Assembly: GCF_002252755.1 (NCBI RefSeq)
Contig: NZ_NHOY01000013.1
Location: 1-64,000, forward strand
Direction of reading: 5' to 3'
From: Halorubrum sp. Hd13
GTDB lineage: Archaea; Halobacteriota; Halobacteria; Halobacteriales; Haloferacaceae
Length of the DNA: 64,000 nucleotides
The notes below the pieces were generated by a model. It was given only the letters and a program-made list of their open reading frames with translations. It was not told the DNA's origin and made no database searches. Shown here piece after piece: positions 1-64,000 of this stretch (its first letter is position 1; every line of letters starts with the position of its first letter). The position numbers and the translations under genes are program-made.

Positions 1-1133
1 TCCTCGAACGCCTCCGCGAGGCGGGGATAGACGAGAGCACCTACACGGTCATCGTCGCAGCCGAGACGGTCATCTCCCGGCGGTTCGAGGCGCTCGAGGA
101 GGAGTACGGGCGGGAATCCGAGCGCGGGGGCGACCGGATCTCCCGGGAGGAGCTACAGGCGAAGGCGGACGACCTCGCGTCCGGTGTCGGCACGTACGTG
201 TTGATGACCGTCATCTCGGCGGTGATCGCGACAGCCGGCCTCCTGCTCGACTCGCCGGCGACGGTCGTGGGGTCGATGGTTATCGCTCCCCTGATCGGTC
301 CCGCGATGTCGGCCGCGATCGGCACCGTCGTCGACGACGAGGACATGTTCAGGCGCGGCGTGCGGATGCAGGTGCTCGGGGTCGTCGTCGCGGTCGCGGC
401 CGCGACGCTGTTCGCGTTCGTCCTGCGGACCTTCGCCTTAGTGCCGCCCGGGCTCAACCCGCTCGAACTCGCCGAGGTGTCGGAGCGGCTCGCCCCGAAC
501 GTCCTGGTGCTCGTCGTGGCGATCGGCGCCGGGATCGCCGGGATCGTCTCGCTGATGACGGGCGTCTCCGCGACGCTGGTCGGCGTGATGATCGCGGTAG
601 CGCTCATCCCGCCGGCGGCCGCCGTCGGCATCGGGATCGCGTTTCGGATCCCCCGGCTCGTGGTCGGCGCGGGCGTGATCGTCGCGGTGAACGTCCTCTC
701 GATCAACCTCTCCGCGCTGGTGATGCTGTGGTACGAGGGGTATCGGCCGCAGCGGTGGTTCCGCGAGGACGACGCGCGCGCCGCCTTCGTGAAGCGCGCC
801 GCGATCCTCGTCGCCGCTATCGCGGTGCTGTCGGTGTTCCTCGGCGGCGTCACCTACGATTCGTACGTCGCCTCCACGACCGAGTCGGACATCCGAACCG
901 CCGCGAGCGACGAGTTGGCCGCGATGGACGCCGGGATGGAGCTGATCGAACTCGAGGTCGAGCGGGGCGGGAGCGTCCCGCCGCTCGACACCGAGCGCGT
1001 GGTGGTCACGGTCGGGGCGCCGCCGGGCGTCGGCGTCGGGGGTATCGCCGAGGCGCTCGACCGCCGGATCGAGGCGACGATCGGCGAGGACGTCCGGGTG
1101 GAGGTGCGGCTCGTGACGATCGAGCGCGCCTGA
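1..1133 (+). CDS. DUF389 (TIGR00341-like) membrane protein, 5' end cut by window
   Basis: The reading frame is already open at base 3, so the true start lies before the window; the ATG at 198 is internal. About 376 residues are visible. A soluble, charged N-terminal part (to about residue 60) is followed by several hydrophobic segments. The first of these contains the signature LLLDSPATVVGSMVIAPLIG, typical of the DUF389 family. After the last membrane segment comes a soluble tail of about 90 residues rich in E, V and R. The family is an uncharacterised set of polytopic membrane proteins. No transported substrate can be inferred here. Family identity is clear from the signature; the function is unknown. 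Confidence 0.85.
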   Translation, partial: LERLREAGIDESTYTVIVAAETVISRRFEALEEEYGRESERGGDRISREELQAKADDLASGVGTYVLMTVISAVIATAGLLLDSPATVVGSMVIAPLIGPAMSAAIGTVVDDEDMFRRGVRMQVLGVVVAVAAATLFAFVLRTFALVPPGLNPLELAEVSERLAPNVLVLVVAIGAGIAGIVSLMTGVSATLVGVMIAVALIPPAAAVGIGIAFRIPRLVVGAGVIVAVNVLSINLSALVMLWYEGYRPQRWFREDDARAAFVKRAAILVAAIAVLSVFLGGVTYDSYVASTTESDIRTAASDELAAMDAGMELIELEVERGGSVPPLDTERVVVTVGAPPGVGVGGIAEALDRRIEATIGEDVRVEVRLVTIERA

Positions 1134-1261
1134 CGCCGCGGCGCGCGGCGCGCGTTCCGGACGTTCGGGCGTGCCCGTCGCGCGTTCGTGCAGAAATGCG
1201 GGGATATCAGTGGCGAAACGTGACGTTCGACGGTTCTGACGGCCACTGGCGGAAGAGGAAG

Positions 1262-1271
1262 TACTTTTTAA
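1262..1271 (+). promoter_or_regulatory. TATA-like box of the FNT-Usp gene
   Basis: TACTTTTTAA is centred about 28 nt before the GTG at 1295. That is the spacing expected when transcription starts at or just before the start codon, as in haloarchaeal leaderless mRNA. It is the main reason for choosing the GTG over the ATG at 1328. Confidence 0.5.
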
Positions 1272-1294
1272 CAGCGCCGCAGACGGTAGGGACA

Positions 1295-3475
1295 GTGACC
1301 GATTCGAAACGGCCCGACGACGATTCGATGCGCGAGGTCGTCGAGCGCTCCCGGAGCGGGGCGCCGGCGGTCGGCGAGGCGGTCCGGGACCGCTTCTCGT
1401 CGGACGAGGTGTTCCAGCGGATCGTCGCCGCCGCGGACGAGGAGGTGACCTCGGGCGGGCGCGAGCTGTTCTTCAGCGGCGTCGCCGCGGGGCTGGCGAT
1501 CACGATCACGTTCATGCTGTACGTCTCGCTGACCGCCGCCACCGACGGCCACCCGATACTGAGCGTCCTCCTCTATCCGCTCGGCTTCGTCTACATCATC
1601 ATCGGCGGCTACCAGCTGTACACCGAGAACACGCTGCCGCCGGTGGCGCTGACGCTGGAACGGCTCGCCAGCCTGCCGACGCTGCTGCGTCACTGGGGGA
1701 TCGTCCTCGCCGGGAACTTCACCGGGGGCGCGTTCGGCGCGGTCGTGCTCTCGTACGGCGGCGTCTTCTCCGAGGAGGGCGCCGTCGAGTCCGCGATCTA
1801 CATCTCTACCGGCGGGCTCGACGTCGGCTTCTGGCCGCTCTTCTTCAAGGCCGCGATGGCCGGCCTCATCGTCGCCGGCGTCGTCTGGGTCGGCTTCGCC
1901 TCCACCAACTCCGTCACCCGACTGCTCGTCGTCTACCTCGCGTTCCTCGCGATCCCGCTCGGGAACCTCTACCACGTCGTCGTCTCGTTCACCGAGGTGC
2001 TGTACCTGCTGTTCGCACAGCAGCTCGGGCTGTACACCGGCGGCATCACTCTTGTCGGCGGGCTCGGCGGCTTCGTCCTCCCGGTGCTGCTCGGGAACAC
2101 GATCGGCGGGGTGGTGCTCGTCACACTCGTGAACTACTTCCAGACCAGCGAGGAGCGGTTAGAGGAGGCGCGCTTCGAGGGGATGACCCGCCGGCTGACG
2201 GTGCCCGAGTGGGTGCTCGGTCGGGCCGCGGGGCGCTCGTACGTCCCCATCCTGGACGCCACGGAGGCCACGCTGTTCGCCAACGAGGGGTACCGGATCA
2301 TGGTGCCGATCACGAACCCGCGGACCGACGGCCCCATGATCGAACTGGCGAGCCGGCTCGCCAGCGACCACGAGGACGGGCTCGTCCACATCGTCCACGT
2401 CGTCCAGGCGCCGGAGCGGATGTCGCTGTCGGCCGGCGCGGGCCGGATCGCCGACGTCTCGGAGGAGGGAATGGCCGGGCTCCGCGACACCGCCGAGGGG
2501 TACGACGTCGACGTCTCGACGTCGACCGTCGTCTCGCACCGGTCGTTCGAGGAGGTGTTCAACATGGCCCGCCGGACCCGCCCGGAGGCCGTGCTGATGG
2601 GCTGGGGCGAGGACCAGCTGTGGAGCGCCGCCCGCGCGGAGCGCCCGATCGACGAGCTCACCAACCAGCTCCCCTGCGACTTCCTCATCCTGAGCGAGAG
2701 CGACCTCGACACCTCGCGGGTCCTCCTCCCCACCTCCGGGGGGCCGGACTCCGGGCTCGGCGCGGAGGTCGCGAGCGTGCTCTCGCGGACCGCCGGCGCC
2801 GAGGTGTCGCTGCTACACGTCGTCGACGGCCCGGAGGACCGCGCCGCTGGCGAGGGGTTCCTCACCAACTGGGCGGCGGAAAACGACCTCGCGGGCGCGA
2901 ACAAGATCGTCGACGACGGCGGCGACGTCGAGGGCGCCATCGCGCGCGAGGCAGAGAACACCACCCTCGTCATCATCGGCGCGACCGAGAAGGGGCTCCT
3001 CTCCAGGCTCGTCTCGGACTCGCTGCACCTGGACGTGATCCACGACGTCGACTGCTCGGTGCTGCTCGCCGAGCGCCCCAGCAGCCGCTCGATCCGCGAT
3101 CGGCTGTTCGGATCGGGACGGCGGGTCACCGGGCCGCCCGACGGCGGCGTCGAGCGCGACGACGGCGCGTCGCGGGGCGCCGAGCTCTCCGGCCCGGACG
3201 ATTCCGGCCCCGCACCGCTCGCGGCCGTCGGCTCTGACGACGGTGGAGACGCCGCCGACGAGGGGGCCACAGAGCAGCGCCCCGACGACGAGCCGAGCGA
3301 GTCGACGGTGATCACCGACCACGTCGGTCCGGACGACGAGGAGGCGGGCGGCGACGGGAGCGACGGGGCCCCGCCGGAGCCCTCGGTCGTCACCGACCAC
3401 GACGACTCGGACGACGAGGAGGCGGACGGGGAGAAAGCGGACGGCCGCAGAGACGCGACGGACGACGCGGCGTGA
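1295..3475 (+). CDS. Formate/nitrite transporter-family channel fused to two universal stress domains
   Basis: A 726-residue protein read from GTG 1295; the frame stays open far upstream, and ATG 1328 is an alternative start. Residues about 55-290 form a polytopic FNT-type membrane domain (note NFTGGAFGAVVLSYGG, and GNTIGGVVLVTLVNYF at the end). Two Usp-like alpha/beta domains follow, starting near residue 333 (YRIMVPITNPRTDGP) and 473 (SRVLLPTSGGPDSG). The last 120 or so residues are an acidic low-complexity tail in which a VxTDHxxxDDEEA motif occurs twice. FNT proteins conduct small monovalent anions such as formate or nitrite. Tandem Usp domains suggest nucleotide- or stress-dependent gating, which is an inference. 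The gene stands alone between DUF389 and SIMPL genes. Confidence 0.85.
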   Translation: MTDSKRPDDDSMREVVERSRSGAPAVGEAVRDRFSSDEVFQRIVAAADEEVTSGGRELFFSGVAAGLAITITFMLYVSLTAATDGHPILSVLLYPLGFVYIIIGGYQLYTENTLPPVALTLERLASLPTLLRHWGIVLAGNFTGGAFGAVVLSYGGVFSEEGAVESAIYISTGGLDVGFWPLFFKAAMAGLIVAGVVWVGFASTNSVTRLLVVYLAFLAIPLGNLYHVVVSFTEVLYLLFAQQLGLYTGGITLVGGLGGFVLPVLLGNTIGGVVLVTLVNYFQTSEERLEEARFEGMTRRLTVPEWVLGRAAGRSYVPILDATEATLFANEGYRIMVPITNPRTDGPMIELASRLASDHEDGLVHIVHVVQAPERMSLSAGAGRIADVSEEGMAGLRDTAEGYDVDVSTSTVVSHRSFEEVFNMARRTRPEAVLMGWGEDQLWSAARAERPIDELTNQLPCDFLILSESDLDTSRVLLPTSGGPDSGLGAEVASVLSRTAGAEVSLLHVVDGPEDRAAGEGFLTNWAAENDLAGANKIVDDGGDVEGAIAREAENTTLVIIGATEKGLLSRLVSDSLHLDVIHDVDCSVLLAERPSSRSIRDRLFGSGRRVTGPPDGGVERDDGASRGAELSGPDDSGPAPLAAVGSDDGGDAADEGATEQRPDDEPSESTVITDHVGPDDEEAGGDGSDGAPPEPSVVTDHDDSDDEEADGEKADGRRDATDDAA

Positions 3476-3566
3476 TCGATCGCGGCGCGGGGCGACGCGC
3501 CCGATAGCGCAAACGGCTCTTTGTCTCACCGGCGACTTATTGTTGGTTCCCGGCGACGGCTCGCAC

Positions 3567-4334
3567 ATGGACCGAAGACTGATGACCGCGGCCGGGCTCG
3601 TGCTGCTCGTCGCGCTGGCGGGCTGCGCGGGACTCCCCGGCTCGACGGGAGACGCGGGGACCGCCGCGAACGCGGCCCCGGGGGAGGAACCGGCGCTCGA
3701 CAGGAGCATCGAAGTGACGGCGGACGGCGAGGCCACGGCCGAGCCGGACCGCGCCACGATCCGCGTGGCGGTGACCGCGACGGGCGACGACTCGGCGGCG
3801 GTCCGCGACGAGCTCTCCGCCGCGGACGAGTCGCTCCGGGCGGCGCTGACCGACTGGGGGCTCACCGAGGACGACATCCGGACCGAGCGCTACGACGTGC
3901 GCGAGTCCTACGAGACGCGGGACAATCCGGACCGGACGACGTATCAGGGCGTCCACAGCTACGCGCTGACGATCGACGACGTGGACGCGGTCGGGGAAGT
4001 CATCGACGTCGCGATCGACGGGGGCGCCGACGAGGTGGAGCGCATCGAGTTCGGGCTGAGCGAGGAGCGCGAGCGCGAGGTGCGCGCGCAGGCGATCGAG
4101 AACGCGATGGCGAACGCCGACGGCGACGCGGCCGTGCTCGCGAACTCCAGCGGGCTCGAGGTCACCGGCGCGTACCGCGTCTCGACCGCGGACGCCGGAG
4201 TGACGCCGTACCGGGTCGCCGAGTCCGCGATGGCCGGGGGCGGCGACGGCGGCGACGCCGCGACCGGGGTCGAGACCGGCGACGTGAGCGTCCGCGTCAG
4301 CGTCAACGTCGTCTACGGCGCGGAGCAGGCCTAG
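3567..4334 (+). CDS. SIMPL-domain (DUF541) lipoprotein
   Basis: A 255-residue protein. The start at 3567 gives a clean signal peptide ending in the lipobox LVALAGC (Cys about residue 17), so it should be anchored on the outer face of the membrane. A short A/G/P-rich linker leads to a SIMPL domain beginning SIEVTADGEATAEPDRATIRV and ending VSVRVSVNVVYG, which is the usual extent of the family. A weak TATA-like GACTTATTG lies about 29 nt before the ATG. SIMPL proteins are oligomeric periplasmic or extracellular proteins of unclear role, sometimes linked to stress. The gene appears monocistronic; the next gene starts 180 nt later with its own promoter elements. Confidence 0.85.
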   Translation: MDRRLMTAAGLVLLVALAGCAGLPGSTGDAGTAANAAPGEEPALDRSIEVTADGEATAEPDRATIRVAVTATGDDSAAVRDELSAADESLRAALTDWGLTEDDIRTERYDVRESYETRDNPDRTTYQGVHSYALTIDDVDAVGEVIDVAIDGGADEVERIEFGLSEEREREVRAQAIENAMANADGDAAVLANSSGLEVTGAYRVSTADAGVTPYRVAESAMAGGGDGGDAATGVETGDVSVRVSVNVVYGAEQA

Positions 4335-4443
4335 ACGACCGAGCCGGCGCACCGGTTCTCACGGCGCGCCCCGGATCCGCCGGGCGTCGAAACGGGAACC
4401 GGCTTTTAGCGGCAGAAACGTCCGGTACGTGCTTGTATCGCCG

Positions 4444-4490
4444 TATTTAAACCGCGGATACTCTACTGAGAGTCGTCCGACAGATACATA
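4444..4490 (+). promoter_or_regulatory. Two TATA-like elements before the TRAP operon
   Basis: TATTTAAA (4444-4451) and AGATACATA (4482-4490) precede the binding-protein gene. The second is centred about 28 nt before ATG 4515, which suits a leaderless start. The first would give a leader of about 40 nt. The sequence between them is less GC-rich than its surroundings. Two promoters are inferred only. Confidence 0.4.
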
Positions 4491-4514
4491 CGGAAGTGAT
4501 CGGATCGTAAAACT

Positions 4515-5579
4515 ATGCCGGACGATTACAACACAGAGAGCATCGATCGACGTAAAATTCTTAAAGGAGCCGCTGCCGCCGGTCTCGTCGGCATCGCGGG
4601 CTGTTCGGGAGACGGCGGCGACGGGTCCGACGGTGGCGACGGCTCTGACGGGTCCGACGGGAGCGACGGCTCTGACGGCTCTGACGGCTCTGACGGGTCC
4701 GACGGCGGCGACGGCGGCGACGGCGGAAGCCGCCTGAGCTGGCACGCGGGCGGGACCGGCGGGACCTACTTCCCGCTCTCGAACGAGATCAAGACCATCG
4801 TCGAAGCGAACACCGACTTCTCGCTGAACGTCCAGTCGACGGGCGCGAGCGTCGAGAACGTCGGTAGCCTCGCCGACGGGTCGGCCGACTTCGCGCTGAT
4901 CCAGAACGACATCGCCTCCTTCGCGAAGAACGGGACGGGCATCGACGCCTTCCAGGACAACGCGATCGAGAACCTCCGGGGCGTCGCGACGCTGTACCCG
5001 GAGACGATCACGCTCGTCACGCTGGCGGAGAACGACATCTCCTCCGTGGGGGACCTCAGCGGCGCGACGATCAACACCGGCGACCTCGGGTCGGGGACGC
5101 AGGTCAACGCGCTACAGATCCTCGAATCCGTCGGTATCACCGACTACAACGAGCAGAACGCCGGCTTCTCGCAGGCGTCCGAACAGCTCGCCAACGGCGA
5201 CATCGACGCCGCCTTCGTCGTCGGCGGCTGGCCGGTCGGCGCGATCGAGGACCTCGCGAACACGAACGACATCGAGATCGTCCCGATCAGCGGCGACAAC
5301 CGCGAGGCCGTCAAGGAGGACGCCTCCTGGTTCGCGAACGACACCATCCCCGGCGGCACCTACACCGGCGTCGAGGAGGACGTCGAGACCGTCGCCGTGC
5401 AGGCGATGATCGCCACGAACGCCGGAGTGCCGGCCGACACGGTCGAGACGGTCACCGCGGCCATCTTCGACAACCTCGGCGAGCTCACGATCAAGACCGA
5501 CTTCATCACCGTCGACAGCGCGCAGGACGGGATGTCCATCGAGCTGCACGAGGGAGCCGCGGCCTACTTCGACGCGTAG
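4515..5579 (+). CDS. TAXI-family TRAP transporter solute-binding lipoprotein
   Basis: A 354-residue protein. The N-terminus has a Tat-type motif (DRRKILKG) followed by a lipobox GIAGC, so it is an exported lipoprotein. Residues about 37-75 are a linker built almost entirely of Ser-Asp-Gly repeats, encoded by 9-bp tandem repeats (about 4610-4725). The mature domain starts LSWHAGGTGGTYFPLSNEI and matches TAXI-type receptors, which bind a small organic anion outside the cell and deliver it to a TRAP permease. The permease lies two genes downstream with DUF1850 between, a standard TAXI arrangement. The substrate cannot be read from the sequence. Confidence 0.92.
   Translation: MPDDYNTESIDRRKILKGAAAAGLVGIAGCSGDGGDGSDGGDGSDGSDGSDGSDGSDGSDGSDGGDGGDGGSRLSWHAGGTGGTYFPLSNEIKTIVEANTDFSLNVQSTGASVENVGSLADGSADFALIQNDIASFAKNGTGIDAFQDNAIENLRGVATLYPETITLVTLAENDISSVGDLSGATINTGDLGSGTQVNALQILESVGITDYNEQNAGFSQASEQLANGDIDAAFVVGGWPVGAIEDLANTNDIEIVPISGDNREAVKEDASWFANDTIPGGTYTGVEEDVETVAVQAMIATNAGVPADTVETVTAAIFDNLGELTIKTDFITVDSAQDGMSIELHEGAAAYFDA
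4605..4725 (+). repeat. 9-bp coding repeats for a (Ser-Asp-Gly)n linker
   Basis: The units are of the type TCTGACGGC, GGCGACGGC and TCCGACGGG. They are in frame and encode Ser/Gly-Asp-Gly tripeptides in the binding-protein linker. Near-identical units imply that slippage can change linker length between strains. Confidence 0.8.
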
Positions 5580-5766
5580 GCGCTCCGACGACGGCCCCGA
5601 CGCGGGCCGTCCGCTCGGAGGGAGCCGCGGGCGAGTCGTATCGGTTCCACTGCGGGACGCGCCCCGGTCGATCGCGGGGGACCGCGCCGCCGACGGCCGG
5701 TCGTGCCCTGTTTGAAACTGCTTCACGAGCTGTCCGAACTCGACACCACCGAAATCACTCGAAGAC

Positions 5767-6264
5767 ATGGGCCGCCTTTCTCAGCCGAACGTCGGTGCCG
5801 CGATCCTCGCGATCGGCGTGCTCGCGATCGCCGTCGCCGCGGCGACCGCTCCGGTCGGGGCCGTCCTCGTCGTCGAGGACATCGAGACGGGCGAGCGGTA
5901 CGTCACGGCGGAGGTGAGCGACGGGAGCACGGTCGCCCTCGAGTACACCCACAGCGTCGAGAAGTCCCGGGTGTACGACGAGTACCGCGTCGACGGGGAG
6001 ACGCTCGTGAACACCCGGATGGAGTTCGAGTCCTACGGGTGGGGGCTGCCAGCGCGCGTCAACGTCACGAACGTGAACGGGACGCTCGTCTACGAGCCCG
6101 ACGAGCCGATCACGGTGCTCGACGAGCTCTCCGTCTCGCCGGGGCGGATCGCCGACCACACGCTGATCGTCGATGACCGGCGATACGACCTCGTCGCGGT
6201 GACGGACGGCAACGACGTGAGATTACACATCGAACGACGGTCGCTTCTCGAGATGATCCAATGA
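5767..6264 (+). CDS. DUF1850 domain protein of the TRAP cluster
   Basis: A 165-residue protein with an N-terminal hydrophobic segment (residues about 10-30) that acts as a signal or anchor. The extracytoplasmic domain contains VALEYTHSVEKSRVYDEYRV, the DUF1850 hallmark (the S/T-V-E-k motif). DUF1850 proteins are consistently encoded with TAXI/TRAP transporters, but their role is not established; an accessory or assembly role is inferred from context. The stop overlaps the start of the permease gene (ATGA at 6261-6264), so the two are probably translationally coupled. About 190 nt separate it from the binding-protein gene, and no clear TATA box sits at the leaderless distance. Confidence 0.85.
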   Translation: MGRLSQPNVGAAILAIGVLAIAVAAATAPVGAVLVVEDIETGERYVTAEVSDGSTVALEYTHSVEKSRVYDEYRVDGETLVNTRMEFESYGWGLPARVNVTNVNGTLVYEPDEPITVLDELSVSPGRIADHTLIVDDRRYDLVAVTDGNDVRLHIERRSLLEMIQ

Positions 6265-9113
6265 CCACGACCCATCGAACGGACGGCGGTATCGACGACC
6301 CGAACGACGGCGGCCCCGAGGGCAACGGGCCAGGGGGCGACGACCCGGGCACTGGCGCCCCGCCTGACGACGGGACGGACGAGGAGATCTCCCGCGAGGA
6401 GGCGGACGAGCTGATCCAGGAGATCGAGCGCCGCCGATCGCTGCGAGGGGCCGCCGCGGTGGCGGTCGCGGCGATCGGGATCGCGTTTTCGGTATTTCAG
6501 CTGTTCCTCGCCGCGCGGAGCTTCACCTTCACGGTCTGGCTTCCGACCGTCGAGTTCGCGGGGATCTCGCTCGCCCCCTGGCAGGTCTCGCTCCAGCTCC
6601 TGCAGGCGAACGCGATCCACGTCGCCTTCGCGCTCGTGCTCACCTTCCTGCTGTTCCCGGTGAGCACCGGTGACGGGTTCGTCGCGCAGGCGTTCGGTCG
6701 GATCGCGCCGGCGGCGTCCCGGCGCCTCGGTGAGGAGAATCCCGTCACGCGGCTGCTCGAACGGGGTCGGGCGGGGGTGCGCTGGGCGTTCCTCGACCCC
6801 GACCGCGACCGGGTGGCTCCGGTCGACCTGGTGTTCATCGTCGCGGCGTTCCTGTCGGCGTTCTACTTCCTGACGGAGTTCGCCGAGATCCAGAACATGC
6901 GCGTCTTCGGGGTCGACTCGGGACGACCGATCACCGAGGTGTACGCGTTCCTCCAACCGCTGCTCGGCGGCGTCCCCTTCGTGAGCGAATACTCTTACGC
7001 GATGATCCTGGGCGTGACCGGCGTCCTGCTGGTGTTGGAGGCCACCCGCCGGACGCTCGGCCTCCCGCTGATGATCATCGTCGCCACGTTCATCGTCTAC
7101 GCCCGCTGGGGGTACCTCATCAGCACGGGCACGCCCTTCCTCGGGCTGCTCGCGATCCCGGAACTCACCTGGCCGGACATCGTTCAGAACCTCTGGTACA
7201 ACACCGAGAACGGTGTGTTCGGCATCCCGGTGACGGTGTCGGTGAGCTTCATCTACATCTTCATCCTGTTCGGGTCGTTCCTCGAGATGAGCGGGGCGGG
7301 CCAGTGGTTCATCGACCTGGCGTACGCGCTCACCGGGGGCCGCAAAGGCGGCCCGGCCAAGGCGAGCATCCTCGCCAGCGGGTTCATGGGAACGATCTCG
7401 GGGTCGTCGATCGCCAACACGGTCACGACCGGCGCGTTCACGATCCCGCTGATGAAGCGGTCGGGCTACTCGCCCGAGTTCTCCGGCGCCGTCGAGGCGT
7501 CCGCGTCCTCCGGCGGGCAGATCCTCCCGCCCGTGATGGGTGCGGCCGCCTTCCTGATGGTCCAGTACACGGCGACGCCGTTCGCCGACATCATCATCAT
7601 CGCGACGATCCCGGCGATCGTCTTCTTCTTCGGCGTCTGGGTGATGGTTCACCTCAAGGCGGTCCAGGCGGGGATCGGCGGCGTGGCCGGCGAGGACACC
7701 GTGGACCTCTGGAGCCACCTCAAACGCGGTTGGTTCTACCTAGTCCCGATCGCGCTCCTCCTCTACTACCTCATCATCGAGCGGCTCTCGGTCTCCCGGT
7801 CGGCGTGGTTCACGCTCGTGGCGCTCGTCGGGCTGATCGCGCTCGTCTCGGCGTACAGCGAGGAGACGCGGCTCCGCCTCCTCACCGTCTTCGCGGCGAT
7901 CGTCGGCCTCGAACTGGCGAGCTACGCGGTGGCCGGCGTGAACGTCGTCGGCCTCGTCACCGGATCCGGCGGTGCTGGGCTCCCGCCCGCCGAGGCGGTC
8001 AGCGCCTTGTTCAGGGGGATCGAGTGGTACGCGATGCTCGCGGGGGTGCTCACGCTGCTGTCCAAGCCCGACCTCGACGCGTCGCTGCTCGATCTGAACC
8101 CCTCGGTCCGGGACGCCGCCGAGACGGTCGGCGACCGGACCGGCCGGGACCTGGAGGACAGCCAGCCGTTCAAGCTCGGCACCTTCGTGGTCACGTCGAT
8201 GGAGCAGGGCGCGCGCACCGCGGTCCCGGTCGTGGTCGCGGTCGCGGCCGCGGGGATCATCCCCGGCGTCATCAGCGTCTCCGGGCTCGGTCCGAACCTG
8301 ACCTCGCTGCTGCTGGCGCTCTCGGGCGGATCGATCGTGATCATGCTGCTCGTGACGGCCGTCTCGAGCATCATCCTCGGGATGGGAATGCCCACGACGG
8401 TCACCTACATCATCCTCATCTCGATGCTCGCGACGCCGCTCGTGGAGTTCGGCATCCCGCTCCTGGCCGCCCACCTGTTCATCCTCTACTTCGGCGTGAT
8501 CGCCGACATCACGCCGCCGGTGGCCGTGGCGGCGTACGCCGCCAGCGGGGTCGCCAAGTCCGACCCGTTCGAGACCGGCGTGAAGGCGTTCTCGCTCTCG
8601 CTGAACAAGGCGATCGTCCCCTTCGCGTTCGTCCTCGCACCGGGGATCGTCCTGTTGCGCGAGAAGGCGAACGCCGCCGACCTGCCGCTCCGCGAACGGT
8701 ACCGCGTGATCGGGTTCCAGGACCTCGCCGAGCTCTCCTACTCGATCCCCGAGATCGTCGTTCCCGTCGTCGGGGTCTTCCTCGGGGTGATCGCGCTCGG
8801 CGCGACCGTCATCGGAACGCTGTACACGCGCGTCGGCCGCACCGGTCGGGCCGCGTTCGCACTCAGTTCGCTGCTGCTGATGGCGCCGAGACTGCTTTCC
8901 GAGACCGTCTTCGACGCGCTCGGGCTCGTCGGCGTGAGCGTCTCCGTCGACGCGCTCCTGCTCGACTTGACGCTCCGTGCCATCGGGTTCGCCCTGTTCG
9001 CGGCGCTGACCGTCCGTAACCGTCGGGAGGCTGAGAGCGAAGGCAGCGGGGGAGACGAAGCCGGTGCCGAGTCGGAGTCGCCCGAGATCGCCTCCGGCGT
9101 CGACTCGGCCTGA
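6261..9113 (+). CDS. TRAP transporter fused permease (4TM + 12TM)
   Basis: A 950-residue protein. A hydrophilic N-terminal stretch of about 60 residues is followed by a small DctQ-like membrane part, then a large DctM-like part (GxMGTISGSSIANTVTTGAFT near residue 375, and GMGMPTTVTYIILISMLATPLVEFG near 710). A long membrane-spanning C-terminal extension follows. The fused QM architecture is the usual partner of TAXI binding proteins, and the cluster should perform ion-gradient-driven uptake. Its start overlaps the DUF1850 stop by 4 nt. The C-terminus is a short E/S/G-rich tail. Confidence 0.92.
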   Translation: MTTTHRTDGGIDDPNDGGPEGNGPGGDDPGTGAPPDDGTDEEISREEADELIQEIERRRSLRGAAAVAVAAIGIAFSVFQLFLAARSFTFTVWLPTVEFAGISLAPWQVSLQLLQANAIHVAFALVLTFLLFPVSTGDGFVAQAFGRIAPAASRRLGEENPVTRLLERGRAGVRWAFLDPDRDRVAPVDLVFIVAAFLSAFYFLTEFAEIQNMRVFGVDSGRPITEVYAFLQPLLGGVPFVSEYSYAMILGVTGVLLVLEATRRTLGLPLMIIVATFIVYARWGYLISTGTPFLGLLAIPELTWPDIVQNLWYNTENGVFGIPVTVSVSFIYIFILFGSFLEMSGAGQWFIDLAYALTGGRKGGPAKASILASGFMGTISGSSIANTVTTGAFTIPLMKRSGYSPEFSGAVEASASSGGQILPPVMGAAAFLMVQYTATPFADIIIIATIPAIVFFFGVWVMVHLKAVQAGIGGVAGEDTVDLWSHLKRGWFYLVPIALLLYYLIIERLSVSRSAWFTLVALVGLIALVSAYSEETRLRLLTVFAAIVGLELASYAVAGVNVVGLVTGSGGAGLPPAEAVSALFRGIEWYAMLAGVLTLLSKPDLDASLLDLNPSVRDAAETVGDRTGRDLEDSQPFKLGTFVVTSMEQGARTAVPVVVAVAAAGIIPGVISVSGLGPNLTSLLLALSGGSIVIMLLVTAVSSIILGMGMPTTVTYIILISMLATPLVEFGIPLLAAHLFILYFGVIADITPPVAVAAYAASGVAKSDPFETGVKAFSLSLNKAIVPFAFVLAPGIVLLREKANAADLPLRERYRVIGFQDLAELSYSIPEIVVPVVGVFLGVIALGATVIGTLYTRVGRTGRAAFALSSLLLMAPRLLSETVFDALGLVGVSVSVDALLLDLTLRAIGFALFAALTVRNRREAESEGSGGDEAGAESESPEIASGVDSA

Positions 9114-9172
9114 CCGGGCGGCCGCCAGAGAATTCCACGGGGGCCGTCGTCAGGCCTCGTAGCTGGACGCCG

Positions 9173-10369
9173 TCAGGCCTCGTAGCCGGCCATCTCCATC
9201 ACGGACGCGAACTGCTCGGTGTCCGTGACGCTCTCGTACACTATCCCGCCGATCATGCCGCCGGGGTAGGTGTCGCCGTTCATCGCGTGGTTCACCTTGT
9301 GGCAGTGGAGCGCGTACACGCCGGGGTCGGCGCCGGCGGTGAACTCGATCGTCTTCCGCTCCGCGGGCGCGATGGGGATCACGTCCTCGCGGTGCCGGGC
9401 GGCCTCGGGGATGACGCCGCCGTCCTTCTCGACGACGGTGAACCCGTGGTTGTGGGTGTGCATCGCGTGCGACTCGTAGCCGGCGTTGACGTAGTGGATC
9501 CGCACCCGGTCCCCCTCCTCGACGATCAGCGGCGACCCCTGCTCGGGGTGGAACGTGTACGGCGCGGAGCGACCGTTCACGGTGAACGCGTCGGGGTTGC
9601 GGTCGCGATGACTGAACGAGACGTCGCCGCCGGCCATCGAGGCGGAGAGGCGCGTGTCCCAGTCTTTGATCGTCATGAACGCCTCCTTGTCGGGCGCCTC
9701 GTACCCCTCGGGGTCGACGCGGAGGATGCCGTACATCCCCATGTCGAGGTGGTTCTGCGTCTGGTAGTGACAGTGGTACAGGTGCGTTCCGGGTTGGTTC
9801 GCGGTGATCTCGTAGGTGTGCTCCTCGCCCGGGGCGACCTGCTGGCCGGTCGTCGTCGGGACCCCGTCGTCCATCCAGTTCTTCGAGAGCCCGTGGACGT
9901 GGAACGTGTGCGGCCGGTTGTGCTCGGTGTTGTCGTAGGTGATCTCCATCTCGGTCCCCTCGGTCACCCGGAGCAGCGGGCCGGGAACGCTGGGGTCCGT
10001 GTCCGGCGTCTGCCACGCCCAGACCTCGGGCAGTTCCCACGGGCCGCCCTTCGTCTCGTCGCCGAGCAACCGGTGACGACACGGCGTCGTGGACACCGTG
10101 ATCGCGCCGTCCCGCTCGTCGAGGTCGATGGTCGTCCGCGGCGTCGTGTACGGGTGGTCCGTCTCCACGGCGGTGGCGTCGCTCCCGGACCACTCCGCGA
10201 CCTGTTCGGCCGCCGCCTCGCCGCCGCCGGCCGCGTTCTCCGCCGCCGCGCTCTCGGCCCGCGGGGCGCCGCAGCCCGCGAGCCCGACCGTTCCGAGCGC
10301 CGCGGCCGCCGAGAGGAACCCGCGTCTGGAAGCAGTGCGTCGACCGCTGTCGTCCCCGTTTCTCGCCAT
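9173..10369 (-). CDS. Tat-exported two-domain multicopper oxidase
   Basis: A 398-residue protein. The N-terminus has the twin-arginine motif SRRGFLS followed by AGCG, so it is probably an exported lipoprotein. Four copper-ligand clusters are visible: HTFHVHG (about residue 155), HLYHCHYQTQNHLDMGM (about 197), SHAMHTHNHGF (about 305) and YALHCHKVNHAMNG (about 360). An HCH with a following His and Met in the first domain is consistent with a type 1 copper site there, so this resembles compact two-domain oxidases rather than three-domain laccases. It may oxidise phenolics or metal ions, or act as a nitrite-reductase-like enzyme. A minus-strand TATA box (10393-10402) lies about 29 nt before the ATG. 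Confidence 0.85.
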   Translation of the reverse strand: MARNGDDSGRRTASRRGFLSAAAALGTVGLAGCGAPRAESAAAENAAGGGEAAAEQVAEWSGSDATAVETDHPYTTPRTTIDLDERDGAITVSTTPCRHRLLGDETKGGPWELPEVWAWQTPDTDPSVPGPLLRVTEGTEMEITYDNTEHNRPHTFHVHGLSKNWMDDGVPTTTGQQVAPGEEHTYEITANQPGTHLYHCHYQTQNHLDMGMYGILRVDPEGYEAPDKEAFMTIKDWDTRLSASMAGGDVSFSHRDRNPDAFTVNGRSAPYTFHPEQGSPLIVEEGDRVRIHYVNAGYESHAMHTHNHGFTVVEKDGGVIPEAARHREDVIPIAPAERKTIEFTAGADPGVYALHCHKVNHAMNGDTYPGGMIGGIVYESVTDTEQFASVMEMAGYEA

Positions 10370-10446
10370 GACCGAACATGAATGGTGAACGGTCTTAAAA
10401 AGAAGACGGGATCCACGGATCGTGAGAACGCGGTCGCCGGTCGGTT

Positions 10447-10496
10447 CATTTATATATCGCAGAGCGTTTACGCGTCGTCGGCCGACATTTATTATC
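10447..10496 (+). promoter_or_regulatory. Tandem TATA elements before the phosphodiesterase gene
   Basis: CATTTATATATCGCAGAGCG starts at 10447, and ACATTTATTATC spans 10485-10496. The second is about 31 nt before ATG 10523 and suits a leaderless start. The first shares an 18-nt core, apart from a TA insertion, with a non-coding site at 44533-44550. Confidence 0.45.
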
Positions 10497-10522
10497 GCGG
10501 GTCACGACCGTTGACGCGACCC

Positions 10523-11104
10523 ATGCGGATCGGCATCGTCTCCGACACCCACGACGACCTCGCCGCCGTCGAGGCGGCCGTAGCGCTGTTCGACCGCGAG
10601 GGGGTCGACGCCGTCGTCCACTGCGGCGACTTCGTCGCGCCCTTCTCCGTGACTCCCTTCGACGTCGGCGGTGGCGACGACCCAGACGCGGGCTTCGACT
10701 TCCACGCCGTCCGCGGCAACAACGACGGGGAGTGGGCGGTGCAGACGACCGTCGAGGCGTTCGGCACCTACCACGGCGAGGCCGGAACGCTCTCGTTCGG
10801 TGACGGGGGCGCCGAAAGCGCGGGCGACGAGGGCGCCGTCGAGGTCGCGGTCACTCACGGGACGAGCGGCGTCGTCGTCGACGCCCTCGTCGACTGCGGC
10901 GACTACGACTACGTGTTCCACGGCCACACCCACGCGCACGGCGTCGAGGAGCGCGGCGGGACGGTCCGGGTGAACCCCGGCGGCCTGCCCATCCCGGTCG
11001 ACGGCGCGGACGACGAGTTCCGCGTCGCGACCCTCGACGTCGGGGCGGACGCCGACGGGGCGACCGGCGTCGACGCGGTGACGCACCACGCGCTCGATTT
11101 ATAA
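10523..11104 (+). CDS. MJ0936/YfcE-type metallophosphoesterase
   Basis: A 193-residue protein read from ATG 10523, chosen because the first conserved block starts immediately (MRIGIVSDTHDD) and a TATA box is correctly spaced. All calcineurin-like metal motifs are present: SDTH, HCGDF, GNND, VTHG and GHTHAHG, with NPGG near the end. Such enzymes hydrolyse phosphodiesters with a dinuclear Mn/Ni centre; the physiological substrate in archaea is unknown. An acidic insert around residues 85-110 is typical of halophilic versions. Nothing in the context suggests a pathway. Confidence 0.9.
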   Translation: MRIGIVSDTHDDLAAVEAAVALFDREGVDAVVHCGDFVAPFSVTPFDVGGGDDPDAGFDFHAVRGNNDGEWAVQTTVEAFGTYHGEAGTLSFGDGGAESAGDEGAVEVAVTHGTSGVVVDALVDCGDYDYVFHGHTHAHGVEERGGTVRVNPGGLPIPVDGADDEFRVATLDVGADADGATGVDAVTHHALDL

Positions 11105-11215
11105 ATAGCGCACCGCGGCACGACGGGACGCGACCCGAACGCGACGCCCCGAGCGACGCACAAACGCGCGTTTGTGTCATCGGGAGCCTTTTGAGGTGTC
11201 AGAGGAAGAAGGTGT

Positions 11216-12025
11216 ATGGACAGACGCGCGTTCCTCGTCGGAGCGGGCGGGGCGGCGAGCGCGCTCGCCGGGTGCACCGACCTCGTCACGCTCGGCGACG
11301 GGCGGGTCGCCGAGCGCGACCTCCCGGAGCGGCCCGCGGACCCGACGCCCGAGTCGGTCGCGGCGTACGTCGCCGAGTACGAAGAGGTTCACGCACACAA
11401 CCGCCACGCGAGGGACGGGGCGAGCGAGGTGACCGTCGACGCCGTGGCGACGTTCGACCACGCCGCCGGCGACGAGCACTTCGCGACCGCTCAGCACGCC
11501 GGTACGGCCTACTACGAGGACGACGGCGCCCGGTCCGTGGGGGAGCTGTACGGTCGACCGGTGCCGTACCTCGTCGCCCCGGACAGGACGCTCCGGATGC
11601 CGGTCGAGCGGCGGCGGGTCGGAACCGGCGCGTCCGGTCGTCCGCCGGACGAGACCGCGTCCCCGCCGCTCGGCGTCCGGCTCTGCAACGTCACCGACGA
11701 CCCGCGCGAGTTCGTCGTGACGGTCGTCCGGCGGAGCGCTGCGGACGGTGGAGGCGGCGTCGGCGGCGATATCACCGACGAGAGCGACGGCCCGGTCCTC
11801 TCGACGACGGTCGAGCTCGATCCGGAGAGCGCGGTCGAGCTCCTGGAGGTCACCGACGTCCGCGGCGGCTACCGCGTCACCGCCAGTATGGAGGACGACG
11901 GCGTCACCGGACAGGGCCGGATCGAGGTCGGGCTGCCGAGCGCCGACCGCGGCCCCAACGTCGACGTCATCGTCGGCGAGAGCGGCGTCTCCGCGTGGCA
12001 CCTCCCGTCGTTCGAGGGGATCTGA
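11216..12025 (+). CDS. Haloarchaeal lipoprotein of unknown function
   Basis: A 269-residue protein. It starts MDRRAFLVGAGGAASALAGC, a Tat-like signal with lipobox, so it should be a secreted lipoprotein. The mature part is acidic and beta-rich, with a Gly-rich loop near residues 175-190 and no catalytic motif that I recognise. A TATA-like CCTTTTGAG (11187-11195) lies about 25 nt before the ATG. The start is well supported by the signal peptide; the function is not. Confidence 0.75.
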   Translation: MDRRAFLVGAGGAASALAGCTDLVTLGDGRVAERDLPERPADPTPESVAAYVAEYEEVHAHNRHARDGASEVTVDAVATFDHAAGDEHFATAQHAGTAYYEDDGARSVGELYGRPVPYLVAPDRTLRMPVERRRVGTGASGRPPDETASPPLGVRLCNVTDDPREFVVTVVRRSAADGGGGVGGDITDESDGPVLSTTVELDPESAVELLEVTDVRGGYRVTASMEDDGVTGQGRIEVGLPSADRGPNVDVIVGESGVSAWHLPSFEGI

Positions 12026-12042
12026 GCGGTCAGTCGTCGCGG

Positions 12043-13623
12043 TCAGTCGCCGGCGTCGCCGTCGGCGCCGCCGTCCGCCGGGAGGTCGGCGGCGTCCGCC
12101 GCCTCGACCCCCCGGAACTCGAAGCGCGCGCCCCCGCCCGTCGCGTCGACGAAGTCGACCGACCAGCCGTGCGCGTCGGCGACCTCCGCGACGATCTTCA
12201 GCCCGAATCCGGTCCCGTCCTCGTCGGTCGACACGCCCGCGTCGAACGCCTCGTCGCGCACCGCCTCGGGGATACCGGGCCCATCGTCGGCGACGTAGAA
12301 GCCGGGCTCGCCGGCGGCGTCGAGCGCGCCCACCTCGACGCGGACCCCCGCGCCGCCGTGAGCGACCGCGTTGGCGAACAGGTTCTCGACGGCCTGCCGG
12401 AGCCGGCTCCGGTCGGCCCGGAGCGGGAGGTCGTCGGCGAGGACCAACTCGGCGTCGGCCGTGTCGACGTTCGCCCAAGACTCCTCGGCCAGCGCCGACA
12501 GCGACACCGCCTCGGTCTCGTCGATCGCGGTGCCCTGTTTGGCGAGCGTCAGCATGTCATCGACGAGCGCGCCCATCCGGTCGAGCGATCGGGCGACCGT
12601 CTCGAGCTCCGGCGGGACCGCCCGCTCACCCTCCAGTCGAGTACGGATCAGTTCGAGGTTGCCGGCCGCGACGTTGAGGGGGTTGCGGAGGTCGTGTGAG
12701 ACGAGGCTGGCGAACTCCTCGAGCCGATCGCGCTCGCGGGCGACCTCCGCCTCGCGGGCCCGGAGCTGTCGCTCCCGCTCGATCCGGACGAACACCATCG
12801 TCACCGTCGCGGCCCAGATCCGCGCGATCGCGAGGTCGGAATCGTCGAACGCGTCGGACTCGGTGGCGCCGACGTTGATGATCCCGTAGCGCCCGAGCGG
12901 GAGCACGAGTTCGCTCCGGATGGGCGAGTCGGGGTTGTACCGGTCCGGGTCCGTCCGGATGTCGGCGACGTACTCCGGCTTCCCGGAGTCGAACACCTGC
13001 CAGGAGATGCTCCGCCCGTCGGCCGAGAAGACGGGGTGCTCGCCGACGACCTCGTCGGCCGCGTCGGTCCACACGTGCGGCTCCAGCGAGTCCCGGCTCT
13101 CGTCGTACAGCCAGATCCCCGCGATCGGGTGGCCGAGCACCTCCTCGACGTACTCGACGGCCGCCTCCGCGGCGACCTCCCGGTCGGTCGTCTTCAGGAG
13201 GTCCTGCGTCGCCTCGTGGAGCGACTCCAGCGTCCGCGTTCGGCGCCGGAGCTCCGCCTGTCGCGCCCGCTCCTCGCGCACGTCGACGACCGTGACGACC
13301 AGGTACGCCTCGCCCGCCCTCTCGAACGGACCGAGGCTGATCGTGACGGGGATCTCGGTGCCGTCCCGCCGCCGCGCCGTCAGGTCGAGACTCGCGGCCA
13401 TGGACCGCGGCTCCGGGTCGGCGACGTGGCCGTACAGCTCGGCGCCGGCCGAGCCGCCGCCGGCGTCGTAGAGCAACCGCTCGACGTCGGTGCCCTCCAG
13501 CTCCGCCGGCCCGTAGCCGAGCACGGGCTCGACGCGGGGGGTGCCGGCGCGGACGACGCCGTCGGTGTCGACGATCAGCACCGGGTCGGGAAGGCCGCCG
13601 AGCGCCTCCGGGAATCGCTCCAT
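12043..13623 (-). CDS. PAS-GAF sensor histidine kinase
   Basis: A 526-residue cytoplasmic kinase read from ATG 13623; a GTG at 13632 is an equally possible start. Order of domains: PAS (about residues 8-120, DPVLIVDTDGVVRAG), a GAF-like domain (about 150-290), the HisKA helix pair with phospho-acceptor SLVSHDLRNPLN (His about 311), and HATPase_c (N box NLFANAVAHGG, G1 DDGPGIPE, G2 GTGFGLKIV). No membrane segment is seen. It sits 11 nt after the stop of the DUF5806-like gene on the same strand, so they may be cotranscribed. No response regulator lies nearby, which is common in haloarchaea. Confidence 0.9.
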   Translation of the reverse strand: MERFPEALGGLPDPVLIVDTDGVVRAGTPRVEPVLGYGPAELEGTDVERLLYDAGGGSAGAELYGHVADPEPRSMAASLDLTARRRDGTEIPVTISLGPFERAGEAYLVVTVVDVREERARQAELRRRTRTLESLHEATQDLLKTTDREVAAEAAVEYVEEVLGHPIAGIWLYDESRDSLEPHVWTDAADEVVGEHPVFSADGRSISWQVFDSGKPEYVADIRTDPDRYNPDSPIRSELVLPLGRYGIINVGATESDAFDDSDLAIARIWAATVTMVFVRIERERQLRAREAEVARERDRLEEFASLVSHDLRNPLNVAAGNLELIRTRLEGERAVPPELETVARSLDRMGALVDDMLTLAKQGTAIDETEAVSLSALAEESWANVDTADAELVLADDLPLRADRSRLRQAVENLFANAVAHGGAGVRVEVGALDAAGEPGFYVADDGPGIPEAVRDEAFDAGVSTDEDGTGFGLKIVAEVADAHGWSVDFVDATGGGARFEFRGVEAADAADLPADGGADGDAGD

Positions 13624-13634
13624 CCGTTTCACTT

Positions 13635-14411
13635 CTACTCTTCGGCCGGCTCGTGGACGTGCCCGCACTCGGGACATCGGACCTCCTCGCCGCGGAGGCC
13701 GGCCGAGGAGGCGCGCACCTCGCGCATCACCTCGCTGATCTTGTCCTCGGCCTCCAGCTCGTCGGCGACGGCGAGGTCGACCCCCTCGACCTCCAGGAGG
13801 AACTTCGCGACCTCCGTCACCTCGTACATCATCTCGTCTAAGTCCTCGGCGGTGAAGAAGCCGGACATCGCGCCGTAGAGGAACGTCGCGCCCGCCTTCG
13901 TCACCTTCTCCTCGAAGGAGTAGCGCGCCTGGTTGACCGCCTGCGGCGTGTACGTGTCGGTCATGAACGGGACGAGCTCCGGGAGGTTCTCGCCGATCTT
14001 CGTCATCTCGACGCCCGTCTCGGTTCGGAAGTCGGCGCAGAGCCGGGCGATCGCCCACTCCCGGGCCGTGACGTACGTCCGGTCGCGGAGGAAGTCGTTG
14101 ACCCGCTCGTAGCGGGCGCCGTCCATCTTCTTGAACCGCTCGTACTTGCGGACCTCCGGCGGGACGTCGGGCGTCTCGTCGTCCGCGGTATCGCCGTCGG
14201 AGGCGCCGTCATCGAAGGCGTCGCCGTCGGAAGCGTCGCCTTCACTGGGCGTCACGTCGCCCGTCCCGTCGGTCGAGGGGCCGGCGGCGTCGCTCGGAGC
14301 GGCGGCCTCGTCGAGGGGCCCCGGAGCCCCCTCGTCGTCGGTCGACGGCTCGCGGGCGGGGTCCGACCCGGCGTCGGCGTCGTCCGACGCGGGACCGGGC
14401 TGGTCGTTCAT
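13635..14411 (-). CDS. Haloarchaeal DUF5806-like protein
   Basis: A 258-residue protein read from ATG 14411; the frame stays open upstream. Residues 1-90 are an acidic, Ser/Asp/Ala-rich disordered tract. The rest is a compact helical domain (RKYERFKKMDGARYERVNDF, then TAREWAIARLCADF) that I recall as the haloarchaeal family DUF5806. It ends with a potential metal site, CPECGHVHEP, a CxxC plus two His. Function unknown. It probably forms a two-gene unit with the downstream histidine kinase. The family name is from memory and less certain than the reading frame. Confidence 0.75.
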   Translation of the reverse strand: MNDQPGPASDDADAGSDPAREPSTDDEGAPGPLDEAAAPSDAAGPSTDGTGDVTPSEGDASDGDAFDDGASDGDTADDETPDVPPEVRKYERFKKMDGARYERVNDFLRDRTYVTAREWAIARLCADFRTETGVEMTKIGENLPELVPFMTDTYTPQAVNQARYSFEEKVTKAGATFLYGAMSGFFTAEDLDEMMYEVTEVAKFLLEVEGVDLAVADELEAEDKISEVMREVRASSAGLRGEEVRCPECGHVHEPAEE

Positions 14412-14532
14412 GTCCGTATCAACCTGACCCCCGGACAAAAGGGTTGTCGCTGGAAGCGGCGGCCGCGCTCCCGCGACGCCGGACCGCCCCCACGGAGATC
14501 CATTTTTGTACCGTCGTGTGGACGTGGGTCGT

Positions 14533-14901
14533 ATGAAGGTGCTCTGCGGGATCGGCGGCAGCGACGACTCGTTCCGCGCGCTCGACCGGACCGTCGAGCG
14601 CGCGGCGGTCGCGAACGACGACCTCACGGTGGCGGTGGTCGACAACGATGACTCGGCGGTCGCCCAGGCGGAGGTGATGGAGCGCGCTCGGGAGGCGATC
14701 GACGACGCCGGGATCGACGCCGACGTGAGACGGGTCGAGGGCGATCCCGGGAGCCGACTGGTCGAGATCGCCGAGCGGGAGGAGTTCGAGGCGATCGTCC
14801 TCGGCGGCGGGCACACGAGCCCGATGGGGAAGATCACGCTCGGACCGATAGCCGAGTTCGTACTGTTGAACGCCAAGACATCGGTCACGCTGGTCAGATG
14901 A
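14533..14901 (+). CDS. Universal stress protein (single domain)
   Basis: A 122-residue Usp-fold protein. It begins MKVLCGIGGSDDSFRALDRT and ends with the nucleotide-binding block GGGHTSPMGKITLGPIAEFV, the usual G-x2-G-x9-G-S/T variant of ATP-binding Usps. CATTTTTGTA (14501-14510) is a TATA box about 28 nt upstream, favouring ATG 14533 over the open upstream frame. The stop overlaps the next gene (ATGA at 14898), so it is coupled to the acetyltransferase. Confidence 0.9.
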   Translation: MKVLCGIGGSDDSFRALDRTVERAAVANDDLTVAVVDNDDSAVAQAEVMERAREAIDDAGIDADVRRVEGDPGSRLVEIAEREEFEAIVLGGGHTSPMGKITLGPIAEFVLLNAKTSVTLVR

Positions 14902-15470
14902 GCGATCGACGCTACCCGGAGACGGTGGCCGACGGCTTCCCCGCCCCTCCCACGGAGTTCACCGACCGGGAGGACCGGACCGTCGAGATCCGACCGTACG
15001 AAGACACCGAGGACGCCTACGAGTCGCTCGTCGCGATGTACGACGCCTTCGACCCGTCCGACCGCGCACAGGGAATCCCCCCCGGCGGGGAGAAGCGCAT
15101 CCGAGAGTGGCTGGACGCGATCCTCGGCGACGACTGCTACAACGTGCTCGCGTGGTGCGGCGACGAGGTCGCCGGCCACGCGACGCTGGTGCCCGACGGC
15201 GACGCCTACGAGCTGGCGATCTTCGTCCATCAGGAGTACCAGCGCGCCGGGATCGGCACCCACCTCATCCGCGGACTGCTCGGCTACGGGCAGGCCGAGG
15301 GGGTCCGGAAGGTGTGGCTCACCGTCGAGCGGTGGAACCGCGCCGCCGTCTCGCTGTACAAGAAGATCGGGTTCGAGACCTCCAACGCCGAGAGCTTCGA
15401 GCTGGAGATGGGGCTCCGGCTGAACGAGGACGAGGGCGACGAGGACGAGGGCGACGGGGACGGGGCGTAG
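14898..15470 (+). CDS. GNAT-family N-acetyltransferase
   Basis: A 190-residue protein with the acetyl-CoA-binding motif A of GNAT enzymes, [20 protein letters not shown] (about residues 108-127), followed by [21 protein letters not shown]. The C-terminus is a run of Asp/Glu/Gly. It overlaps the preceding Usp gene by 4 nt. In bacteria and archaea, GNAT proteins with Usps are sometimes linked to protein acetylation, but no target can be named here. Confidence 0.88.
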
Positions 15471-15564
15471 CCCCGCCGGCGCGTCCGCCGAGCGTCTCGC
15501 CGTCCCGGTCCCATCGCTCGCCGGGATCTTCAAGCCTTTACGTGCGGCGAGCGAGCGCTCGGGT

Positions 15565-16188
15565 ATGAGCCATCGGATCCTTCTGTTGGGGGCACCCGGC
15601 GCCGGAAAGGGGACGCAGAGCGCGAAGCTCGCCGAGGAGTACGGCGTCGAGCACGTCACGACCGGCGACGCGCTCCGCGCGAACAAGGACATGGAGACGG
15701 AGTACGGGACGCCGCGCTCGTTCATGGAGGCGGGCGAACTCGTTCCCGATCCGGTCGTCAACGAGATCGTCCGGGCCGCGCTCGACGAGGCCGACGGGTT
15801 CGTCCTCGACGGCTACCCGCGAAACCTCGACCAAGCCGAGTACCTCTCGGAGATCACCGACCTCGACGCCGTGATCTACCTCGCCGTCGACGAGGAGGTG
15901 CTCGTCGACCGGCTCACCGGCCGCCGGGTGTGCGACGACTGCGGCGCGAACTACCACGTCGACTTCCAGCCGCCCGAGGAGGCGGGCGTCTGCGACGAGT
16001 GCGGCGGCGAGCTGGTCCAGCGCGAGGACGACACGGAGGAGACGGCCCGCGAGCGGCTCCAGGTGTTCTACGACAACACCGAGCCCGTGGTCGACCACTT
16101 CCGCGACGAGGGCGTCCTCGTCGAGGTCGACGGGGAGGCGGCGCCGGACGAGGTCTTCGACCGGATCCGCGACGTCGTCGAGGCGTAA
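15565..16188 (+). CDS. adk: Adenylate kinase, zinc-lid type
   Basis: A 207-residue enzyme interconverting AMP + ATP and 2 ADP. The P-loop [19 protein letters not shown] is at residues 8-26, the AMP-binding region DGYPRN follows, and the LID carries a four-Cys zinc site (CDDCG ... CDECGG, about 126-149). Length and order fit bacterial-type long adenylate kinases as found in haloarchaea. TATA-like GCCTTTACG (15534-15542) lies 27 nt upstream. The EMC3-like gene follows, the usual archaeal neighbour. Confidence 0.96.
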
Positions 16189-16263
16189 GAGCGCGCGTTC
16201 GGCGGGGCGACCCGCGCCTCGATCCTACAAGGTTCTTAACCGTCGGCCGCTAACCGACCGATA

Positions 16264-17172
16264 ATGAGTAAGGTCGAACGGAGAGTCCGCTCGCTCGTCA
16301 ACGAGGACGGCGAGATGCGGGACGCCTTAGAGATCGTCCTCGACCGCGCCACCGACGGCGAGGTCCAGTGGGTCGACGTCCGCGACGAGATCACCAGCGG
16401 CCAGTGGGGCCGCCTCATCGAGAAGGAGATCCTCGTCGACGGCGAACGCGGCTTCGCGCTCGCAGACCCCGACGAGATCGAGGCGGGGATGAACGAGAAC
16501 GACGGAGACGACGGGGGGGACGTCGAGACCCCGGAGACGACGTCGTGGACGAAGTGGGACAAGCTCGCCGCCGTCGCGACGATCGGCGCCTTCGTCGGCT
16601 ACGCCGTCGGTCCCGTCCGGGACGCGATCGCGGGGGCGATCGACATCGTCCTCGGTCCCCTGCTGAACCTCGTCCCCTTCTACGTCGTCATCATGGTGAT
16701 CGCGCTCGGGACCGGGCTGTACTCCACGCTGCTTCGGGCGGGGCTCATGGACATGGAGAAGATGAGCCAGTACCAAGAGCGGATGAAGGACATCCAAGAC
16801 CGCCGTAAGGAGGCGAAAGAGCGCGACGACGACGAGGCGCTCGACGCCATCCAAGAGGAGCAGATGGACGCGATGGGCGACCAGCTCGGGATGTTCAAAG
16901 AGCAGTTCCGCCCGATGGTGTGGATCATGTTCCTCACCATCCCGGCGTTCCTGTGGATGTTCTGGGTGATCGGCTACCGCGGCTCCGACTCCGCGTACCC
17001 CGAGGTCGCCGCGCAGGAGCTCGTGGTGCCGCTCGCCGGGACCGTCACGTGGGACACGGGCATCGTCGGCCCGATCCAGATGTGGATCCTCTGGTACTTC
17101 CTGTGCTCGATGGCGTTCACCCAGCTCGTCCAGAAGAGCCTCAACATCCAGATGTCGCCGTCGACGTCGTAA
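16264..17172 (+). CDS. EMC3/TMCO1-family (DUF106) membrane protein
   Basis: A 302-residue protein. Residues 1-80 form a winged-helix-like N-terminal domain (SKVERRVRSLVNEDGEMRDA). Then come a membrane segment, a second one (VPFYVVIMVIALGTGLYSTL), a long charged coiled coil (KMSQYQERMKDIQDRRKEAK) and two further membrane segments. This is the Oxa1-superfamily DUF106 architecture, a membrane-protein insertase family related to EMC3 and GET1. GGTTCTTAAC (16231-16240) gives a TATA box 28 nt upstream. In many haloarchaea cmk and truB follow; they do not here. Confidence 0.88.
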   Translation: MSKVERRVRSLVNEDGEMRDALEIVLDRATDGEVQWVDVRDEITSGQWGRLIEKEILVDGERGFALADPDEIEAGMNENDGDDGGDVETPETTSWTKWDKLAAVATIGAFVGYAVGPVRDAIAGAIDIVLGPLLNLVPFYVVIMVIALGTGLYSTLLRAGLMDMEKMSQYQERMKDIQDRRKEAKERDDDEALDAIQEEQMDAMGDQLGMFKEQFRPMVWIMFLTIPAFLWMFWVIGYRGSDSAYPEVAAQELVVPLAGTVTWDTGIVGPIQMWILWYFLCSMAFTQLVQKSLNIQMSPSTS

Positions 17173-17228
17173 CCCGTTTTCGACGCGAAGTTCGTGTCGG
17201 TGTCGCTGATTTCAGCGGCACCACGTTC

Positions 17229-17936
17229 TCAGTCGGAGTTCGTCGCGCCGTTTCGGATCCGTTCGAGGGCGAATCCGAGAGCGAGCGCGCCGACGAACAG
17301 GAGGACGCTCCCTCCGACGACGGCCGTTTCGGCGGCCCGCGGGACCTGCTCGACGTCCGAGACGAACACGCGGACGTCGAACGCGACCACGACGACGGCG
17401 CCGACCCCGTTGAACGTCATGTCGAGCACCGTATCGCGGAGCCCGTAGTACTCGAGCACCGGCGGTCTGTCGATGTACTCGCCGAGGTCGCGGGCGGCCA
17501 GTTCCATGAACTCCCAGAAGACGCCGGCGCCGAGCGTGAACAGGACTGTGAAAATGGCCGCGTAGGGGCCCGAGACTTGCGATCCGAGCGCGGACGGGGC
17601 CCGGAGGCTCGCGTAGACGACTGCCGCGACGAGCGCGGCGGAGACGCTGTGTGTGAGGTGGTCCCACCACCACACGGTGTCGTACCACCCCAGCATCCCC
17701 AGCATGTGGAGGAACCCCGCGACGGCGATCCACGCGGAGAGCGCGGGGCCGAACGCGACGTCCGCCCCGCTCGTGAGCGCGAATACGAACTCGGTGAACG
17801 TCGGAAGGGCGGCCGCGACGGCGGATGCGACCCCGTTCACGACCGCCTGGAGGTTCCGGGACCGCAGCCCGATGAGGACCGTCGCGACGATCCCCGTCGA
17901 GAAGACGAAGAAGGCGGTTTGCAGGGCGTTCGTCAT
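17229..17936 (-). CDS. DUF2238/YjdF-like integral membrane protein
   Basis: A 235-residue polytopic protein with about seven hydrophobic segments. Conserved polar motifs lie at membrane edges: WWWDHLTHSVSAALVAA (about residue 88), GVFWEFMEL (about 138) and YGLRDTVLDMTFNGVGA (about 163). These resemble the DUF2238/YjdF family of unknown function. The protein ends in a short charged tail. It is convergent with the EMC3 gene, the two stops being about 55 nt apart. Confidence 0.75.
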   Translation of the reverse strand: MTNALQTAFFVFSTGIVATVLIGLRSRNLQAVVNGVASAVAAALPTFTEFVFALTSGADVAFGPALSAWIAVAGFLHMLGMLGWYDTVWWWDHLTHSVSAALVAAVVYASLRAPSALGSQVSGPYAAIFTVLFTLGAGVFWEFMELAARDLGEYIDRPPVLEYYGLRDTVLDMTFNGVGAVVVVAFDVRVFVSDVEQVPRAAETAVVGGSVLLFVGALALGFALERIRNGATNSD

Positions 17937-18067
17937 GAGACGGAGGGAGGGGGTGTAACGTAGCGGTCGGCGTGCTGGTAGGCTTTTCGCAGTCGCCCGC
18001 GCGCTCGTTCCGTCGGGGAGGCCGAGTCCCGCGTCGGGGCGAGCGGTAAGGGCCGCTTCGATCGAAT

Positions 18068-18140
18068 CGAACGAGCGGGCCCCTCGGACGCGTACCGAAC
18101 GAGCGGGCCCCTCGGACGCGTACTCGGCGGAGCCGCCGAG
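18068..18140. repeat. Perfect 28-bp tandem duplication next to a hairpin
   Basis: Two identical 28-bp units lie side by side at 18068-18095 and 18096-18123, each starting CGAACGAGCGGGCCCC. A perfect 8-bp inverted repeat, CTCGGCGG (18123-18130) with CCGCCGAG (18133-18140), follows directly. It lies downstream of the ligase gene stop (18189, minus strand), so the hairpin may end transcription of that gene. The rest of the 252-bp gap shows no ORF. Confidence 0.7.
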
Positions 18141-18188
18141 CGGGAGTTCACCGCTCGCCGCGGCGGGACGACCGCCGCGCCCGTCGCC

Positions 18189-19517
18189 TCAACAGGAGCA
18201 GTAGTAGTCGCGGTCGACGAACGCCGTCTCGAACAGCTTCGCGGCCGGGGCGGGGTCGGAGGGCCGGTAGACGCCGGTCGTCAGGTCGCCCTCGCGCTCG
18301 AAGGCGCCGGAGACGAGCCGCCGCCAGTCGGCGGTCGAGAGCTGGTCCCAGAAGGCGTCGTCGCCCGCGAGAAGCGAGAGGTAGTCTCGGAGGGACACCC
18401 ACCGGGTCGGCTCGGTTCCGCCGGACTCGTACGCCGCGTCGGTGACCGCGGCGTAGGCGGCCATCGGGAGGTTCGCCCCCGCGGCGACGGGCATCGAGAT
18501 CCACTTCCACGGGCGGGTGTTGACGTCGAGCAGGAGGTACTCCTCGCGGTCGGCGTCGAAGACGAACTCCGCCTCGCTGATCCCGTGGTAGCCGGCGTCG
18601 TCGAGCACCGCGAGCGCGCGCTCCGCGATCGCGGGCTCGTCGGCCGTCTCGACCAGACAGGACGTGCCGAACTGCTGGGGGTACCGCACCGCCGCGTTGC
18701 CGACGACCGCGAGCGCGTCGCCGGTCCCCGACGGCGGCACGTAGGAGGCGAGCGAGTGGTCCCGACCCGTCGCGATATCGACGCGCTTCTGGGCCATCAC
18801 GGCGATCCCCTCGTCGCTCGCGGCCGCCACGACGTCCTCGAACTCCCCCCGGTCGGCGACCTCGATCACGTTGGTGCCGAACGCCTCCTCGAAGTCGCGC
18901 TTGAGCTCGGGTTTCACCACCAGCGGGAAGCCGAGCGCGGCGGCGGCCTCGTCGACCCCGGCGTCCGGCTCGCGCGTCGCCGCCGACGCGGTCTCCGCCA
19001 GCCGGTACGTCTCGGGGTACGGCACGCCGAGCGCCTCGCAGGCCGCGTACAGCGACGACTTGTTCAACACGTCGTCGAGCGTGTCGATCCCGGCGAAGGG
19101 GAGCCGGACGCCGTCGGGGTCGGCCTCGGCGTACGCCAGCGCCCACTCGTCCATGCAGCCGAACGCGACCGCCTCGGTCCCCGCGGCGTCGACGACCGCC
19201 TCCACGTCGTCGCGGAAGCCGTCGAGGTCGTCGAGGGGGTAGCTGACCGCGCCCGCGAAGTCGACCGCGTCCGAGGGCGGAGCGAGCCCGTCGTGGCGGA
19301 CCGCGCCGGCCTCGCCGGAGTCGGTACCGGCCGCGCCGCCCCCCTCGGCGTCGCCGGCGCGGTCGAGCGCGATCACGGGCACGTCGTGGGCGTCGAGCGC
19401 GCGAGCGACGCCGAGTCCGGTCACGTGGGCGTTGCTGACGAGGGCCGGCGGACGGTCGAACGAGGCGTCCGCGAGCGCTTCGAGGAGCGCCTCGGTCGAG
19501 AGGAACTGCGCTGCCAT
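18189..19517 (-). CDS. ATP-grasp carboxylate-amine ligase-like protein
   Basis: A 442-residue protein. The N-terminal third is a pre-ATP-grasp domain (PALVSNAHVTGLGVARALDA). The ATP-grasp core contains GFPLVVKPELK (about residue 197), an insert, then EAEFVFDADREEYLLLDVNTRPWKW with the metal-binding Glu and Asn. Such enzymes ligate a carboxylate to an amine with ATP cleavage through an acyl-phosphate. The unusual C-terminus, YYCSC, could bind metal or be modified. The second substrate is unknown, and the gene appears monocistronic. Confidence 0.85.
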   Translation of the reverse strand: MAAQFLSTEALLEALADASFDRPPALVSNAHVTGLGVARALDAHDVPVIALDRAGDAEGGGAAGTDSGEAGAVRHDGLAPPSDAVDFAGAVSYPLDDLDGFRDDVEAVVDAAGTEAVAFGCMDEWALAYAEADPDGVRLPFAGIDTLDDVLNKSSLYAACEALGVPYPETYRLAETASAATREPDAGVDEAAAALGFPLVVKPELKRDFEEAFGTNVIEVADRGEFEDVVAAASDEGIAVMAQKRVDIATGRDHSLASYVPPSGTGDALAVVGNAAVRYPQQFGTSCLVETADEPAIAERALAVLDDAGYHGISEAEFVFDADREEYLLLDVNTRPWKWISMPVAAGANLPMAAYAAVTDAAYESGGTEPTRWVSLRDYLSLLAGDDAFWDQLSTADWRRLVSGAFEREGDLTTGVYRPSDPAPAAKLFETAFVDRDYYCSC

Positions 19518-19621
19518 ACGCGGCGTTGACCGTCCGAATACAAAGGCGCACCAGTATCGGCTCCGCGTGCCACTACCGGTGACGCAACGCGCTTTTGTTC
19601 GCGCCGCGCCTCCCTCTCTGT

Positions 19622-20128
19622 ATGAGCGAGACAGAGCTTCCCGGGCGGGTCCGACGCGCGTTCGCGGACCACGGCTCCTTCGAGCCCGCGGACGACGCGG
19701 GCGTGTGGACCTCCGAAACGACCGCGTTCGACGGGACGGTGCGCGCCGAGCCCGCCGAGGACGGCCGAGTGCGGTTCGCGGTGACCGTCCGGGTGCCGAC
19801 CTTCTCGGCGGCGACCGCGAGCGAGGTCGCCGAGGTGGTCGAGGAGGGGTGGACCGAGACGTTCGAGCTCCGAGTCGTCGACGTCGGCGGCGTGACGCGC
19901 GGCGACCGCGAGTTCGACCCGACCGTCGCGGTCGGCGACGACGAGATCGCCGTCGAGTTCGAGCTGACCGATATCAACGAGCGACGCGGCGTCGACGACG
20001 CGGGGGCGCTCATCGACTTCGTCGAGGGGACCTACGTGCAGGGCGTGATCCCCGGCTACGAGTACGTCGACCCCGTCGCGGGACTCCTGTCGGCGGCGCG
20101 TCAGCAGGGGAACGACGGCGCGGTTTAA
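19622..20128 (+). CDS. Haloarchaeal DUF5813-like protein
   Basis: A 168-residue acidic protein starting MSETELPGRVRRAFADHGSF. It has two alpha/beta halves and no membrane segment or catalytic motif. I recall this pattern as the haloarchaea-restricted family DUF5813, from memory. GCTTTTGTTC (19591-19600) is a TATA-like box about 27 nt before the ATG and fixes the start. Function unknown. Confidence 0.72.
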   Translation: MSETELPGRVRRAFADHGSFEPADDAGVWTSETTAFDGTVRAEPAEDGRVRFAVTVRVPTFSAATASEVAEVVEEGWTETFELRVVDVGGVTRGDREFDPTVAVGDDEIAVEFELTDINERRGVDDAGALIDFVEGTYVQGVIPGYEYVDPVAGLLSAARQQGNDGAV

Positions 20129-20140
20129 GTGGGAGTCAGG

Positions 20141-20235
20141 GCGGACCGGCCGCGGACTGGCCACGGACGCCTGCGGACCGGCCGCGGACGCTCGCGGATC
20201 GGCCGCGGACGCTCGCGGATCGGCCGCCGGCAGCG
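20141..20235. repeat. 21-bp GC-rich tandem repeats
   Basis: The unit GCGGATCGGCCGCGGACGCT plus C repeats with a period of exactly 21 bp from 20173 (20173, 20194, 20215). A related degenerate unit starts at 20141. The array fills most of the gap between the DUF5813-like gene and the small membrane-protein gene. There are no spacers, so it is not CRISPR. Confidence 0.75.
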
Positions 20236-20277
20236 CCGGGGCGATAGGGGCAAATGCCGGGAGCCCGTACGGGAGGT

Positions 20278-20601
20278 ATGCTTGCGCTGATCGGGTTCGT
20301 CAGCCTCCTCGCCCTCGTGGCGTTCCACACGCTGGTCGCCGGGGTGACGACCCGCTTCTTCCGGCTTCGGCTGTCGACGTCGTGGGGGTCGGTGGTGTAC
20401 ACGATCGTGTTGACACCGATGCTCCTACTGATCTCGACGCTCGTGTTCACGGGCGCGCTCAACGTCGGCGCCGGGGTCAACCTCGGCAGCACGACCGTCC
20501 TGTTCGGACTGCTTGTCTTCCTCCCGGTCGTGCTCGGCGCGGCCATCGACTACCTCTACGTGCCCTCGCCGGAGGAGTACGAGCTGCCGGACACGCAGTA
20601 G
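20278..20601 (+). CDS. Small three-segment membrane protein
   Basis: A 107-residue protein starting MLALIGFVSLLALVAFHTLV. It has three predicted membrane helices (about residues 2-22, 42-62 and 75-95) and a short polar tail, EEYELPDTQ. An in-frame ATG at 20254 would add eight residues. The purine run GGGAGG lies just before ATG 20278 but too close to act as a normal ribosome-binding site. Function unknown; it resembles haloarchaeal small membrane proteins without named domains. Confidence 0.72.
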   Translation: MLALIGFVSLLALVAFHTLVAGVTTRFFRLRLSTSWGSVVYTIVLTPMLLLISTLVFTGALNVGAGVNLGSTTVLFGLLVFLPVVLGAAIDYLYVPSPEEYELPDTQ

Positions 20602-20636
20602 GGGGACGACCCGGACGAAATCACGCGGGCGGCGAC

Positions 20637-21236
20637 CTACTCCTCGACCAGGTCCGCGACGACCTCCGCGACGCGGGCCGTGACGTCCTCGGGCGACCGC
20701 GCCGCGTCGACGCGGACGAACCGGTCCGGCTCCGCCTCGATCAGCCGCTCGTAGTTGTCGCGGACCGCGGCGAGGTAGCCGTCCTGCTCGAACTTGTTCG
20801 TGCGGCCCGCGCGCTCGGCGGCGGCGCGGGCGTCCAGGTCGAGGTAGACCGTCGCGTCGGGCGGCCGCGAGAAGGGCTCGTGGACGCGTCGGATGTATTC
20901 GAGGGGGTCGACACCGCCGAGCGCGACGTCGCTCGCGTCGAGCGTCGCGGCCTGATAAGCGAAGCGGGAGTCGGAGTAGCGGTCGGAGACGACGAGGTCG
21001 CCGTCGGCGAGGGCGGGCCGAATCGTCCCGGAGAGGTGGTTCGCGTGGTCCGCGGTCAGCAGGAACAGCTCCGCGAGCGGATCGGCGTCGTCGGCCGCGA
21101 TCGACCGGTCGACCGCCTCGCCGTACCAGCTGTCGGTGGGCTCCCGGGTGAACGTCGCGTCGGGGTAGCGCTCGCGGAGCGCCTCCCAGACGGTCGTCTT
21201 CCCGCTCCCGTCGAGCCCCTCCAGCGTGATCAGCAT
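20637..21236 (-). CDS. tmk: Thymidylate kinase
   Basis: A 199-residue enzyme phosphorylating dTMP to dTDP. The P-loop [14 protein letters not shown] is at residues 6-19, the DR(Y/H) motif appears as [14 protein letters not shown] (about 80), and the R-rich lid follows. ATG 21236 begins the conserved [14 protein letters not shown]; the longer open frame upstream is a shadow of the opposite-strand transporter. It is divergent from the CNNM gene. Confidence 0.95.
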
Positions 21237-21320
21237 GGTCGCGCTCGGACGCGCCGGGGAATAAACGGTCCGGGTTCCGCGAGCGCGACGTGCCCTCCGG
21301 ATTCCGGGGGCGTGGACGTG

Positions 21321-21330
21321 CCCCTTTTTA
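21321..21330 (+). promoter_or_regulatory. TATA-like box before the CNNM leader ORF
   Basis: CCCCTTTTTA is centred about 28 nt before ATG 21355, not before the main start at 21399. This places the expected transcript start at the mini-ORF. Confidence 0.5.
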
Positions 21331-21354
21331 GTGACCCGCTGACGAACTACCGTC

Positions 21355-21405
21355 ATGACCAGCCACGCTCCCGCGCCGCGACCGACAGGGAGGCATCGAT
21401 GGTAG
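21355..21405 (+). CDS. Leader mini-ORF (16 aa) overlapping the CNNM gene start
   Basis: It reads [16 protein letters not shown] and ends TAG at 21403-21405, past the main gene ATG at 21399 and in another frame. Its ATG is the first after the TATA box and is at the leaderless position. If the transcript is leaderless, ribosomes must read this peptide before reaching the transporter. Expression is inferred from position only. Confidence 0.4.
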
Positions 21406-22763
21406 CCGTCGCGGTCTCCGTCAGTCGCGTGTTCGGCGCGCTGGTGTTGGTGGTGCTGAACGGCTTCTTCGTCGCGTCGGAGTTCGCGTTCGTCCGGGTC
21501 CGGTCCACTTCGGTCGAACAGCTCGCCGCCGAGGGTCGGCCCGGGTCGGGCGCGCTCCAGGACGTGATGGGGAGTCTCGACGACTACCTCGCGGCGACGC
21601 AGCTCGGGATCACGCTCGCGTCGCTCGGGCTCGGGTGGATCGGCGAGCCCGCGGTGGCCGCGCTCATCGAGCCCGTGCTCGGGTCCGTGCTCCCGGAGAG
21701 CGCAGTCCACCTCGTCGCGTTCGCGATCGGGTTCAGCGTCATCACCTTCCTCCACGTGGTGTTCGGCGAGCTGGCGCCGAAGACGATCGCCATCGCGCAG
21801 GCCGAGCGCATGGCGCTCATGCTCGCCCCGCCGATGAAGCTCTCCTACTACCTGTTCTCGCCCGGCATCGTCGTCTTTAATGGGGCCGCGAACGCCTTCA
21901 CCCGCGCCATCGGGATCCCGCCCGCGTCGGAGACCGACGAGACGATGGGCGAACGCGAGATCCGGCGCGTCCTCGCGCGCTCGGGCGAGGCCGGCCGCGT
22001 CGACCCCAGCGAGGTCGACATGATCGAGGGCGTCTTCCAGCTCGACGACACCGTCGTCCGGGAGGTGATGGTGCCGCGGCCGGACGTGGTGACCCTCGCC
22101 GCCGAGCTGACCCTCCCCGAGATCCGCGAGACGGTGCTGGAGGCGGGACACACTCGGTACCCGGTCGTGACCGACGAGGACGCCGACCGCGTGGTGGGTT
22201 TCGTCGACGTGAAGGACGTGTTGCGCGCCGGCGAGGACGGCGACGAGTCGGCGACGGCCGCCGGCCTCGCGCGGGAGATCGTCGTCGTGCCCGAGACGAC
22301 GGCGATCGGCGACCTCCTCGTCCAGTTCCGGGAGGAGCGCCGGCAGATGGCCGCCGTCGTCGACGAGTGGGGCGCCTTCGAGGGGATCGTCACCGTCGAG
22401 GACATCGCGGAGGCGCTCGTCGGCGACCTCCGCGACGAGTTCGACACCGAGCGCGGCGAGCACACGATCCGCACGCGGGAGGGCGGCGCGTACGAGGCCG
22501 ACGGCTCCGTCTCCCTCTCCGTCGTCAACGACGCGCTCGGGACCGACCTCGAGGGCAACGGGTACGACACGCTCGGCGGGCTCGTGTTGGACCGGCTCGG
22601 CCGCACGCCGGAATCGGGCGACGTCGCCGAGGCCGGCGGCCACCGCTTCGAGGTCACCGCCGTCGACGGTGCCCGGATCTCGACGGTGCGGATAGCGTCG
22701 ATCGACGGCGGCGACGGAGCGGGCGGCGGGAGACCGGGAGCCGGCGGCGACGGCGGCGCGTGA
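21399..22763 (+). CDS. CNNM/CorC-type transporter (hemolysin family)
   Basis: A 454-residue protein starting [12 protein letters not shown]. Residues 1-190 are the CNNM membrane domain ([17 protein letters not shown], then [15 protein letters not shown]). Two CBS domains follow (about 215-340; [32 protein letters not shown]). A CorC_HlyC domain lies at the C-terminus (about 355-440), and the last residues are Gly-rich. Family members mediate Mg2+/Co2+ or Na+-coupled Mg2+ transport. The upstream frame is open but non-homologous, so the ATG at 21399 is the best start. It is overlapped by a 16-codon leader ORF. Confidence 0.92.
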
Positions 22764-22814
22764 CCGGTCGACGGGCGCGGGCGTTTTTTATCTGTCGGCC
22801 GCGACTCTCCGCGC

Positions 22815-23681
22815 ATGTTCGACCGGATCCTGTTCCCGACCGACGGCGGCGACGGGGCGGACGCGACGTTCGACCACGTCCTCGACCTGGCCGCGGACCA
22901 CGACGCGACGGTCCACGTGCTCAACGTCGCCGACACGACCCACGACAGCGTCACGCGAGTCGGTCGAGACGTGGTCGACGTGCTCGAACGCGAGGGCGAG
23001 GACGTCGTCGACGCGGCCGCGGAGCGGGCCGCTGACCGCGGCGTCGAGACCGTCACGGCGGTGCTCCAGGGCGGCGTGGGCGAGACGATCGTCGCGTACG
23101 CGGCGGAACACGAGGTCGACCTCGTCGCGATGCCGACGCGCGGGCGGGAGGGCCTCGACCAACTGCTCCTCGGGAGCACGACCGAGCGCGTCGTCCGCCG
23201 GTCGCCGGTCCCGGTGCTCAGCCTCCGGCCCGACGGCGGGGCGCCGCGGTACCCGTACCGGAACGTGCTCCTGCCGACCGACGGGAGCGATCGGGCCGCC
23301 GAGGCGCTCGACCGCGCCGTGGCGCTGGCGGCGCGAAGCGGGGCGACGCTCCACGTGCTCTCCGTCGTCGACGTCGGGACCATCGGGGCCGAGGCGTACT
23401 CGGGCACCGACGCGCTCGTGTCGGCGTCCGAGGAGACGGTCGCGGACGCCGTCGCCGTCGCCGAGGCGGCGGGCGTGGAGACGGTCGAACGCGTCGAGGT
23501 CGGCTCGTCGGCGGCCCGCGGGATCCGGTCGTATATCGCGGACCACGACGTCGACCTCGTGGTCATGGGCACCCGGGGGTTGACCGGCGTCGAGCGCTAC
23601 CTGCTCGGGAGCGTCGCCGAGCGCACCGTCCGGACCTCCCCGGTGCCGGTGTTGACCGTGCCGGAGAGCGACTCGGAGTGA
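22815..23681 (+). CDS. Tandem universal stress protein
   Basis: A 288-residue protein made of two Usp domains (residues about 1-140 and 147-288). They start FDRILFPTDGGDGAD and RNVLLPTDGSDRAAEALDRA. Each ends with a GxxGxxxxLLGS-type nucleotide loop (REGLDQLLLGSTTERVVR; LTGVERYLLGSVAERTVR), so both should bind ATP. GTTTTTTATC (22783-22792) gives a TATA box 27 nt before the ATG. It is cytoplasmic and monocistronic. Confidence 0.92.
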   Translation: MFDRILFPTDGGDGADATFDHVLDLAADHDATVHVLNVADTTHDSVTRVGRDVVDVLEREGEDVVDAAAERAADRGVETVTAVLQGGVGETIVAYAAEHEVDLVAMPTRGREGLDQLLLGSTTERVVRRSPVPVLSLRPDGGAPRYPYRNVLLPTDGSDRAAEALDRAVALAARSGATLHVLSVVDVGTIGAEAYSGTDALVSASEETVADAVAVAEAAGVETVERVEVGSSAARGIRSYIADHDVDLVVMGTRGLTGVERYLLGSVAERTVRTSPVPVLTVPESDSE

Positions 23682-23828
23682 GGCGGACGCGAGCACGGAA
23701 CGAGGTCTGATCCCGGTCCTGAACGAGATTGGAGTGAGGCCGGCCGCCGAGGTCGAAACCGCGACACCGCTCCGCGCGCCGCCCGACATCGCGGTAGGTT
23801 TACGGGGGCTCCTCGCATTACTCCGCGC

Positions 23829-24725
23829 ATGAAGGTGTTGGTAGCAGGCGGGACCGGGTTCATCGGGTCGTACCTCTGTCGCGCGCTCGCCGAGGGGGGC
23901 CACGACGTGACCGCCCTCTCCCGCTCGGGGAGCGAGACGCCGGAGGGCGTCGACGTCGTCAGGGGCGACGTCACGGACTACGACTCGATCGCCGGGGCGG
24001 TGGAGGGGCAGGACGCCGTGGTGAATCTGGTCGCGCTCTCGCCGCTGTTCGAGCCGAAGGGCGGCAACGTGATGCACGACCGGATCCACCGCGGCGGCAC
24101 GGAGAACCTCGTGAACGCCGCCGAGGCGGGCGGGGTCGACCGGTTCCTCCAGCTCAGCGCGCTCGGGGCCGACCCCGACGGCGACACGGCGTACATCCGC
24201 GCGAAGGGGGAGGCCGAGGAGATCGTTCGCCGGAGCGGCCTCGACTGGACGATCTTCCGGCCGTCGGTCGTCTTCGGCGAGGGCGGGGAGTTCGTCTCGT
24301 TCACCAAGCGGCTGAAGGGGATGTTCGCCCCGGGGCTTCCGCTGTACCCGCTTCCCGGCGGCGGGAAGACCCGGTTCCAGCCGATCCACGTCGAGGACCT
24401 CGTTCCGATGTTGGTGGACGCGCTGGAGGAGGAGGAACACGTCGGCGAGACCTATGAGATCGGCGGCCCGGAGACGCTGACGCTCCGGCAGGTGACCGAC
24501 CTCGTGTACGAGGCCGAACGCAAGGGCGTCACCATCGTCCCGCTGCCGATGCCGCTCGCCAAAATCGGCCTGTCGGTGCTGGGCGCCGTGCCCGGCTTTC
24601 CGATGGGGCCCGACCAGTACCGGTCGTTACAGTTCGACAACACGACCGCGGACAACGACGTCGCCGCGTTCGGCGTCGACCCCGGCGAACTGACCACGCT
24701 CGGCGCGCACCTCGGCGTGCGATGA
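23829..24725 (+). CDS. NDUFA9-like NAD(P)-binding SDR protein
   Basis: A 298-residue atypical short-chain dehydrogenase. It starts MKVLVAGGTGFIGSYLCRAL with the GxxGxxG dinucleotide motif. Later features are VVNLVALSPLFEPKGGNVM, LQLSALGAD, and a weakly conserved active-site region without a classic YxxxK. This matches the complex I NDUFA9/39-kDa-like subfamily, whose members bind NAD(P)H structurally or act as epimerase/reductases. TAGGTTTACG (23795-23804) lies about 29 nt upstream. No complex I genes are near. Confidence 0.85.
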   Translation: MKVLVAGGTGFIGSYLCRALAEGGHDVTALSRSGSETPEGVDVVRGDVTDYDSIAGAVEGQDAVVNLVALSPLFEPKGGNVMHDRIHRGGTENLVNAAEAGGVDRFLQLSALGADPDGDTAYIRAKGEAEEIVRRSGLDWTIFRPSVVFGEGGEFVSFTKRLKGMFAPGLPLYPLPGGGKTRFQPIHVEDLVPMLVDALEEEEHVGETYEIGGPETLTLRQVTDLVYEAERKGVTIVPLPMPLAKIGLSVLGAVPGFPMGPDQYRSLQFDNTTADNDVAAFGVDPGELTTLGAHLGVR

Positions 24726-24838
24726 CGGGGTCGATCGGGGGACGTGACGGCGATCCGGGCGATGACACCGAAGTCGCGGCGCCGTTCGTGTCACTCAGGT
24801 GGCTATCAGCGATGGTAACGGCAACCGAAGGCTTAAAT

Positions 24839-24886
24839 ATGCCTTCACGTTCTGTTTCTTTCAAAGGCCGAGGGAGCACACGATGA
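24839..24886 (+). CDS. Possible leader mini-ORF (15 aa) overlapping cetZ
   Basis: It reads [15 protein letters not shown] and ends TGA inside the cetZ start (ATGA at 24883-24886). Its ATG touches the TATA-like GCTTAAATAT (24831-24840), so it would be transcribed only from a promoter further upstream. It is weaker than the other mini-ORFs for that reason. Confidence 0.2.
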   Translation: MPSRSVSFKGRGSTR

Positions 24887-26061
24887 AACTTGCAATGATC
24901 GGATTCGGACAGGCGGGGGGGAAAGTCGTCGACAAATTCCTGGAGTACGACAAGCGGACGGGATCGGAGATCGTCCGCGCGGCCGCGGCCGTCAACACGG
25001 CCAAGGCCGATCTGATGGGCCTCGAGCACGTCGCCGAGGACCAGCGCGTACTCATCGGGCAGTCCCGGGTGAAGGGCCACGGGGTCGGCGCGGACAACGA
25101 GCTCGGCGCGGAGATCGCCGAGGAGGACATCGACGAGGTGCAGGGTGCCATCGACTCGATCCCGGTCCACGAGGTCGACGCGTTCCTCGTCGTCGCCGGG
25201 CTCGGCGGCGGTACCGGCTCCGGCGGCGCGCCGGTGCTCGCGAAACACCTCAAGCGGATCTACACCGAGCCCGTCTACGGGCTCGGGGTCCTGCCGGGTA
25301 GCGACGAGGGCGGGATCTACACCCTCAACGCGGCCCGCTCGTTCCAGACGTTCGTCCGCGAGGTGGACAACCTGATGGTGTTCGACAACGATGCCTGGCG
25401 GAAGACGGGCGAGTCCGTTCAGGGCGGCTACGAGGAGATCAACGAGGAGATCGTCCGGCGGTTCGGCATCCTCTTCGGCGCCGGCGAGATCCAGCAGGGG
25501 CAGGAGGTCGCCGAGAGCGTCGTCGACTCCTCGGAGATCATCAACACGCTCTCCGGGGGCGGCGTCTCCACCGTCGGCTACGCGGAGGAGGAGGTCGAGG
25601 AGCGCAGCTCGGGGGGACTGCTCTCGCGGCTCCGCAACGACGACGGGGGAGACGAGCTCGACAGCGCGCACACCACGAACCGCATCACCAGCCTCGTCCG
25701 CAAGGCGGCGCTGGGCCGGCTCACGCTCCCCTGCGAGATCGAGGGCGCGGAGCGCGCGCTGCTCGTGCTCGCGGGACCGCCGGAGTACCTCAACCGGAAG
25801 GGCATCGAGCGCGGGCGGAAGTGGCTCGAAGAGCAGACCGGCTCGATGGAGGTCCGCGGCGGGGACTACCCGTACCGCGGCGCCGGCTTCGTCGCGACGG
25901 TGATCCTGCTGGCGGGCGTCACGAACGTCCCGCGGATCAAGGAGCTCCAACAGGTCGCCATCGAGGCGCAGGACAACTTGGACGAGATCCGCGAGGAGAG
26001 CGACGAGAACCTCGACGAGCTCGTCAGCGACGACAGCGACGAGCTGGAATCCCTGTTCTAG
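24883..26061 (+). CDS. cetZ1: CetZ tubulin-superfamily cytoskeletal protein
   Basis: A 392-residue GTPase of the archaeal CetZ family. It starts [20 protein letters not shown], has the tubulin signature [14 protein letters not shown] (about residues 107-120), and ends with an acidic tail ([15 protein letters not shown]). CetZ proteins polymerise and control cell shape and motility in haloarchaea. The gene is followed by cofC and cofG, as I recall for Haloferax volcanii cetZ1, which supports the CetZ1 assignment. GCTTAAATAT is a TATA box about 48 nt upstream, giving a leader of about 20 nt; GAGGGAG at 24870-24876 could act as a ribosome-binding site. Confidence 0.9.
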
Positions 26062-26074
26062 GGCGACCCTCCCG

Positions 26075-26770
26075 ATGGAGGTCCTCGTCCCGTTCTCGAC
26101 CGACCGCCCCAAGTCGCGGCTCTCCGCCGTCCTCGACCCGGACGAGCGGAAGGCGTTCGCGCGGGCGATGCTCCGCGACGTGCTCGACGCGGTCCGGGCC
26201 GCCGACGGCGACCCGCGGGTGCTCGCCACCGGCCCGGTCGAGGCCGACCTCGCGTGCCCCGTCGACGTCGACGAGCGGCCGCTGACCGACGCGGTCAACG
26301 CGGCGCTCGACGCGCGGGTCGACGACTCTCCGGAGGACGCGACGCCCGTCGCGGTCGTCATGGCCGACCTCGCGCTCGCGACGCCCGAGGCGCTCCGGGA
26401 GCTGTTCGCGGCCGGTCGCGAGGCCGACGTCGCGATCGCGCCCGGTCGCGGCGGCGGGACGAACGCCTTCGCCGCGAGCCACCCGGCGTTTCGGGTGGAT
26501 TACCACGGCGCTTCCTACCTCGACCACCGGCGGATCGCCGCGGAGGTCGGCGCGAGCGTCGCGGTGGTCGACTCCCACCGGCTCGCGACCGACGTGGACG
26601 AGCCGGCGGACCTCGCGGAACTGCTGATCCACGCCGAGGCGGACGGCGTGGAAGGCGGCGACGACGGCACGGACGACGACGCCGACGGCGGCAGGGCGGC
26701 GCGGTGGCTCCGCGACGCCGGCTTCGCGCTCGACGCGACGGAGGGGCGGGTCGGCGTCGAACGGGAGTGA
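26075..26770 (+). CDS. cofC: 2-phospho-L-lactate guanylyltransferase
   Basis: A 231-residue nucleotidyltransferase of coenzyme F420 synthesis. It activates 2-phospholactate (or phosphoenolpyruvate) with GTP. The conserved N-terminus is [34 protein letters not shown] is the metal-site region, and [11 protein letters not shown] is the hallmark loop. ATG 26075 is 13 nt after the cetZ stop, so it probably shares the cetZ transcript. An acidic insert near residues 190-205 is a halophilic feature. Confidence 0.92.
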
Positions 26771-26846
26771 GCCGGGACGGACCGCATCCGAGCGACCGGG
26801 GCGTCGAGCGCGAAGCCGACGGGCGCGAGGGATCCGGGACCGCGAT

Positions 26847-26856
26847 CCTTTTTGAA
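26847..26856 (+). promoter_or_regulatory. TATA-like box of cofG
   Basis: CCTTTTTGAA is centred 27 nt before GTG 26878 and supports the unusual GTG start of cofG as a leaderless initiation site. Confidence 0.45.
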
Positions 26857-26877
26857 CCGCGAGCGTGAGAAGCGGAC

Positions 26878-28041
26878 GTGTTCACGGCGGCCGGCGAGTA
26901 CGGGATCGACCTCTCGATCGACGCGGACCGCGTCGAGCGGCTGCTCTCGGTGACGCCCGCCGACGTCGACCCCGCGGAGCGGCTCACCTTCGCCCGGAAC
27001 GTCTTCGTGCCGCTGACGACCGCCTGCCGGTACACCTGTACCTACTGCACCTACTACGACGTGCCGGGCGAGGCCTCCCTGCTCTCGCCGGCGGAGGTCC
27101 GCGAGCGCTGCCGCGTCGGCGCCGACGCCGGCTGCACGGAGGCGCTGTTCACGTTCGGCGACGAGCCGGACGACCGGTACACCGAAATCCACGAGACGCT
27201 CGACGAGTGGGGGTTCGACTCGGTCCACGACTACCTGTATCGCGCCTGCGAGATCGCCTTGGAGGAGGGGCTGCTCCCGCACTCGAACCCCGGCGACCTC
27301 ACGGAGTCGCAGTTCGCGGCCCTGCGGGAAGTGAACGCCTCGATGGGCGTCATGCTGGAGACGACCGCCGACGTCGACGCGCACGGCGGCGGTCGGCGGA
27401 AGACCCCCGGCCAGCGGCTCAACACGATCCGGGCCGCGGGCCGCCGAGGCGTCCCGTTCACCACGGGGATCCTCGTCGGCATCGGCGAGGATTGGCGGGA
27501 CCGCGCGGAGAGCCTCCTCGCGATACGCCGGCTCCACGAGCGCCACGGCCACGTCCAGGAGGTGATCGTGCAGAACGTCGTCCCGAACGAGCGGTCGGAC
27601 TTCGCGAAGCCCGATCTCCGGACGATGCGCCGCGTCGTCGCGATGGCCCGGGCGGCGCTCCCCCCGGAGGTGTCGGTACAGGTCCCGCCGAACCTCTCGC
27701 CCGCGGCCGACCTCGTCGACTGCGGGATAGACGACCTCGGCGGCGTCTCGCCGGTGACGGACGACTACATCAACCCGGCCTACGAGTGGCCCGACCTCGA
27801 CGGCCTCCGGGCGGTCGCCGACGCGGGCGGGATGCCCCTCCGCGAGCGGCTCCCGACCTACGAGCGGTACCTCCCGGACGACCTCCGACCGGCGGGCGTC
27901 GACCCCGCCCGCTCGCCGGCGGGCCGCGACGGGTGGCTCCCCTCCGCGGTGATCGACCGGATCCGCGCGGACGACGTCCACGGGCGGCGGCTTCGCGGGG
28001 TCGCCCGCGGCGACGGACCGCTCGCGGTCCGCGGCGACTGA
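26878..28041 (+). CDS. cofG: FO synthase subunit CofG (radical SAM)
   Basis: A 387-residue radical SAM enzyme that, with CofH, makes 7,8-didemethyl-8-hydroxy-5-deazariboflavin, the F420 chromophore. The iron-sulfur motif is CRYTCTYCTYYDVPG (CxxxCxxC, about residues 48-55). GDEPDDRY and the Asn-rich HSNPGDLTE block follow. The GTG start is supported by a well-spaced TATA box. cofH is not in the window. The upstream cofC gene provides the next part of the pathway. Confidence 0.93.
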   Translation: MFTAAGEYGIDLSIDADRVERLLSVTPADVDPAERLTFARNVFVPLTTACRYTCTYCTYYDVPGEASLLSPAEVRERCRVGADAGCTEALFTFGDEPDDRYTEIHETLDEWGFDSVHDYLYRACEIALEEGLLPHSNPGDLTESQFAALREVNASMGVMLETTADVDAHGGGRRKTPGQRLNTIRAAGRRGVPFTTGILVGIGEDWRDRAESLLAIRRLHERHGHVQEVIVQNVVPNERSDFAKPDLRTMRRVVAMARAALPPEVSVQVPPNLSPAADLVDCGIDDLGGVSPVTDDYINPAYEWPDLDGLRAVADAGGMPLRERLPTYERYLPDDLRPAGVDPARSPAGRDGWLPSAVIDRIRADDVHGRRLRGVARGDGPLAVRGD

Positions 28042-28150
28042 GCGGACCCCGGTTCGCGGGTCGCGTGCGGCTCCGAACCGGGCGACAGACCCGGGATAAA
28101 CAACTGCGCTGCCAGTAGCTTCTTTAAATACCTCTCCGAATGGGTGCGTG

Positions 28151-29011
28151 ATGCTACCACTACAGTTCGGCGGGTTCGGATTGAGCGCGGCCCTGACGGG
28201 GATCCTCTTCTCGGTGGCCCTGTTCCTCGTCGGGTTCGTGGGCGTGTTGCTGCTGGGCAAGGTCGTGCTCGTGCCGGCGGTCAAACGGGTGTTGAGGTCG
28301 CGAGGGTTCGACGAGGCCGTTCTCAGCCTCGGGTCGAGCGTGGCGAACGCCGTCGTCTGGGTGGCGGCGATCGCCATCGGATTCACGATGGCGGGCTACG
28401 GCGCGTTCCTCTCGGCGTTCGCCGTCTTCGGCGGCGCCATCGCGCTCGCGGTCGGCTTCGCCGCGCAGGACCTCCTCGGCAACTTCGTCGCCGGGATATT
28501 CATCCTGAAGGACAAGCCGTTCGAGGTCGGCGACTGGATCGAGTGGGACGGGAACGCCGGCCGCGTCGAGGACATCGACCTGCGCGTCTCGCGGGTCCGG
28601 ACGTTCGACAACGAGCGGATCACGGTACCGAACGGCGACCTCGCGAACGGCGCCGTCACCAACCCGGTCGCCTACGAGACACTGCGCCAGAAGTTCGTCT
28701 TCGGGATCGGCTACGACGACGACATCGCGCAGGCGACCGACATCATCGTGGAGAAGGCGCGGGCGCACGAGGAGATCCTCGACGACCCGGGCGTCTCGGT
28801 CCGGCTCGTTGAGCTCGGCGACTCGGCCGTGGGACTCCAGTCGCGCTGGTGGATCTCGGACCCGGACCGCGGCGACTTCGTCCGGGTGCGCTCGGAGTAC
28901 GTCACCGCGGTGAAGGAGGCGTTCGACGAGGCCGGCATCGACATGCCGTACGTCCACCGGCAGCTCACCGGCAGCGTCGAGGTCCTCGAGTCGGTCGCCG
29001 ACGACGAGTGA
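28151..29011 (+). CDS. MscS-family mechanosensitive channel
   Basis: A 286-residue protein read from ATG 28151; a GTG directly before it (28148) is also possible. There are three membrane helices (about residues 12-35, 55-80 and 85-110). The pore helix region is GGAIALAVGFAAQDLLGNFVAG, followed by the beta domain (FEVGDWIEWDGNAGRVEDI, then NERITVPNGDLANG), the classic MscS signature. TCTTTAAATA (28121-28130) lies 22-25 nt upstream. It probably relieves osmotic downshock. Confidence 0.94.
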   Translation: MLPLQFGGFGLSAALTGILFSVALFLVGFVGVLLLGKVVLVPAVKRVLRSRGFDEAVLSLGSSVANAVVWVAAIAIGFTMAGYGAFLSAFAVFGGAIALAVGFAAQDLLGNFVAGIFILKDKPFEVGDWIEWDGNAGRVEDIDLRVSRVRTFDNERITVPNGDLANGAVTNPVAYETLRQKFVFGIGYDDDIAQATDIIVEKARAHEEILDDPGVSVRLVELGDSAVGLQSRWWISDPDRGDFVRVRSEYVTAVKEAFDEAGIDMPYVHRQLTGSVEVLESVADDE

Positions 29012-29038
29012 CGGGTCGGCCCGCGAGAGCCGTTTCGG

Positions 29039-30550
29039 TTAGTCTGTCGACGCGTCGCCCTCCGCCGCGTCCGGCCGGTACTGCCGGCTGACCGCCTGCC
29101 ACCGGTCCGAGCGGAACCGCGCGAGGTTCAACCCGGCCGGCACCAGCTTCTCGGCGATCACCGCCGCGTACAGCCCGCCGACGCCGAGCGGCGTCACCAG
29201 CCCGAGCAGCGCGGCCGGGAGCGCGACGACGTACAGCCCGACCATCGACGCGAGGAACGGCCAGCGGGTGTCGCCCGCCCCTCTGAGCGACCCGGTCACC
29301 GAGCCGTCGACGCCGAGCGGGACCGCCGATATCGCGGCGACGACGACGAAGGCGGCGGTCGCGGTCACGGCCGCCGGGTCGTCGACGAACACGCCGGCGA
29401 TCGGGTCGGCGGCCAGCAGGACGACCGCCGACGCGAGGGCGTAGACGACCGCCGACAGCCGGATCACGTCGCGGCCGTACTCGGTCGCGAGCGACTCCTC
29501 GCCCGCGCCGAGCCGCTGGCCGACGAGCGTGCTCGCGGCGATGGAGAAGCCCCAGCTGAAGCTCCCGAGGAGCGCCCGGACGCGCCGCCCGACCTCGAGG
29601 GCCGCGACGGTGGCGTCGCCGAACGAGGAGGCGATCCACAGCAGGGGGAACACGGCGACGCCCTCGGCCACGCGGCGAGCGATCAGGGGCGCGGAGACCC
29701 GGAGGAGCTGTCGGACCAGGCCGGCGTCGATCCACGGGCCGTCTCGCCCGATCGGGATCGGCGAGGCGCCGCGCCCGAAGTACGACCGGCCGGTCATCCC
29801 CCACGAGAGCGCGACCCCGACGGCGGCGACGGAGACGGCGGTGCCGAGCCCCGCGCCGAACACGCCGAGGCCGGCGCCGAGCACGAGCCAGGCGGTGAGC
29901 GCGACGTTGAGGAGCGCGCCCCCGGCCCGGACCACCATCGGCGTGAACGTGTCGCCGACGCCGGCGTACGTGCGGCTCGCGATCATGTTGAAGAACTCGA
30001 AGGCGAGCGCCGGCGCGGTGACGGCGAGGTACACCGTCCCGGCCCGGAGGGCGGTCCCCTCGCCGCCGACGAGGGCGATCAGGGGCTCCGCGAACGCGAC
30101 GAAGCCGACGACGATGGGCGCGGCGAGCGCCAGCGCGACGAGGAGAGAGGCCTTGACGACGAGCGCGGCGCGGTCGCCCTCGCCGCCGCCGTAGTTCTGC
30201 GAGACGAGCGACACCGTCCCGCCGGCGAGCCCGATCGAGACGAACTTCGCGAGCTGCCAGTAGGCGAACGCGAACGCCAGCCCGGCGACGGAGGGCGCCC
30301 CGAGCGCGATCCCGACGACCGCCAGGTCGACCGTGTTCTTCGACATGATCGCGAACCCGGTGACGACCCGGGGCCACGCGAGGTCGAGGGTCTCCCCGAG
30401 CCGGTCGCGGTCGATGACGCCGGCGCGGTCGAGCCCGTCCGCCGTCGCCGAGCCGAGCCGCGAGAGCGCGGAACGGAGTCGGGCGGCCGCCGCCCGGAGT
30501 CGTGATCGCATCACCGTCGGTACGGGGCGGCGCGGCTTGGGTCTGTTCAC
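29039..30550 (-). CDS. MATE-family multidrug/sodium exporter
   Basis: A 503-residue polytopic protein with about twelve membrane helices in two MatE halves (ITGFAIMSKNTVDLAVVGIA in the first, SLRGAGDTRWPFLASMVGL in the second). The N-terminal 35 residues are basic and cytoplasmic. An in-frame ATG at 30511 is a shorter alternative start. MATE proteins export cationic compounds against Na+ or H+. The gene is convergent with mscS and divergent from thiE. Confidence 0.9.
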   Translation of the reverse strand: MNRPKPRRPVPTVMRSRLRAAAARLRSALSRLGSATADGLDRAGVIDRDRLGETLDLAWPRVVTGFAIMSKNTVDLAVVGIALGAPSVAGLAFAFAYWQLAKFVSIGLAGGTVSLVSQNYGGGEGDRAALVVKASLLVALALAAPIVVGFVAFAEPLIALVGGEGTALRAGTVYLAVTAPALAFEFFNMIASRTYAGVGDTFTPMVVRAGGALLNVALTAWLVLGAGLGVFGAGLGTAVSVAAVGVALSWGMTGRSYFGRGASPIPIGRDGPWIDAGLVRQLLRVSAPLIARRVAEGVAVFPLLWIASSFGDATVAALEVGRRVRALLGSFSWGFSIAASTLVGQRLGAGEESLATEYGRDVIRLSAVVYALASAVVLLAADPIAGVFVDDPAAVTATAAFVVVAAISAVPLGVDGSVTGSLRGAGDTRWPFLASMVGLYVVALPAALLGLVTPLGVGGLYAAVIAEKLVPAGLNLARFRSDRWQAVSRQYRPDAAEGDASTD

Positions 30551-30638
30551 CGCGGCGGGTCGCGGGGGGCGTCCCGATCCGCGCGGGACCGTCGCTCGAA
30601 CGGTAGCTTTTCACGGCGACCGCCCGAAGGTACAACTA

Positions 30639-31271
30639 ATGAATACCACTGAGTGGCGGACGTACCTCGTGACGCAGTCGAGCCGGTCGGCGGGCCGCGA
30701 CACCGAGGCGGTCGTCGAGGCGGCGCTCGCGGGCGGCGTCGACGCCGTGCAGCTCCGCGAGAAGGACGCGCCCGACGCGGAGCGGTACGAGGTCGGGACG
30801 CGGCTGCGCGAACTCACGGCCGACGCCGGCGTCCCGCTGATCGTCAACGATCGGGTCGACATCGCGGCCGCTATCGACGCCGACGGCGTCCACCTCGGGC
30901 AGTCGGACCTCCCGATCGAGGTCGCGCGCGAACAGCTCGGCGACGACGCGATCGTCGGGCGCTCGACCTCGACGGTCGAGCAGGCGGAGGCGGCCGCGGC
31001 GGCGGGCGCCGACTACCTCGGCGTCGGGGCGGTGTACGGGACGCGCACGAAGGACGTGCCGGACGCGAGAGACGGGATCGGGACCGAGCGGGTCCGGGAG
31101 ATCGCGAGGGCGGTCGACCTCCCGGTTATCGGGATCGGCGGGATCGACGCCGACAACGCGGGCGCGGTGGCCGCGGCCGGCGCGGCGGGGGTCGCGGTCG
31201 TCTCCGCGATCACCGCCGCCGAGGACCCGGAAGCGGCGACCGCCGCGCTCCGGGAGGCGGTCACGGAGTGA
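30639..31271 (+). CDS. thiE: Thiamine-phosphate synthase
   Basis: A 210-residue TIM-barrel enzyme joining HMP-PP and thiazole phosphate. Motifs: VDAVQLREKDAPD (about residues 32-44), VPLIVNDRVDIAAAIDADGV, HLGQSDLP, GRSTSTVEQA, YLGVGAVYGTRTKDVPDA and IGIGGIDADNAG. ATG 30639 is the start of homology; the longer upstream frame is a shadow of the MATE gene. A weak TATA (AGCTTTTCAC, 30605-30614) lies 30 nt upstream. Confidence 0.95.
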   Translation: MNTTEWRTYLVTQSSRSAGRDTEAVVEAALAGGVDAVQLREKDAPDAERYEVGTRLRELTADAGVPLIVNDRVDIAAAIDADGVHLGQSDLPIEVAREQLGDDAIVGRSTSTVEQAEAAAAAGADYLGVGAVYGTRTKDVPDARDGIGTERVREIARAVDLPVIGIGGIDADNAGAVAAAGAAGVAVVSAITAAEDPEAATAALREAVTE

Positions 31272-31340
31272 CGACGGGTCGCGACGGCCTCCATGCGGTT
31301 TCGGCGCCGGCGACGCGTCGTCGCCGCACCGGGGGCGAGG

Positions 31341-32192
31341 TCACGCCTCGCGCTCGAACGACGGGTCGAACAGCCGCGCCGACATCGGCGCCGGGTCGCC
31401 CTCGGTGAGGTTGTAGTCGGAGAAGTCGGTGACGCCCGCCTCCCGGAGCAGCGCCTCGTCGTAGAAGCTCTCGCCGGTGCACTCCGAGGGGTCGCGCGCG
31501 AGGATCTCGAGCACCGCGTCGGAGACGATCTCCGGGGTGCGCCAGTCGTCCTCGGTCCCGAGCCCGAAGTAGCGGGTCGCGCGGGTGTCGATCGTCGTCA
31601 CCGGCCAGAACGTGTTACAGCCGACGCCGTCGCTCGCCAGCTCCTCGGCCAGCGAGAGCGTGATGAACGACATCCCGAGCTTCGACCACGCGTACGGCGC
31701 CTTCCCCGGCGAGCGGTCGGTCACGACCGGCGGCGAGTTCGACAGGAACCACGCCTCGTCGAGCCCCGCGAGGTGGTCCGCGAACGCGTGCGCGACGAGG
31801 TGGGTACCGCGGACGTTCACGTCGGTCAGGAGGTCGAACCGATCGGCCGGCAGGTCGGCGACGTTCGCGAGCTGGATCGCGCTCGCGTTGTTGATCACGA
31901 CGTCGACCTCGCCGAAGCGGTCGATCGCCGCCCCGACCGCCGCCTCGACGCGGTCCTCGTCCCGGAGGTCGAGTTCGAGCGCGAGCGCCTCGGCCCCGCG
32001 GTCGCGCACCTCGCGGGCCGTCCGCTCGATCGACCCCGCCAGCTCGGAGTCGTCGTCGTCGGTCGTCTTGCCCGTCGAGACGACGTTACAGCCGCGGTCG
32101 GCGAGCGCGAGCGCGAGTTGCTTGCCGATGCCGCGGGTCGTTCCGGTGATGAACGCCGTCGAGCCCGAGAGGTCGGGGTCCGCGAGTGCCAT
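31341..32192 (-). CDS. Short-chain dehydrogenase/reductase (C-terminally extended)
   Basis: A 283-residue SDR starting MALADPDLSGSTAFITGTTR. It has the TGxxxGIG cofactor motif (TGTTRGIGKQLA), the NNAS motif (VINNASAIQL) and an active-site region with SNSPP before YAWSK (YxxxK). This resembles the HSDL2-like or 'SDR family' oxidoreductases that end in a substrate-specific lobe. A minus-strand TATA (32214-32225) is about 28 nt before the ATG. Confidence 0.9.
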   Translation of the reverse strand: MALADPDLSGSTAFITGTTRGIGKQLALALADRGCNVVSTGKTTDDDDSELAGSIERTAREVRDRGAEALALELDLRDEDRVEAAVGAAIDRFGEVDVVINNASAIQLANVADLPADRFDLLTDVNVRGTHLVAHAFADHLAGLDEAWFLSNSPPVVTDRSPGKAPYAWSKLGMSFITLSLAEELASDGVGCNTFWPVTTIDTRATRYFGLGTEDDWRTPEIVSDAVLEILARDPSECTGESFYDEALLREAGVTDFSDYNLTEGDPAPMSARLFDPSFEREA

Positions 32193-32253
32193 ATCCCCCC
32201 TTCGACCGACCGAGGGATAATTCTCGGTGTCCGGGCCGCGGAATCGGCGAGAC

Positions 32254-32267
32254 GATATTTAAATATC
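32254..32267. promoter_or_regulatory. Palindromic TATA element of the structured-RNA locus
   Basis: GATATTTAAATATC is a perfect 14-bp palindrome in an otherwise GC-rich gap. On the plus strand it is centred 27-29 nt before the first hairpin of the candidate RNA (32289). Being symmetrical, it could also serve leftward transcription. Confidence 0.5.
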
Positions 32268-32286
32268 AATAAGCGAAGACGACGAT

Positions 32287-32540
32287 CAGTTGTAAACAAC
32301 AACCGCGGTGGCGCGTGCCTCCGAGCGCCCTTCGGGCGCGAGGAGCACGCGCGAGGGAGGCGGTCGCCCGAGCGAAGCGATGGGCGACCGGCGAGGCTGG
32401 GGAGGCGTGAGGTGCGGTCGCTGTGTGGGGCGGGACTCAAAGGGGCAGCCGCGCTCGACGAACCCCAGCGACGCAAGGACCACAGGGAGCGTAGCGACCG
32501 AGGACCGCAGCAAGCTGTGGGAGTCGAGCGCGGCTGCCGC
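32287..32540 (+). ncRNA. Candidate structured non-coding RNA
   Basis: No convincing protein is encoded on either strand, but base-pairing is dense. A 5-bp hairpin (GTTGT/ACAAC) is at 32289-32300. A long rod at 32311-32352 has GCGCGTG/CACGCGC, CTCC/GGAG, a symmetric GA/GA internal loop, and a 6-bp GC stem with a TTC loop. A 9-bp stem at 32361-32369/32382-32390 encloses GA-GC-GAA-GC-GA, again tandem G-A. A perfect 16-bp long-range helix pairs 32444-32459 with 32523-32538, enclosing CCCCAGC/GCTGTGGG (with bulge) and ACGC/GCGT stems. The recurrent GA/GA loops are typical of RNA rather than DNA function. The palindromic TATA at 32254 would start transcription at about 32287. Strand and ends are inferred. 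Confidence 0.45.
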
Positions 32541-32679
32541 TTCGGAGGTGTTCTCCGCCGATCCGTCAGCGACTATTTATAAGCGAGCGACTGCCGCTTC
32601 GGAGGTGTTCTTCGCCGATCCGTCAGCGACTATTTATAAGCGAGCGGCTGGGGCTTCGGAGGTGTTCTCCGCCGATCCG
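32534..32679. repeat. 57-bp tandem repeats, each with a TATA box and hairpin
   Basis: Units start at 32534, 32591 and 32648. The first two are full length and differ at two positions; the third keeps only the first 30 or so bases. Each unit has a CGGAG-GTGTT-CTCCG hairpin (G-T pair in unit two), then GCCGATCCG. The two full units end with CTATTTATAAGCGAGCG, a TATA-like core readable on both strands. The first unit overlaps the end of the 16-bp helix of the candidate RNA. Confidence 0.85.
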
Positions 32680-32693
32680 AACTCGATCGAGTC

Positions 32694-33398
32694 CTATCGC
32701 GTCGCCGACTTCCACTCGCGCAGCCCCAGTCGCTCGCCGTTCAGCTCCTCGGCGGGCGCCTCGGTGGCCGCCCAGACGAACAGCGGCGCGACGCTCTCGG
32801 GGTCGCGAGCGCGCTCCATGCCGGTGAGGTCGGTGGCGACGAGTCCCGGGTCGACGACGCCGACCGTCGCGTCGAGGTCGGCCGCGAACCCGCGCGCGAC
32901 CGCCTCGGCCGCCGCCTTCGAGACCGCGTACGCGCCCATCCCGGCCTTCGACTCGTGGGCGACCGACCCCGAGGGGACGATCACCCGCGCGTCGTCGGCG
33001 AGGTGCGGGACCGCCTCGCCGATCGTCGCGAAGGCGCCGCGGGCGTTGGTGCGCATGGTGTCGTCGTAGTCGGCGTACGAGACCTCGTCCGTCGGGCTCT
33101 CGCCGGGGCCGCCGTGAAAGACGGCGGCGTTCGCGAGCACGACGTCGATCGGTCCCCCCTCGCGGGCGGCCCGCTGGAAGAAGCGCTCGAGGTCGAACTC
33201 GTCGCGGACGTCGACGCGCTCGCCCCACGCCTCGCCGGCGGCGCCCTCCCCGTCGCCGTTCAGCTCCGCGACGGTCCGATCGACCGCGTCGCCGTCGCGG
33301 CCGGAGACGGCGACGAACGCCCCCGCCTCGACGAACGCCTCGGCAACCGCCCGCCCGATCCCGCTCGTTGCGCCGGTGATCGCGACCGTCGGATCCAT
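32694..33398 (-). CDS. SDR-family oxidoreductase
   Basis: A 234-residue classical short-chain dehydrogenase. It has TGATSGIGRAVAEAF (cofactor binding, residues 8-22), VVLANAAVFHGG (NNAG variant), IVPSGSVAHES with the catalytic Ser, and YAVSKAA (YxxxK). C-terminal substrate loop: VATDLTGMERARDPESVAPL. A minus-strand TATA-like CCTAAGTC lies about 28 nt upstream. Substrate unknown. The 57-bp repeat block lies immediately past its stop. Confidence 0.9.
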   Translation of the reverse strand: MDPTVAITGATSGIGRAVAEAFVEAGAFVAVSGRDGDAVDRTVAELNGDGEGAAGEAWGERVDVRDEFDLERFFQRAAREGGPIDVVLANAAVFHGGPGESPTDEVSYADYDDTMRTNARGAFATIGEAVPHLADDARVIVPSGSVAHESKAGMGAYAVSKAAAEAVARGFAADLDATVGVVDPGLVATDLTGMERARDPESVAPLFVWAATEAPAEELNGERLGLREWKSATR

Positions 33399-33516
33399 AT
33401 GCGAATCGGTAGGGGCGTCGGCGACTTAGGCGTACCCACTCGCCGCGTCGGATCGGCGGCCGTCGGCGGCGGAGCCGAGACGGGCGGAGCGGGGGACCGC
33501 CGCCGCGTCTGGCCGG

Positions 33517-33525
33517 TATTTATAC
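33517..33525 (+). promoter_or_regulatory. TATA box of the bacterioruberin operon
   Basis: TATTTATAC is centred 28 nt before ATG 33549, the expected distance for leaderless initiation of crtD and the whole crtD-lyeJ-cruF unit. Confidence 0.55.
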
Positions 33526-33548
33526 CGCCGCCGCCCCTACGATCTAAC

Positions 33549-35048
33549 ATGGACGTGGCCCCGGACATCGACGCCGTGGCCGGCGAATCCGTCGTCGTGA
33601 TCGGCGGTGGATTCGGCGGTCTCTCGACAGCCTGTTACCTCGCGGACGCCGGCGCGGACGTGACCCTCTTGGAGAAGAACGAACAGCTCGGCGGGCGCGC
33701 GAGCCGACTGGAGACCGACGGGTTCCGCTTCGACATGGGCCCCTCGTGGTACCTGATGCCGGACGTGTTCGAGCGCTTCTTCGGCCACTTCGGCCGCTCG
33801 CCCGACGAGTTCTACGAGTTAGAGCGGCTCGACCCCCACTACCGCGTGTTCTGGAAGGACGGCGACAAGGTCGACGTGCTCCCGGACCGCGAGGCGAACC
33901 GGGAGCTGTTCGAGGAGTACGAACCCGGCGCAGGCGAGGCGTTCGAGGCCTATCTGGAGGAGTCGGAGCGGACGTACAACATCGGGATGGAGCACTTCGT
34001 CTACGAGGACCGGCCGCGCCTCCGCGACTACGTCGACAAGGACGTGCTCCGGTACTCGTGGGGGCTCTCGCTTTTGGGCAAGATGCAGGGACACGTGGAG
34101 GACTACTTCGACCACCCGAAGCTCCAGCAGCTGATGCAGTACACCCTCGTCTTCCTCGGCGGCTCGCCGTACAACACCCCGGCGCTGTACAACCTGATGA
34201 GCCACGTGGACTACAACATGGGCGTCTACTACCCCGAGGGCGGGATCGGCGCCGTCGTCGACGGGATCGTCAAGCTCGGCGACGACCTCGGCGTGGAGTA
34301 CGTCACCGACGCCGAGGTGACGGGGATCGAGGGGCGCCGCGGCGCGTTCGCGGTCGACACCGCCGACGGCGAGCGCTACCTCTCGGACCTGGTCGTCTCC
34401 GACGCCGACTACGCGCACACCGAACAGGAACTGCTCCCGCCGCGCAAGCGGCAGTACACCGAGGCGTACTGGGAGTCGCGGACGTACGCCCCCTCCGCGT
34501 TCCTGTTGTACCTCGGCGTCGAGGGCGACGTGCCGAACCTCGAACACCACACGCTGGTGCTGCCGACGGCGTGGGACGGTCACTTCGAGCAGATCTTCGA
34601 CGACCCGGCGTGGCCCGACGACCCCGCCTACTACCTCTGCGTGCCCTCTGAGACCGACGACACGGTGGCGCCCGAGGGGCACAGCAACCTCTTCGCCTTG
34701 GTCCCCGTCGCGCCCGGGCTCGAGGACACGCCCGAACTGCGCGAGGAGTACCGCGACCTCGTGTTGGACGATATCGCCGAGAACACCGGAACGGAACTCC
34801 GCGACCGGATCGTCGTCGAGGAGACGTTCAGCGTCGACGACTTCGCCGACCGGTACAACAGCTATCAGGGGAGCGCGCTCGGCCTGGCGCACACCCTGCG
34901 ACAGACCTCGCTGCTCCGGCCGTCCCACGAGTCCGACGCGGTCGACGGGCTCTACTTCACGGGGTCGACGACGACGCCCGGCATCGGCGTCCCGATGTGT
35001 CTCATCAGCGGACAGATAACGGCGGAGACGGTCTCGAAGACGGCGTGA
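33549..35048 (+). CDS. crtD: Carotenoid 3,4-desaturase CrtD (phytoene desaturase family)
   Basis: A 499-residue FAD-dependent desaturase. The dinucleotide-binding motif is VVVIGGGFGGLSTACYLADA (residues about 14-33). FDMGPSWYLMPDVFERFF and the C-terminal GLYFTGSTTTPGIGVPMCLISG (the CrtI-family ending) complete the signature. In haloarchaea the gene next to lyeJ and cruF is the 3,4-desaturase CrtD of C50 bacterioruberin synthesis, as shown for Haloarcula japonica. A lycopene-forming CrtI is an alternative, but the context favours CrtD. The stop overlaps the lyeJ start (GTGA). Confidence 0.9.
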   Translation: MDVAPDIDAVAGESVVVIGGGFGGLSTACYLADAGADVTLLEKNEQLGGRASRLETDGFRFDMGPSWYLMPDVFERFFGHFGRSPDEFYELERLDPHYRVFWKDGDKVDVLPDREANRELFEEYEPGAGEAFEAYLEESERTYNIGMEHFVYEDRPRLRDYVDKDVLRYSWGLSLLGKMQGHVEDYFDHPKLQQLMQYTLVFLGGSPYNTPALYNLMSHVDYNMGVYYPEGGIGAVVDGIVKLGDDLGVEYVTDAEVTGIEGRRGAFAVDTADGERYLSDLVVSDADYAHTEQELLPPRKRQYTEAYWESRTYAPSAFLLYLGVEGDVPNLEHHTLVLPTAWDGHFEQIFDDPAWPDDPAYYLCVPSETDDTVAPEGHSNLFALVPVAPGLEDTPELREEYRDLVLDDIAENTGTELRDRIVVEETFSVDDFADRYNSYQGSALGLAHTLRQTSLLRPSHESDAVDGLYFTGSTTTPGIGVPMCLISGQITAETVSKTA

Positions 35049-35944
35049 GGAAAGCCGTGACCGACACAGCGACCGACTCCGGCCGGCGGGCGTTCGCCGA
35101 GGACCTCCGGTACCTGCTGGTGTTGTCGCGGCCGCGCTTCTGGCTGTACCTCGCGGGCCCCGTCGCGGTCGGCGTCACGTACGGTATCGGCGACGTGAGC
35201 GAGCTGTTCACGCCGACGACCGTCGCGCTGGCGGCGTACTTCCTCGTCCCCGCGAACGTCTTCCTCTACGGCGTCAACGACGCGTTCGACGCCGACATCG
35301 ACGAGCTGAACCCGAAGAAGGAGGACCGCGAGGCGCGCTGGCGTGGGAGCCGGCTCGTCGCGGTCGCGGTGCTCGCGTCGGCGCTCGCGGGGCTCGCCAC
35401 CTTCGCGCTCGCGCCGCGGGTCGCGTGGCCGTACCTCGCCGGGTTCCTCCTGCTGTCGGTGGGGTACAGCGCCCCGCCGGTGCGGTTCAAGACGACGCCG
35501 TTCCTCGACTCCGTCTCGAACGGCCTGTACATCCTCCCCGGCGCGGCCGCGTACGCGACCGTCGCCGGGGTCCACCCCCCGCTCGCGGCGCTCGCGGGCG
35601 CGTGGCTCTGGACGATGGGGATGCACACGTTCTCCGCGATCCCCGACATCGAACCGGACCGGGCCGCCGGGATCCGGACGACGGCGACGCTGCTCGGCGA
35701 GGGACGGACGTACGCCTACTGCTTCGCGTGCTGGGCCGTCGCCGCGGCCGCGTTCGCCGCGGTCGACCTCCGGCTCGGGGCGCTGCTCGGCGTGTATCCG
35801 GTCTTCGTCGCGTGGGTCGCCGCCTCGTCGGTGTCGGTCGACCGCGCGTACTGGTGGTTCCCGGCGCTGAACACCGCCGTCGGCACCCTGCTGGCGATGG
35901 GCGGGCTGTGGCGCGTCTACCCGATCACGGAGGTGCTCGCGTGA
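35045..35944 (+). CDS. lyeJ: Lycopene elongase/hydratase (UbiA-family prenyltransferase)
   Basis: A 299-residue membrane prenyltransferase. It adds C5 isoprene units to lycopene in bacterioruberin synthesis. GTG 35045 overlaps the crtD stop; GTG 35057 is an alternative. The Asp-rich motifs of UbiA enzymes are NDAFDADIDELNPKKEDREA (about residue 80) and PDIEPDRAAGIRTTATLLGE (about 202). There are eight or so membrane helices. The neighbouring crtD and cruF define the pathway. Confidence 0.92.
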   Translation: MRKAVTDTATDSGRRAFAEDLRYLLVLSRPRFWLYLAGPVAVGVTYGIGDVSELFTPTTVALAAYFLVPANVFLYGVNDAFDADIDELNPKKEDREARWRGSRLVAVAVLASALAGLATFALAPRVAWPYLAGFLLLSVGYSAPPVRFKTTPFLDSVSNGLYILPGAAAYATVAGVHPPLAALAGAWLWTMGMHTFSAIPDIEPDRAAGIRTTATLLGEGRTYAYCFACWAVAAAAFAAVDLRLGALLGVYPVFVAWVAASSVSVDRAYWWFPALNTAVGTLLAMGGLWRVYPITEVLA

Positions 35945-36843
35945 GCGACCCGGACGGATCGGCGGGGTCCGCGAGGTCGGCCGAGTCGGCCGCGTCCGGC
36001 GTCGACACGCTCCGAGCGCGGCTTCCCGACACGCGCCGCGAGGCGGAGCGCCTGCTCGACCGGACCGTCCGCGAGAACCGGTTCACCATCGCCGTGCTGT
36101 TCCCGCTCGTCGGCGCGCTCGCCCTGGTCGGCAGCGCGGAGGGATGGGTGCCGGAGCCGTTCGCCTTTCACCCGTGGTTCGTGCTGTTCGGGGTGTTGGT
36201 GATGCGCTCGCCGCTCGTCGTCGGGGTGTTGCCCGCGCTCGACCGCCGCGCGCTCGGGTGGATCGGCGTCCTGACCGCGTACACCTACGCGATCGAACTG
36301 GTCGGCGTCGCCACGGGGTGGCCGTACGGAAACTTCGAGTACGTCGTGGACCTCGGGCCGATGCTCGGCGGCGTGCCGGTCGCGCTCCCGGTCTTTTTCA
36401 TCCCGCTCGTGGTCAACGCGTACCTGCTCTGTCTCCTCCTTTTGGGCCCGCGGGCCTCGAACGGCTGGCTTCGCCTGCTGACCGTGATCGCCGCGGTCGT
36501 CGCGATGGACGTGGTGCTCGACCCCGGCGCGGTCGCGCTCGGCTTCTGGAGCTTCGGCGGCGGGAGCTTCTACGGCGTCCCGCTCTCGAACTACGCCGGC
36601 TGGGTGGTGTCCGCGACGGTCGCGGTCGTCACGCTCGACCGCGCGTTCGCGGGGACGACGCTCCGCGACCGCCTGCGCGACTGCGAGTTCATGCTCGACG
36701 ACATGGTGAGCTTCGTGATCCTCTGGGGCGGGATCAACCTCTGGTACGGGAACCCCCTCCCGGCCGCCGTCGCCGCCGCGTTCTGCGTCGGACTCCTCCG
36801 AGCGGACCGGTTCGACGCGCGGCTGTTCACCCCGTGGGAGTGA
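35941..36843 (+). CDS. cruF: Bisanhydrobacterioruberin hydratase CruF
   Basis: A 300-residue polytopic membrane protein of the CruF/DUF422 carotenoid biosynthesis family. It performs the final hydration to bacterioruberin. GTG 35941 overlaps the lyeJ stop by 4 nt. Conserved parts: YTYAIELVGVATGWPYGNFE, LGGVPVALPVFFIPLVVNAY, and FWSFGGGSFYGVPLSNYAGW. The upstream frame is open, but the overlap and the start of hydrophobic homology favour this start. Membrane location matches the lipid-soluble substrate. Confidence 0.92.
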   Translation: MSDPDGSAGSARSAESAASGVDTLRARLPDTRREAERLLDRTVRENRFTIAVLFPLVGALALVGSAEGWVPEPFAFHPWFVLFGVLVMRSPLVVGVLPALDRRALGWIGVLTAYTYAIELVGVATGWPYGNFEYVVDLGPMLGGVPVALPVFFIPLVVNAYLLCLLLLGPRASNGWLRLLTVIAAVVAMDVVLDPGAVALGFWSFGGGSFYGVPLSNYAGWVVSATVAVVTLDRAFAGTTLRDRLRDCEFMLDDMVSFVILWGGINLWYGNPLPAAVAAAFCVGLLRADRFDARLFTPWE

Positions 36844-36865
36844 CTCCCCGACCCGACTCGGTATC

Positions 36866-36874
36866 GCTTATATA
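36866..36874 (+). promoter_or_regulatory. TATA box before the dacZ leader ORF
   Basis: GCTTATATA is centred 27 nt before ATG 36897, the first codon of the mini-ORF, and about 71 nt before dacZ. The transcript should therefore begin at the mini-ORF. Confidence 0.55.
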
Positions 36875-36896
36875 CGTCCCCCTCCTTTCCGGTGAT

Positions 36897-36944
36897 ATGA
36901 GCGTTCAGGAGAGTCGCGCGCGGCCCGGCGAGGAGGGGGAATGA
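36897..36944 (+). CDS. Leader mini-ORF (15 aa) ending in the dacZ start
   Basis: It reads MSVQESRARPGEEGE and stops TGA at 36942-36944, sharing ATGA with the dacZ start at 36941. Its ATG lies exactly at the predicted leaderless transcript start. A GAGGAGGGGGA purine tract at the end could act as a ribosome-binding site for dacZ as well. Expression is inferred. Confidence 0.45.
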   Translation: MSVQESRARPGEEGE

Positions 36945-37498
36945 GTCGGCTAACGATCGAGTACGGCGCTCACGAGCGCGTCAGCGAGGTCGTCGACCGG
37001 CTGACGTACTGCGCCGAGCACATCAGCGTCGCGTTCGACGGGTGGGAGGAGCCGCACGTCAAGGGACCGGGACTGTACTTCGCGGTCGTCGCCGACCGCG
37101 GCTACGGCGCGTACGCCGACGCGATGGGGGACAACCGCTGGCCCCGGGAGGACTGCGCGTCGGTCTTCGACGAGGACGCGTTCGTCGACGCCGCCGGGAC
37201 GGTGAGCGTCGAACGGGACGGGGGGATCGTCGTCGCCGTCGACGGCGAGGTCGAGGAGCAGATGGTTCGCTTCCGCGACCTCGGCACCCGGAGCGGCGAG
37301 TCCCGGCTCGTCGACGACGTGAGCTACGAGCCGTGGATGGGGTCGCGGCACATGAGCGCGATCGAGACCTCGGTCCGGCCGGAGGTCGTGGCGACGGTGA
37401 CGCTGAGCGAGGAGACGGGGCGCGTGAGCGTCTTCCGCGACGGCGATGCGACGTCGATGCGGCGCAACGAGATCGGCGGCGAGTGGCGCGCCGAGTAG
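36941..37498 (+). CDS. dacZ: DacZ-like archaeal diadenylate cyclase
   Basis: A 185-residue protein with the DisA_N/DAC-like pattern of haloarchaeal DacZ. It has LTYCAEHISVAFDGWEEPHV near the N-terminus, KGPGLYFAVVADRGYGAYAD, then DGGIVVAVDGEVEEQMVRF where bacterial enzymes have DGA, and GSRHMSAIETS where they have RHR. VTLSEETGRVSVFRDGD is the conserved C-terminal strand. DacZ makes c-di-AMP from two ATP, and in Haloferax its level is vital. Family assignment is from pattern memory. A leaderless 15-codon ORF overlaps its start. Confidence 0.78.
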   Translation: MSRLTIEYGAHERVSEVVDRLTYCAEHISVAFDGWEEPHVKGPGLYFAVVADRGYGAYADAMGDNRWPREDCASVFDEDAFVDAAGTVSVERDGGIVVAVDGEVEEQMVRFRDLGTRSGESRLVDDVSYEPWMGSRHMSAIETSVRPEVVATVTLSEETGRVSVFRDGDATSMRRNEIGGEWRAE

Positions 37499-37967
37499 GC
37501 GCCGGACGGAGATTTCGGTGTCGTCGACCGCGTTTCTACCCCCGAGCCCGGACGTCGTTCAGGTCGGGAGCCGACGGCGAGGCGGCGGGACCTCCGAGTG
37601 CCCGCGTCCGGGAGTTTTCCTCCGACGGAAACGGAGACCCATCGAGCCGGACGTCGCGGTGCGATCGGAGACGCGGCGCGGACTGTCGAAGTTCGGTGTC
37701 CCCGCCGCTGTACCGCACTACTTTCGCTCATGCATATATCATCGACTTCTTATAAATCTGGGTTCGTGCGGTCATTCGACCGCTTGCGGCCCGACTCGGA
37801 GAGCCGGTCGACGGCCCGCGGATCGAACGGGTCCGTACCACGTCGCAGTCGACGGAACCCCCAGTCGGATCGACGACCCGCGCGACCGGTCTGACGCAAC
37901 CGTCGGTTCGCGACCGATGAAATCGCTCTCGTTCGGCCGCGTCCGCCGAGGGTACGGATTCTCGACG

Positions 37968-38060
37968 GCGATGGCGCTCACAGAGTTGCGATGGCGCTTA
38001 CAGAGTTGCGATCGCGCCTGCAGAGTTGGGATCGCGCCCGCAGAGTTGGGATCGCGCTTG
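37968..38060. repeat. 20-bp tandem repeats
   Basis: Four contiguous 20-bp units start at 37981, 38001, 38021 and 38041, all beginning CAGAGTTG and continuing with variants of GGATCGCGC. A partial unit precedes them from 37968. There are no spacers and the period is not a multiple of 3, so it is neither CRISPR nor a coding repeat. Confidence 0.8.
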
Positions 38061-38184
38061 CAGCGGTCCGCGGGGAACCGCGGGTGGCCACTGCGACTCG
38101 CCTCGCGGTGGAGTCCCGTGGGCCCACGTTGCGCGTCACCGAACCGGACTCCGATTCCGAGGCGAGATGCGGCCGGACCGAAAC

Positions 38185-38250
38185 GGAAATAAATATAATA
38201 AAAGTGGTAGTATATAGAATATACCAGTTTTTATACTATTGTAACGCCGA
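38185..38250. other. AT-rich island with inverted repeats
   Basis: An abrupt AT-rich patch in GC-rich surroundings. It contains GTATAT-AGA-ATATAC and, around it, TAGTATA...TATACTA, so a cruciform or hairpin is possible. It resembles a strong bidirectional promoter or the scar of a mobile element. No gene starts at the right distance on either side. Confidence 0.6.
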
Positions 38251-38645
38251 TCCGACGGTCGTCGAAACGGCGTCGCGATACGCGACCCTCGTCGCAGTCC
38301 GGTCGACCCGGACAGCGCCGCCGTCGACGGCGGCGAGGTCGAAAGGGCGTCGCCCGGCCGATCCGTGCGGTCGCATCGCAAGCCCGATCGGTCGAGTCGC
38401 CCGCCGGGCACCGGCTTCCGAACGGGTCATCGGCTTCCGAAGGGGGGTCGCGTGTGGGCGATGCAGATTCTCGGATTCCTCGGGGTCGGTGGTCTCGACT
38501 CGTGCAGACCGTTCGCAACGGGGCGGAGGCGCCGTCGGAGACGAGTCGGGAGTTGCCTCGGAGAACACCCGTGAAGACCCGTCTGCGTCGCGTTTTAGCC
38601 CTCCGATAGCCGAGTTCCGCCGACTTCCGCGGCTCTGAACGAGTG

Positions 38646-38654
38646 ATTAATAAA
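38646..38654 (+). promoter_or_regulatory. TATA box before the phnM leader ORF
   Basis: ATTAATAAA is centred about 31 nt before ATG 38681 (mini-ORF) and about 81 nt before the main start at 38731. Confidence 0.5.
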
Positions 38655-38680
38655 GATAGCGCCGGCCCAGAGTTCGGCTC

Positions 38681-38734
38681 ATGTGCCGACGGACAGAACG
38701 GTCGCTCGCGCCGGCCGACGGGTGGCGGAGATGA
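38681..38734 (+). CDS. Leader mini-ORF (17 aa) ending in the phnM start
   Basis: It reads MCRRTERSLAPADGWRR and ends TGA at 38732-38734, sharing ATGA with the main start at 38731. It begins at the first ATG after a well-placed TATA box. The peptide itself looks non-conserved in character (basic, no structure). Confidence 0.42.
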   Translation: MCRRTERSLAPADGWRR

Positions 38735-39906
38735 CCGATCCCGTCGAGATCCGGAACGGTTCGATCGTGACGCCGCACGGGGTCATCGAGGGCGGACGCG
38801 TCGTCCTCGCGGACCGTCGCGTCGCCGAAGTGGGCGACGCCGGGACGGAACCGATCCCCGAGGCGACGACGGTCGACGCCGATGGGAACGTGGTGATGCC
38901 CGGGCTCGTCGACCTCCACGGGGACGACGTCGAGGACGAGTTGTATCCGCGATCCGGCGCGCGCGTCGACGCGCGAGAGGCCGTGATCGCCGCCGACCGC
39001 AGGAACGCCGCTGCCGGGATCACGACGAAGTTCCACGCGATCGCGTTCGAGGAGACGCCGTCGGAGGACCGCTCGATCGCCGACGCGACCGACCTGAGTC
39101 GGGCGATCGCCGGCGCGGAGGAGACGCTATGCGACAACCGGATCCACGCGCGGTGCGAGCTCTCGGAGGAGAGCGTCGGAGCCGTCGAATCGCTCCTCGA
39201 GGCGGTCCCCGTCGATCTCGTGTCGGTGATGCATCACTCCCCGGACGGCGGACAGTTCGACGACGAGGAGTTCAGCGACCACTACGTCGAGCAGCGGGAC
39301 TGCACGCGGGAGTCGGCCGCGACGCTCGCGGTCCGACGCCGAAACACCTCGACCCGGCAGCGCGTCGAGTTCATCGGCCGGGTGGCCGCCCTCGCCCGCG
39401 ACCGGGGAGTACCGCTCGCGTCCCACGACGACGACTCGCCCGAGGCGGTCGACAGAATGGCCGCGATGGGCGCGTCGATCAGCGAGTTCCCGGTGACGCT
39501 GGAGGCGGCGGCGCGAGCGACGTCGGAACACGGCGTCGCGACGACGATGGGCGCTCCAAACCTCGTTCGCGGCGGGAGCCTCTGGGGGAACCTGAACGCG
39601 CGGGAGGCCGTCGACGCCGGCGTCGTCGACGCCCTCTGCACGGACTACCACCCGCGGTCGCTGCTGAAGGCCCCGTTCGTCGACACCGGCGAACCGCTGG
39701 CGACCCGAGTCGCCCGAGTCACGGTCAACCCCGCGGAAGCCGTCGGGCTCTACGACCGCGGCCGACTTCGGAGGGGCGCCCGTGCCGACGTGCTCGTCGT
39801 CGATCCCGACCCGACCCCGACCGTCGAACGCGTCTACGTCGGCGGGCGGGAGGCGGTACGGACGACCCGCCCAGACGACGCCCGCGAACGCGTCCCGACC
39901 GCCTGA
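38731..39906 (+). CDS. phnM: PhnM-like amidohydrolase (orphan)
   Basis: A 391-residue amidohydrolase. MPGLVDLHGDDVEDELYPRS corresponds to the PhnM metal site (the family has D-L-H-x-D-x-x-E). MHHSPDGGQFD, SHDDDSPEAVDRM and LCTDYHPRSLLKA follow the PhnM order. PhnM hydrolyses ribose methylphosphonate triphosphate to the monophosphate form in C-P lyase phosphonate use. ATG 38731 is taken as the start because of the overlap with the leader ORF; a GTG at 38683 would add 16 residues. No other phn genes are nearby, so the substrate may differ. Confidence 0.85.
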   Translation: MTDPVEIRNGSIVTPHGVIEGGRVVLADRRVAEVGDAGTEPIPEATTVDADGNVVMPGLVDLHGDDVEDELYPRSGARVDAREAVIAADRRNAAAGITTKFHAIAFEETPSEDRSIADATDLSRAIAGAEETLCDNRIHARCELSEESVGAVESLLEAVPVDLVSVMHHSPDGGQFDDEEFSDHYVEQRDCTRESAATLAVRRRNTSTRQRVEFIGRVAALARDRGVPLASHDDDSPEAVDRMAAMGASISEFPVTLEAAARATSEHGVATTMGAPNLVRGGSLWGNLNAREAVDAGVVDALCTDYHPRSLLKAPFVDTGEPLATRVARVTVNPAEAVGLYDRGRLRRGARADVLVVDPDPTPTVERVYVGGREAVRTTRPDDARERVPTA

Positions 39907-40043
39907 GGCGCGCCATCGCCGCCGTCGTTCGGTACGGCCGTGAGTCGTCGCGGCCGCGGTTCGTCGCGACTGACGGTCCGACCCGTCGAGAGGCGGCGCC
40001 GGCGCCCGAGCTGAACGGAGAGGGCGGACCCCGATTACTCTCC

Positions 40044-40053
40044 AGATAAATAT
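40044..40053 (+). promoter_or_regulatory. TATA box of the 40-kb glycosyltransferase
   Basis: AGATAAATAT is centred 29 nt before ATG 40078, fitting leaderless initiation. Confidence 0.5.
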
Positions 40054-40077
40054 CCCCAACAGAACGCCAGTAGGCAC

Positions 40078-41349
40078 ATGACCGAACCGAATCTCGACGT
40101 CGGGTTCGTCCCCGTCGAGTGCCCGGGACAGGGGAAGACCGGGGCCGCGAACACGTCCTCCCTGTTGATCGAGACGCTGTCGCACCGGCACGACCTGACC
40201 GTCTACGTGGTCACACAGCAGGAGGCGCGGCGGGCGGACCTCCCGGCGCGGGACCGCGTCGAGTACGTCGTCCAAGACGATCTCTCGATGCTGCCGCACC
40301 CGATCGCGACGAAACAGGATGCGCTGCGCTCGAAACGAACCGAACTCGAGGCTCACGACCTCGTGCACTCCTACTCGTCGGCGTTCATTCCCACGCTCGC
40401 GACGCTCGACTGCCCGACGCTCGCGACTCTCAACTCCTATCTCGCCGTGTGTCCGACCGCCAGCTTCCGATACCACGGCCGGGAGAGCTGTTCGGGTCCG
40501 GGACCGCTGAAGTGCGCCGGCTGCGTGCCGGCGACCGCGATCAACCGACGGAACGGGGCGGAGTCGGAGGCGAAGTCCGCCTACCTCGCGGCCGGTCGGG
40601 CGCCGCTGGTGAAAGAGTCGATCGAGCGGTGCGACGAGGTCACGGCCTATCAGGCGCTCTCTCCTCACCTCCGCGACGACTACGTCGGCGTCGGGTTCGA
40701 TCGGGACCGGATCCGCGTCATCCCGCACTTCTACGACGAGCGGTTCTGCGCCGAGCCGCCGGAGACGGAGCCCGCTCGGCCCCGAGCGACCGCGGAGGAT
40801 CCGGTCCGACTCCTCTACGCCGGGTCGCTACGACAGATCAAGGGCGTCGACGTCCTCTTTCGGGCGTTACCGGCCCTCTCGGACCGCGGGGTCGAGGCGG
40901 AGCTGCACGTGGCCGGCACCGGCCCCCTCGAGGATCGACTTCGAGAGATCGCCGACACCCTCGGCACGGGCGACCGGATCGTCTGGCACGGGTTCCTCGA
41001 ACGGGAGGAGCTCGCGTCTCAGTACCGGAAGGCGGACGCGTTCGTGTACCCCGGCGTCATCGACGAACCGTTCGGCCGCGTGATGCTGGAGGCGCTCGCC
41101 AGCCGGACGCCGATCGTCAGCTCCGACACCGGGAGCATGGCGGCGATCGTCGGCGACGCCGGGGTCCTGTTCGAACCGGGGGACGAGGAACGGCTCGCTG
41201 CGGCGGTCGAGCGGCTGATCGCCGAGTATCCCGCGCGGTGCGACGCGATCGGGGACCAGCTCGCGACGTTCGCCCCCGAAACGGTGCTCGAAGAGTTCTG
41301 CGACCTCTACCGCGAGACGGTCGAGACGGCCGATAGATCCGGTCGTTGA
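40078..41349 (+). CDS. Glycosyltransferase family 4
   Basis: A 423-residue GT-B enzyme. The N-terminal lobe starts LDVGFVPVECPGQGKTGAAN and contains a Cys-rich segment (CSGPGPLKCAGC, about residue 140) typical of some GT4 proteins. The C-terminal lobe has RLLYAGSLRQIKGVDVLFRA, VYPGVIDEPFGRVMLEALAS with the EPFGxxxxEA sugar-nucleotide motif, and DTGSMAAIVGDAGVLFEPGD. It transfers an activated sugar to a glycan or lipid, probably the first gene of the glycan region. The sugar is unknown. Confidence 0.92.
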   Translation: MTEPNLDVGFVPVECPGQGKTGAANTSSLLIETLSHRHDLTVYVVTQQEARRADLPARDRVEYVVQDDLSMLPHPIATKQDALRSKRTELEAHDLVHSYSSAFIPTLATLDCPTLATLNSYLAVCPTASFRYHGRESCSGPGPLKCAGCVPATAINRRNGAESEAKSAYLAAGRAPLVKESIERCDEVTAYQALSPHLRDDYVGVGFDRDRIRVIPHFYDERFCAEPPETEPARPRATAEDPVRLLYAGSLRQIKGVDVLFRALPALSDRGVEAELHVAGTGPLEDRLREIADTLGTGDRIVWHGFLEREELASQYRKADAFVYPGVIDEPFGRVMLEALASRTPIVSSDTGSMAAIVGDAGVLFEPGDEERLAAAVERLIAEYPARCDAIGDQLATFAPETVLEEFCDLYRETVETADRSGR

Positions 41350-41488
41350 GCCGGACCGTTCACGGTCGCGGACCGCGTTCCGACGTGCGGTCAGGGCAAA
41401 CCGCGCGTGCCGTCGCTCGTCGACCCGGCCCTCGCTCGTCGACCCGGCCCTCGCTCGTCGATTCGGCCCCGTTCCGATTCCGTCCGAC

Positions 41489-42445
41489 CTACATGTACCC
41501 GAGGTCGCTGAGCCGCTCCATGAGGTCCTCGTCGTCCCGCGTGCCGCCGGTCCGCCCGGTCGTCCCCGCACGCTCCTGTACCCAGGCCGGGGAGTCGTCC
41601 TCCTTCTCGGCCGAGACGGCGCTCCCGAGAGACCGGTACCCCTCGAAGTAGCGGCCGGAGACCGGCACGTCTTCGACGTCGACCCCGTCCGGGAGATCGG
41701 CCGCGCTTTCGGGGAGGCGTCCCTCCTCCGGGAATTCGGGGACCGTGGCGGGGACGACCTCAGTCCACATCGCCTCCCACACGTCGGCCTCCGTGAACGG
41801 GAGGATCGGATGGACGCGGTCGTGCGTCGGGTGCGCGTCGGCCGATCGACTGGCCGAGAAGAACGTCTCGTCGGTCCGGGCCCCCCGTTCGTCCCACCTG
41901 ACGGCGGAGACGACGCCGTCGACGTCGTGGGTCTCGATCGCGTCGTTCAGCGGCACCGTTTTGAGGAGGTGGTTGCCCACGTAGCCGTCGAGGAGGAACG
42001 GGAACGTCTCGCCGTCGTATTTGAGAACGTCCCGGACGTGTCGGCGGTTCGCTTCGTTCAGGTCCGCGACGCGAACCTCGTCACCGGGGTCGGTCGCGTT
42101 GGCCGCCACGTCCTCGTTGCGAGCCACGTGGAGGTCGATCCCCCACTCGTCCGCCCATCGCTCCACGAACTCAACGACGTCCGGGAAGTGCTGAAAGTGG
42201 TCGAGGAACACCGCCGGCGGTCGGTCGTATCCGCGTCGGTCGGCGACCGCGCGGACGACGTGGAGCGTCAGCGTCGAGTCCGCTCCGCCGGTCCAGACGA
42301 CCGCCGGGTCGTCGTACGCCTCGAGCGCTCGGTGAGCCACGTCGAACGCCTTGGCCGCCTTGTCGCTGAACGTCGGGTAGTCGGTGGGAAGTTCGTCCGC
42401 ACCGTCGCCGTAATCGACGTCCGCGTGCTCCGGGGTCCGTGTCAT
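41489..42445 (-). CDS. PAPS-reductase-family (adenine nucleotide alpha-hydrolase) protein
   Basis: A 318-residue protein. The PP-loop AVVWTGGADSTLTLHVVRA (about residues 50-68) is the SGGxDS motif of CysH-like enzymes. RRHVRDVLKYDGETFPF and a Cys-free C-terminus mean that the CysH redox Cys is absent. It may thus act on sulfated or thiolated substrates or nucleotides without reducing PAPS. ATG 42445 was preferred over 42475 because homology starts there. It is convergent with the glycosyltransferase gene. Confidence 0.82.
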   Translation of the reverse strand: MTRTPEHADVDYGDGADELPTDYPTFSDKAAKAFDVAHRALEAYDDPAVVWTGGADSTLTLHVVRAVADRRGYDRPPAVFLDHFQHFPDVVEFVERWADEWGIDLHVARNEDVAANATDPGDEVRVADLNEANRRHVRDVLKYDGETFPFLLDGYVGNHLLKTVPLNDAIETHDVDGVVSAVRWDERGARTDETFFSASRSADAHPTHDRVHPILPFTEADVWEAMWTEVVPATVPEFPEEGRLPESAADLPDGVDVEDVPVSGRYFEGYRSLGSAVSAEKEDDSPAWVQERAGTTGRTGGTRDDEDLMERLSDLGYM

Positions 42446-42504
42446 ACCGTTCGGTCTCACGCGACCGACCCACATTATGAAGCGGTCCCTAATGTCGGGA
42501 CCCC

Positions 42505-44373
42505 TCAGCGCTGCGCGCCGCCGTCGCCGTGGGTCGACGGGTCGACCGATCCGACGGCGTCCGCGGGGACCGCGGCGGCGTCACCCTGCTCGCCGCCGGA
42601 AGGAGGGGTTTTCGGGAGCGTGAAGTGGAACACGGAGCCGACCCCCGCCTCCGACTCGACGCCGATGGATCCGCCGTGGCTCTCGACGATCTTCTCGCAC
42701 GTCGCCAGCCCGATTCCGGACCCCGTCTCGTCGTGGCCGCTGGAGAAGATCTCGAATATCCCCTCCGTTTCCGCCTCGGTCATCCCCCCGTTTTCGTCCG
42801 CCACCGCGAACCGGACCATCTCGCCAGCGGGCTCCGCGGTGACGTGTACCTGCGGCCGACCGTCGGCGTGTGTTATCGCGTTCTCCACGAGGTTCTGGAA
42901 CAGCTGGACGACGAGGGTCCTGTCGGCCGCGACGGTCGGAAGGGAGCCGGCGGTGATCCTCGCTCCGGATTCGGCGACTGTCGACCGGAGGTTCTCGATC
43001 ACCTCCTCGAACACCGCCTCGGTGTCGACGGCCTCGAAGGACACCTCGCCGCCGCCGCGGGAGTATTCGAGTAGGTCGTCGATCATCGACGACATCCTGG
43101 CCGCGCCGTCGATCGCGAACTCGACGTACTCCGACCCGTCGTCGCCGAGCTCGTCTCCGTAGCGGTTTTCGAGGAGCCTGAGAAAGCTCTGGATCGTCCG
43201 GAGCGGCTCCTTGAGGTCGTGGGACGCGACGTACGCGAAGCGTTCCAGCTCGGCGTTCGACTCCCGGAGATCGTCGACGACCGACTCGATCTCCGCCTGC
43301 ATCTCTATTTTCGTGGTGATATCGCGCCCGATGCCGCAGACGTACAGCGGGCGTCCGGCGTCGTCCTCGACGACCGAGGCGGAGAACTGGTACGGGATCG
43401 TCTCACCGTCGCTCGTGGCCAATCGAAGTTCGATCGAGTGTTCGCCGTCCGACCGGACCCTCTCGACGGCCTCGACGGCGCGATCGCGATCGCCGCTGTC
43501 GAACAGCCGGAACGCGTCCAGTTCACCGAGTTCGACGTCGCTGTAGCCGGTGACCTCGGAGACGGCCTCGTTCCAGTACACGAGCCTGCCGTCGAAATCG
43601 ACGATGAAGAACAGATCGGCGAGCCGATCGAGGTACTTCCCGGTGAACGCGAACTCCGGTTCGTGGGGCTCTTCGAGCAGCAGATACCGGTCCCCGTCGA
43701 TCGGACGGATCGTGACTGATCGCGACGATGGGCCGTCGGAGACGACCGTCCGCTGTTTGGCTCCGGTTCGAACCGCGTGCGCCCAGAGCTCCGGCAGATC
43801 GGCGGTGAGATCCTCGGGCGGAGCGTCCCGCAGCGAACGCCCGACGACGTCCCCGTCCGGCCCGTCGATACTGTCCGCCATGCGGTCGTTCACCCAGAGG
43901 TACGTCCCGTCCCGATCGACGCACGCGATCCCGGTCGCGGACTCCGAGAGGGGGTCGTCGACGGCGTCGTCGGCCGAGGCGGTCGGCCGTGTCGCGGAGA
44001 CCGCCCCAGACGCGGCGTCGCCGACGGGCTCACCGACGGCGGCGAGCGGGCCGTCCGACTCGGGGTCGTCCGGGTCGAACGTCCCGTCGACCAGCGCGGC
44101 CAGGTCGTCGTCGAGCGATTCGTGCGCCTCTCGTCGAGAGAGCGTCGTCAGCGACGGGTCGGTGTCCGCCAGTCGAAGCAGTACTCGAACGTCGCGCGTT
44201 TCGGTGCCGGAACCGAGCAGTACCCGATCGAACCGGCCGCCGATCAGCCGATCGACCGCGTCGCTCACGCTCGTCGTCGTGAAGGCGTTTGGGCGATCCG
44301 CCGGCTCCCGGTCGTTGATAACCCGTCGCAGTCCCTCGGCTTCCGTACCGACGTACAACACCGTTTCGTTCAT
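42505..44373 (-). CDS. Multi-PAS sensor histidine kinase
   Basis: A 622-residue cytoplasmic kinase. Residues 1-110 look like a receiver-type fold without clear Asp motifs (ETVLYVGTEAEGLRRVINDR). Two PAS domains follow (about 165-275: CVDRDGTYLWVND; 283-400: FIVDFDGRLVYWNEAVSEVTG). HisKA comes next (ERFAYVASHDLKEPLRTIQS) and then HATPase_c (ENAITHADG, VADENGGMTEAE, GSGIGLATCEKIVESHGG). It has no membrane segment, so it probably senses a cytoplasmic ligand or redox state. It ends in a low-complexity tail. Confidence 0.9.
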   Translation of the reverse strand: MNETVLYVGTEAEGLRRVINDREPADRPNAFTTTSVSDAVDRLIGGRFDRVLLGSGTETRDVRVLLRLADTDPSLTTLSRREAHESLDDDLAALVDGTFDPDDPESDGPLAAVGEPVGDAASGAVSATRPTASADDAVDDPLSESATGIACVDRDGTYLWVNDRMADSIDGPDGDVVGRSLRDAPPEDLTADLPELWAHAVRTGAKQRTVVSDGPSSRSVTIRPIDGDRYLLLEEPHEPEFAFTGKYLDRLADLFFIVDFDGRLVYWNEAVSEVTGYSDVELGELDAFRLFDSGDRDRAVEAVERVRSDGEHSIELRLATSDGETIPYQFSASVVEDDAGRPLYVCGIGRDITTKIEMQAEIESVVDDLRESNAELERFAYVASHDLKEPLRTIQSFLRLLENRYGDELGDDGSEYVEFAIDGAARMSSMIDDLLEYSRGGGEVSFEAVDTEAVFEEVIENLRSTVAESGARITAGSLPTVAADRTLVVQLFQNLVENAITHADGRPQVHVTAEPAGEMVRFAVADENGGMTEAETEGIFEIFSSGHDETGSGIGLATCEKIVESHGGSIGVESEAGVGSVFHFTLPKTPPSGGEQGDAAAVPADAVGSVDPSTHGDGGAQR

Positions 44374-44680
44374 GTATCCGTGGTATCGTATCAGCTGTCG
44401 ATCATTACGCGGCCGTGACGGCCCCTTACACGCGAACTTGACTTCGACACGGGACATCGGCACCGTCGTCGGAAAAGCATACCCCTTCCGCGGCGCTCAG
44501 GCTTAGCGGTGGAAGGAGTGACATAAAATAGTCATTTATATCGCAGAGCGGGAGCCGGTTGGAGTGCGGTCGGCGGACTCGGGCGACTCTCGATGGGCGG
44601 AGGGCTTGACGCCGCCGCGCGGCCACGGACTCGACCGCCGCCGATCGGTGCGAATTATCAGACAGATAATCAAGGGCCCG
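44374..44680. other. Regulatory gap between the kinase and the DUF1328 unit
   Basis: No ORF of coding character. It contains ATAAAATAGTCATTTATATC at 44523-44542, with CATTTATATCGCAGAGCG (44533-44550) nearly identical to the site at 10447, and a second AT patch (AATTATCA, 44653-44660) at the correct distance before the mini-ORF at 44681. Confidence 0.6.
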
Positions 44681-44770
44681 ATGGCACAATTCGGATCCAT
44701 GCGTCAACTACTGACGGCGAGCGGACCGAGACGTCTGGGTGTCGATCGAATCCGGAGGTCGGTTCGTTGA
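44681..44770 (+). CDS. Leader mini-ORF (29 aa) touching the DUF1328 gene start
   Basis: It starts MAQFGSMRQLL, ends in a run of Arg, and stops TGA at 44768-44770. This forms TGATG with the ATG of the membrane-protein gene at 44770. A TATA-like AATTATCA is centred about 25 nt before its ATG. Expression is inferred. Confidence 0.4.
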   Translation: MAQFGSMRQLLTASGPRRLGVDRIRRSVR

Positions 44771-44955
44771 TGCAGTACGCCGACTTCGTGACGTTACAGA
44801 GCGGCGGGTTCATCGAGATAGCGCTGCTGTTCTTCGTTCTCGCCGTCCTCGCCGCGGTGGCCGGACTGCGAGGCGTGGCAGGGGTGTCCATGCGCATCGC
44901 GAAGATCTTCGTGTTCGTGTTCCTCGTGTTGTTCGTCGCTTCACTGTTCCTCTGA
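44770..44955 (+). CDS. DUF1328-family small membrane protein
   Basis: A 61-residue protein with two hydrophobic helices, starting MQYADFVTLQSGGFIEIALL. The segment AAVAGLRGVAGVSMRIAKIF is the DUF1328 core (usually GxxGIAGxxxxIAKIL), and it ends FLVLFVASLFL. DUF1328 proteins are tiny inner-membrane proteins of unknown role. It was partly hidden by its overlap with the leader ORF. A pyrimidine-rich tract follows that may end transcription. Confidence 0.85.
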   Translation: MQYADFVTLQSGGFIEIALLFFVLAVLAAVAGLRGVAGVSMRIAKIFVFVFLVLFVASLFL

Positions 44956-45408
44956 TCTCCCTCTCGCGGCCGCGCTGACGCCTTCACTTTCGTTCTCTCT
45001 CTTTCTCTCACCTTTCGTCTCATTCCCTCCCGTTCTCTCACCTTTCATCTCGGAGGGCCGAAACGCCGCCTTCCGCGAGGTCACTCCTCCGTCGCGGAGT
45101 CACAGTCGGTTCCGCGAGCGGACGACGGCCGCCGACTCCCGGAGCGGAGCCCGCGATCCCGGCGTTTACCATCCTGATAATAATACTGGTGCCGGCCGTA
45201 TCGTTCGATGCCGAAGTGGACGACACTTCCGGCACAGCCGATCGGAGTTGAGTTCCCTGCCACTCCGAAAGGGGGAAGCGTCACAGGATCCGCGCGCAAC
45301 TGCCGCACCGCCACCCTCCTGCTTTTTGTCCGTAATCCCGTCGCCGGTCCGAAGCGAGAGCCGGGCCGTCGGCGCCCGGGTGCGAACGGGCGGGCGGCGC
45401 GTCGCGGC
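44956..45408. other. Intergenic region with pyrimidine tract
   Basis: Bases about 44985-45050 are almost all C and T with repeated CTCTCACCTTTC, a possible terminator for the DUF1328 unit. GATAATAATAC (45175-45185) is a TATA-like site about 29 nt before an ATG at 45208. The frame from there runs antisense to the protease gene and looks non-coding, so an antisense RNA is a possibility. Nothing else is evident. Confidence 0.5.
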
Positions 45409-46287
45409 TCACGCCGGCACGTACTCCGTCCAGGAGCACCGCCGGAAGGCGACATCGTACCCCGTGGTGTCCCGGACCGCGTCGAGACCGTTTCGCAGCT
45501 CCGTCCACTCGTCGTCCGTGAGGTCGAGTCGCTGCTGGGTCCCCATCTCCCCGGTGTTCGCCGGATCGTCGTCGTGACAGAGGACGAGGTGGGCGATCTC
45601 GTGGAGCGCTAAGCGCGCCTGTTCGCGGGGCGAGTCGCGGTGGCCGACGACGGCCCTGTTCCCGGCGTTCATGCCGTTGACCCACCCGTCGTTCCACCGA
45701 TCGCGCAACCCGTCGGAGAGGTGGCAGTAGACGCGCCCCACGTGCGGGGGTTCGCGCCGCCCCGGAACGACGACGAGCTGGAAGGCGACGTTTTTCAGGT
45801 CCGCCTCGACCTCGCGGGCGTAGAAGCTCTGGGTCGCCCAGAGGATGCTGTGCACGTCGTTCCCGTACGACTCGAGGAACCGCCGTTCGTCGATCCGGTC
45901 CGGGTGGTCGAGCCACTGCATGTGGATGCCGTTGTCGCGGAACAGCGCCTCCAGACGACGCTTGACGGAGTCGTCTACCGCCGCGGTTCCGACGTATCTC
46001 GCGTCGACGAGGAAGTCCGTCCGGCCGACCTCCAGCCCCTCGAACGAGTCGGCGCCGAAGCGGTCGACGAGACGCTCGTGGAACGCCTCCGACCGCTTCA
46101 GTTCGTCCGGGATCCCGTCGCCGCCGCTGTGTTCGGACGCCCGGTCGCGCCGGTACGCTCCGACGCCGCCGGCGGCCGCGGCCCCGACGCCGCCGAGCAG
46201 GGTCGCGCCGGTTCCGCCGAGCGAGCGGAGCACCGACCGCCGCGACCGGCTCTCGTTCTCGCCTTCGGGCCGCGGTTGGTCCGCCAT
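45409..46287 (-). CDS. Tat-exported putative zinc metallopeptidase
   Basis: A 292-residue protein. The N-terminal twin-arginine motif SRRSVLRS and a Gly/Ala-rich hydrophobic stretch (about residues 20-45) predict Tat export. Near residue 229 LALHEIAHLVLCHDDDPANT provides an HExxH plus a following His, the zinc site of a metallopeptidase. The spacing (HExxHxxxxH) is not the classical metzincin one. I do not recognise the rest (SFYAREVEADLKNVAFQLVV). A strong TATA (TATATAAAAAAT, 46319-46330) precedes it; another ATG at 46297 in a different frame lies closer to the predicted start. Confidence 0.75.
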   Translation of the reverse strand: MADQPRPEGENESRSRRSVLRSLGGTGATLLGGVGAAAAGGVGAYRRDRASEHSGGDGIPDELKRSEAFHERLVDRFGADSFEGLEVGRTDFLVDARYVGTAAVDDSVKRRLEALFRDNGIHMQWLDHPDRIDERRFLESYGNDVHSILWATQSFYAREVEADLKNVAFQLVVVPGRREPPHVGRVYCHLSDGLRDRWNDGWVNGMNAGNRAVVGHRDSPREQARLALHEIAHLVLCHDDDPANTGEMGTQQRLDLTDDEWTELRNGLDAVRDTTGYDVAFRRCSWTEYVPA

Positions 46288-46442
46288 CGTGTTCTCGCAT
46301 CGACGGACGCCTCACTCCTATATAAAAAATCACTGACCTGACAGTAACCGAGATACTTACCACCGCTTAACCGGTCGGAAGCGCGGCGCGAAGGAGTTCT
46401 CAGACCGACGGCTTCGGGACGGTCGGCGGCGCGAGGGCGACG

Positions 46443-46480
46443 CCGATCAGCGCGTTCGACACCGATCAGCGCGTTCGACG
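46443..46480. repeat. 19-bp tandem duplication
   Basis: CCGATCAGCGCGTTCGAC occurs twice in tandem (46443-46461 and 46462-46480, one mismatch) in the gap past the GT2 stop. No ORF is involved. Confidence 0.7.
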
Positions 46481-46509
46481 CCGGGCGAGTTCCCGCGATA
46501 TGACGGCGC

Positions 46510-47589
46510 TCACTCGTCGTTTCGGCCGTTCTCCGCCGTCGCTCCGATCTCTTGGAGGTCCCGGTTCTCGTCCAGGTCGAACACCATGGCGAGCAGCATG
46601 AACAGCCACCCGAGCGCGAACAGGACCCTCCCGTCTCCCCTGGACGGTCCGTCCCTCAGCGCGTCGGCTCCGACCGACGCGGCCCCCAGCGCGGACGTCC
46701 CGGCCCCGAGGTAATAACACAACGCGAGGGGGTGGAAGTCGCGCTGGAGGTATTTCACTCGCAGTCGCCAGAGGAACCCTCGCAACAGCAGGATCGACAG
46801 TTTCGGGATGAAAGAGGTGTACGAGATGTGGCTGGTTTCGTCCTCGTAGACGGCCCGTCGGGGGACGTCGGCGACCCGCATCTCGTGGACGTTGAGACGG
46901 ATGAGCAGGTCGTTGACGAAGCCGTAATCCTCGTACAGTTCGTCGATTTCGAGCGTTTCGAGCGCCGACAGAGAGATCGCCGTCGACCCGTTCTGCGGGT
47001 CGTTCACCTTCCAGTAGCCGCTCGCGATCCGGGTCAACAGCGCGAGCGTCGCGTTTCCGATCTGCCGGAACGCTGGCATCTCCTCGCGCGTCAGCATTCT
47101 GTTCCCCTTGGCGTAGTCGACCCGACCCGCCGCGACGGGCTCGACGATGCGCTCGACGACGTCCGGGGCCGTTTGCCCGTCGCCGGCGATCACGACCGTG
47201 ATGTCCGTCCCGTCGGCGACCGATCGCTTGTATCCCGTCTTGATCGCTCCGCCGACGCCTCTGTTCCGTTCGTGCTGCAACGGGACGACCGTCGGGGATC
47301 CCCCGTCCTCGCCGTCGGCGGCGGCGGCGCGGCCGCCGGCCTCGTCGCGAGCGCCGGACTCTTCGGCCGCGACGTCGGAGCCGTCGACGTCGCCGTTTCG
47401 GGCGGAGGGATCGACCGGGACCCCGCCGTCGGCGCGGGCCTGAATCGCGCTCCACGTGTCGTCGGTCGAAGCGTCGTCGACGACGTACGCGCGATCGACG
47501 TACGTCGGAAGCGTTTCGATGACCTCGCCGATGAACGGTTCCTCGTTGTAGACGGGGATGACGGCGGCGACGGTGTGTCCCTCGTACAT
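46510..47589 (-). CDS. Glycosyltransferase family 2 (DPM/AglJ-like)
   Basis: A 359-residue membrane-associated GT-A enzyme. It has VAAVIPVYNEEPFIGEVIET (residues 7-26), VVDDASTDDTW, then a Gly/Glu/Asp-rich insert of about 40 residues (about 60-100). The conserved RGVGGAIKTGYKR and VIAGDGQTAPDVV (metal-binding region, DGQ type) follow. Two membrane helices occupy the C-terminal third. Such enzymes often make dolichyl-phosphate sugars or extend N-glycans. The low-complexity insert is unusual. ATG 47589 is the start of homology; 47664 is an upstream alternative. Confidence 0.87.
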   Translation of the reverse strand: MYEGHTVAAVIPVYNEEPFIGEVIETLPTYVDRAYVVDDASTDDTWSAIQARADGGVPVDPSARNGDVDGSDVAAEESGARDEAGGRAAAADGEDGGSPTVVPLQHERNRGVGGAIKTGYKRSVADGTDITVVIAGDGQTAPDVVERIVEPVAAGRVDYAKGNRMLTREEMPAFRQIGNATLALLTRIASGYWKVNDPQNGSTAISLSALETLEIDELYEDYGFVNDLLIRLNVHEMRVADVPRRAVYEDETSHISYTSFIPKLSILLLRGFLWRLRVKYLQRDFHPLALCYYLGAGTSALGAASVGADALRDGPSRGDGRVLFALGWLFMLLAMVFDLDENRDLQEIGATAENGRNDE

Positions 47590-47750
47590 TCTCTGGTACG
47601 TCGGTCTGCGGCGGTTCGCGGCTTTATTATGAGACCGATATGCCGCTCTCACGTCCGCGAGCACTCCGGTTTATCGGCCGTTCGATCCGCTCTCGCGACA
47701 TTAACCGCGCGATAAGGAAATGGGAGCGACTCGATGGCCAAGCCGAGATC

Positions 47751-47933
47751 ATGAGCGACCATCAGGAGACAGTGGGTGCCGATCCGTCCGTCTCGCAGGC
47801 ACTCGGGTTACCGTCGCCCGCGCCGGGGTCGGTGCCCGCGTGCGGACGCGTCCGCACGCTGAGGGGCCCGTCGCCGATCGTCGGGTGCCGATCGGCCGAT
47901 CAGCGCTCCGCGTTCGAGGGCCGTCCGGGATGA
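47751..47933 (+). CDS. Possible leader ORF (60 aa) overlapping the LpxD-like gene
   Basis: It starts MSDHQETVGADPSVSQAL and ends TGA at 47931-47933, sharing ATGA with the main start at 47930. AT-rich elements (ACATTAACC near 47700, GCGATAAGGA at 47711-47720) precede it. The frame can be extended upstream to 47640, so its start is uncertain. Composition is not clearly protein-like. Confidence 0.28.
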   Translation: MSDHQETVGADPSVSQALGLPSPAPGSVPACGRVRTLRGPSPIVGCRSADQRSAFEGRPG

Positions 47934-48763
47934 CCGATTCACAGCGGATAGCCCGTCACGTCGACGCCAAGCACGTCGGACCGCCCGTCTCCGTCACGGG
48001 GGTCGACTCGCTCGCGACCGCGAACGAGGGCGACCTCGCCTTCTGCGTGTACGACGACGCCAGATACGTCCGTGAAACGGACGCTGGCGCCGTTCTCTGC
48101 CCCCAGACCGTCGGTGCGGTCGCGGGGACGACGCAACTGGTCACCGACGAGCCACGGACGGCGTTCGCGGTCGCGGCGAACGAGTTTCTCGCCGAGGAAC
48201 CGCTCGACCGAGACGGCGTCCATCCGACGGCGTCGGTCCACGACGACGCGGAGATCGGCGACCGGGTGCGGATCGGCCCTCACGCCGCGATCGGCGCCAA
48301 CGTCCGCGTCGGCGACGACTGCTCGATTCGGGCGGGAGCGAGCGTCGGGTGCCCCGGCTTCGGGTTCGGGCGCGACGACGAGGGGGTGCCTCGAAGGTTA
48401 CCCCACCGCGGTCGCGTCCGGATCGAGGACGGCGCCGAAATCGGGGCGAACGCGACAGTCGACCGCGCGGTGTTCGACGAGACCGTCATCGGTCGGAACG
48501 CCAAACTGAGCGCAAACGTGCACGTCGCCCATCAGGTCCGGATCGGCCAGAACGTCACGGTGGCGTACGGAACCGGCTTCTCCGGTCGGGTGACGGTCGG
48601 GGACGGGGCGGTGATCCAGCCGCACGTGGCCGTGGCGACGGGAGTGGACATCGGCTCCGGGGCCGAGGTCGGCATCAACTCGACGGTCCTCGACGACGTT
48701 CCGGCCGGGGAGACGGTCGTCGGGTCTCCCGCCCGGAACCGCTCGAAGGTGAGCGCCGAATGA
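47930..48763 (+). CDS. LpxD-like N-acyltransferase with left-handed beta helix
   Basis: A 277-residue protein. The N-terminal 85 residues resemble the LpxD uridine-binding domain (LATANEGDLAFCVYDDARYV). From about residue 100 hexapeptide repeats form a beta helix (IGDRVRIGPHAAIGANVRVG and so on). VHVAHQVRIGQNVTVAYG contains the catalytic His motif. LpxD acylates UDP-glucosamine derivatives for bacterial lipid A, which archaea lack, so an amino-sugar N-acyl or N-acetyl transfer for surface glycan is more likely. The stop overlaps the next gene by ATGA. Confidence 0.85.
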   Translation: MTDSQRIARHVDAKHVGPPVSVTGVDSLATANEGDLAFCVYDDARYVRETDAGAVLCPQTVGAVAGTTQLVTDEPRTAFAVAANEFLAEEPLDRDGVHPTASVHDDAEIGDRVRIGPHAAIGANVRVGDDCSIRAGASVGCPGFGFGRDDEGVPRRLPHRGRVRIEDGAEIGANATVDRAVFDETVIGRNAKLSANVHVAHQVRIGQNVTVAYGTGFSGRVTVGDGAVIQPHVAVATGVDIGSGAEVGINSTVLDDVPAGETVVGSPARNRSKVSAE

Positions 48764-49533
48764 GCGGTTCCCAAACGCCCGCGCTCGACGGCGTCGAGTT
48801 CACCTACGACTGGTACGAGCGCGCGCTGGTGTGGCTGTCGGACCACGGGTACGAATCGTCGTCCTTCGAGGGCGACGTCGGAGACGGTGACCTCCTGCTT
48901 CGTCACGACGTCGACCTCTCGCCGAGGAAGGCGCTGGAGATCGGTCGGATAGAGGCCGACCTCGGGTTCCGATCGACGTACTTCTTTCTCGTGTCGAATC
49001 CGCTGTACAACGTCTTCGACGCCGTCTGTCGCGCGGTGATCGACGAGATCGACGCGCTGGGCCACGACGTCGGCGTTCACTTCAGCACCCATCAGCACTG
49101 GTCGCGCCGACCGTCGCCAGAGGAGCTCCGAGAGCGGGTGACCGCGGAGCGGTCGGCGCTGTCGCTCGCTGCCGAGAACGTGTGCGATCCGGTGTCGTTC
49201 CACTGTCCGCCCGAGTGGGTGATCGACCGGACGTTCGACCGACTGGCGACCACGTACGAGCCGCGGTTCTTCTCCGAGGCGACGTACGTGGCCGACTCCG
49301 GACAGCGCTGGCGCGAGAGCCACCCGTTCGACACGCGGCTGTCGGAGCGGGTACAGCTCCTCACGCACCCCGGGCTGTGGGGCGAGACGGACCTGCCGTA
49401 CACCGAGCGGGTGACGTCCAGCATCGACGAAAACGTCGGCTACGCCGAGCGGTTGCTCACCGACCAGCACCTCCGCGAGAAGTTCGACCCGCCGGTCGAG
49501 CTTCCCGAGAGGGAGCCGGCGGCCGATCGCTGA
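48760..49533 (+). CDS. Polysaccharide deacetylase-like protein
   Basis: A 257-residue NodB-fold protein. LLLRHDVDLSPRKALEIGRI (about residues 45-64) holds the HDVD metal motif. FRSTYFFLVSNPLYNVFDA follows, VGVHFSTHQHW supplies further His, and VSFHCPPEWV is the late motif. It should remove N-acetyl groups from, or otherwise process, a surface sugar. The start overlaps the LpxD-like stop (ATGA), so an acyltransferase and a deacetylase are coupled. No signal peptide is seen, so it would act in the cytoplasm. Confidence 0.85.
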   Translation: MSGSQTPALDGVEFTYDWYERALVWLSDHGYESSSFEGDVGDGDLLLRHDVDLSPRKALEIGRIEADLGFRSTYFFLVSNPLYNVFDAVCRAVIDEIDALGHDVGVHFSTHQHWSRRPSPEELRERVTAERSALSLAAENVCDPVSFHCPPEWVIDRTFDRLATTYEPRFFSEATYVADSGQRWRESHPFDTRLSERVQLLTHPGLWGETDLPYTERVTSSIDENVGYAERLLTDQHLREKFDPPVELPEREPAADR

Positions 49534-49668
49534 TCCCATCCGTTCGACGACGGTCCAGCCGGCGTGACGGGCCACGAGGCGGTTCCACGTCGTCGTGTTG
49601 CCGTTCGTCGACCGTTTCGGCGTGGATACTCTGTGGATAATTAAAGGCGCCCGTGCCGATCCGTCTCA

Positions 49669-49677
49669 ATGCGATGA
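49669..49677 (+). CDS. Minimal two-codon leader ORF (ATG CGA TGA)
   Basis: It starts at the first ATG after TATA-like ATAATTAAAG (49637-49646, about 27 nt upstream). It ends by sharing ATGA with the DUF7511-like start at 49674. It is an extreme case of the overlap pattern and may be accidental. Confidence 0.2.
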   Translation: MR

Positions 49678-49862
49678 TCCGACGACCGAGCCCGACGACG
49701 GAGTACGGGGCGATCGATACCGTCGCCGAGATCCTGGCGAACGACGACGCGCCGGACGAGTGCATCATCTTCCGTCACTTCCCCGAGACGGACGTGTCGG
49801 GAGAAACGGTGTGGGTCTCGGCTCGGGGCGACTCGTTCGTCTCGCTCGACGAGGTGCGGTGA
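49674..49862 (+). CDS. DUF7511-like small haloarchaeal protein
   Basis: A 62-residue protein starting MIRRPSPTTEYGAIDTVAEI. The core NDDAPDECIIFRHFPETDVS, then TVWVSARGDSFVSLDEVR, matches the short haloarchaeal DUF7511 pattern (DAPDEC...W-I/V-S-A...SFV-L), by memory. ATG 49674 is chosen because the TATA-like site (49637-49646) is at the leaderless distance; GTG 49653 is too close. Role unknown; these small acidic proteins are often next to regulators. Confidence 0.75.
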   Translation: MIRRPSPTTEYGAIDTVAEILANDDAPDECIIFRHFPETDVSGETVWVSARGDSFVSLDEVR

Positions 49863-49932
49863 GCGGGTACGGAACGCGGGGTTCAACGGGCCCTCGGTGC
49901 GGCCGCTTACCTGCCGCATAAGCAAGTGGACG

Positions 49933-49942
49933 CCACCGGTGG
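49933..49942. promoter_or_regulatory. Perfect palindrome between TATA and start
   Basis: CCACCGGTGG lies between the TATA-like GCATAAGC (49917-49924) and the leader ATG at 49953. A dimeric repressor bound here would block transcript initiation. The regulator is unknown. Confidence 0.35.
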
Positions 49943-49952
49943 TGATCGACAT

Positions 49953-50048
49953 ATGAGGAGAACAGACGCCGCGTCGGCCTCGACCTCTCGCGAAACGTCG
50001 TGTCGCGGTCGACTCCGAGCGACGAGACGGCGACGAGCGCACCGGTGA
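49953..50048 (+). CDS. Leader mini-ORF (31 aa) before the phosphodiesterase-like gene
   Basis: It starts MRRTDAASASTSRETS, is Arg-rich at the end, and stops TGA at 50046-50048, four nt before ATG 50053. The TATA-like GCATAAGC is centred about 33 nt before its ATG. The four-nt gap equals that of the 58.2-kb mini-gene. Expression is inferred. Confidence 0.35.
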   Translation: MRRTDAASASTSRETSCRGRLRATRRRRAHR

Positions 50049-50052
50049 CACG

Positions 50053-51612
50053 ATGAAGGCGTTGATCATCGGCGTCGACGCCGGCTGTCGCCCCGTCTTC
50101 GACGACCTCCGTGAGACGAACAGCATCCCCAATATCAGCGCGCTCGCCGCGGAGGGGCTCTCCACCGAGTTGGAATCGCAGATCCCGCCGTGGACGCCGA
50201 GCGCGTGGCCGTCGATATACACCGGATCGAACCCCGGAAAGCACGGCGTGTACGGATTCGTCACGTTCGACGGCTACGACTGGGAGGTCTCGACGGCCGA
50301 CCACGTCCGAGCGCGGACGCTCTGGGAACTGCTCGACGACCACGGTCGATCGAGCGTCGTCGTCAACGCGCCGGTGACCTATCCGCCGGCCGACATCGAC
50401 GGGGCGATCGTCCCGGGGTTCATGGCGCCGGAAGAGCCGCGGTGCCACCCGGAAGGGCTCTTCGAGGAACTCGTCGACGAGATCGGAGAGTACCGGGTGT
50501 ACCCGCGCTACTCCCGCGACGACGAACGGCGCTCGGACGAGGAGAAGATCGACGAGTACCGCCGGCTCGCGCGGATGCGGGGCGACGCGTTCAGATACCT
50601 CGCCGACCGGTTCGACCCGGATCTGGGGTTCGTCCAGTTCCAGAAGACGGACACGGTGTTTCACGAGTTCGAAGGGGATCCGGAGCACGTCCGCCGCATC
50701 TACGAGGAGACCGACGAACAGATCGGCGCGATCCTCGACGCCTGCGACCCGGACTGCGTGTTCCTGGTGAGCGATCACGGGATCGGACAGTACGAGAACT
50801 TCGAGTTCAGAGTGAACGAGTTCCTCCGCGACCGCGAGTTCCTCAACGTCTCCGAAGGGGGGAAGGGGATGCCGTCGTGGAACCCGATCCGGAACCAGCT
50901 CAGGGACGGCGACGCCGACCGGTCGTGGGACCCCGGTCTCGCGGGGCGGCTCGCCCGCGGCGCCAGCCGCGTCGGTGTCGACCCCCGAGCCCTCCTCGAC
51001 CGGCTCGAGCACGTGGGTATGGCCGACGCCGTCCGCCGGCACGTCCCCGACGGCGTCGTTCGGGCGACGAGCAAGCAGGTCGACTTCGAGGCGTCGACGG
51101 CGTACATGCGCGCGCGAACCGAACTCGGCGTCCGGATCAACCTGGAGGGGCGGGAGCCGGACGGCGTCGTCGCTCGGGAGGAGTACGAGGCGGTCAGAAC
51201 GGAGCTGATGGACCAGCTCAACGACGTGCAGACGCCCGACGGGAAGCCCGTCTTCGAGGAGGTGGCCCCCAGAGAGCGGTACTTCAGCGGGCCGTTCGCT
51301 GAGGACGCGGTCGACATCGTCACTGTCCCGCGGGACTTCTCCGAGTTCCTGTCGGCGCAGCTCCTCGGAGACCAGTTCGGCCCACCGACCGAGCCCTGGA
51401 ACCACAAGCTCGAGGGGGTCCTGATCGCCGCGGGCGACGGCGTTGCGCCCGACGCGGCGGTCAACAACGCACACATTTTCGACGTCGCTCCCACGGTCAT
51501 GGCGGCGATGGGCGTCCCGTACAGCGACCGGATGGACGGGACGGTGCTCCCGATGGTGTCGGACACCGGAACCGCTCCGTATCCCGCTGTGGACGGGACG
51601 ACGCTACCGTAG
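50053..51612 (+). CDS. Alkaline-phosphatase-superfamily phosphodiesterase-like hydrolase
   Basis: A 519-residue protein. ALIIGVDAGCRPVFDDL is at the N-terminus. IPPWTPSAWPSIYTGSNPGK (about residues 42-61) is the PWTxPAWPS nucleophile region, with KHGVYGF after it. FLVSDHGIG (about 237) is the second metal site, and ITAGDG-like AAGDGVAPDAAV precedes the end. The type I phosphodiesterase/nucleotide pyrophosphatase fold with an NP-superfamily T/S nucleophile is clear. Members of this group are frequent in archaeal surface-glycan clusters. No signal peptide, so cytoplasmic. Substrate unknown. Confidence 0.87.
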   Translation: MKALIIGVDAGCRPVFDDLRETNSIPNISALAAEGLSTELESQIPPWTPSAWPSIYTGSNPGKHGVYGFVTFDGYDWEVSTADHVRARTLWELLDDHGRSSVVVNAPVTYPPADIDGAIVPGFMAPEEPRCHPEGLFEELVDEIGEYRVYPRYSRDDERRSDEEKIDEYRRLARMRGDAFRYLADRFDPDLGFVQFQKTDTVFHEFEGDPEHVRRIYEETDEQIGAILDACDPDCVFLVSDHGIGQYENFEFRVNEFLRDREFLNVSEGGKGMPSWNPIRNQLRDGDADRSWDPGLAGRLARGASRVGVDPRALLDRLEHVGMADAVRRHVPDGVVRATSKQVDFEASTAYMRARTELGVRINLEGREPDGVVAREEYEAVRTELMDQLNDVQTPDGKPVFEEVAPRERYFSGPFAEDAVDIVTVPRDFSEFLSAQLLGDQFGPPTEPWNHKLEGVLIAAGDGVAPDAAVNNAHIFDVAPTVMAAMGVPYSDRMDGTVLPMVSDTGTAPYPAVDGTTLP

Positions 51613-51732
51613 CCGCTCGCCGTCGCCGCAGGCCGTGGCCGCTCGCCGTCGCCGCAAGCTGTGGCCGCTCGCCGTCCGGGTCGTGGCCGCTCGCCGTCGC
51701 CGCGGGTTGAGGGTCGATCGCCGGAACCGCCG

Positions 51733-52047
51733 TCACTGCCGTTCGGGGAGCGACCTGATCCCGGTTTTTATTCCGTCTGGGACGTTCGAAAGCTCCCACT
51801 CGATCCGCGATTTGAGCTGCTGTTTCCCCCGCTCCGTGAGCATGTACTTGTTCGTTCTGTGGTCGTGACTACCCTTCTCCACGAGGCCCTTCTCGACGAG
51901 TGCATCGAGGTTCGGGTAGAGCCGGCCGTGCAGGACGTCCGACCCGTAGTACCGCTCGACGGCCTCTTTCACTTCGACCCCCTTCGGCTCCTCCAACCCG
52001 AAGGTCGTGAACAGGAGATCGCGTTGAAACGCGGTCAAGTCCATCAT
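51733..52047 (-). CDS. PadR-like winged-helix regulator
   Basis: A 104-residue protein; ATG 52047 or 52044. LTAFQRDLLFTTFGLEEPKG, then LHGRLYPNLDALVEKGLVEK, is the PadR winged-helix pattern (YPxLxxLxxxGLV). KYMLTERGKQQLKSRIEW closes the wing. PadR proteins are small ligand-responsive repressors. It lies beside the membrane-bound regulator and the glycan genes, so those are likely targets. A TATA-like site is at about 52074-52081. Confidence 0.88.
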   Translation of the reverse strand: MMDLTAFQRDLLFTTFGLEEPKGVEVKEAVERYYGSDVLHGRLYPNLDALVEKGLVEKGSHDHRTNKYMLTERGKQQLKSRIEWELSNVPDGIKTGIRSLPERQ

Positions 52048-52091
52048 CCGTACTCGTCGTACGCGGGTCAGGCATTTACTTCGTCGACATC

Positions 52092-52116
52092 GTTACGGAA
52101 CTTAGAACCCACGTAA
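52092..52116. promoter_or_regulatory. Widely spaced TTACG/CGTAA half-sites before padR-like gene
   Basis: GTTACG (52092-52097) and CGTAA (52112-52116) are inverted half-sites just upstream of the TATA box of the PadR-like gene. They share the half-site of two 15-bp palindromes at 53905 and 58110, but with a longer spacer. Weak evidence only. Confidence 0.25.
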
Positions 52117-52169
52117 GCGACCGCGACGCCGAAGCGCCGCGAGCCGCTTCGGCCGTTCCGGTCGGATCG

Positions 52170-53336
52170 CTACTCCTGTTGGTCCGAGAGCTCGAGGCCG
52201 TCGACGTCGGACTGGAGATCCACGACGTTCTCGCGACCGATCCTGACGCGTTTGACGACCTCCTCCTCCTCTAAGTCCGACAGCACGCGGCTCACTTTCG
52301 CCTTCGACCACTCCGTCGACTCGATGATCTCGCTCTGTCGCATTCGCCCGTCGTTACGCTTGAGCAGCCGACAGACGACCTCCTCGTTCGTCAGGATCGA
52401 CTGGTCGATCGGCGACGGATCCCCGCCGGTCGTCTCGTCGGCCGAGTCCCGATCCGGCCCGGGGCCGTCGGTGCCCGAGCCGTCGGACTGGCCGCTCGCG
52501 CCCGCTCCTCCGCCTCCGTATCTACGGACCGCCATCACGCCCACCCAGCCGATCGCTATCAGACCGAGGAGCACCGCGGCCAGAATCCGGTGGAGCAGGT
52601 ACGGCTCGGTCGGATCGAGTCCCAACCGAACGAGCGTCGCGTCGTTGACGCCGTCGCCCGTCGTGTCGCGGACCAGCGGGTTCGTTCCGTACTTCTTCAC
52701 CTCCTCCCAGTCGGTCAGTCCGTTGTCCGACGTGTCGGGGGTCGTGATGTCCGTCCCGTGTTTGAACTCCTCCGCGTTCGTCAGTCCGTCGCCGGTGAGG
52801 TCGCCCTCCTTCTCGATCACCCTCACCTGAAGGGTCGCTTCGTCGACGACGTCGTTCTCGTCGAGGCCCGGGTCGGACAGCTCCATGAGGACGGTGTGAT
52901 TCCCGGTCGCGTTACTCGGCCAGGAGTCAGTGGAGAGGCGGACGGTTCGGGTGGAGTCGGTGGAGAGTTCGACCTCCACGCAGTCGAACGAGACCGACGA
53001 GTCACCGCCCTCCCTGAACCCCCGTCCACAGAGATCGAACGACCCGCTGTCGTTGCCGGACGCGACGGTGACGTTCAATCGGAGCCCCTCCTCCTGCCAG
53101 ACGAACGGGGGGCCCGGGTGGTCGTCGATCGTCTCGTACTGCGACTCGATGTAACCGTCGCCCTCGAGGGTCACGTTCTGGATCGCGGCACCGCCAGAGT
53201 CGGTCTGGGCAGGTCCCGAGGTCGCGTCCTCAGCCAGCGACGCCTGACCGACCCCGGCCATCGCGCCCGAGCACACCAGCGCGACGAAAACGAGGCAAAC
53301 GACGGCGGTTCGGCCGATCTCGCCAGTCTCGCTCAT
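52170..53336 (-). CDS. Membrane-anchored winged-helix regulator with an extracellular sensor domain
   Basis: A 388-residue protein from ATG 53336. A signal peptide (residues about 10-30) is followed by an extracellular beta domain (to about 195). Then come calcium-binding, thrombospondin-type-3-like segments (GDLTGDGLTNAEEF, TSDNGLTDWEEV, DTTGDGVNDATL; about 195-245), one membrane helix (about 258-278), a Gly/Asp linker, and a cytoplasmic winged helix (ILTNEEVVCRLLKRNDGRMR, about 320-380). The layout suggests a one-step receptor-regulator that reads the cell surface and binds DNA from the membrane. Target genes are inferred to be nearby. Confidence 0.85.
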   Translation of the reverse strand: MSETGEIGRTAVVCLVFVALVCSGAMAGVGQASLAEDATSGPAQTDSGGAAIQNVTLEGDGYIESQYETIDDHPGPPFVWQEEGLRLNVTVASGNDSGSFDLCGRGFREGGDSSVSFDCVEVELSTDSTRTVRLSTDSWPSNATGNHTVLMELSDPGLDENDVVDEATLQVRVIEKEGDLTGDGLTNAEEFKHGTDITTPDTSDNGLTDWEEVKKYGTNPLVRDTTGDGVNDATLVRLGLDPTEPYLLHRILAAVLLGLIAIGWVGVMAVRRYGGGGAGASGQSDGSGTDGPGPDRDSADETTGGDPSPIDQSILTNEEVVCRLLKRNDGRMRQSEIIESTEWSKAKVSRVLSDLEEEEVVKRVRIGRENVVDLQSDVDGLELSDQQE

Positions 53337-54101
53337 GATCTCAGGCCCCGCGGCCCGCGGCGGACGATCGGCGCCGTCCCCTGCTCGCACGACCTGTGAA
53401 CGGGGCTCTCAGTCGCGAGGCGATCGGTCGTAGCCGCCGAGCGCTCGGTCGGAGCCGCCGGGCGTTCGGCGGCGACTCGGGCATGAGACGGAGCGGGGAC
53501 GATGCGTATTCACGTGTGGCCATCGGGGTGATTTTGAGAGGTCTCCAGAACACACTTTCTCGTTGATTTGAGGTAGTTCGTTGTGCCTAAATTAATGTTT
53601 CCCTCGGAGATACCGTCGCGCACCGTCGCGGGACGACTCGGACGAGCGCGGAACCGACCGTCGTCGAACGCGACGCGACCGCCCGCCGTCCGCGGGCCGT
53701 GACCGAACGCGTCGTGAGCGACGCGGAGTGCCGGGAGCGCGGAAGCGCGGAGAGAGGCGGGAACGGAGGTGACGTCGCCTCTGAGAGTGTCGCAGACTTC
53801 GTTCGTTTCAGAAAGTCCCATTCGGGCGAGAATCGTCGCCCGTCTGTATTATTATGACGCTCCTCAGGCGACCGGCCGCGGCTCGGGACGCGGCCCGAAG
53901 CCCGTTACGTATGACGTAAGGCTCGGGCTCCCACGGACGGGCCCTCTGACGGTCAGTGAACCTCGGAAGCCGAGTGGGCGCTCGTCGCACCGGGCCGCGG
54001 CTGCGACGCTCTCGCGTCAGAAGCGGTCGCTCGGGACCGAGGCGGGCGGTGAGGGAGTTAACGGCCTCATAACTTAGCCTCGGGACCGTCGAGATGAGTC
54101 G
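53337..54101. other. 765-bp gap with divergent AT elements and a long palindrome
   Basis: No convincing ORF. A minus-strand 103-codon frame from ATG 53821 (MGLSETNEVCDTLRG) has a TATA-like ATAATAC about 29 nt upstream, but its composition is Arg/Ala-rich and it is probably not coding. The centre holds the 15-bp palindrome TTACGTATGACGTAA inside a longer bulged inverted repeat (about 53896-53930). CATAACTTA at 54068-54076 is the TATA box of the GYD gene. Confidence 0.55.
53905..53919. promoter_or_regulatory. Operator-like palindrome TTACG-N5-CGTAA (copy 1)
   Basis: TTACGTATGACGTAA is a 6-bp inverted repeat around ATG. Flanking CCCGAAGCC and GGCTCGGG extend it as a bulged stem. The same half-sites and spacing recur at 58110-58124. 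It could be a dimeric-regulator site, with the PadR-like or membrane regulators as candidates. Confidence 0.4.
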
Positions 54102-54407
54102 ATGCCACAGCAGAACGAATTCACGGAGTACGCGCTCCTCGCGGACATCCGGACGACTGACGTTCAGAATCCCCAAGAGCTCGCCGCGATCTGGGGACCG
54201 ATACGACGGGAGTGTACGGACGTCGGTGCCGAGGTCACTCACTCGTACGCGGTCCTCGGCGAACACGACTTCCTCGTCTTGCTGGACGCACCGAGCCGGG
54301 ACGTCTGTTTCAAGGCCTCGCTGATCATGGAGCGGCACGGCCTCGACGTCCAGTCGATGGAGGTGGTCCCGACAGAGGCGTTCGGTGAACTCGTCGAGGA
54401 CCTCTGA
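54102..54407 (+). CDS. GYD-domain protein
   Basis: A 101-residue ferredoxin-like-fold protein. EYALLADIRTTDVQNPQEL at the N-terminus, YAVLGEHDFLVLLDAPSRDV (the G-x-Y/H-D motif), and MEVVPTEAFGELVEDL at the end. GYD proteins are small, of unknown function, possibly ligand-binding. A TATA box (54068-54076) lies about 28 nt before ATG 54102; an ATG at 54094 in another frame lies between them. Confidence 0.82.
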   Translation: MPQQNEFTEYALLADIRTTDVQNPQELAAIWGPIRRECTDVGAEVTHSYAVLGEHDFLVLLDAPSRDVCFKASLIMERHGLDVQSMEVVPTEAFGELVEDL

Positions 54408-54572
54408 GTCGGAGCGGCGACTGGCACGGAGCGTCGCATCGGACACCGCCGTTCGGTCCGCTCGCCGCGTCCGGTCGCTCCCGCGGAACAAAGAGTCGTC
54501 GTCGCTCGGCTGGCGTCGGTCGTCGTTCAGTTCTCGGCGGGTCTCGGTCTCTGCGCGGTTCTCGGTCGCCCT

Positions 54573-55235
54573 TCAGTTCTCGGCGGATGACGGAACGAGT
54601 TCGGAGCGGTACGCGTACGCGACCGTGCCGACGAATATCGCGAGCACGACGGTCGCGACGGAGAGTCCCGAGAGCAGCGGTGTCAGTAGCCCGGCCCAGC
54701 CGGCGGCCACCAAGAGCCCGGCGCCGCCCGCGGTCTTGAGGAACGTCTCGCGCCGCTCGTTTTCCGCCGAGGTCGCGGTCGTCTCGGTCGGTGCGCTCTC
54801 GGTCGGCGGCTCCGGATTCAGGTACCGCTGTACCCGGTCGAGCCGCGGCCGAGGCTCGACGTAGCCGCGCGGTTTGTTGTAGTCGATGAGCCCCAAGTCG
54901 TCCAGCTTCGGGAGGTGAGACTGGTACAGCGCGATGTACACGCGCTGGCGTTGGTCCGAGTGCAGCCGCTGTACCGTCGTGTCGTTCTCCCACGCCGCGA
55001 TCTGAACGGCCATGTCCCGCATCTCGATGACGTCGTCGACGTCGTCCAAGTAGCGGAGGACGTTCCGCCGACGCTCGTTCTGTAGGACGTGAAACACGTC
55101 GTCTAATTCGAGCGGTTCCGTGTCGGAACCGGCGTCCTCGATACCCGGAAGCGAGTCGACGGACACGTCGTCGTCGGTCTCTTGGTCCGGTTCCGAGGGT
55201 GTCGGTTCGCCGTCTGATTTAGATGCTGCTTTCAT
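54573..55235 (-). CDS. DUF7344-type winged-helix protein with C-terminal membrane anchor
   Basis: A 220-residue protein from ATG 55235. An acidic disordered N-terminus (to about residue 50) is followed by a winged-helix domain, LDDVFHVLQNERRRNVLRYL (about 55-74), then VYIALYQSHLPKLDDLGLID, the haloarchaeal DUF7344 pattern. Two adjacent membrane helices near the C-terminus (about 175-215) place the DNA-binding domain at the inner membrane face. It is divergent from the sugar operon and probably regulates it (inference). Confidence 0.85.
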   Translation of the reverse strand: MKAASKSDGEPTPSEPDQETDDDVSVDSLPGIEDAGSDTEPLELDDVFHVLQNERRRNVLRYLDDVDDVIEMRDMAVQIAAWENDTTVQRLHSDQRQRVYIALYQSHLPKLDDLGLIDYNKPRGYVEPRPRLDRVQRYLNPEPPTESAPTETTATSAENERRETFLKTAGGAGLLVAAGWAGLLTPLLSGLSVATVVLAIFVGTVAYAYRSELVPSSAEN

Positions 55236-55889
55236 CTCTGTCTCGACCTCAACTGGATACAATTATCTACAGATAGAAAAAAGGGAGATACATTTGTGGA
55301 GGATTACGCCATCTTACTCACCTTTTCACCGAGTTTCAGTCAACTCGATAAGGTTGCGCAGCCGATTCGTCTCACGAACACGTACGCGGAGATATATTGT
55401 CGAGACCGGACGGAGTCGTCACGTCCCGCGATTTTGTTCCGAACAGTATCGACCGTCTATCATTACAGTAGTAGCGGTGTAATCCCACGCGGTATCTGGC
55501 GGTTGGGATCGGCCTAAGCCACGGACCGGCGGCCCGCCTCTCGGGTCGGCGATAGGTCGGGCGCCGGCCCCGGACCGGGACCGGCGTAATGCCGGTGTCC
55601 GCCCGTGCCGGGGCGCGTGCGGGCGAGGGGGGACATGCGGGCCGACCGGAGCGCGTGCGGGCGACAGGGGCGCGTGCGGGCCGACCGGAGCGCTCCCGAC
55701 GCTCGTCACCGGAGTGCGCGTCGCTCAGAACGGAAACGGCCGCCGGCGACGTCGGTCGGTGACGCCGGCCGGTGGCCGGGGGATCGAGGCGCGATCCCGA
55801 CCCGTCGACCGCGAAACTGCCCGCAGACGGGGGGAAGCGGTTACCTGACCGATAATAATGCGGTGTGGCTCCGAGAGATCATCCTACCG
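55236..55889. other. Low-GC regulatory gap before the sugar operon, with 39-bp repeat
   Basis: Bases 55240-55500 are much richer in A and T than the genes and hold many candidate promoter elements (TATA-like at 55256-55262 minus strand and 55391-55397). No haloarchaeal-like protein is encoded; a 73-codon frame from GTG 55296 lacks acidic bias. A 19-bp sequence TGCGGGCCGACCGGAGCGC occurs twice 39 bp apart (55636, 55675). ATAATAATG at 55851-55859 is the promoter of the following unit. Confidence 0.55.
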
Positions 55890-55964
55890 ATGTTTGCGAC
55901 GACCGCTGCGACTACCGTGCCGATGGATCGACTGGACCGCGGCTCGCCGGGACCGGTCAGATGA
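55890..55964 (+). CDS. Leader mini-ORF (24 aa) ending in the aminotransferase start
   Basis: It starts MFATTAATTVPMDRLDRG and ends TGA at 55962-55964, sharing ATGA with the next start at 55961. Its ATG is the first after the position predicted for the transcript start (TATA-like ATAATAATG, 55851-55859). Expression is inferred. Confidence 0.4.
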   Translation: MFATTAATTVPMDRLDRGSPGPVR

Positions 55965-57070
55965 CGGTGCCGATCGCCGATCCGTCCGTCGGAACGGCCG
56001 AGCGCGAACGCCTCGAATCGGTGCTCGCCTCGGGCCAACTGGCGGACGGCAACGAGGTCCGCGCGTTCGAATCGGCGTTCGCGGAGCACTGTGACGTCGA
56101 CCGGGCGGTGGCCACCGCGAACGGGACGGCCGCGCTTCACGCCGCCCTCAGAGCCGTCGGCGTCGGCGACGGGTCGGCCGTCGTGACGACGCCGCTCTCC
56201 TTCGTGGCGACGGCGAACGCGATCCGGTTCACGGGAGCGACGCCGGTGTTCGCGGACGTCGACCCGGAGACGTACAACCTCGACCCCGACGCGGTCGAGG
56301 CGGCGATCCGGTCGGAAGGCGGCGACGTCGACGCGATCCTCGCCGTCCACCTGTACGGGTTGCCCGCCGACCTCGGACGGCTCCGCGAGATCGCCGACGC
56401 CCACGACGCCGCGTTGGTGGAGGACGCCGCGCAGGCGCACGGGGCGACGTACGACGGGCGGCCCGTCGGCGCGATCGGCGACGCGGGGTGTTTCTCGTTT
56501 TACCCCACGAAGAACATGACGACCGGGGAGGGCGGCATGGTGACGACGGACAGCGCCGACGTCGCCGACCGGGTCCGCCGCTTCATCGACCACGGCAGGG
56601 GAGACGGGTCGTACGAACACGCGACGCTGGGGCACAACTTCCGGATGACGAACCTCGCCGCGGCGATCGGCCGGGCGCAACTCGAGAAGCTCCCCGAGTT
56701 CGTCGAACGGCGCAGGGCGAACGCCGCCCGCCTCACGGACCGGCTGGCGGAGACGCCGGTGACGACGCCGACCGAGCCCGCGGAACGCCGACACGCCTAC
56801 CACCAGTACACCGTGCGCACGAGCGATCGCGAGCGGCTCCGGCACGCGCTCGAAGAGGCGGGGATCGAGTCGGGCGTCTACTACCCGACGGTGCTCCACG
56901 AGCTGGAGAGCTACTCGGGGGTCGACGCGAGCGCACCCGTCGCGGAGCGAGCGACCGGAGAAGTGCTGTCGCTTCCGGTTCATCCGAAGGTGTCCGCGTC
57001 GGATATCGAGGCGATCGCCGAGGCGATCGACCGGGCGCTTTCGGCCGACGGGCCGGAGGGGCCCCGATGA
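55961..57070 (+). CDS. DegT/DnrJ/EryC1-family sugar aminotransferase (WbpE-like)
   Basis: A 369-residue PLP enzyme. VATANGTAALHAALRAVGVG is the cofactor-phosphate region, and EDAAQAHGATYDGRPVGAIG precedes FSFYPTKNMTTGEGGMVTT, whose Lys (about residue 185) binds PLP. Such enzymes convert a 3- or 4-keto nucleotide sugar into an amino sugar. The next genes (Gfo/Idh dehydrogenase, acetyltransferase, UDP-sugar dehydrogenase) fit the WbpE role: transamination of UDP-3-keto-GlcNAcA. The stop overlaps the oxidoreductase start (ATGA). Confidence 0.9.
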   Translation: MTVPIADPSVGTAERERLESVLASGQLADGNEVRAFESAFAEHCDVDRAVATANGTAALHAALRAVGVGDGSAVVTTPLSFVATANAIRFTGATPVFADVDPETYNLDPDAVEAAIRSEGGDVDAILAVHLYGLPADLGRLREIADAHDAALVEDAAQAHGATYDGRPVGAIGDAGCFSFYPTKNMTTGEGGMVTTDSADVADRVRRFIDHGRGDGSYEHATLGHNFRMTNLAAAIGRAQLEKLPEFVERRRANAARLTDRLAETPVTTPTEPAERRHAYHQYTVRTSDRERLRHALEEAGIESGVYYPTVLHELESYSGVDASAPVAERATGEVLSLPVHPKVSASDIEAIAEAIDRALSADGPEGPR

Positions 57071-58044
57071 GCCCCGACCGCGTCCGAGCCGGCGTCATCG
57101 GGGCCGGCAGCATGGGACAGAACCACGTTCGCGCGTACGACGAACTCGCGGGGGCCGAGCTGGTCGGCGTTCACGACGTCGATTCGGAGCGCGCCGAGCG
57201 CGTCGCGACGGAGTACGGGAGTCGGGCGCTGTCGTTCGCGGAGCTCCTGTCCGCCGCCGACGTCGTCACCGTGGCCGTCCCGACGGAGTACCACTTCCAG
57301 GCGGTGCGCGAGTGTATCGACGCCGGCGTCGACGTGCTCGTGGAGAAACCGTTCGTCGAACACGTCGACCGGGGACGCTCCCTCCTCGAGTACGCCGACG
57401 AGCGGGGCGTCACGGTCCAGGTCGGGCAGATCGAGCGGTTCAACCCGGCGGTCCGAGAGCTGTTCACCCTGCTTCCGGACGTCGAGATCCGCGCCGTCGA
57501 GGCCCGTCGGCTCGGACCGCCGCCGGACCGGGCGATCGACGACTCGGTCGTGATGGACCTCATGATCCACGACATCGACCTGCTCTTACAGATCCTCGAC
57601 GAACCGGCAGAGGTCGCGGCGGCGAGCACGGGCGACGGGGAGTACGCGACCGCGACGGTCAGGTCCGAGTCCGGCGCGATCGGTACGCTGACCGCCAGCA
57701 GAGTGACGCAGGAGAAGATCCGCGAGCTCGTCGTCTCCGGCGCGGACCGGAAGATCGAGGTCGACTTCATCGACCAATCGATCGAGATTTGCCGGCGCTC
57801 GGTCCCGGAGTACGTCCGAGACACCGGCTCCGTCAACTACCGTCACGAGACGGTCGTCGAGAACCTCGTCGTCGAACGCCACGAGCCGCTGAAAGAGGAG
57901 CTCTCGTCGTTCATCGCGGCCGTCCGGGAGGACGAGGAGCCGCTCGTTACCGGGGAAGACGGGCTGCGCGCCGTCGAACTCGCCCAGCGGATCGACGGTA
58001 TCGGCACGCCCGTCGAGGAGTTCGAGATCGAACGGACGGCGTGA
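57067..58044 (+). CDS. Gfo/Idh/MocA-family oxidoreductase (WbpB-like)
   Basis: A 325-residue NAD-dependent enzyme. VRAGVIGAGSMGQNHVRAY is the Rossmann motif, VDVLVEKPFVEHVDRGRSLL carries the EKP signature, and MDLMIHDIDLLLQIL the catalytic His. The neighbouring genes fit a role as the 3-dehydrogenase of UDP-GlcNAcA, giving the keto sugar for the aminotransferase. The 4-nt overlap with the preceding gene implies coupling. Exact substrate unproven. Confidence 0.88.
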   Translation: MSPDRVRAGVIGAGSMGQNHVRAYDELAGAELVGVHDVDSERAERVATEYGSRALSFAELLSAADVVTVAVPTEYHFQAVRECIDAGVDVLVEKPFVEHVDRGRSLLEYADERGVTVQVGQIERFNPAVRELFTLLPDVEIRAVEARRLGPPPDRAIDDSVVMDLMIHDIDLLLQILDEPAEVAAASTGDGEYATATVRSESGAIGTLTASRVTQEKIRELVVSGADRKIEVDFIDQSIEICRRSVPEYVRDTGSVNYRHETVVENLVVERHEPLKEELSSFIAAVREDEEPLVTGEDGLRAVELAQRIDGIGTPVEEFEIERTA

Positions 58045-58108
58045 GCCCGAGCCGGGACCCCTTCGGCGACCGATACGACCGCGTCGCGGAGAAGTCTCGC
58101 GGCGGGCC

Positions 58109-58125
58109 CTTACGACACTCGTAAG
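58109..58125. promoter_or_regulatory. Operator-like palindrome TTACG-N5-CGTAA (copy 2)
   Basis: CTTACGACACTCGTAAG is a perfect 7-bp inverted repeat with a 3-nt centre. Its core matches the site at 53905 in half-sites and spacing. It lies about 45-50 bp upstream of the TATA-like CATAATAATC (58163-58172) of the 29-codon gene. Confidence 0.4.
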
Positions 58126-58199
58126 CGCGATTCGCCGACTCGCGACTGACCTATGGGCCCCCATAATAATCCCCCGTCACGGGGAAGGGTGTGACGAGT

Positions 58200-58289
58200 A
58201 TGCCTTCGAAATCAGCAGTCGCCGCGGGTATCGCCCTCGTCACCGTCACGCTCCTCGTGTACATCCGCCGATCGGCGGACGAGCGGTGA
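58200..58289 (+). CDS. 29-aa single-helix membrane micropeptide
   Basis: It reads MPSKSAVAAGIALVTVTLLV and continues with YIRRSADER. This is one hydrophobic helix (residues 6-22) flanked by basic residues, a plausible small inner-membrane protein with its C-terminus in the cytoplasm. TATA-like CATAATAATC is centred about 33 nt before its ATG. Its TGA is four nt before the acyltransferase ATG, so the genes are probably cotranscribed. It may be a real microprotein, a leader ORF, or both. It is too short for homology judgement. Confidence 0.42.
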   Translation: MPSKSAVAAGIALVTVTLLVYIRRSADER

Positions 58290-58293
58290 CCGG

Positions 58294-58419
58294 ATGCGTG
58301 ACGAACCCGAGCGGATGCGCGACGAGCCAGACCGGAGACGCGACCAGCCAAACCAGATACGCGACGAGCCTGACTGGATACGCGACGACTCAGACCGACC
58401 GCGCGACGACCCGGATCGG
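58294..58419 (+). repeat. Six 21-bp repeats encoding a heptapeptide
   Basis: Six 21-bp units encode MRDEPER, MRDEPDR, RRDQPNQ, IRDEPDW, IRDDSDR and PRDDPDR. The changes are largely conservative on the protein level (D/E, R kept in place). This argues for translation from 58294 and against start 58420. Confidence 0.7.
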
Positions 58420-59007
58420 ATGAGCGAACCCAACGTCGTGCTCGGCGACGACGTCGCGATCGACGATCCCCGTCTCGTCGGCTACGTCCACGACGAGTCC
58501 GCGCCGCCCGCGGTTATCGGCGACGGAGCGACCGTTCGGTCGGGGACGGTCGTCTACGCCGACGTGGTCGTCGGCGACCGGTTTCAGACGGGTCACGACG
58601 CGCTCGTCCGCGAGGAGACCCGGATCGGCGACGACGTCCTCCTCGGGACGAAGGCCGTGATCGACGGGCGGACGACGGTCGGGTCGGACGTGAGCATCCA
58701 GACCGGGGCGTACGTCCCGTCGGAGACGACGATCGGCGACGACGTCTTCGTCGGTCCGCACGCGGTCCTCACGAACGACCCGTACCCGGTGCGAGCGGAG
58801 ACCGACCTCGAGGGACCGACTCTCGAAGACGGCGTCAGCGTGGGGGCGAACGCGACCGTTCTTCCGGGCGTCACCGTCGGGGAGGACGCGTTCGTCGCCG
58901 CCGGCGCCGTCGTCACGGACGACGTGGGCGCCGAGGAGCTCGCCGTCGGCAGCCCGGCGGACACGGAACCGCTTCCGAACGCACTCCGGCAGCGGAACTC
59001 GGTGTAA
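58294..59007 (+). CDS. Beta-helix acetyltransferase (WbpD-like) with a heptapeptide-repeat N-terminus
   Basis: A 237-residue protein from ATG 58294. Residues 1-42 are six seven-residue repeats of the type x-R-D-E-P-D-R, then MSEPNVVLGDDVAIDDP begins the usual domain (an alternative start at 58420 would remove the repeats). The rest is a left-handed beta helix with TIGDDVFVGPHAVLTNDPYP and VSVGANATVLPGVTVGEDAF, as in the WbpD/WlbB UDP-3-amino-sugar acetyltransferases. It likely completes UDP-GlcNAc3NAcA. The WbpB- and WbpE-like genes lie just upstream. Confidence 0.85.
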   Translation: MRDEPERMRDEPDRRRDQPNQIRDEPDWIRDDSDRPRDDPDRMSEPNVVLGDDVAIDDPRLVGYVHDESAPPAVIGDGATVRSGTVVYADVVVGDRFQTGHDALVREETRIGDDVLLGTKAVIDGRTTVGSDVSIQTGAYVPSETTIGDDVFVGPHAVLTNDPYPVRAETDLEGPTLEDGVSVGANATVLPGVTVGEDAFVAAGAVVTDDVGAEELAVGSPADTEPLPNALRQRNSV

Positions 59008-59008
59008 C

Positions 59009-60394
59009 ATGTACCAGACGCCTTCCACGAGCCGCGAGCGAAGCTACGCCGACGGCGTCGTCGAACGCGCCGCGGACGAGCGGTCGACGGCCGACCGCGC
59101 GCCCGACGTCGAGTCCGCGACGGTGTGTGTCGTCGGGCTCGGCTACGTCGGCGTCCCGCTCGCGGTCGCGTTCGACGAGCAGGGGTACGACATCGTCGGC
59201 TACGATATCGACCCGGACCGAGTCGCGGAGTTCCGGAACGACCGCGACCCCACGGAGGAGCTGGGAGACGACCGGATCGCCGACAGCCAGATCCGGTTCA
59301 CCGACGACCCGACGGCGATCCGCGACGCCGACTACGTCCTCATCACCGTTCCGACACCGCTCGACAGCGGGCAGAACCCCGAGCTCGCGTTCGTCAGGAG
59401 CGCGGCGGAGACCGTCGCCGAACACGTGAGCGAGGACACGACGATCGTGTTGGAGTCGACGGTGTACCCCGGCGTCACGCGGGACACCGTGGCGCCGATC
59501 GTGGAGGAGGGTTCCGGGTTCACGCTCGGCGACGAGTTTCACGTCGGCTACTCGCCGGAGCGGCTCTCGCCCGGGGATCAGGGGCGAACGCTGCAGGAGG
59601 CGGTCAAGATCGTGAGCGCCGACACCGCGAGGTCGCTCGAGGAGCTCGCCGCCCTGTACGACTCCGCCGTGGACGCCGGGGTCTACCGGGCGCCCTCGAT
59701 CGAGACCGCCGAGGCGGCGAAGGTGCTCGAGAACGTCCAGCGCGACCTCAACATCGCCCTGATGAACGAGATGGCCATCATCTGCGACCACCTCGGCCTC
59801 GACACGAGCGAGGTGATCGACGCCGCCGCGACCAAGTGGAACTTCCACGACTACAGTCCCGGCCTCGTCGGCGGCCACTGCATCCCGGTCGACCCGCTCT
59901 ACCTCGCCCACGGCTCCGAGCGGGCCGGGTTCTCTCCGAAGCTCATCTTCCAGGGACGGGAGGTCAACGAGTACATGCCGAAACACGTCGCGGAGGTCAC
60001 GGTCAAGGCGTTCAACGCGGTGGGAACGGTCCCGAGGGACGCCCGGCTGCTGATCCTGGGAGCCGCGTACAAACCGAACGTTGGCGATATTCGAACGTCG
60101 GAAGTGAAGAGCCTCGTCGCCGCGCTCGGCGAGTACGACGTCGACTGCGCGGTCTGTGACCCGGTGGTCGACGACGAGGTGATCGCCGACGCGTTCGGGA
60201 CCGAGACGGCGACCCTGGGCTCGTTCGACGACTTCGACGGTATCGTGCTGGCGACCCCGCACGACGCCTTCGCCGATCTCGACTACGAGCGGGTGGCCGA
60301 ATCGCTCAATTCGGACCCGGTGTTCGTCGACGTGGACGGCGTCGCCGATAGGGACGAGATCGGCCGGGCCGGCTACGAGTACCGACGGTTATGA
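59009..60394 (+). CDS. UDP-sugar 6-dehydrogenase (WbpA/WecC-like)
   Basis: A 461-residue NAD-dependent enzyme oxidising UDP-GlcNAc (or UDP-ManNAc) to the uronic acid. It has VCVVGLGYVGVPLAVAFDEQ (residues 38-57), TIVLESTVYPGVT, VGYSPERLSPGD, the catalytic Cys in GLVGGHCIPVDPLYLAHGSE (about residue 291), and KPNVGDIRTS. The first 35 residues are an extra non-conserved leader. It starts one nt after the acetyltransferase stop. With WbpE-, WbpB- and WbpD-like proteins it defines the route. The stop shares ATGA with the start of a mini-ORF (60391). Confidence 0.92.
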   Translation: MYQTPSTSRERSYADGVVERAADERSTADRAPDVESATVCVVGLGYVGVPLAVAFDEQGYDIVGYDIDPDRVAEFRNDRDPTEELGDDRIADSQIRFTDDPTAIRDADYVLITVPTPLDSGQNPELAFVRSAAETVAEHVSEDTTIVLESTVYPGVTRDTVAPIVEEGSGFTLGDEFHVGYSPERLSPGDQGRTLQEAVKIVSADTARSLEELAALYDSAVDAGVYRAPSIETAEAAKVLENVQRDLNIALMNEMAIICDHLGLDTSEVIDAAATKWNFHDYSPGLVGGHCIPVDPLYLAHGSERAGFSPKLIFQGREVNEYMPKHVAEVTVKAFNAVGTVPRDARLLILGAAYKPNVGDIRTSEVKSLVAALGEYDVDCAVCDPVVDDEVIADAFGTETATLGSFDDFDGIVLATPHDAFADLDYERVAESLNSDPVFVDVDGVADRDEIGRAGYEYRRL

Positions 60395-60468
60395 GCTCGA
60401 CGGCCTCCCGAGCCCGTCGGAGCGCGACCGATCGCGGCGGGACGACCGTCCCGGCGGGGGAAGCATGA
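60391..60468 (+). CDS. Bridging mini-ORF (25 aa) overlapping genes on both sides
   Basis: Its ATG is inside the dehydrogenase stop (ATGA at 60391-60394), and its own stop is inside the DUF354 start (ATGA at 60465-60468). It starts MSSTASRARRSATDRGGT and fills the 70-nt gap exactly. A ribosome could thus pass from one gene to the next without releasing the mRNA. The peptide itself has no visible domain. Confidence 0.5.
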   Translation: MSSTASRARRSATDRGGTTVPAGEA

Positions 60469-61502
60469 AGATCGCCGTGACGATCCAACGACCGCCGCAC
60501 GTGCATTTCTACCGGCACGTCATCGAGGCGCTCGAACCGACCGCCCACGAGACGCGGGTCTACGTTCGCGACTCGGAGATAACGACCGCGCTGCTCGACG
60601 CGTTCGGCATCGAGCACACCGTGCTGACCGACACCGCAAACGGGTCGATGGGGGGTCTCGTGACGTCGCAGCTGCTGTTCGAATCCCGACTGCTCCGTCG
60701 ACTGCTCCGGTTTCGCCCGGACGTCGTGACGGGTATCGGCGGCCTCTCCGCGTCCCACGCGGGGACGGTGGCCGGCGCCAGAACCGTCGCGTTCACCGAC
60801 ACCGAACACGCGAGACTGTCGAACGCGCTCACGAGGCCGTTCGCCGACGCGATCCACACGCCGGACTGTTTCCATCGGGATTTCGGCCCCAAACACGCCC
60901 GATACGCGGGCTATCACGAACTCGCGTACCTGCATCCGAACCGGTTCGACCCGGACCCGAGCGTGCCGGAGGCGGCGGGAGTCGACCCCGCCGAGCCGCT
61001 CGCGGTCGTCCGGCTCACCGACTGGGACGCGATGCACGACGTCGGCGCCGGGGGGATGGCCGACGTGACCGACGTCGTCGAACGGCTGGAGGCGGCCGGC
61101 GCGCAGGTCCGGGTGACCTCGGAGGTGCAGACGTCGAGCGATCTCGACGATCGCGCCCTCGACGTCCCGCCGGAGGAGGTCCACCACCTGCTCGCGCACG
61201 CGGACGTGTATCTCGGTGAGGGGGCGACGATGGCGGCCGAGAGCGCCGTGCTCGGCACGCCCGCGGTGTACGTCAACACGCTCCGGATGGGGTACACCGA
61301 CGAGCTCGAGGCGCGATACGGGCTGCTGTACAACTGTCAGGGCTCGTTCCGACACGACCGGGCGATCGAGACGGCGGAACGCGTCTTGAACGGTGACGAG
61401 GACCATGACTTCGAGGCGCGGCGTGACCGCCTGCTCGACGAGAAGACGGACCCGCACCGCTCGATACTGCGGGCACTCGGCGTGGAGGGGGTGCCGGCGT
61501 GA
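60465..61502 (+). CDS. DUF354 protein (GT-B / UDP-GlcNAc 2-epimerase-like fold)
   Basis: A 345-residue protein. MKIAVTIQRPPHVHFYRHVI begins the DUF354 pattern; DVVTGIGGLSASHAGTVAGA (about residue 86) and YLGEGATMAAESAVLGTPAV (about 247) correspond to the sugar-nucleotide-binding loops of the UDP-GlcNAc 2-epimerase/GT-B superfamily. Members are archaeal and uncharacterised. Here it could be the missing 2-epimerase (WbpI role) or a glycosyltransferase. Starts at ATG 60465 in overlap with the bridging ORF. Stop overlaps the next gene (GTGA). Confidence 0.85.
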   Translation: MKIAVTIQRPPHVHFYRHVIEALEPTAHETRVYVRDSEITTALLDAFGIEHTVLTDTANGSMGGLVTSQLLFESRLLRRLLRFRPDVVTGIGGLSASHAGTVAGARTVAFTDTEHARLSNALTRPFADAIHTPDCFHRDFGPKHARYAGYHELAYLHPNRFDPDPSVPEAAGVDPAEPLAVVRLTDWDAMHDVGAGGMADVTDVVERLEAAGAQVRVTSEVQTSSDLDDRALDVPPEEVHHLLAHADVYLGEGATMAAESAVLGTPAVYVNTLRMGYTDELEARYGLLYNCQGSFRHDRAIETAERVLNGDEDHDFEARRDRLLDEKTDPHRSILRALGVEGVPA

Positions 61503-62449
61503 CGGACCTCAGCGTCCTGCAGCTGGCGTCGTCCGAGGAGGCGTTTTTCACCCAGCAGGTCGACGCGCTGGAGGAACGCGGCGTCGACTGCACGACGCTC
61601 GTCGTCCGCGGCGACGCCGCCGAGGGCGACCCCCGCGGGATCCGCGCGTACGCGGAGACGTACGGCGACGTCCTCGCCGAGGCGAGCGGGTCGTACGATC
61701 TGGTCCACGCGAACTACGGGCTTGTCGGGCCGCTCGCGCTCGCACAGCCGGTTCGCCCGGTCGTGTTGACGCTGTGGGGGTCGGAAGTGATGGGATACTC
61801 GAACCGGCTCGACCGGGTCACCCGATTCGCCGCTCGACACAGCGACGCCGTCATCGCCCCGAATGAAGCCGTCTCTCGGCGGTTGGACTGCGACCACGAG
61901 GTCGTCCCGTTCGGCGTCGACCTCGAGCTGTTCAGGCCCATCGACCGGACCCAGGCGCGGAAACGGCTCGGGTGGGACCAGTCGAAGCGGTTCGTCCTCT
62001 TCCCGTACGACACGGACCGGGACGTGAAGGACTTCGAACGCGCACAGCGGGTCGTCTCCGAGGCCGTGGTGAACGCCGAGGTCAAGGCGATCCACGGGCG
62101 CGAGTACGAAGAGATGCCCTACCTCATGAACGCCTGTGACGTCCTCCTCGTTACCTCCGAGCGCGAGAGCGGTCCGATGGTCGTCCGCGAAGCGGCCGCC
62201 TGTAACGTGCCGGTCGTTTCGACCGACGTCGGGTTCGCGGCCGAGACGCTCGCCGACGTGGAGAACAGCCACGTCGCCGACACCGACGACGAACTGGCCG
62301 ACGCGCTCGACGCGACGCTCCGGTCCGCCGGCCGATCGAACGGCCGCGAGCGCGTGAGAGCGCATACGGCGGAGCGTATGGCGACCGATCTGCACTCGAT
62401 CTACAGCGCCCTTCTCGCGACCGACGGCGCTCGGTTATCGTCCGAGTAA
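61499..62449 (+). CDS. Glycosyltransferase, GT-B fold (family 4-like)
   Basis: A 316-residue protein starting GTG 61499, in overlap with the DUF354 gene. LSVLQLASSEEAFFTQQVDA is the N-terminal lobe, PVVLTLWGSEVMGYSNRLDR and VPFGVDLELFRPIDR mark the linker, and LVTSERESGPMVVREAAACN is the EPxG/E-type nucleotide-sugar motif. VSTDVGFAAETLADVENSHV follows. It is short for GT4 but complete in motifs. It probably adds the new sugar to a growing glycan. Confidence 0.87.
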   Translation: MTDLSVLQLASSEEAFFTQQVDALEERGVDCTTLVVRGDAAEGDPRGIRAYAETYGDVLAEASGSYDLVHANYGLVGPLALAQPVRPVVLTLWGSEVMGYSNRLDRVTRFAARHSDAVIAPNEAVSRRLDCDHEVVPFGVDLELFRPIDRTQARKRLGWDQSKRFVLFPYDTDRDVKDFERAQRVVSEAVVNAEVKAIHGREYEEMPYLMNACDVLLVTSERESGPMVVREAAACNVPVVSTDVGFAAETLADVENSHVADTDDELADALDATLRSAGRSNGRERVRAHTAERMATDLHSIYSALLATDGARLSSE

Positions 62450-62556
62450 GCGATTCCGGGCGGGCGGCGTCCGAGCGAACGATTTCGAACGACCGAAAGT
62501 CGCCCGCTTAGCCTCTCGATAGTAATCCCCGATAACACCGATAGGCCGTGGTACGC

Positions 62557-62667
62557 ATGGCAGTCTCCAATGAGCCGACGTCGGACACCGCTCGAGCGCC
62601 CGGCTCGAGAACGACGACAGCCCGCGACGAACGTCGAACGCCTCCCGTCCGAAGGGGTGAGCACTGA
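62557..62667 (+). CDS. Leader mini-ORF (36 aa) before glmS
   Basis: It starts MAVSNEPTSDTARAPGSR and stops TGA at 62665-62667, one nt before the glmS ATG (62669). AT-rich GATAGTAATC (62518-62527) is a TATA-like site about 34 nt before its ATG. In bacteria glmS is controlled by a leader ribozyme; no such element is visible here. Confidence 0.35.
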   Translation: MAVSNEPTSDTARAPGSRTTTARDERRTPPVRRGEH

Positions 62668-62668
62668 G

Positions 62669-64000
62669 ATGTGCGGTATCATCGGGTGCGTGGGGGTCGA
62701 CGACTCGGCCGACCGCGTTCTGAGCGGCCTCAAGAACCTCGAGTACAGGGGGTACGACTCCGCCGGGGTGGCCGTCAGCACGGCCGAGGGCATCGCAGTG
62801 CGCAAGCGCGCCGGGAAGATCAGCGACCTCGAAGAGCGGTTCTCCCGCGGGCTCCCCGATGGGGAGATGTCCGTCGGGCACACGCGCTGGAGCACCCACG
62901 GGCCGCCGACCGACGAGAACGCCCACCCGCACACGAGCGGGTCTGAGGACGTCGCGGTGGTCCACAACGGGATCATCTCCAACTACGAGACCCTCCGAGA
63001 GGAGTGCCGCGGCCGCGGATACCGGTTCACCAGCGACACGGACACCGAGGTCGTCGCCCACCTCATCGAACGGTACCTCGACCGGGGTGACGGCCCCGAG
63101 ACGGCGTTCCGGAAGACGGTAGACCGGATAGCGGGGAGCTACGCTATCGCCGTCCTGATCGAGGGGTCAGAGACCGTATACGCGGCGCGGGAAGGCTCCC
63201 CGCTCGTGCTCGGGATCGGCGACGACGCCGAGGCGGGCGGCTACTACCTCGCGAGCGACGTGCCCGCGTTTCTCGAACACACCGATCAGGTGGTGTACCT
63301 CCAAGACGGCGACGTTCTCACCGTCTCCCCGGACGGCTACTCGTTCCTCGAACGGGGCGGGACGGAGCGGGAGAGACCGGTCGAGACGGTCGAGTGGAGC
63401 GCGGGCGAGACCGGCAAGGGAGGGTACGATCACTTCATGATCAAGGAGATCGAAGAGCAGCCGACCTCCCTCGCCGACACCTTGGAAGGGCGGGCCGATC
63501 CGGACGGCGGGATGATCGAGTTCGAGTCGTTCCCGGACGGGTCGTTCGCCGACGTTCAGGAGGTCCACTTGGTCGCCTGTGGAACGTCGTACCACGCCGC
63601 GATGTACGGCGCGAGGATCCTGAACAAAAGGGGCATCCGAGCGACGTCGTACCGGGCGAGCCAGTACGGGGACACCGTCCCGAAAGACGAGGAAACGCTG
63701 GTCATCGCGGTCACGCAGAGCGGCGAGACGGCGGACACGCTCGCCGCACTCAACGCCGCGAAACGCGACGGAGCCCGGACGTTCGCCGTCACGAACGTCG
63801 TCGGATCGACCGTCTCGCGGGAGGCGGATTCGACGGTGTACATCCGGGCCGGTCCGGAGATCGGCGTCGCGGCGACCAAGACGTTCTCCTCGCAGGTCGT
63901 CACGCTCGCGATGCTCGCCGAGGAGTTCGCGGCCGACATCGATGGCGCGACCCCGCGAGACGACACGCAGGAGTTCGTGGCGGCGCTCTCCCGGCTCCCT
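62669..64000 (+). CDS. glmS: Glucosamine-6-phosphate synthase (isomerising), cut at window end
   Basis: 444 codons are visible; the true C-terminus (about 150 residues) is outside. The N-terminal nucleophile Cys2 of MCGIIGCVG, GHTRWSTHG and HNGIISN form the glutaminase domain (to about 240). The first SIS domain has VACGTSYHAAMYGARIL and VIAVTQSGETADTLAAL. It converts fructose-6-P and Gln to glucosamine-6-P, the source of UDP-GlcNAc, the probable substrate of the preceding uronic-acid route. Its promoter and leader ORF suggest separate control from the operon. Confidence 0.95.
   Translation, partial: MCGIIGCVGVDDSADRVLSGLKNLEYRGYDSAGVAVSTAEGIAVRKRAGKISDLEERFSRGLPDGEMSVGHTRWSTHGPPTDENAHPHTSGSEDVAVVHNGIISNYETLREECRGRGYRFTSDTDTEVVAHLIERYLDRGDGPETAFRKTVDRIAGSYAIAVLIEGSETVYAAREGSPLVLGIGDDAEAGGYYLASDVPAFLEHTDQVVYLQDGDVLTVSPDGYSFLERGGTERERPVETVEWSAGETGKGGYDHFMIKEIEEQPTSLADTLEGRADPDGGMIEFESFPDGSFADVQEVHLVACGTSYHAAMYGARILNKRGIRATSYRASQYGDTVPKDEETLVIAVTQSGETADTLAALNAAKRDGARTFAVTNVVGSTVSREADSTVYIRAGPEIGVAATKTFSSQVVTLAMLAEEFAADIDGATPRDDTQEFVAALSRLP

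Follow-up and report, generated by a model that had tools for sequence, protein, structure and literature searches.

Identity of the element in the window

What occupies the intergenic stretch between two short-chain dehydrogenase genes of Halorubrum sp. Hd13: a gene for a new regulatory RNA, a mobile repeat, or a repeat that carries an RNA-like domain? We analysed 64,000 nucleotides around it (the window), for which an earlier note, made by reading the letters, had proposed a structured, promoter-bearing RNA locus that encodes no protein, belongs to no known family and may be multicopy or mobile. A sequence search identified positions 32,284-32,700 as one copy of a multicopy element. On balance we think that this element belongs to an ancient, class-wide family of non-autonomous mobile repeats with a strand-specific folded domain (P3), which is most likely RNA; its high copy number, intergenic placement, covarying fold, mobile P3 domain, exchange of stems between copies and presence at inversion breakpoints all support the mobile-repeat reading. 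Every anatomical feature listed in the earlier note was found in the sequence, including the position between two PF00106 genes and the tail of three tandem 57-nt units (32,530-32,700):

31,341-32,192, reverse strand: flanking gene, short-chain dehydrogenase (PF00106)
32,254-32,267, no strand assigned: TATA-like palindromic box GATATTTAAATATC, 14 nt, which some copies have as an optional 5′ unit
32,290-32,297, forward strand: TTGTAAAC, a decayed TTATAAA box; an intact box precedes most Halorubrum copies
32,305-32,352, forward strand: hairpin P1, with a symmetric tandem GA/GA internal loop
32,360-32,391, forward strand: hairpin P2, with a GC-GAA-GC tip
32,392-32,431, forward strand: joining stretch CGAGGCTGGGGAGGCGTGAGGTGCGGT..., purine-rich and near-invariant
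32,433-32,546, forward strand: P3 module, an irregular hairpin conserved class-wide (101 bits here with model R1)
32,444-32,459, forward strand: 5′ arm of the P3 closing helix (16 bp)
32,523-32,538, forward strand: 3′ arm of the P3 closing helix (16 bp)
32,530-32,586, forward strand: tail unit 1, 57 nt, ending with TATTTATAAGCGA and doubling as the 3′ strand of P3
32,587-32,643, forward strand: tail unit 2, 96% identical to unit 1, also ending with TATTTATAAGCGA
32,644-32,700, forward strand: tail unit 3, 72% identical to unit 1, decayed past about 32,679
32,694-33,398, reverse strand: flanking gene, short-chain dehydrogenase (PF00106), abutting the element's tail at its 3′ end

P3 (about 115 nt) is the most conserved part of the element. 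Its closing helix is a perfect 16 bp with 63 nt between the arms (a repeat search gives 20-nt arms that are 95% complementary). The stem of P1 is swapped among copies and P2 varies in both length and sequence, with pairing kept in each.

As the earlier note supposed, the locus is not a protein gene: there is no conserved reading frame, a stop codon occurs in each frame in 22-30 of 34 copies within 270 nt of the start, and the long forward frame at 32,308-33,069 is not conserved among copies. Comparison with Rfam gave no credible match for the window region at E values up to 5 and no match at the gathering threshold for nine related loci, in agreement with the claim that no known RNA family is present. 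No description of the element was found in the literature searched (open-access full texts only), and the class-wide covarying P3 domain appears to be undescribed; among known elements, haloarchaeal MITEs, PATEs and SMRs come closest.

Distribution and genomic placement

The element is present in all 24 Halorubrum genomes covered by a whole-genome search, with weak matches in others, so the locus is multicopy as predicted; copies of the genus type belong to Halorubrum. A profile search found about 16 copies per 400 kb in one Halorubrum genome (G008), 4 per 400 kb in another (G021) and one in the 64-kb window, so that totals of tens to more than 100 copies per genome are extrapolations. The P3 domain reaches much further: across the class Halobacteria a covariance model (R1) detected it in 244 of the 292 genomes sampled, and in 65 of the 77 genera. 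Across a sample of the phylum R1 matched 29 of 197 genomes, all within the window's own order, and P3 was found in no sampled genome outside the class. A pattern search of named genomes returned at least 119 stretches, all of them haloarchaeal among the matches listed. A covarying fold of very high copy number across almost a whole archaeal class, absent from Rfam, is a large component of haloarchaeal genomes that annotation has missed.

The copies are strictly intergenic, with 0 of 186 overlapping a gene as called by a simple codon-usage caller. The four possible orientations of the neighbouring genes occur at similar rates (18/19/19/11 in Halorubrum and 26/34/35/24 class-wide), which excludes a leader or terminator bound to one gene orientation, and such near-random orientation argues against an ordinary cis-regulatory RNA. 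A virus- or plasmid-borne element was likewise rejected (0 viral contigs, 0 phages, 5 plasmids). Outside Halorubrum, back-to-back P3 pairs with a palindromic centre are seen at seven loci (L127, L135, L146, L155, L161, L171, and L196); some of these pairs have a common centre like GGTCAGCCGACACGGG.

Folding and covariation

The forward strand of the window copy folds to -164 kcal/mol, against -135 ± 5 for dinucleotide shuffles (z -5.8; 0 of 200). The reverse strand also folds beyond its shuffles (z -5.4), as palindromes are expected to do. In the full-copy alignment of 53 Halorubrum copies the joining sequences are invariant and the arms of the hairpins are rewritten jointly; the 3′ hairpin, P3, is the portion common to copies beyond Halorubrum. 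The covariation score was 0.635, compared with 0.198 ± 0.009 in shuffled controls (0 of 500). Among 86 P3 sequences, 93.7% of the cells are paired, versus 67.1 ± 0.8 in shuffled controls and 24-44% in slid ones, the slid control being somewhat favourable since the P3 structure came from that same alignment; double changes occur at 20 of the 21 pairs. Many of the irregular 2-bp steps and internal loops of P3 covary as well, and the same set of positions does not vary across the class, several of these being unpaired. The claim of a structured locus is supported, with strong base-pair covariation, and those refuting tests of the earlier note that were run all spoke for it.

Nearly all P3 modules keep facing GGG/GGG (or GG/GG) runs beside AAAG:CTTT, at which a G-quadruplex within or between copies could form in 2-4 M intracellular KCl; the window copy has no facing G runs and reads CTGCCGC.

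Strand selected to fold

The two strands can be told apart by isolated mismatches within stems of at least 10 Watson-Crick pairs. These number 76 G·G, 35 G·T, 8 A·C, and 3 C·C, and in random genome stretches GT and AC are symmetric. The excess of G·T over A·C argues that selection acts on the forward-strand fold, whether this forms in RNA or in single-stranded DNA. The GT excess is seen with a stem minimum of 8 or 10 pairs and is absent at 6 (GT 55 versus 67); it was not found in P1 and P2 taken alone, so the strand bias rests on P3. An earlier test on whole P3 modules had given the opposite sign (AC 153 versus GT 77), having scored internal-loop letters as mismatches, and is superseded by the long-stem test.

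From the sequence comparisons, the folded domain is likely to be RNA rather than single-stranded DNA. The rival reading, which we regard as unlikely, is that of a repeat like the enterobacterial REP/BIME, in which the fold works as single-stranded DNA bound by an enzyme or by a protein that organises the chromosome, with no RNA needed, and the divergent module pairs are an archaeal counterpart of BIMEs. The intergenic, orientation-neutral placement, the high copy number and the paired modules of other genera, set back to back around a palindromic centre, all fit it; tolerance of GT fits single-stranded DNA hairpins also, and so does the tip of P2, GC-GAA-GC being a very stable hairpin tip in DNA. 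Covariation of irregular 2-bp steps and internal loops speaks against it, since an RNA or a protein-binding domain would show this more typically.

Promoter-like boxes

The 14-nt palindrome, which the earlier note took for the promoter, is kept in most orthologous copies of the window site but is not the regular box of the family; that is instead TTATAAA, about 17 nt upstream of GGTGGCGCG in 23 of 34 copies (a TTTAAA-like box lies farther upstream in 6 of 34). In most Halorubrum copies TTATAAA lies 5′ of the core and P1, at a distance that hardly varies. TATA-like boxes also occur 20-60 nt past P3, in 59 of 115 copies compared with 0.6% of random 46-nt windows, and in some copies the last tail box sits, by eye, at the expected promoter position of the next gene; many copies put TATA boxes between genes. 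The TATA-bearing 57-nt tail units might add promoters usable by the downstream gene or by an antisense transcript. In Halorubrum the boxes are real and conserved, but in other genera an upstream TATA box is found in only 3 of 49 modules; the promoters therefore belong to the Halorubrum form and not to P3 itself.

These boxes bear on the reading that the earlier note proposed, a multicopy family of regulatory RNA genes with their own promoter and with mobility secondary. We consider it improbable. A covarying, strand-specific fold, a TATA box that most Halorubrum copies have at a fixed distance 5′ of P1, and orthologous copies retained over long times (see below) are what such a family would show; however, with the usual archaeal spacing, a start directed by the 5′ box would fall inside P1, the upstream box nearly disappears in other genera (as the REP/BIME-like reading would have it), and tens to more than 100 diverged copies with frequent loss or truncation would be unusual for a regulator.

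Mobility and associated insertion sequences

The suggestion that the element is mobile is supported in two ways: P3 lies within miniature transposons of other genera, and near-identical Halorubrum copies lie at unrelated sites. In three genomes, all outside Halorubrum (those of L104, L166, and L123), the terminal inverted repeat GTGTTCARMTAMGC occurs 138, 58, and 40 times, versus 1, 7, and 3 times for a reversed control. P3 is present in about two thirds of 30 GTGTTCARMTAMGC loci, typically between inverted ends 199-217 bp apart. Target duplications of 8 bp were found at L282 (TCGGCCAG) and L286 (CTCATCAA), and are partial or imperfect at L287, L295, and L307. Ends identical to those of these miniature elements bound a 689-bp insertion sequence that has no P3, copies of which (L288, L291, and L309) also show an 8-bp target duplication; its 213-aa product, a putative transposase, matches PF13610 (DDE_Tnp_IS240; E 1e-5, 26.2 bits, just below the cut-off of 27). 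The shared ends, the target duplications and the lack of P3 in the insertion sequence indicate that P3 rides in MITEs in these genomes.

The IS6-type inverted repeats occur at chance level in Halorubrum copies, that of the window included, and the window copy is for this reason not filed as an IS6/IS240-type MITE. Two Halorubrum copies at unrelated sites (L315 and L316) match at 96.5% identity along a tract of exactly 340 nt, and this pair has neither a target duplication nor terminal inverted repeats. The Halorubrum termini TCAGTACAG and GAAACACCCG, tried as putative ends, proved rare.

In a REP/RAYT system the Y1 (RAYT) transposase gene has palindromic repeats on either side. The element is absent from all 30 Y1 (HUH) transposase loci searched in the genus (100 kb), and in several genomes rich in copies no Y1 gene scores above the cut-off; an IS200/605-type (Y1) partner was rejected for the 30 loci tested. 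Both results weigh against the REP/BIME-like reading, as does the apparent use of a DDE transposase with target duplications in the three genomes with inverted repeats. The element resembles enterobacterial REP/BIME in being an extragenic palindrome of many copies, often in inverted pairs, with one defined folded strand, but differs in this missing Y1/RAYT partner, in a much longer and more elaborate fold, and in its tandem, TATA-bearing tails.

The other known systems are closer in some respects. With IS6-type MITEs it shares, in the three non-Halorubrum genomes, the placement of P3 between IS-shared ends and the 8-bp target duplications, but the conserved part here is the interior fold, not the ends; to our knowledge, MITE interiors are not expected to covary over a whole class. 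ISFinder lists MITEHarch3 within IS6 (PMC6807381), and its likeness to the present element is judged from that listing as an IS6 MITE. PATEs of Haloquadratum are palindrome-associated transposable elements whose near-terminal palindromes are related to IS605-type transposons; like the element, they are non-coding, palindrome-bearing and diverged, with dozens to hundreds of copies per genome, and, like the Halorubrum duplicates, they have no inverted ends and no target duplication (PMC3119063). Unlike PATEs, here judged by their description, the element showed no IS605-type link at the 30 Y1 loci.

Taken together, the mobile-repeat reading would have copies spread by transposases supplied in trans, as the IS6-type ends in three non-Halorubrum genomes suggest, and then kept alike by ectopic gene conversion. 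Retention would then depend on a factor, from the host or from the element, that binds the folded transcript or single strand; this binding might serve, for instance, to terminate or insulate transcription or to assist mobilisation, and we consider it the most likely reason for conservation. We put forward more tentatively, and with some doubt, that P3 may be an undescribed functional RNA domain, expressed from tens to more than 100 copies per genome, domesticated from mobile elements or carried selfishly by them, and that it may be catalytic or have a protein partner dedicated to it. If RNA, it would add a class-wide family to a domain with few known; if DNA, it would be an archaeal counterpart of REP/BIME repeats.

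Orthologous sites and exchange of stems

Three orthologous sites were compared in 22 genomes. At the window site the element is present in all six other species that retain both genes adjacent, where the unique flank is conserved and the P1, P2, and P3 stems are replaced on both arms. At the second site most species have it whole, two have it truncated and one (G021) lacks it. At orthologous sites, the element is thus mostly common to species rather than newly inserted. In two orthologues with flanks 94-97% identical (G016 and G022), three base pairs are changed on both arms. Selection can produce such double changes, and so can conversion between copies or DNA synthesis templated by a hairpin. 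At one locus (L231; G007:C119) the inner part of P3 is inverted, the 5′ GGGGCAG having become CCCCAG, and a perfect palindrome results, which is likely a hairpin-templated replication event; since such correction occurs, not every double change need reflect selection. Stems are also exchanged as blocks: L313 and L314 are 98.8% identical across P2-P3 with a wholly different P1, and the combinations of P1, P2, and P3 are distinct in 46 of the 53 copies.

These observations could be read as neutral palindromic junk, namely old MITE remnants whose stems are kept complementary solely by hairpin-templated synthesis and gene conversion. The perfected, inverted palindrome of L231, the stem mosaics and conversion tracts, and the truncated and lost copies would all follow, but the class-wide invariant positions, several of them unpaired, would not, nor would the strongly strand-asymmetric mismatches, which undirected DNA correction would not give. 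We therefore think this reading very improbable; the strand bias implies that selection acts besides hairpin-templated synthesis.

Inversion breakpoints and nested inserts

In the window's own genome two inverted copies about 16 kb apart enclose a segment whose orientation is reversed in five other species, and in a 15-kb stretch of G008 (C1:1425000-1440000), compared with G004, G003, and G002, synteny breaks at elements. Whether it acts as RNA or DNA, the element helps explain Halorubrum inversions and assembly breaks. In the G008 comparison, some draft-genome contigs end at element positions.

The element also hosts other repeats. Three copies (L219, L220, and L225) carry a twin-hairpin insert of about 48 nt between P1 and P2, which reads CCAGCGAG...CTCTGGC.GCCGGCG...CGCCGGCGACCTCGC on the locus forward strand; it is present in G012, G015, and G016, not in G022, and resembles the SMRs said to enter PATE palindromes. 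SMRs are small mobile repeats of Haloquadratum that insert into palindromes of other elements (PMC3119063). Nested inserts, seen in L219, L220, L221, and L225, are the point of likeness; the element itself is unlike SMRs in that it hosts such inserts, is larger, and has no terminal inverted repeats in Halorubrum. Two unrelated P3 copies (L113:1737-1873 and L204:1744-1881) have an insert in common, GTGGTTCGAGACGCCTCCGGCGTCTCGTCATCACGAAAGG..., which is a further small hairpin element that targets the repeat.
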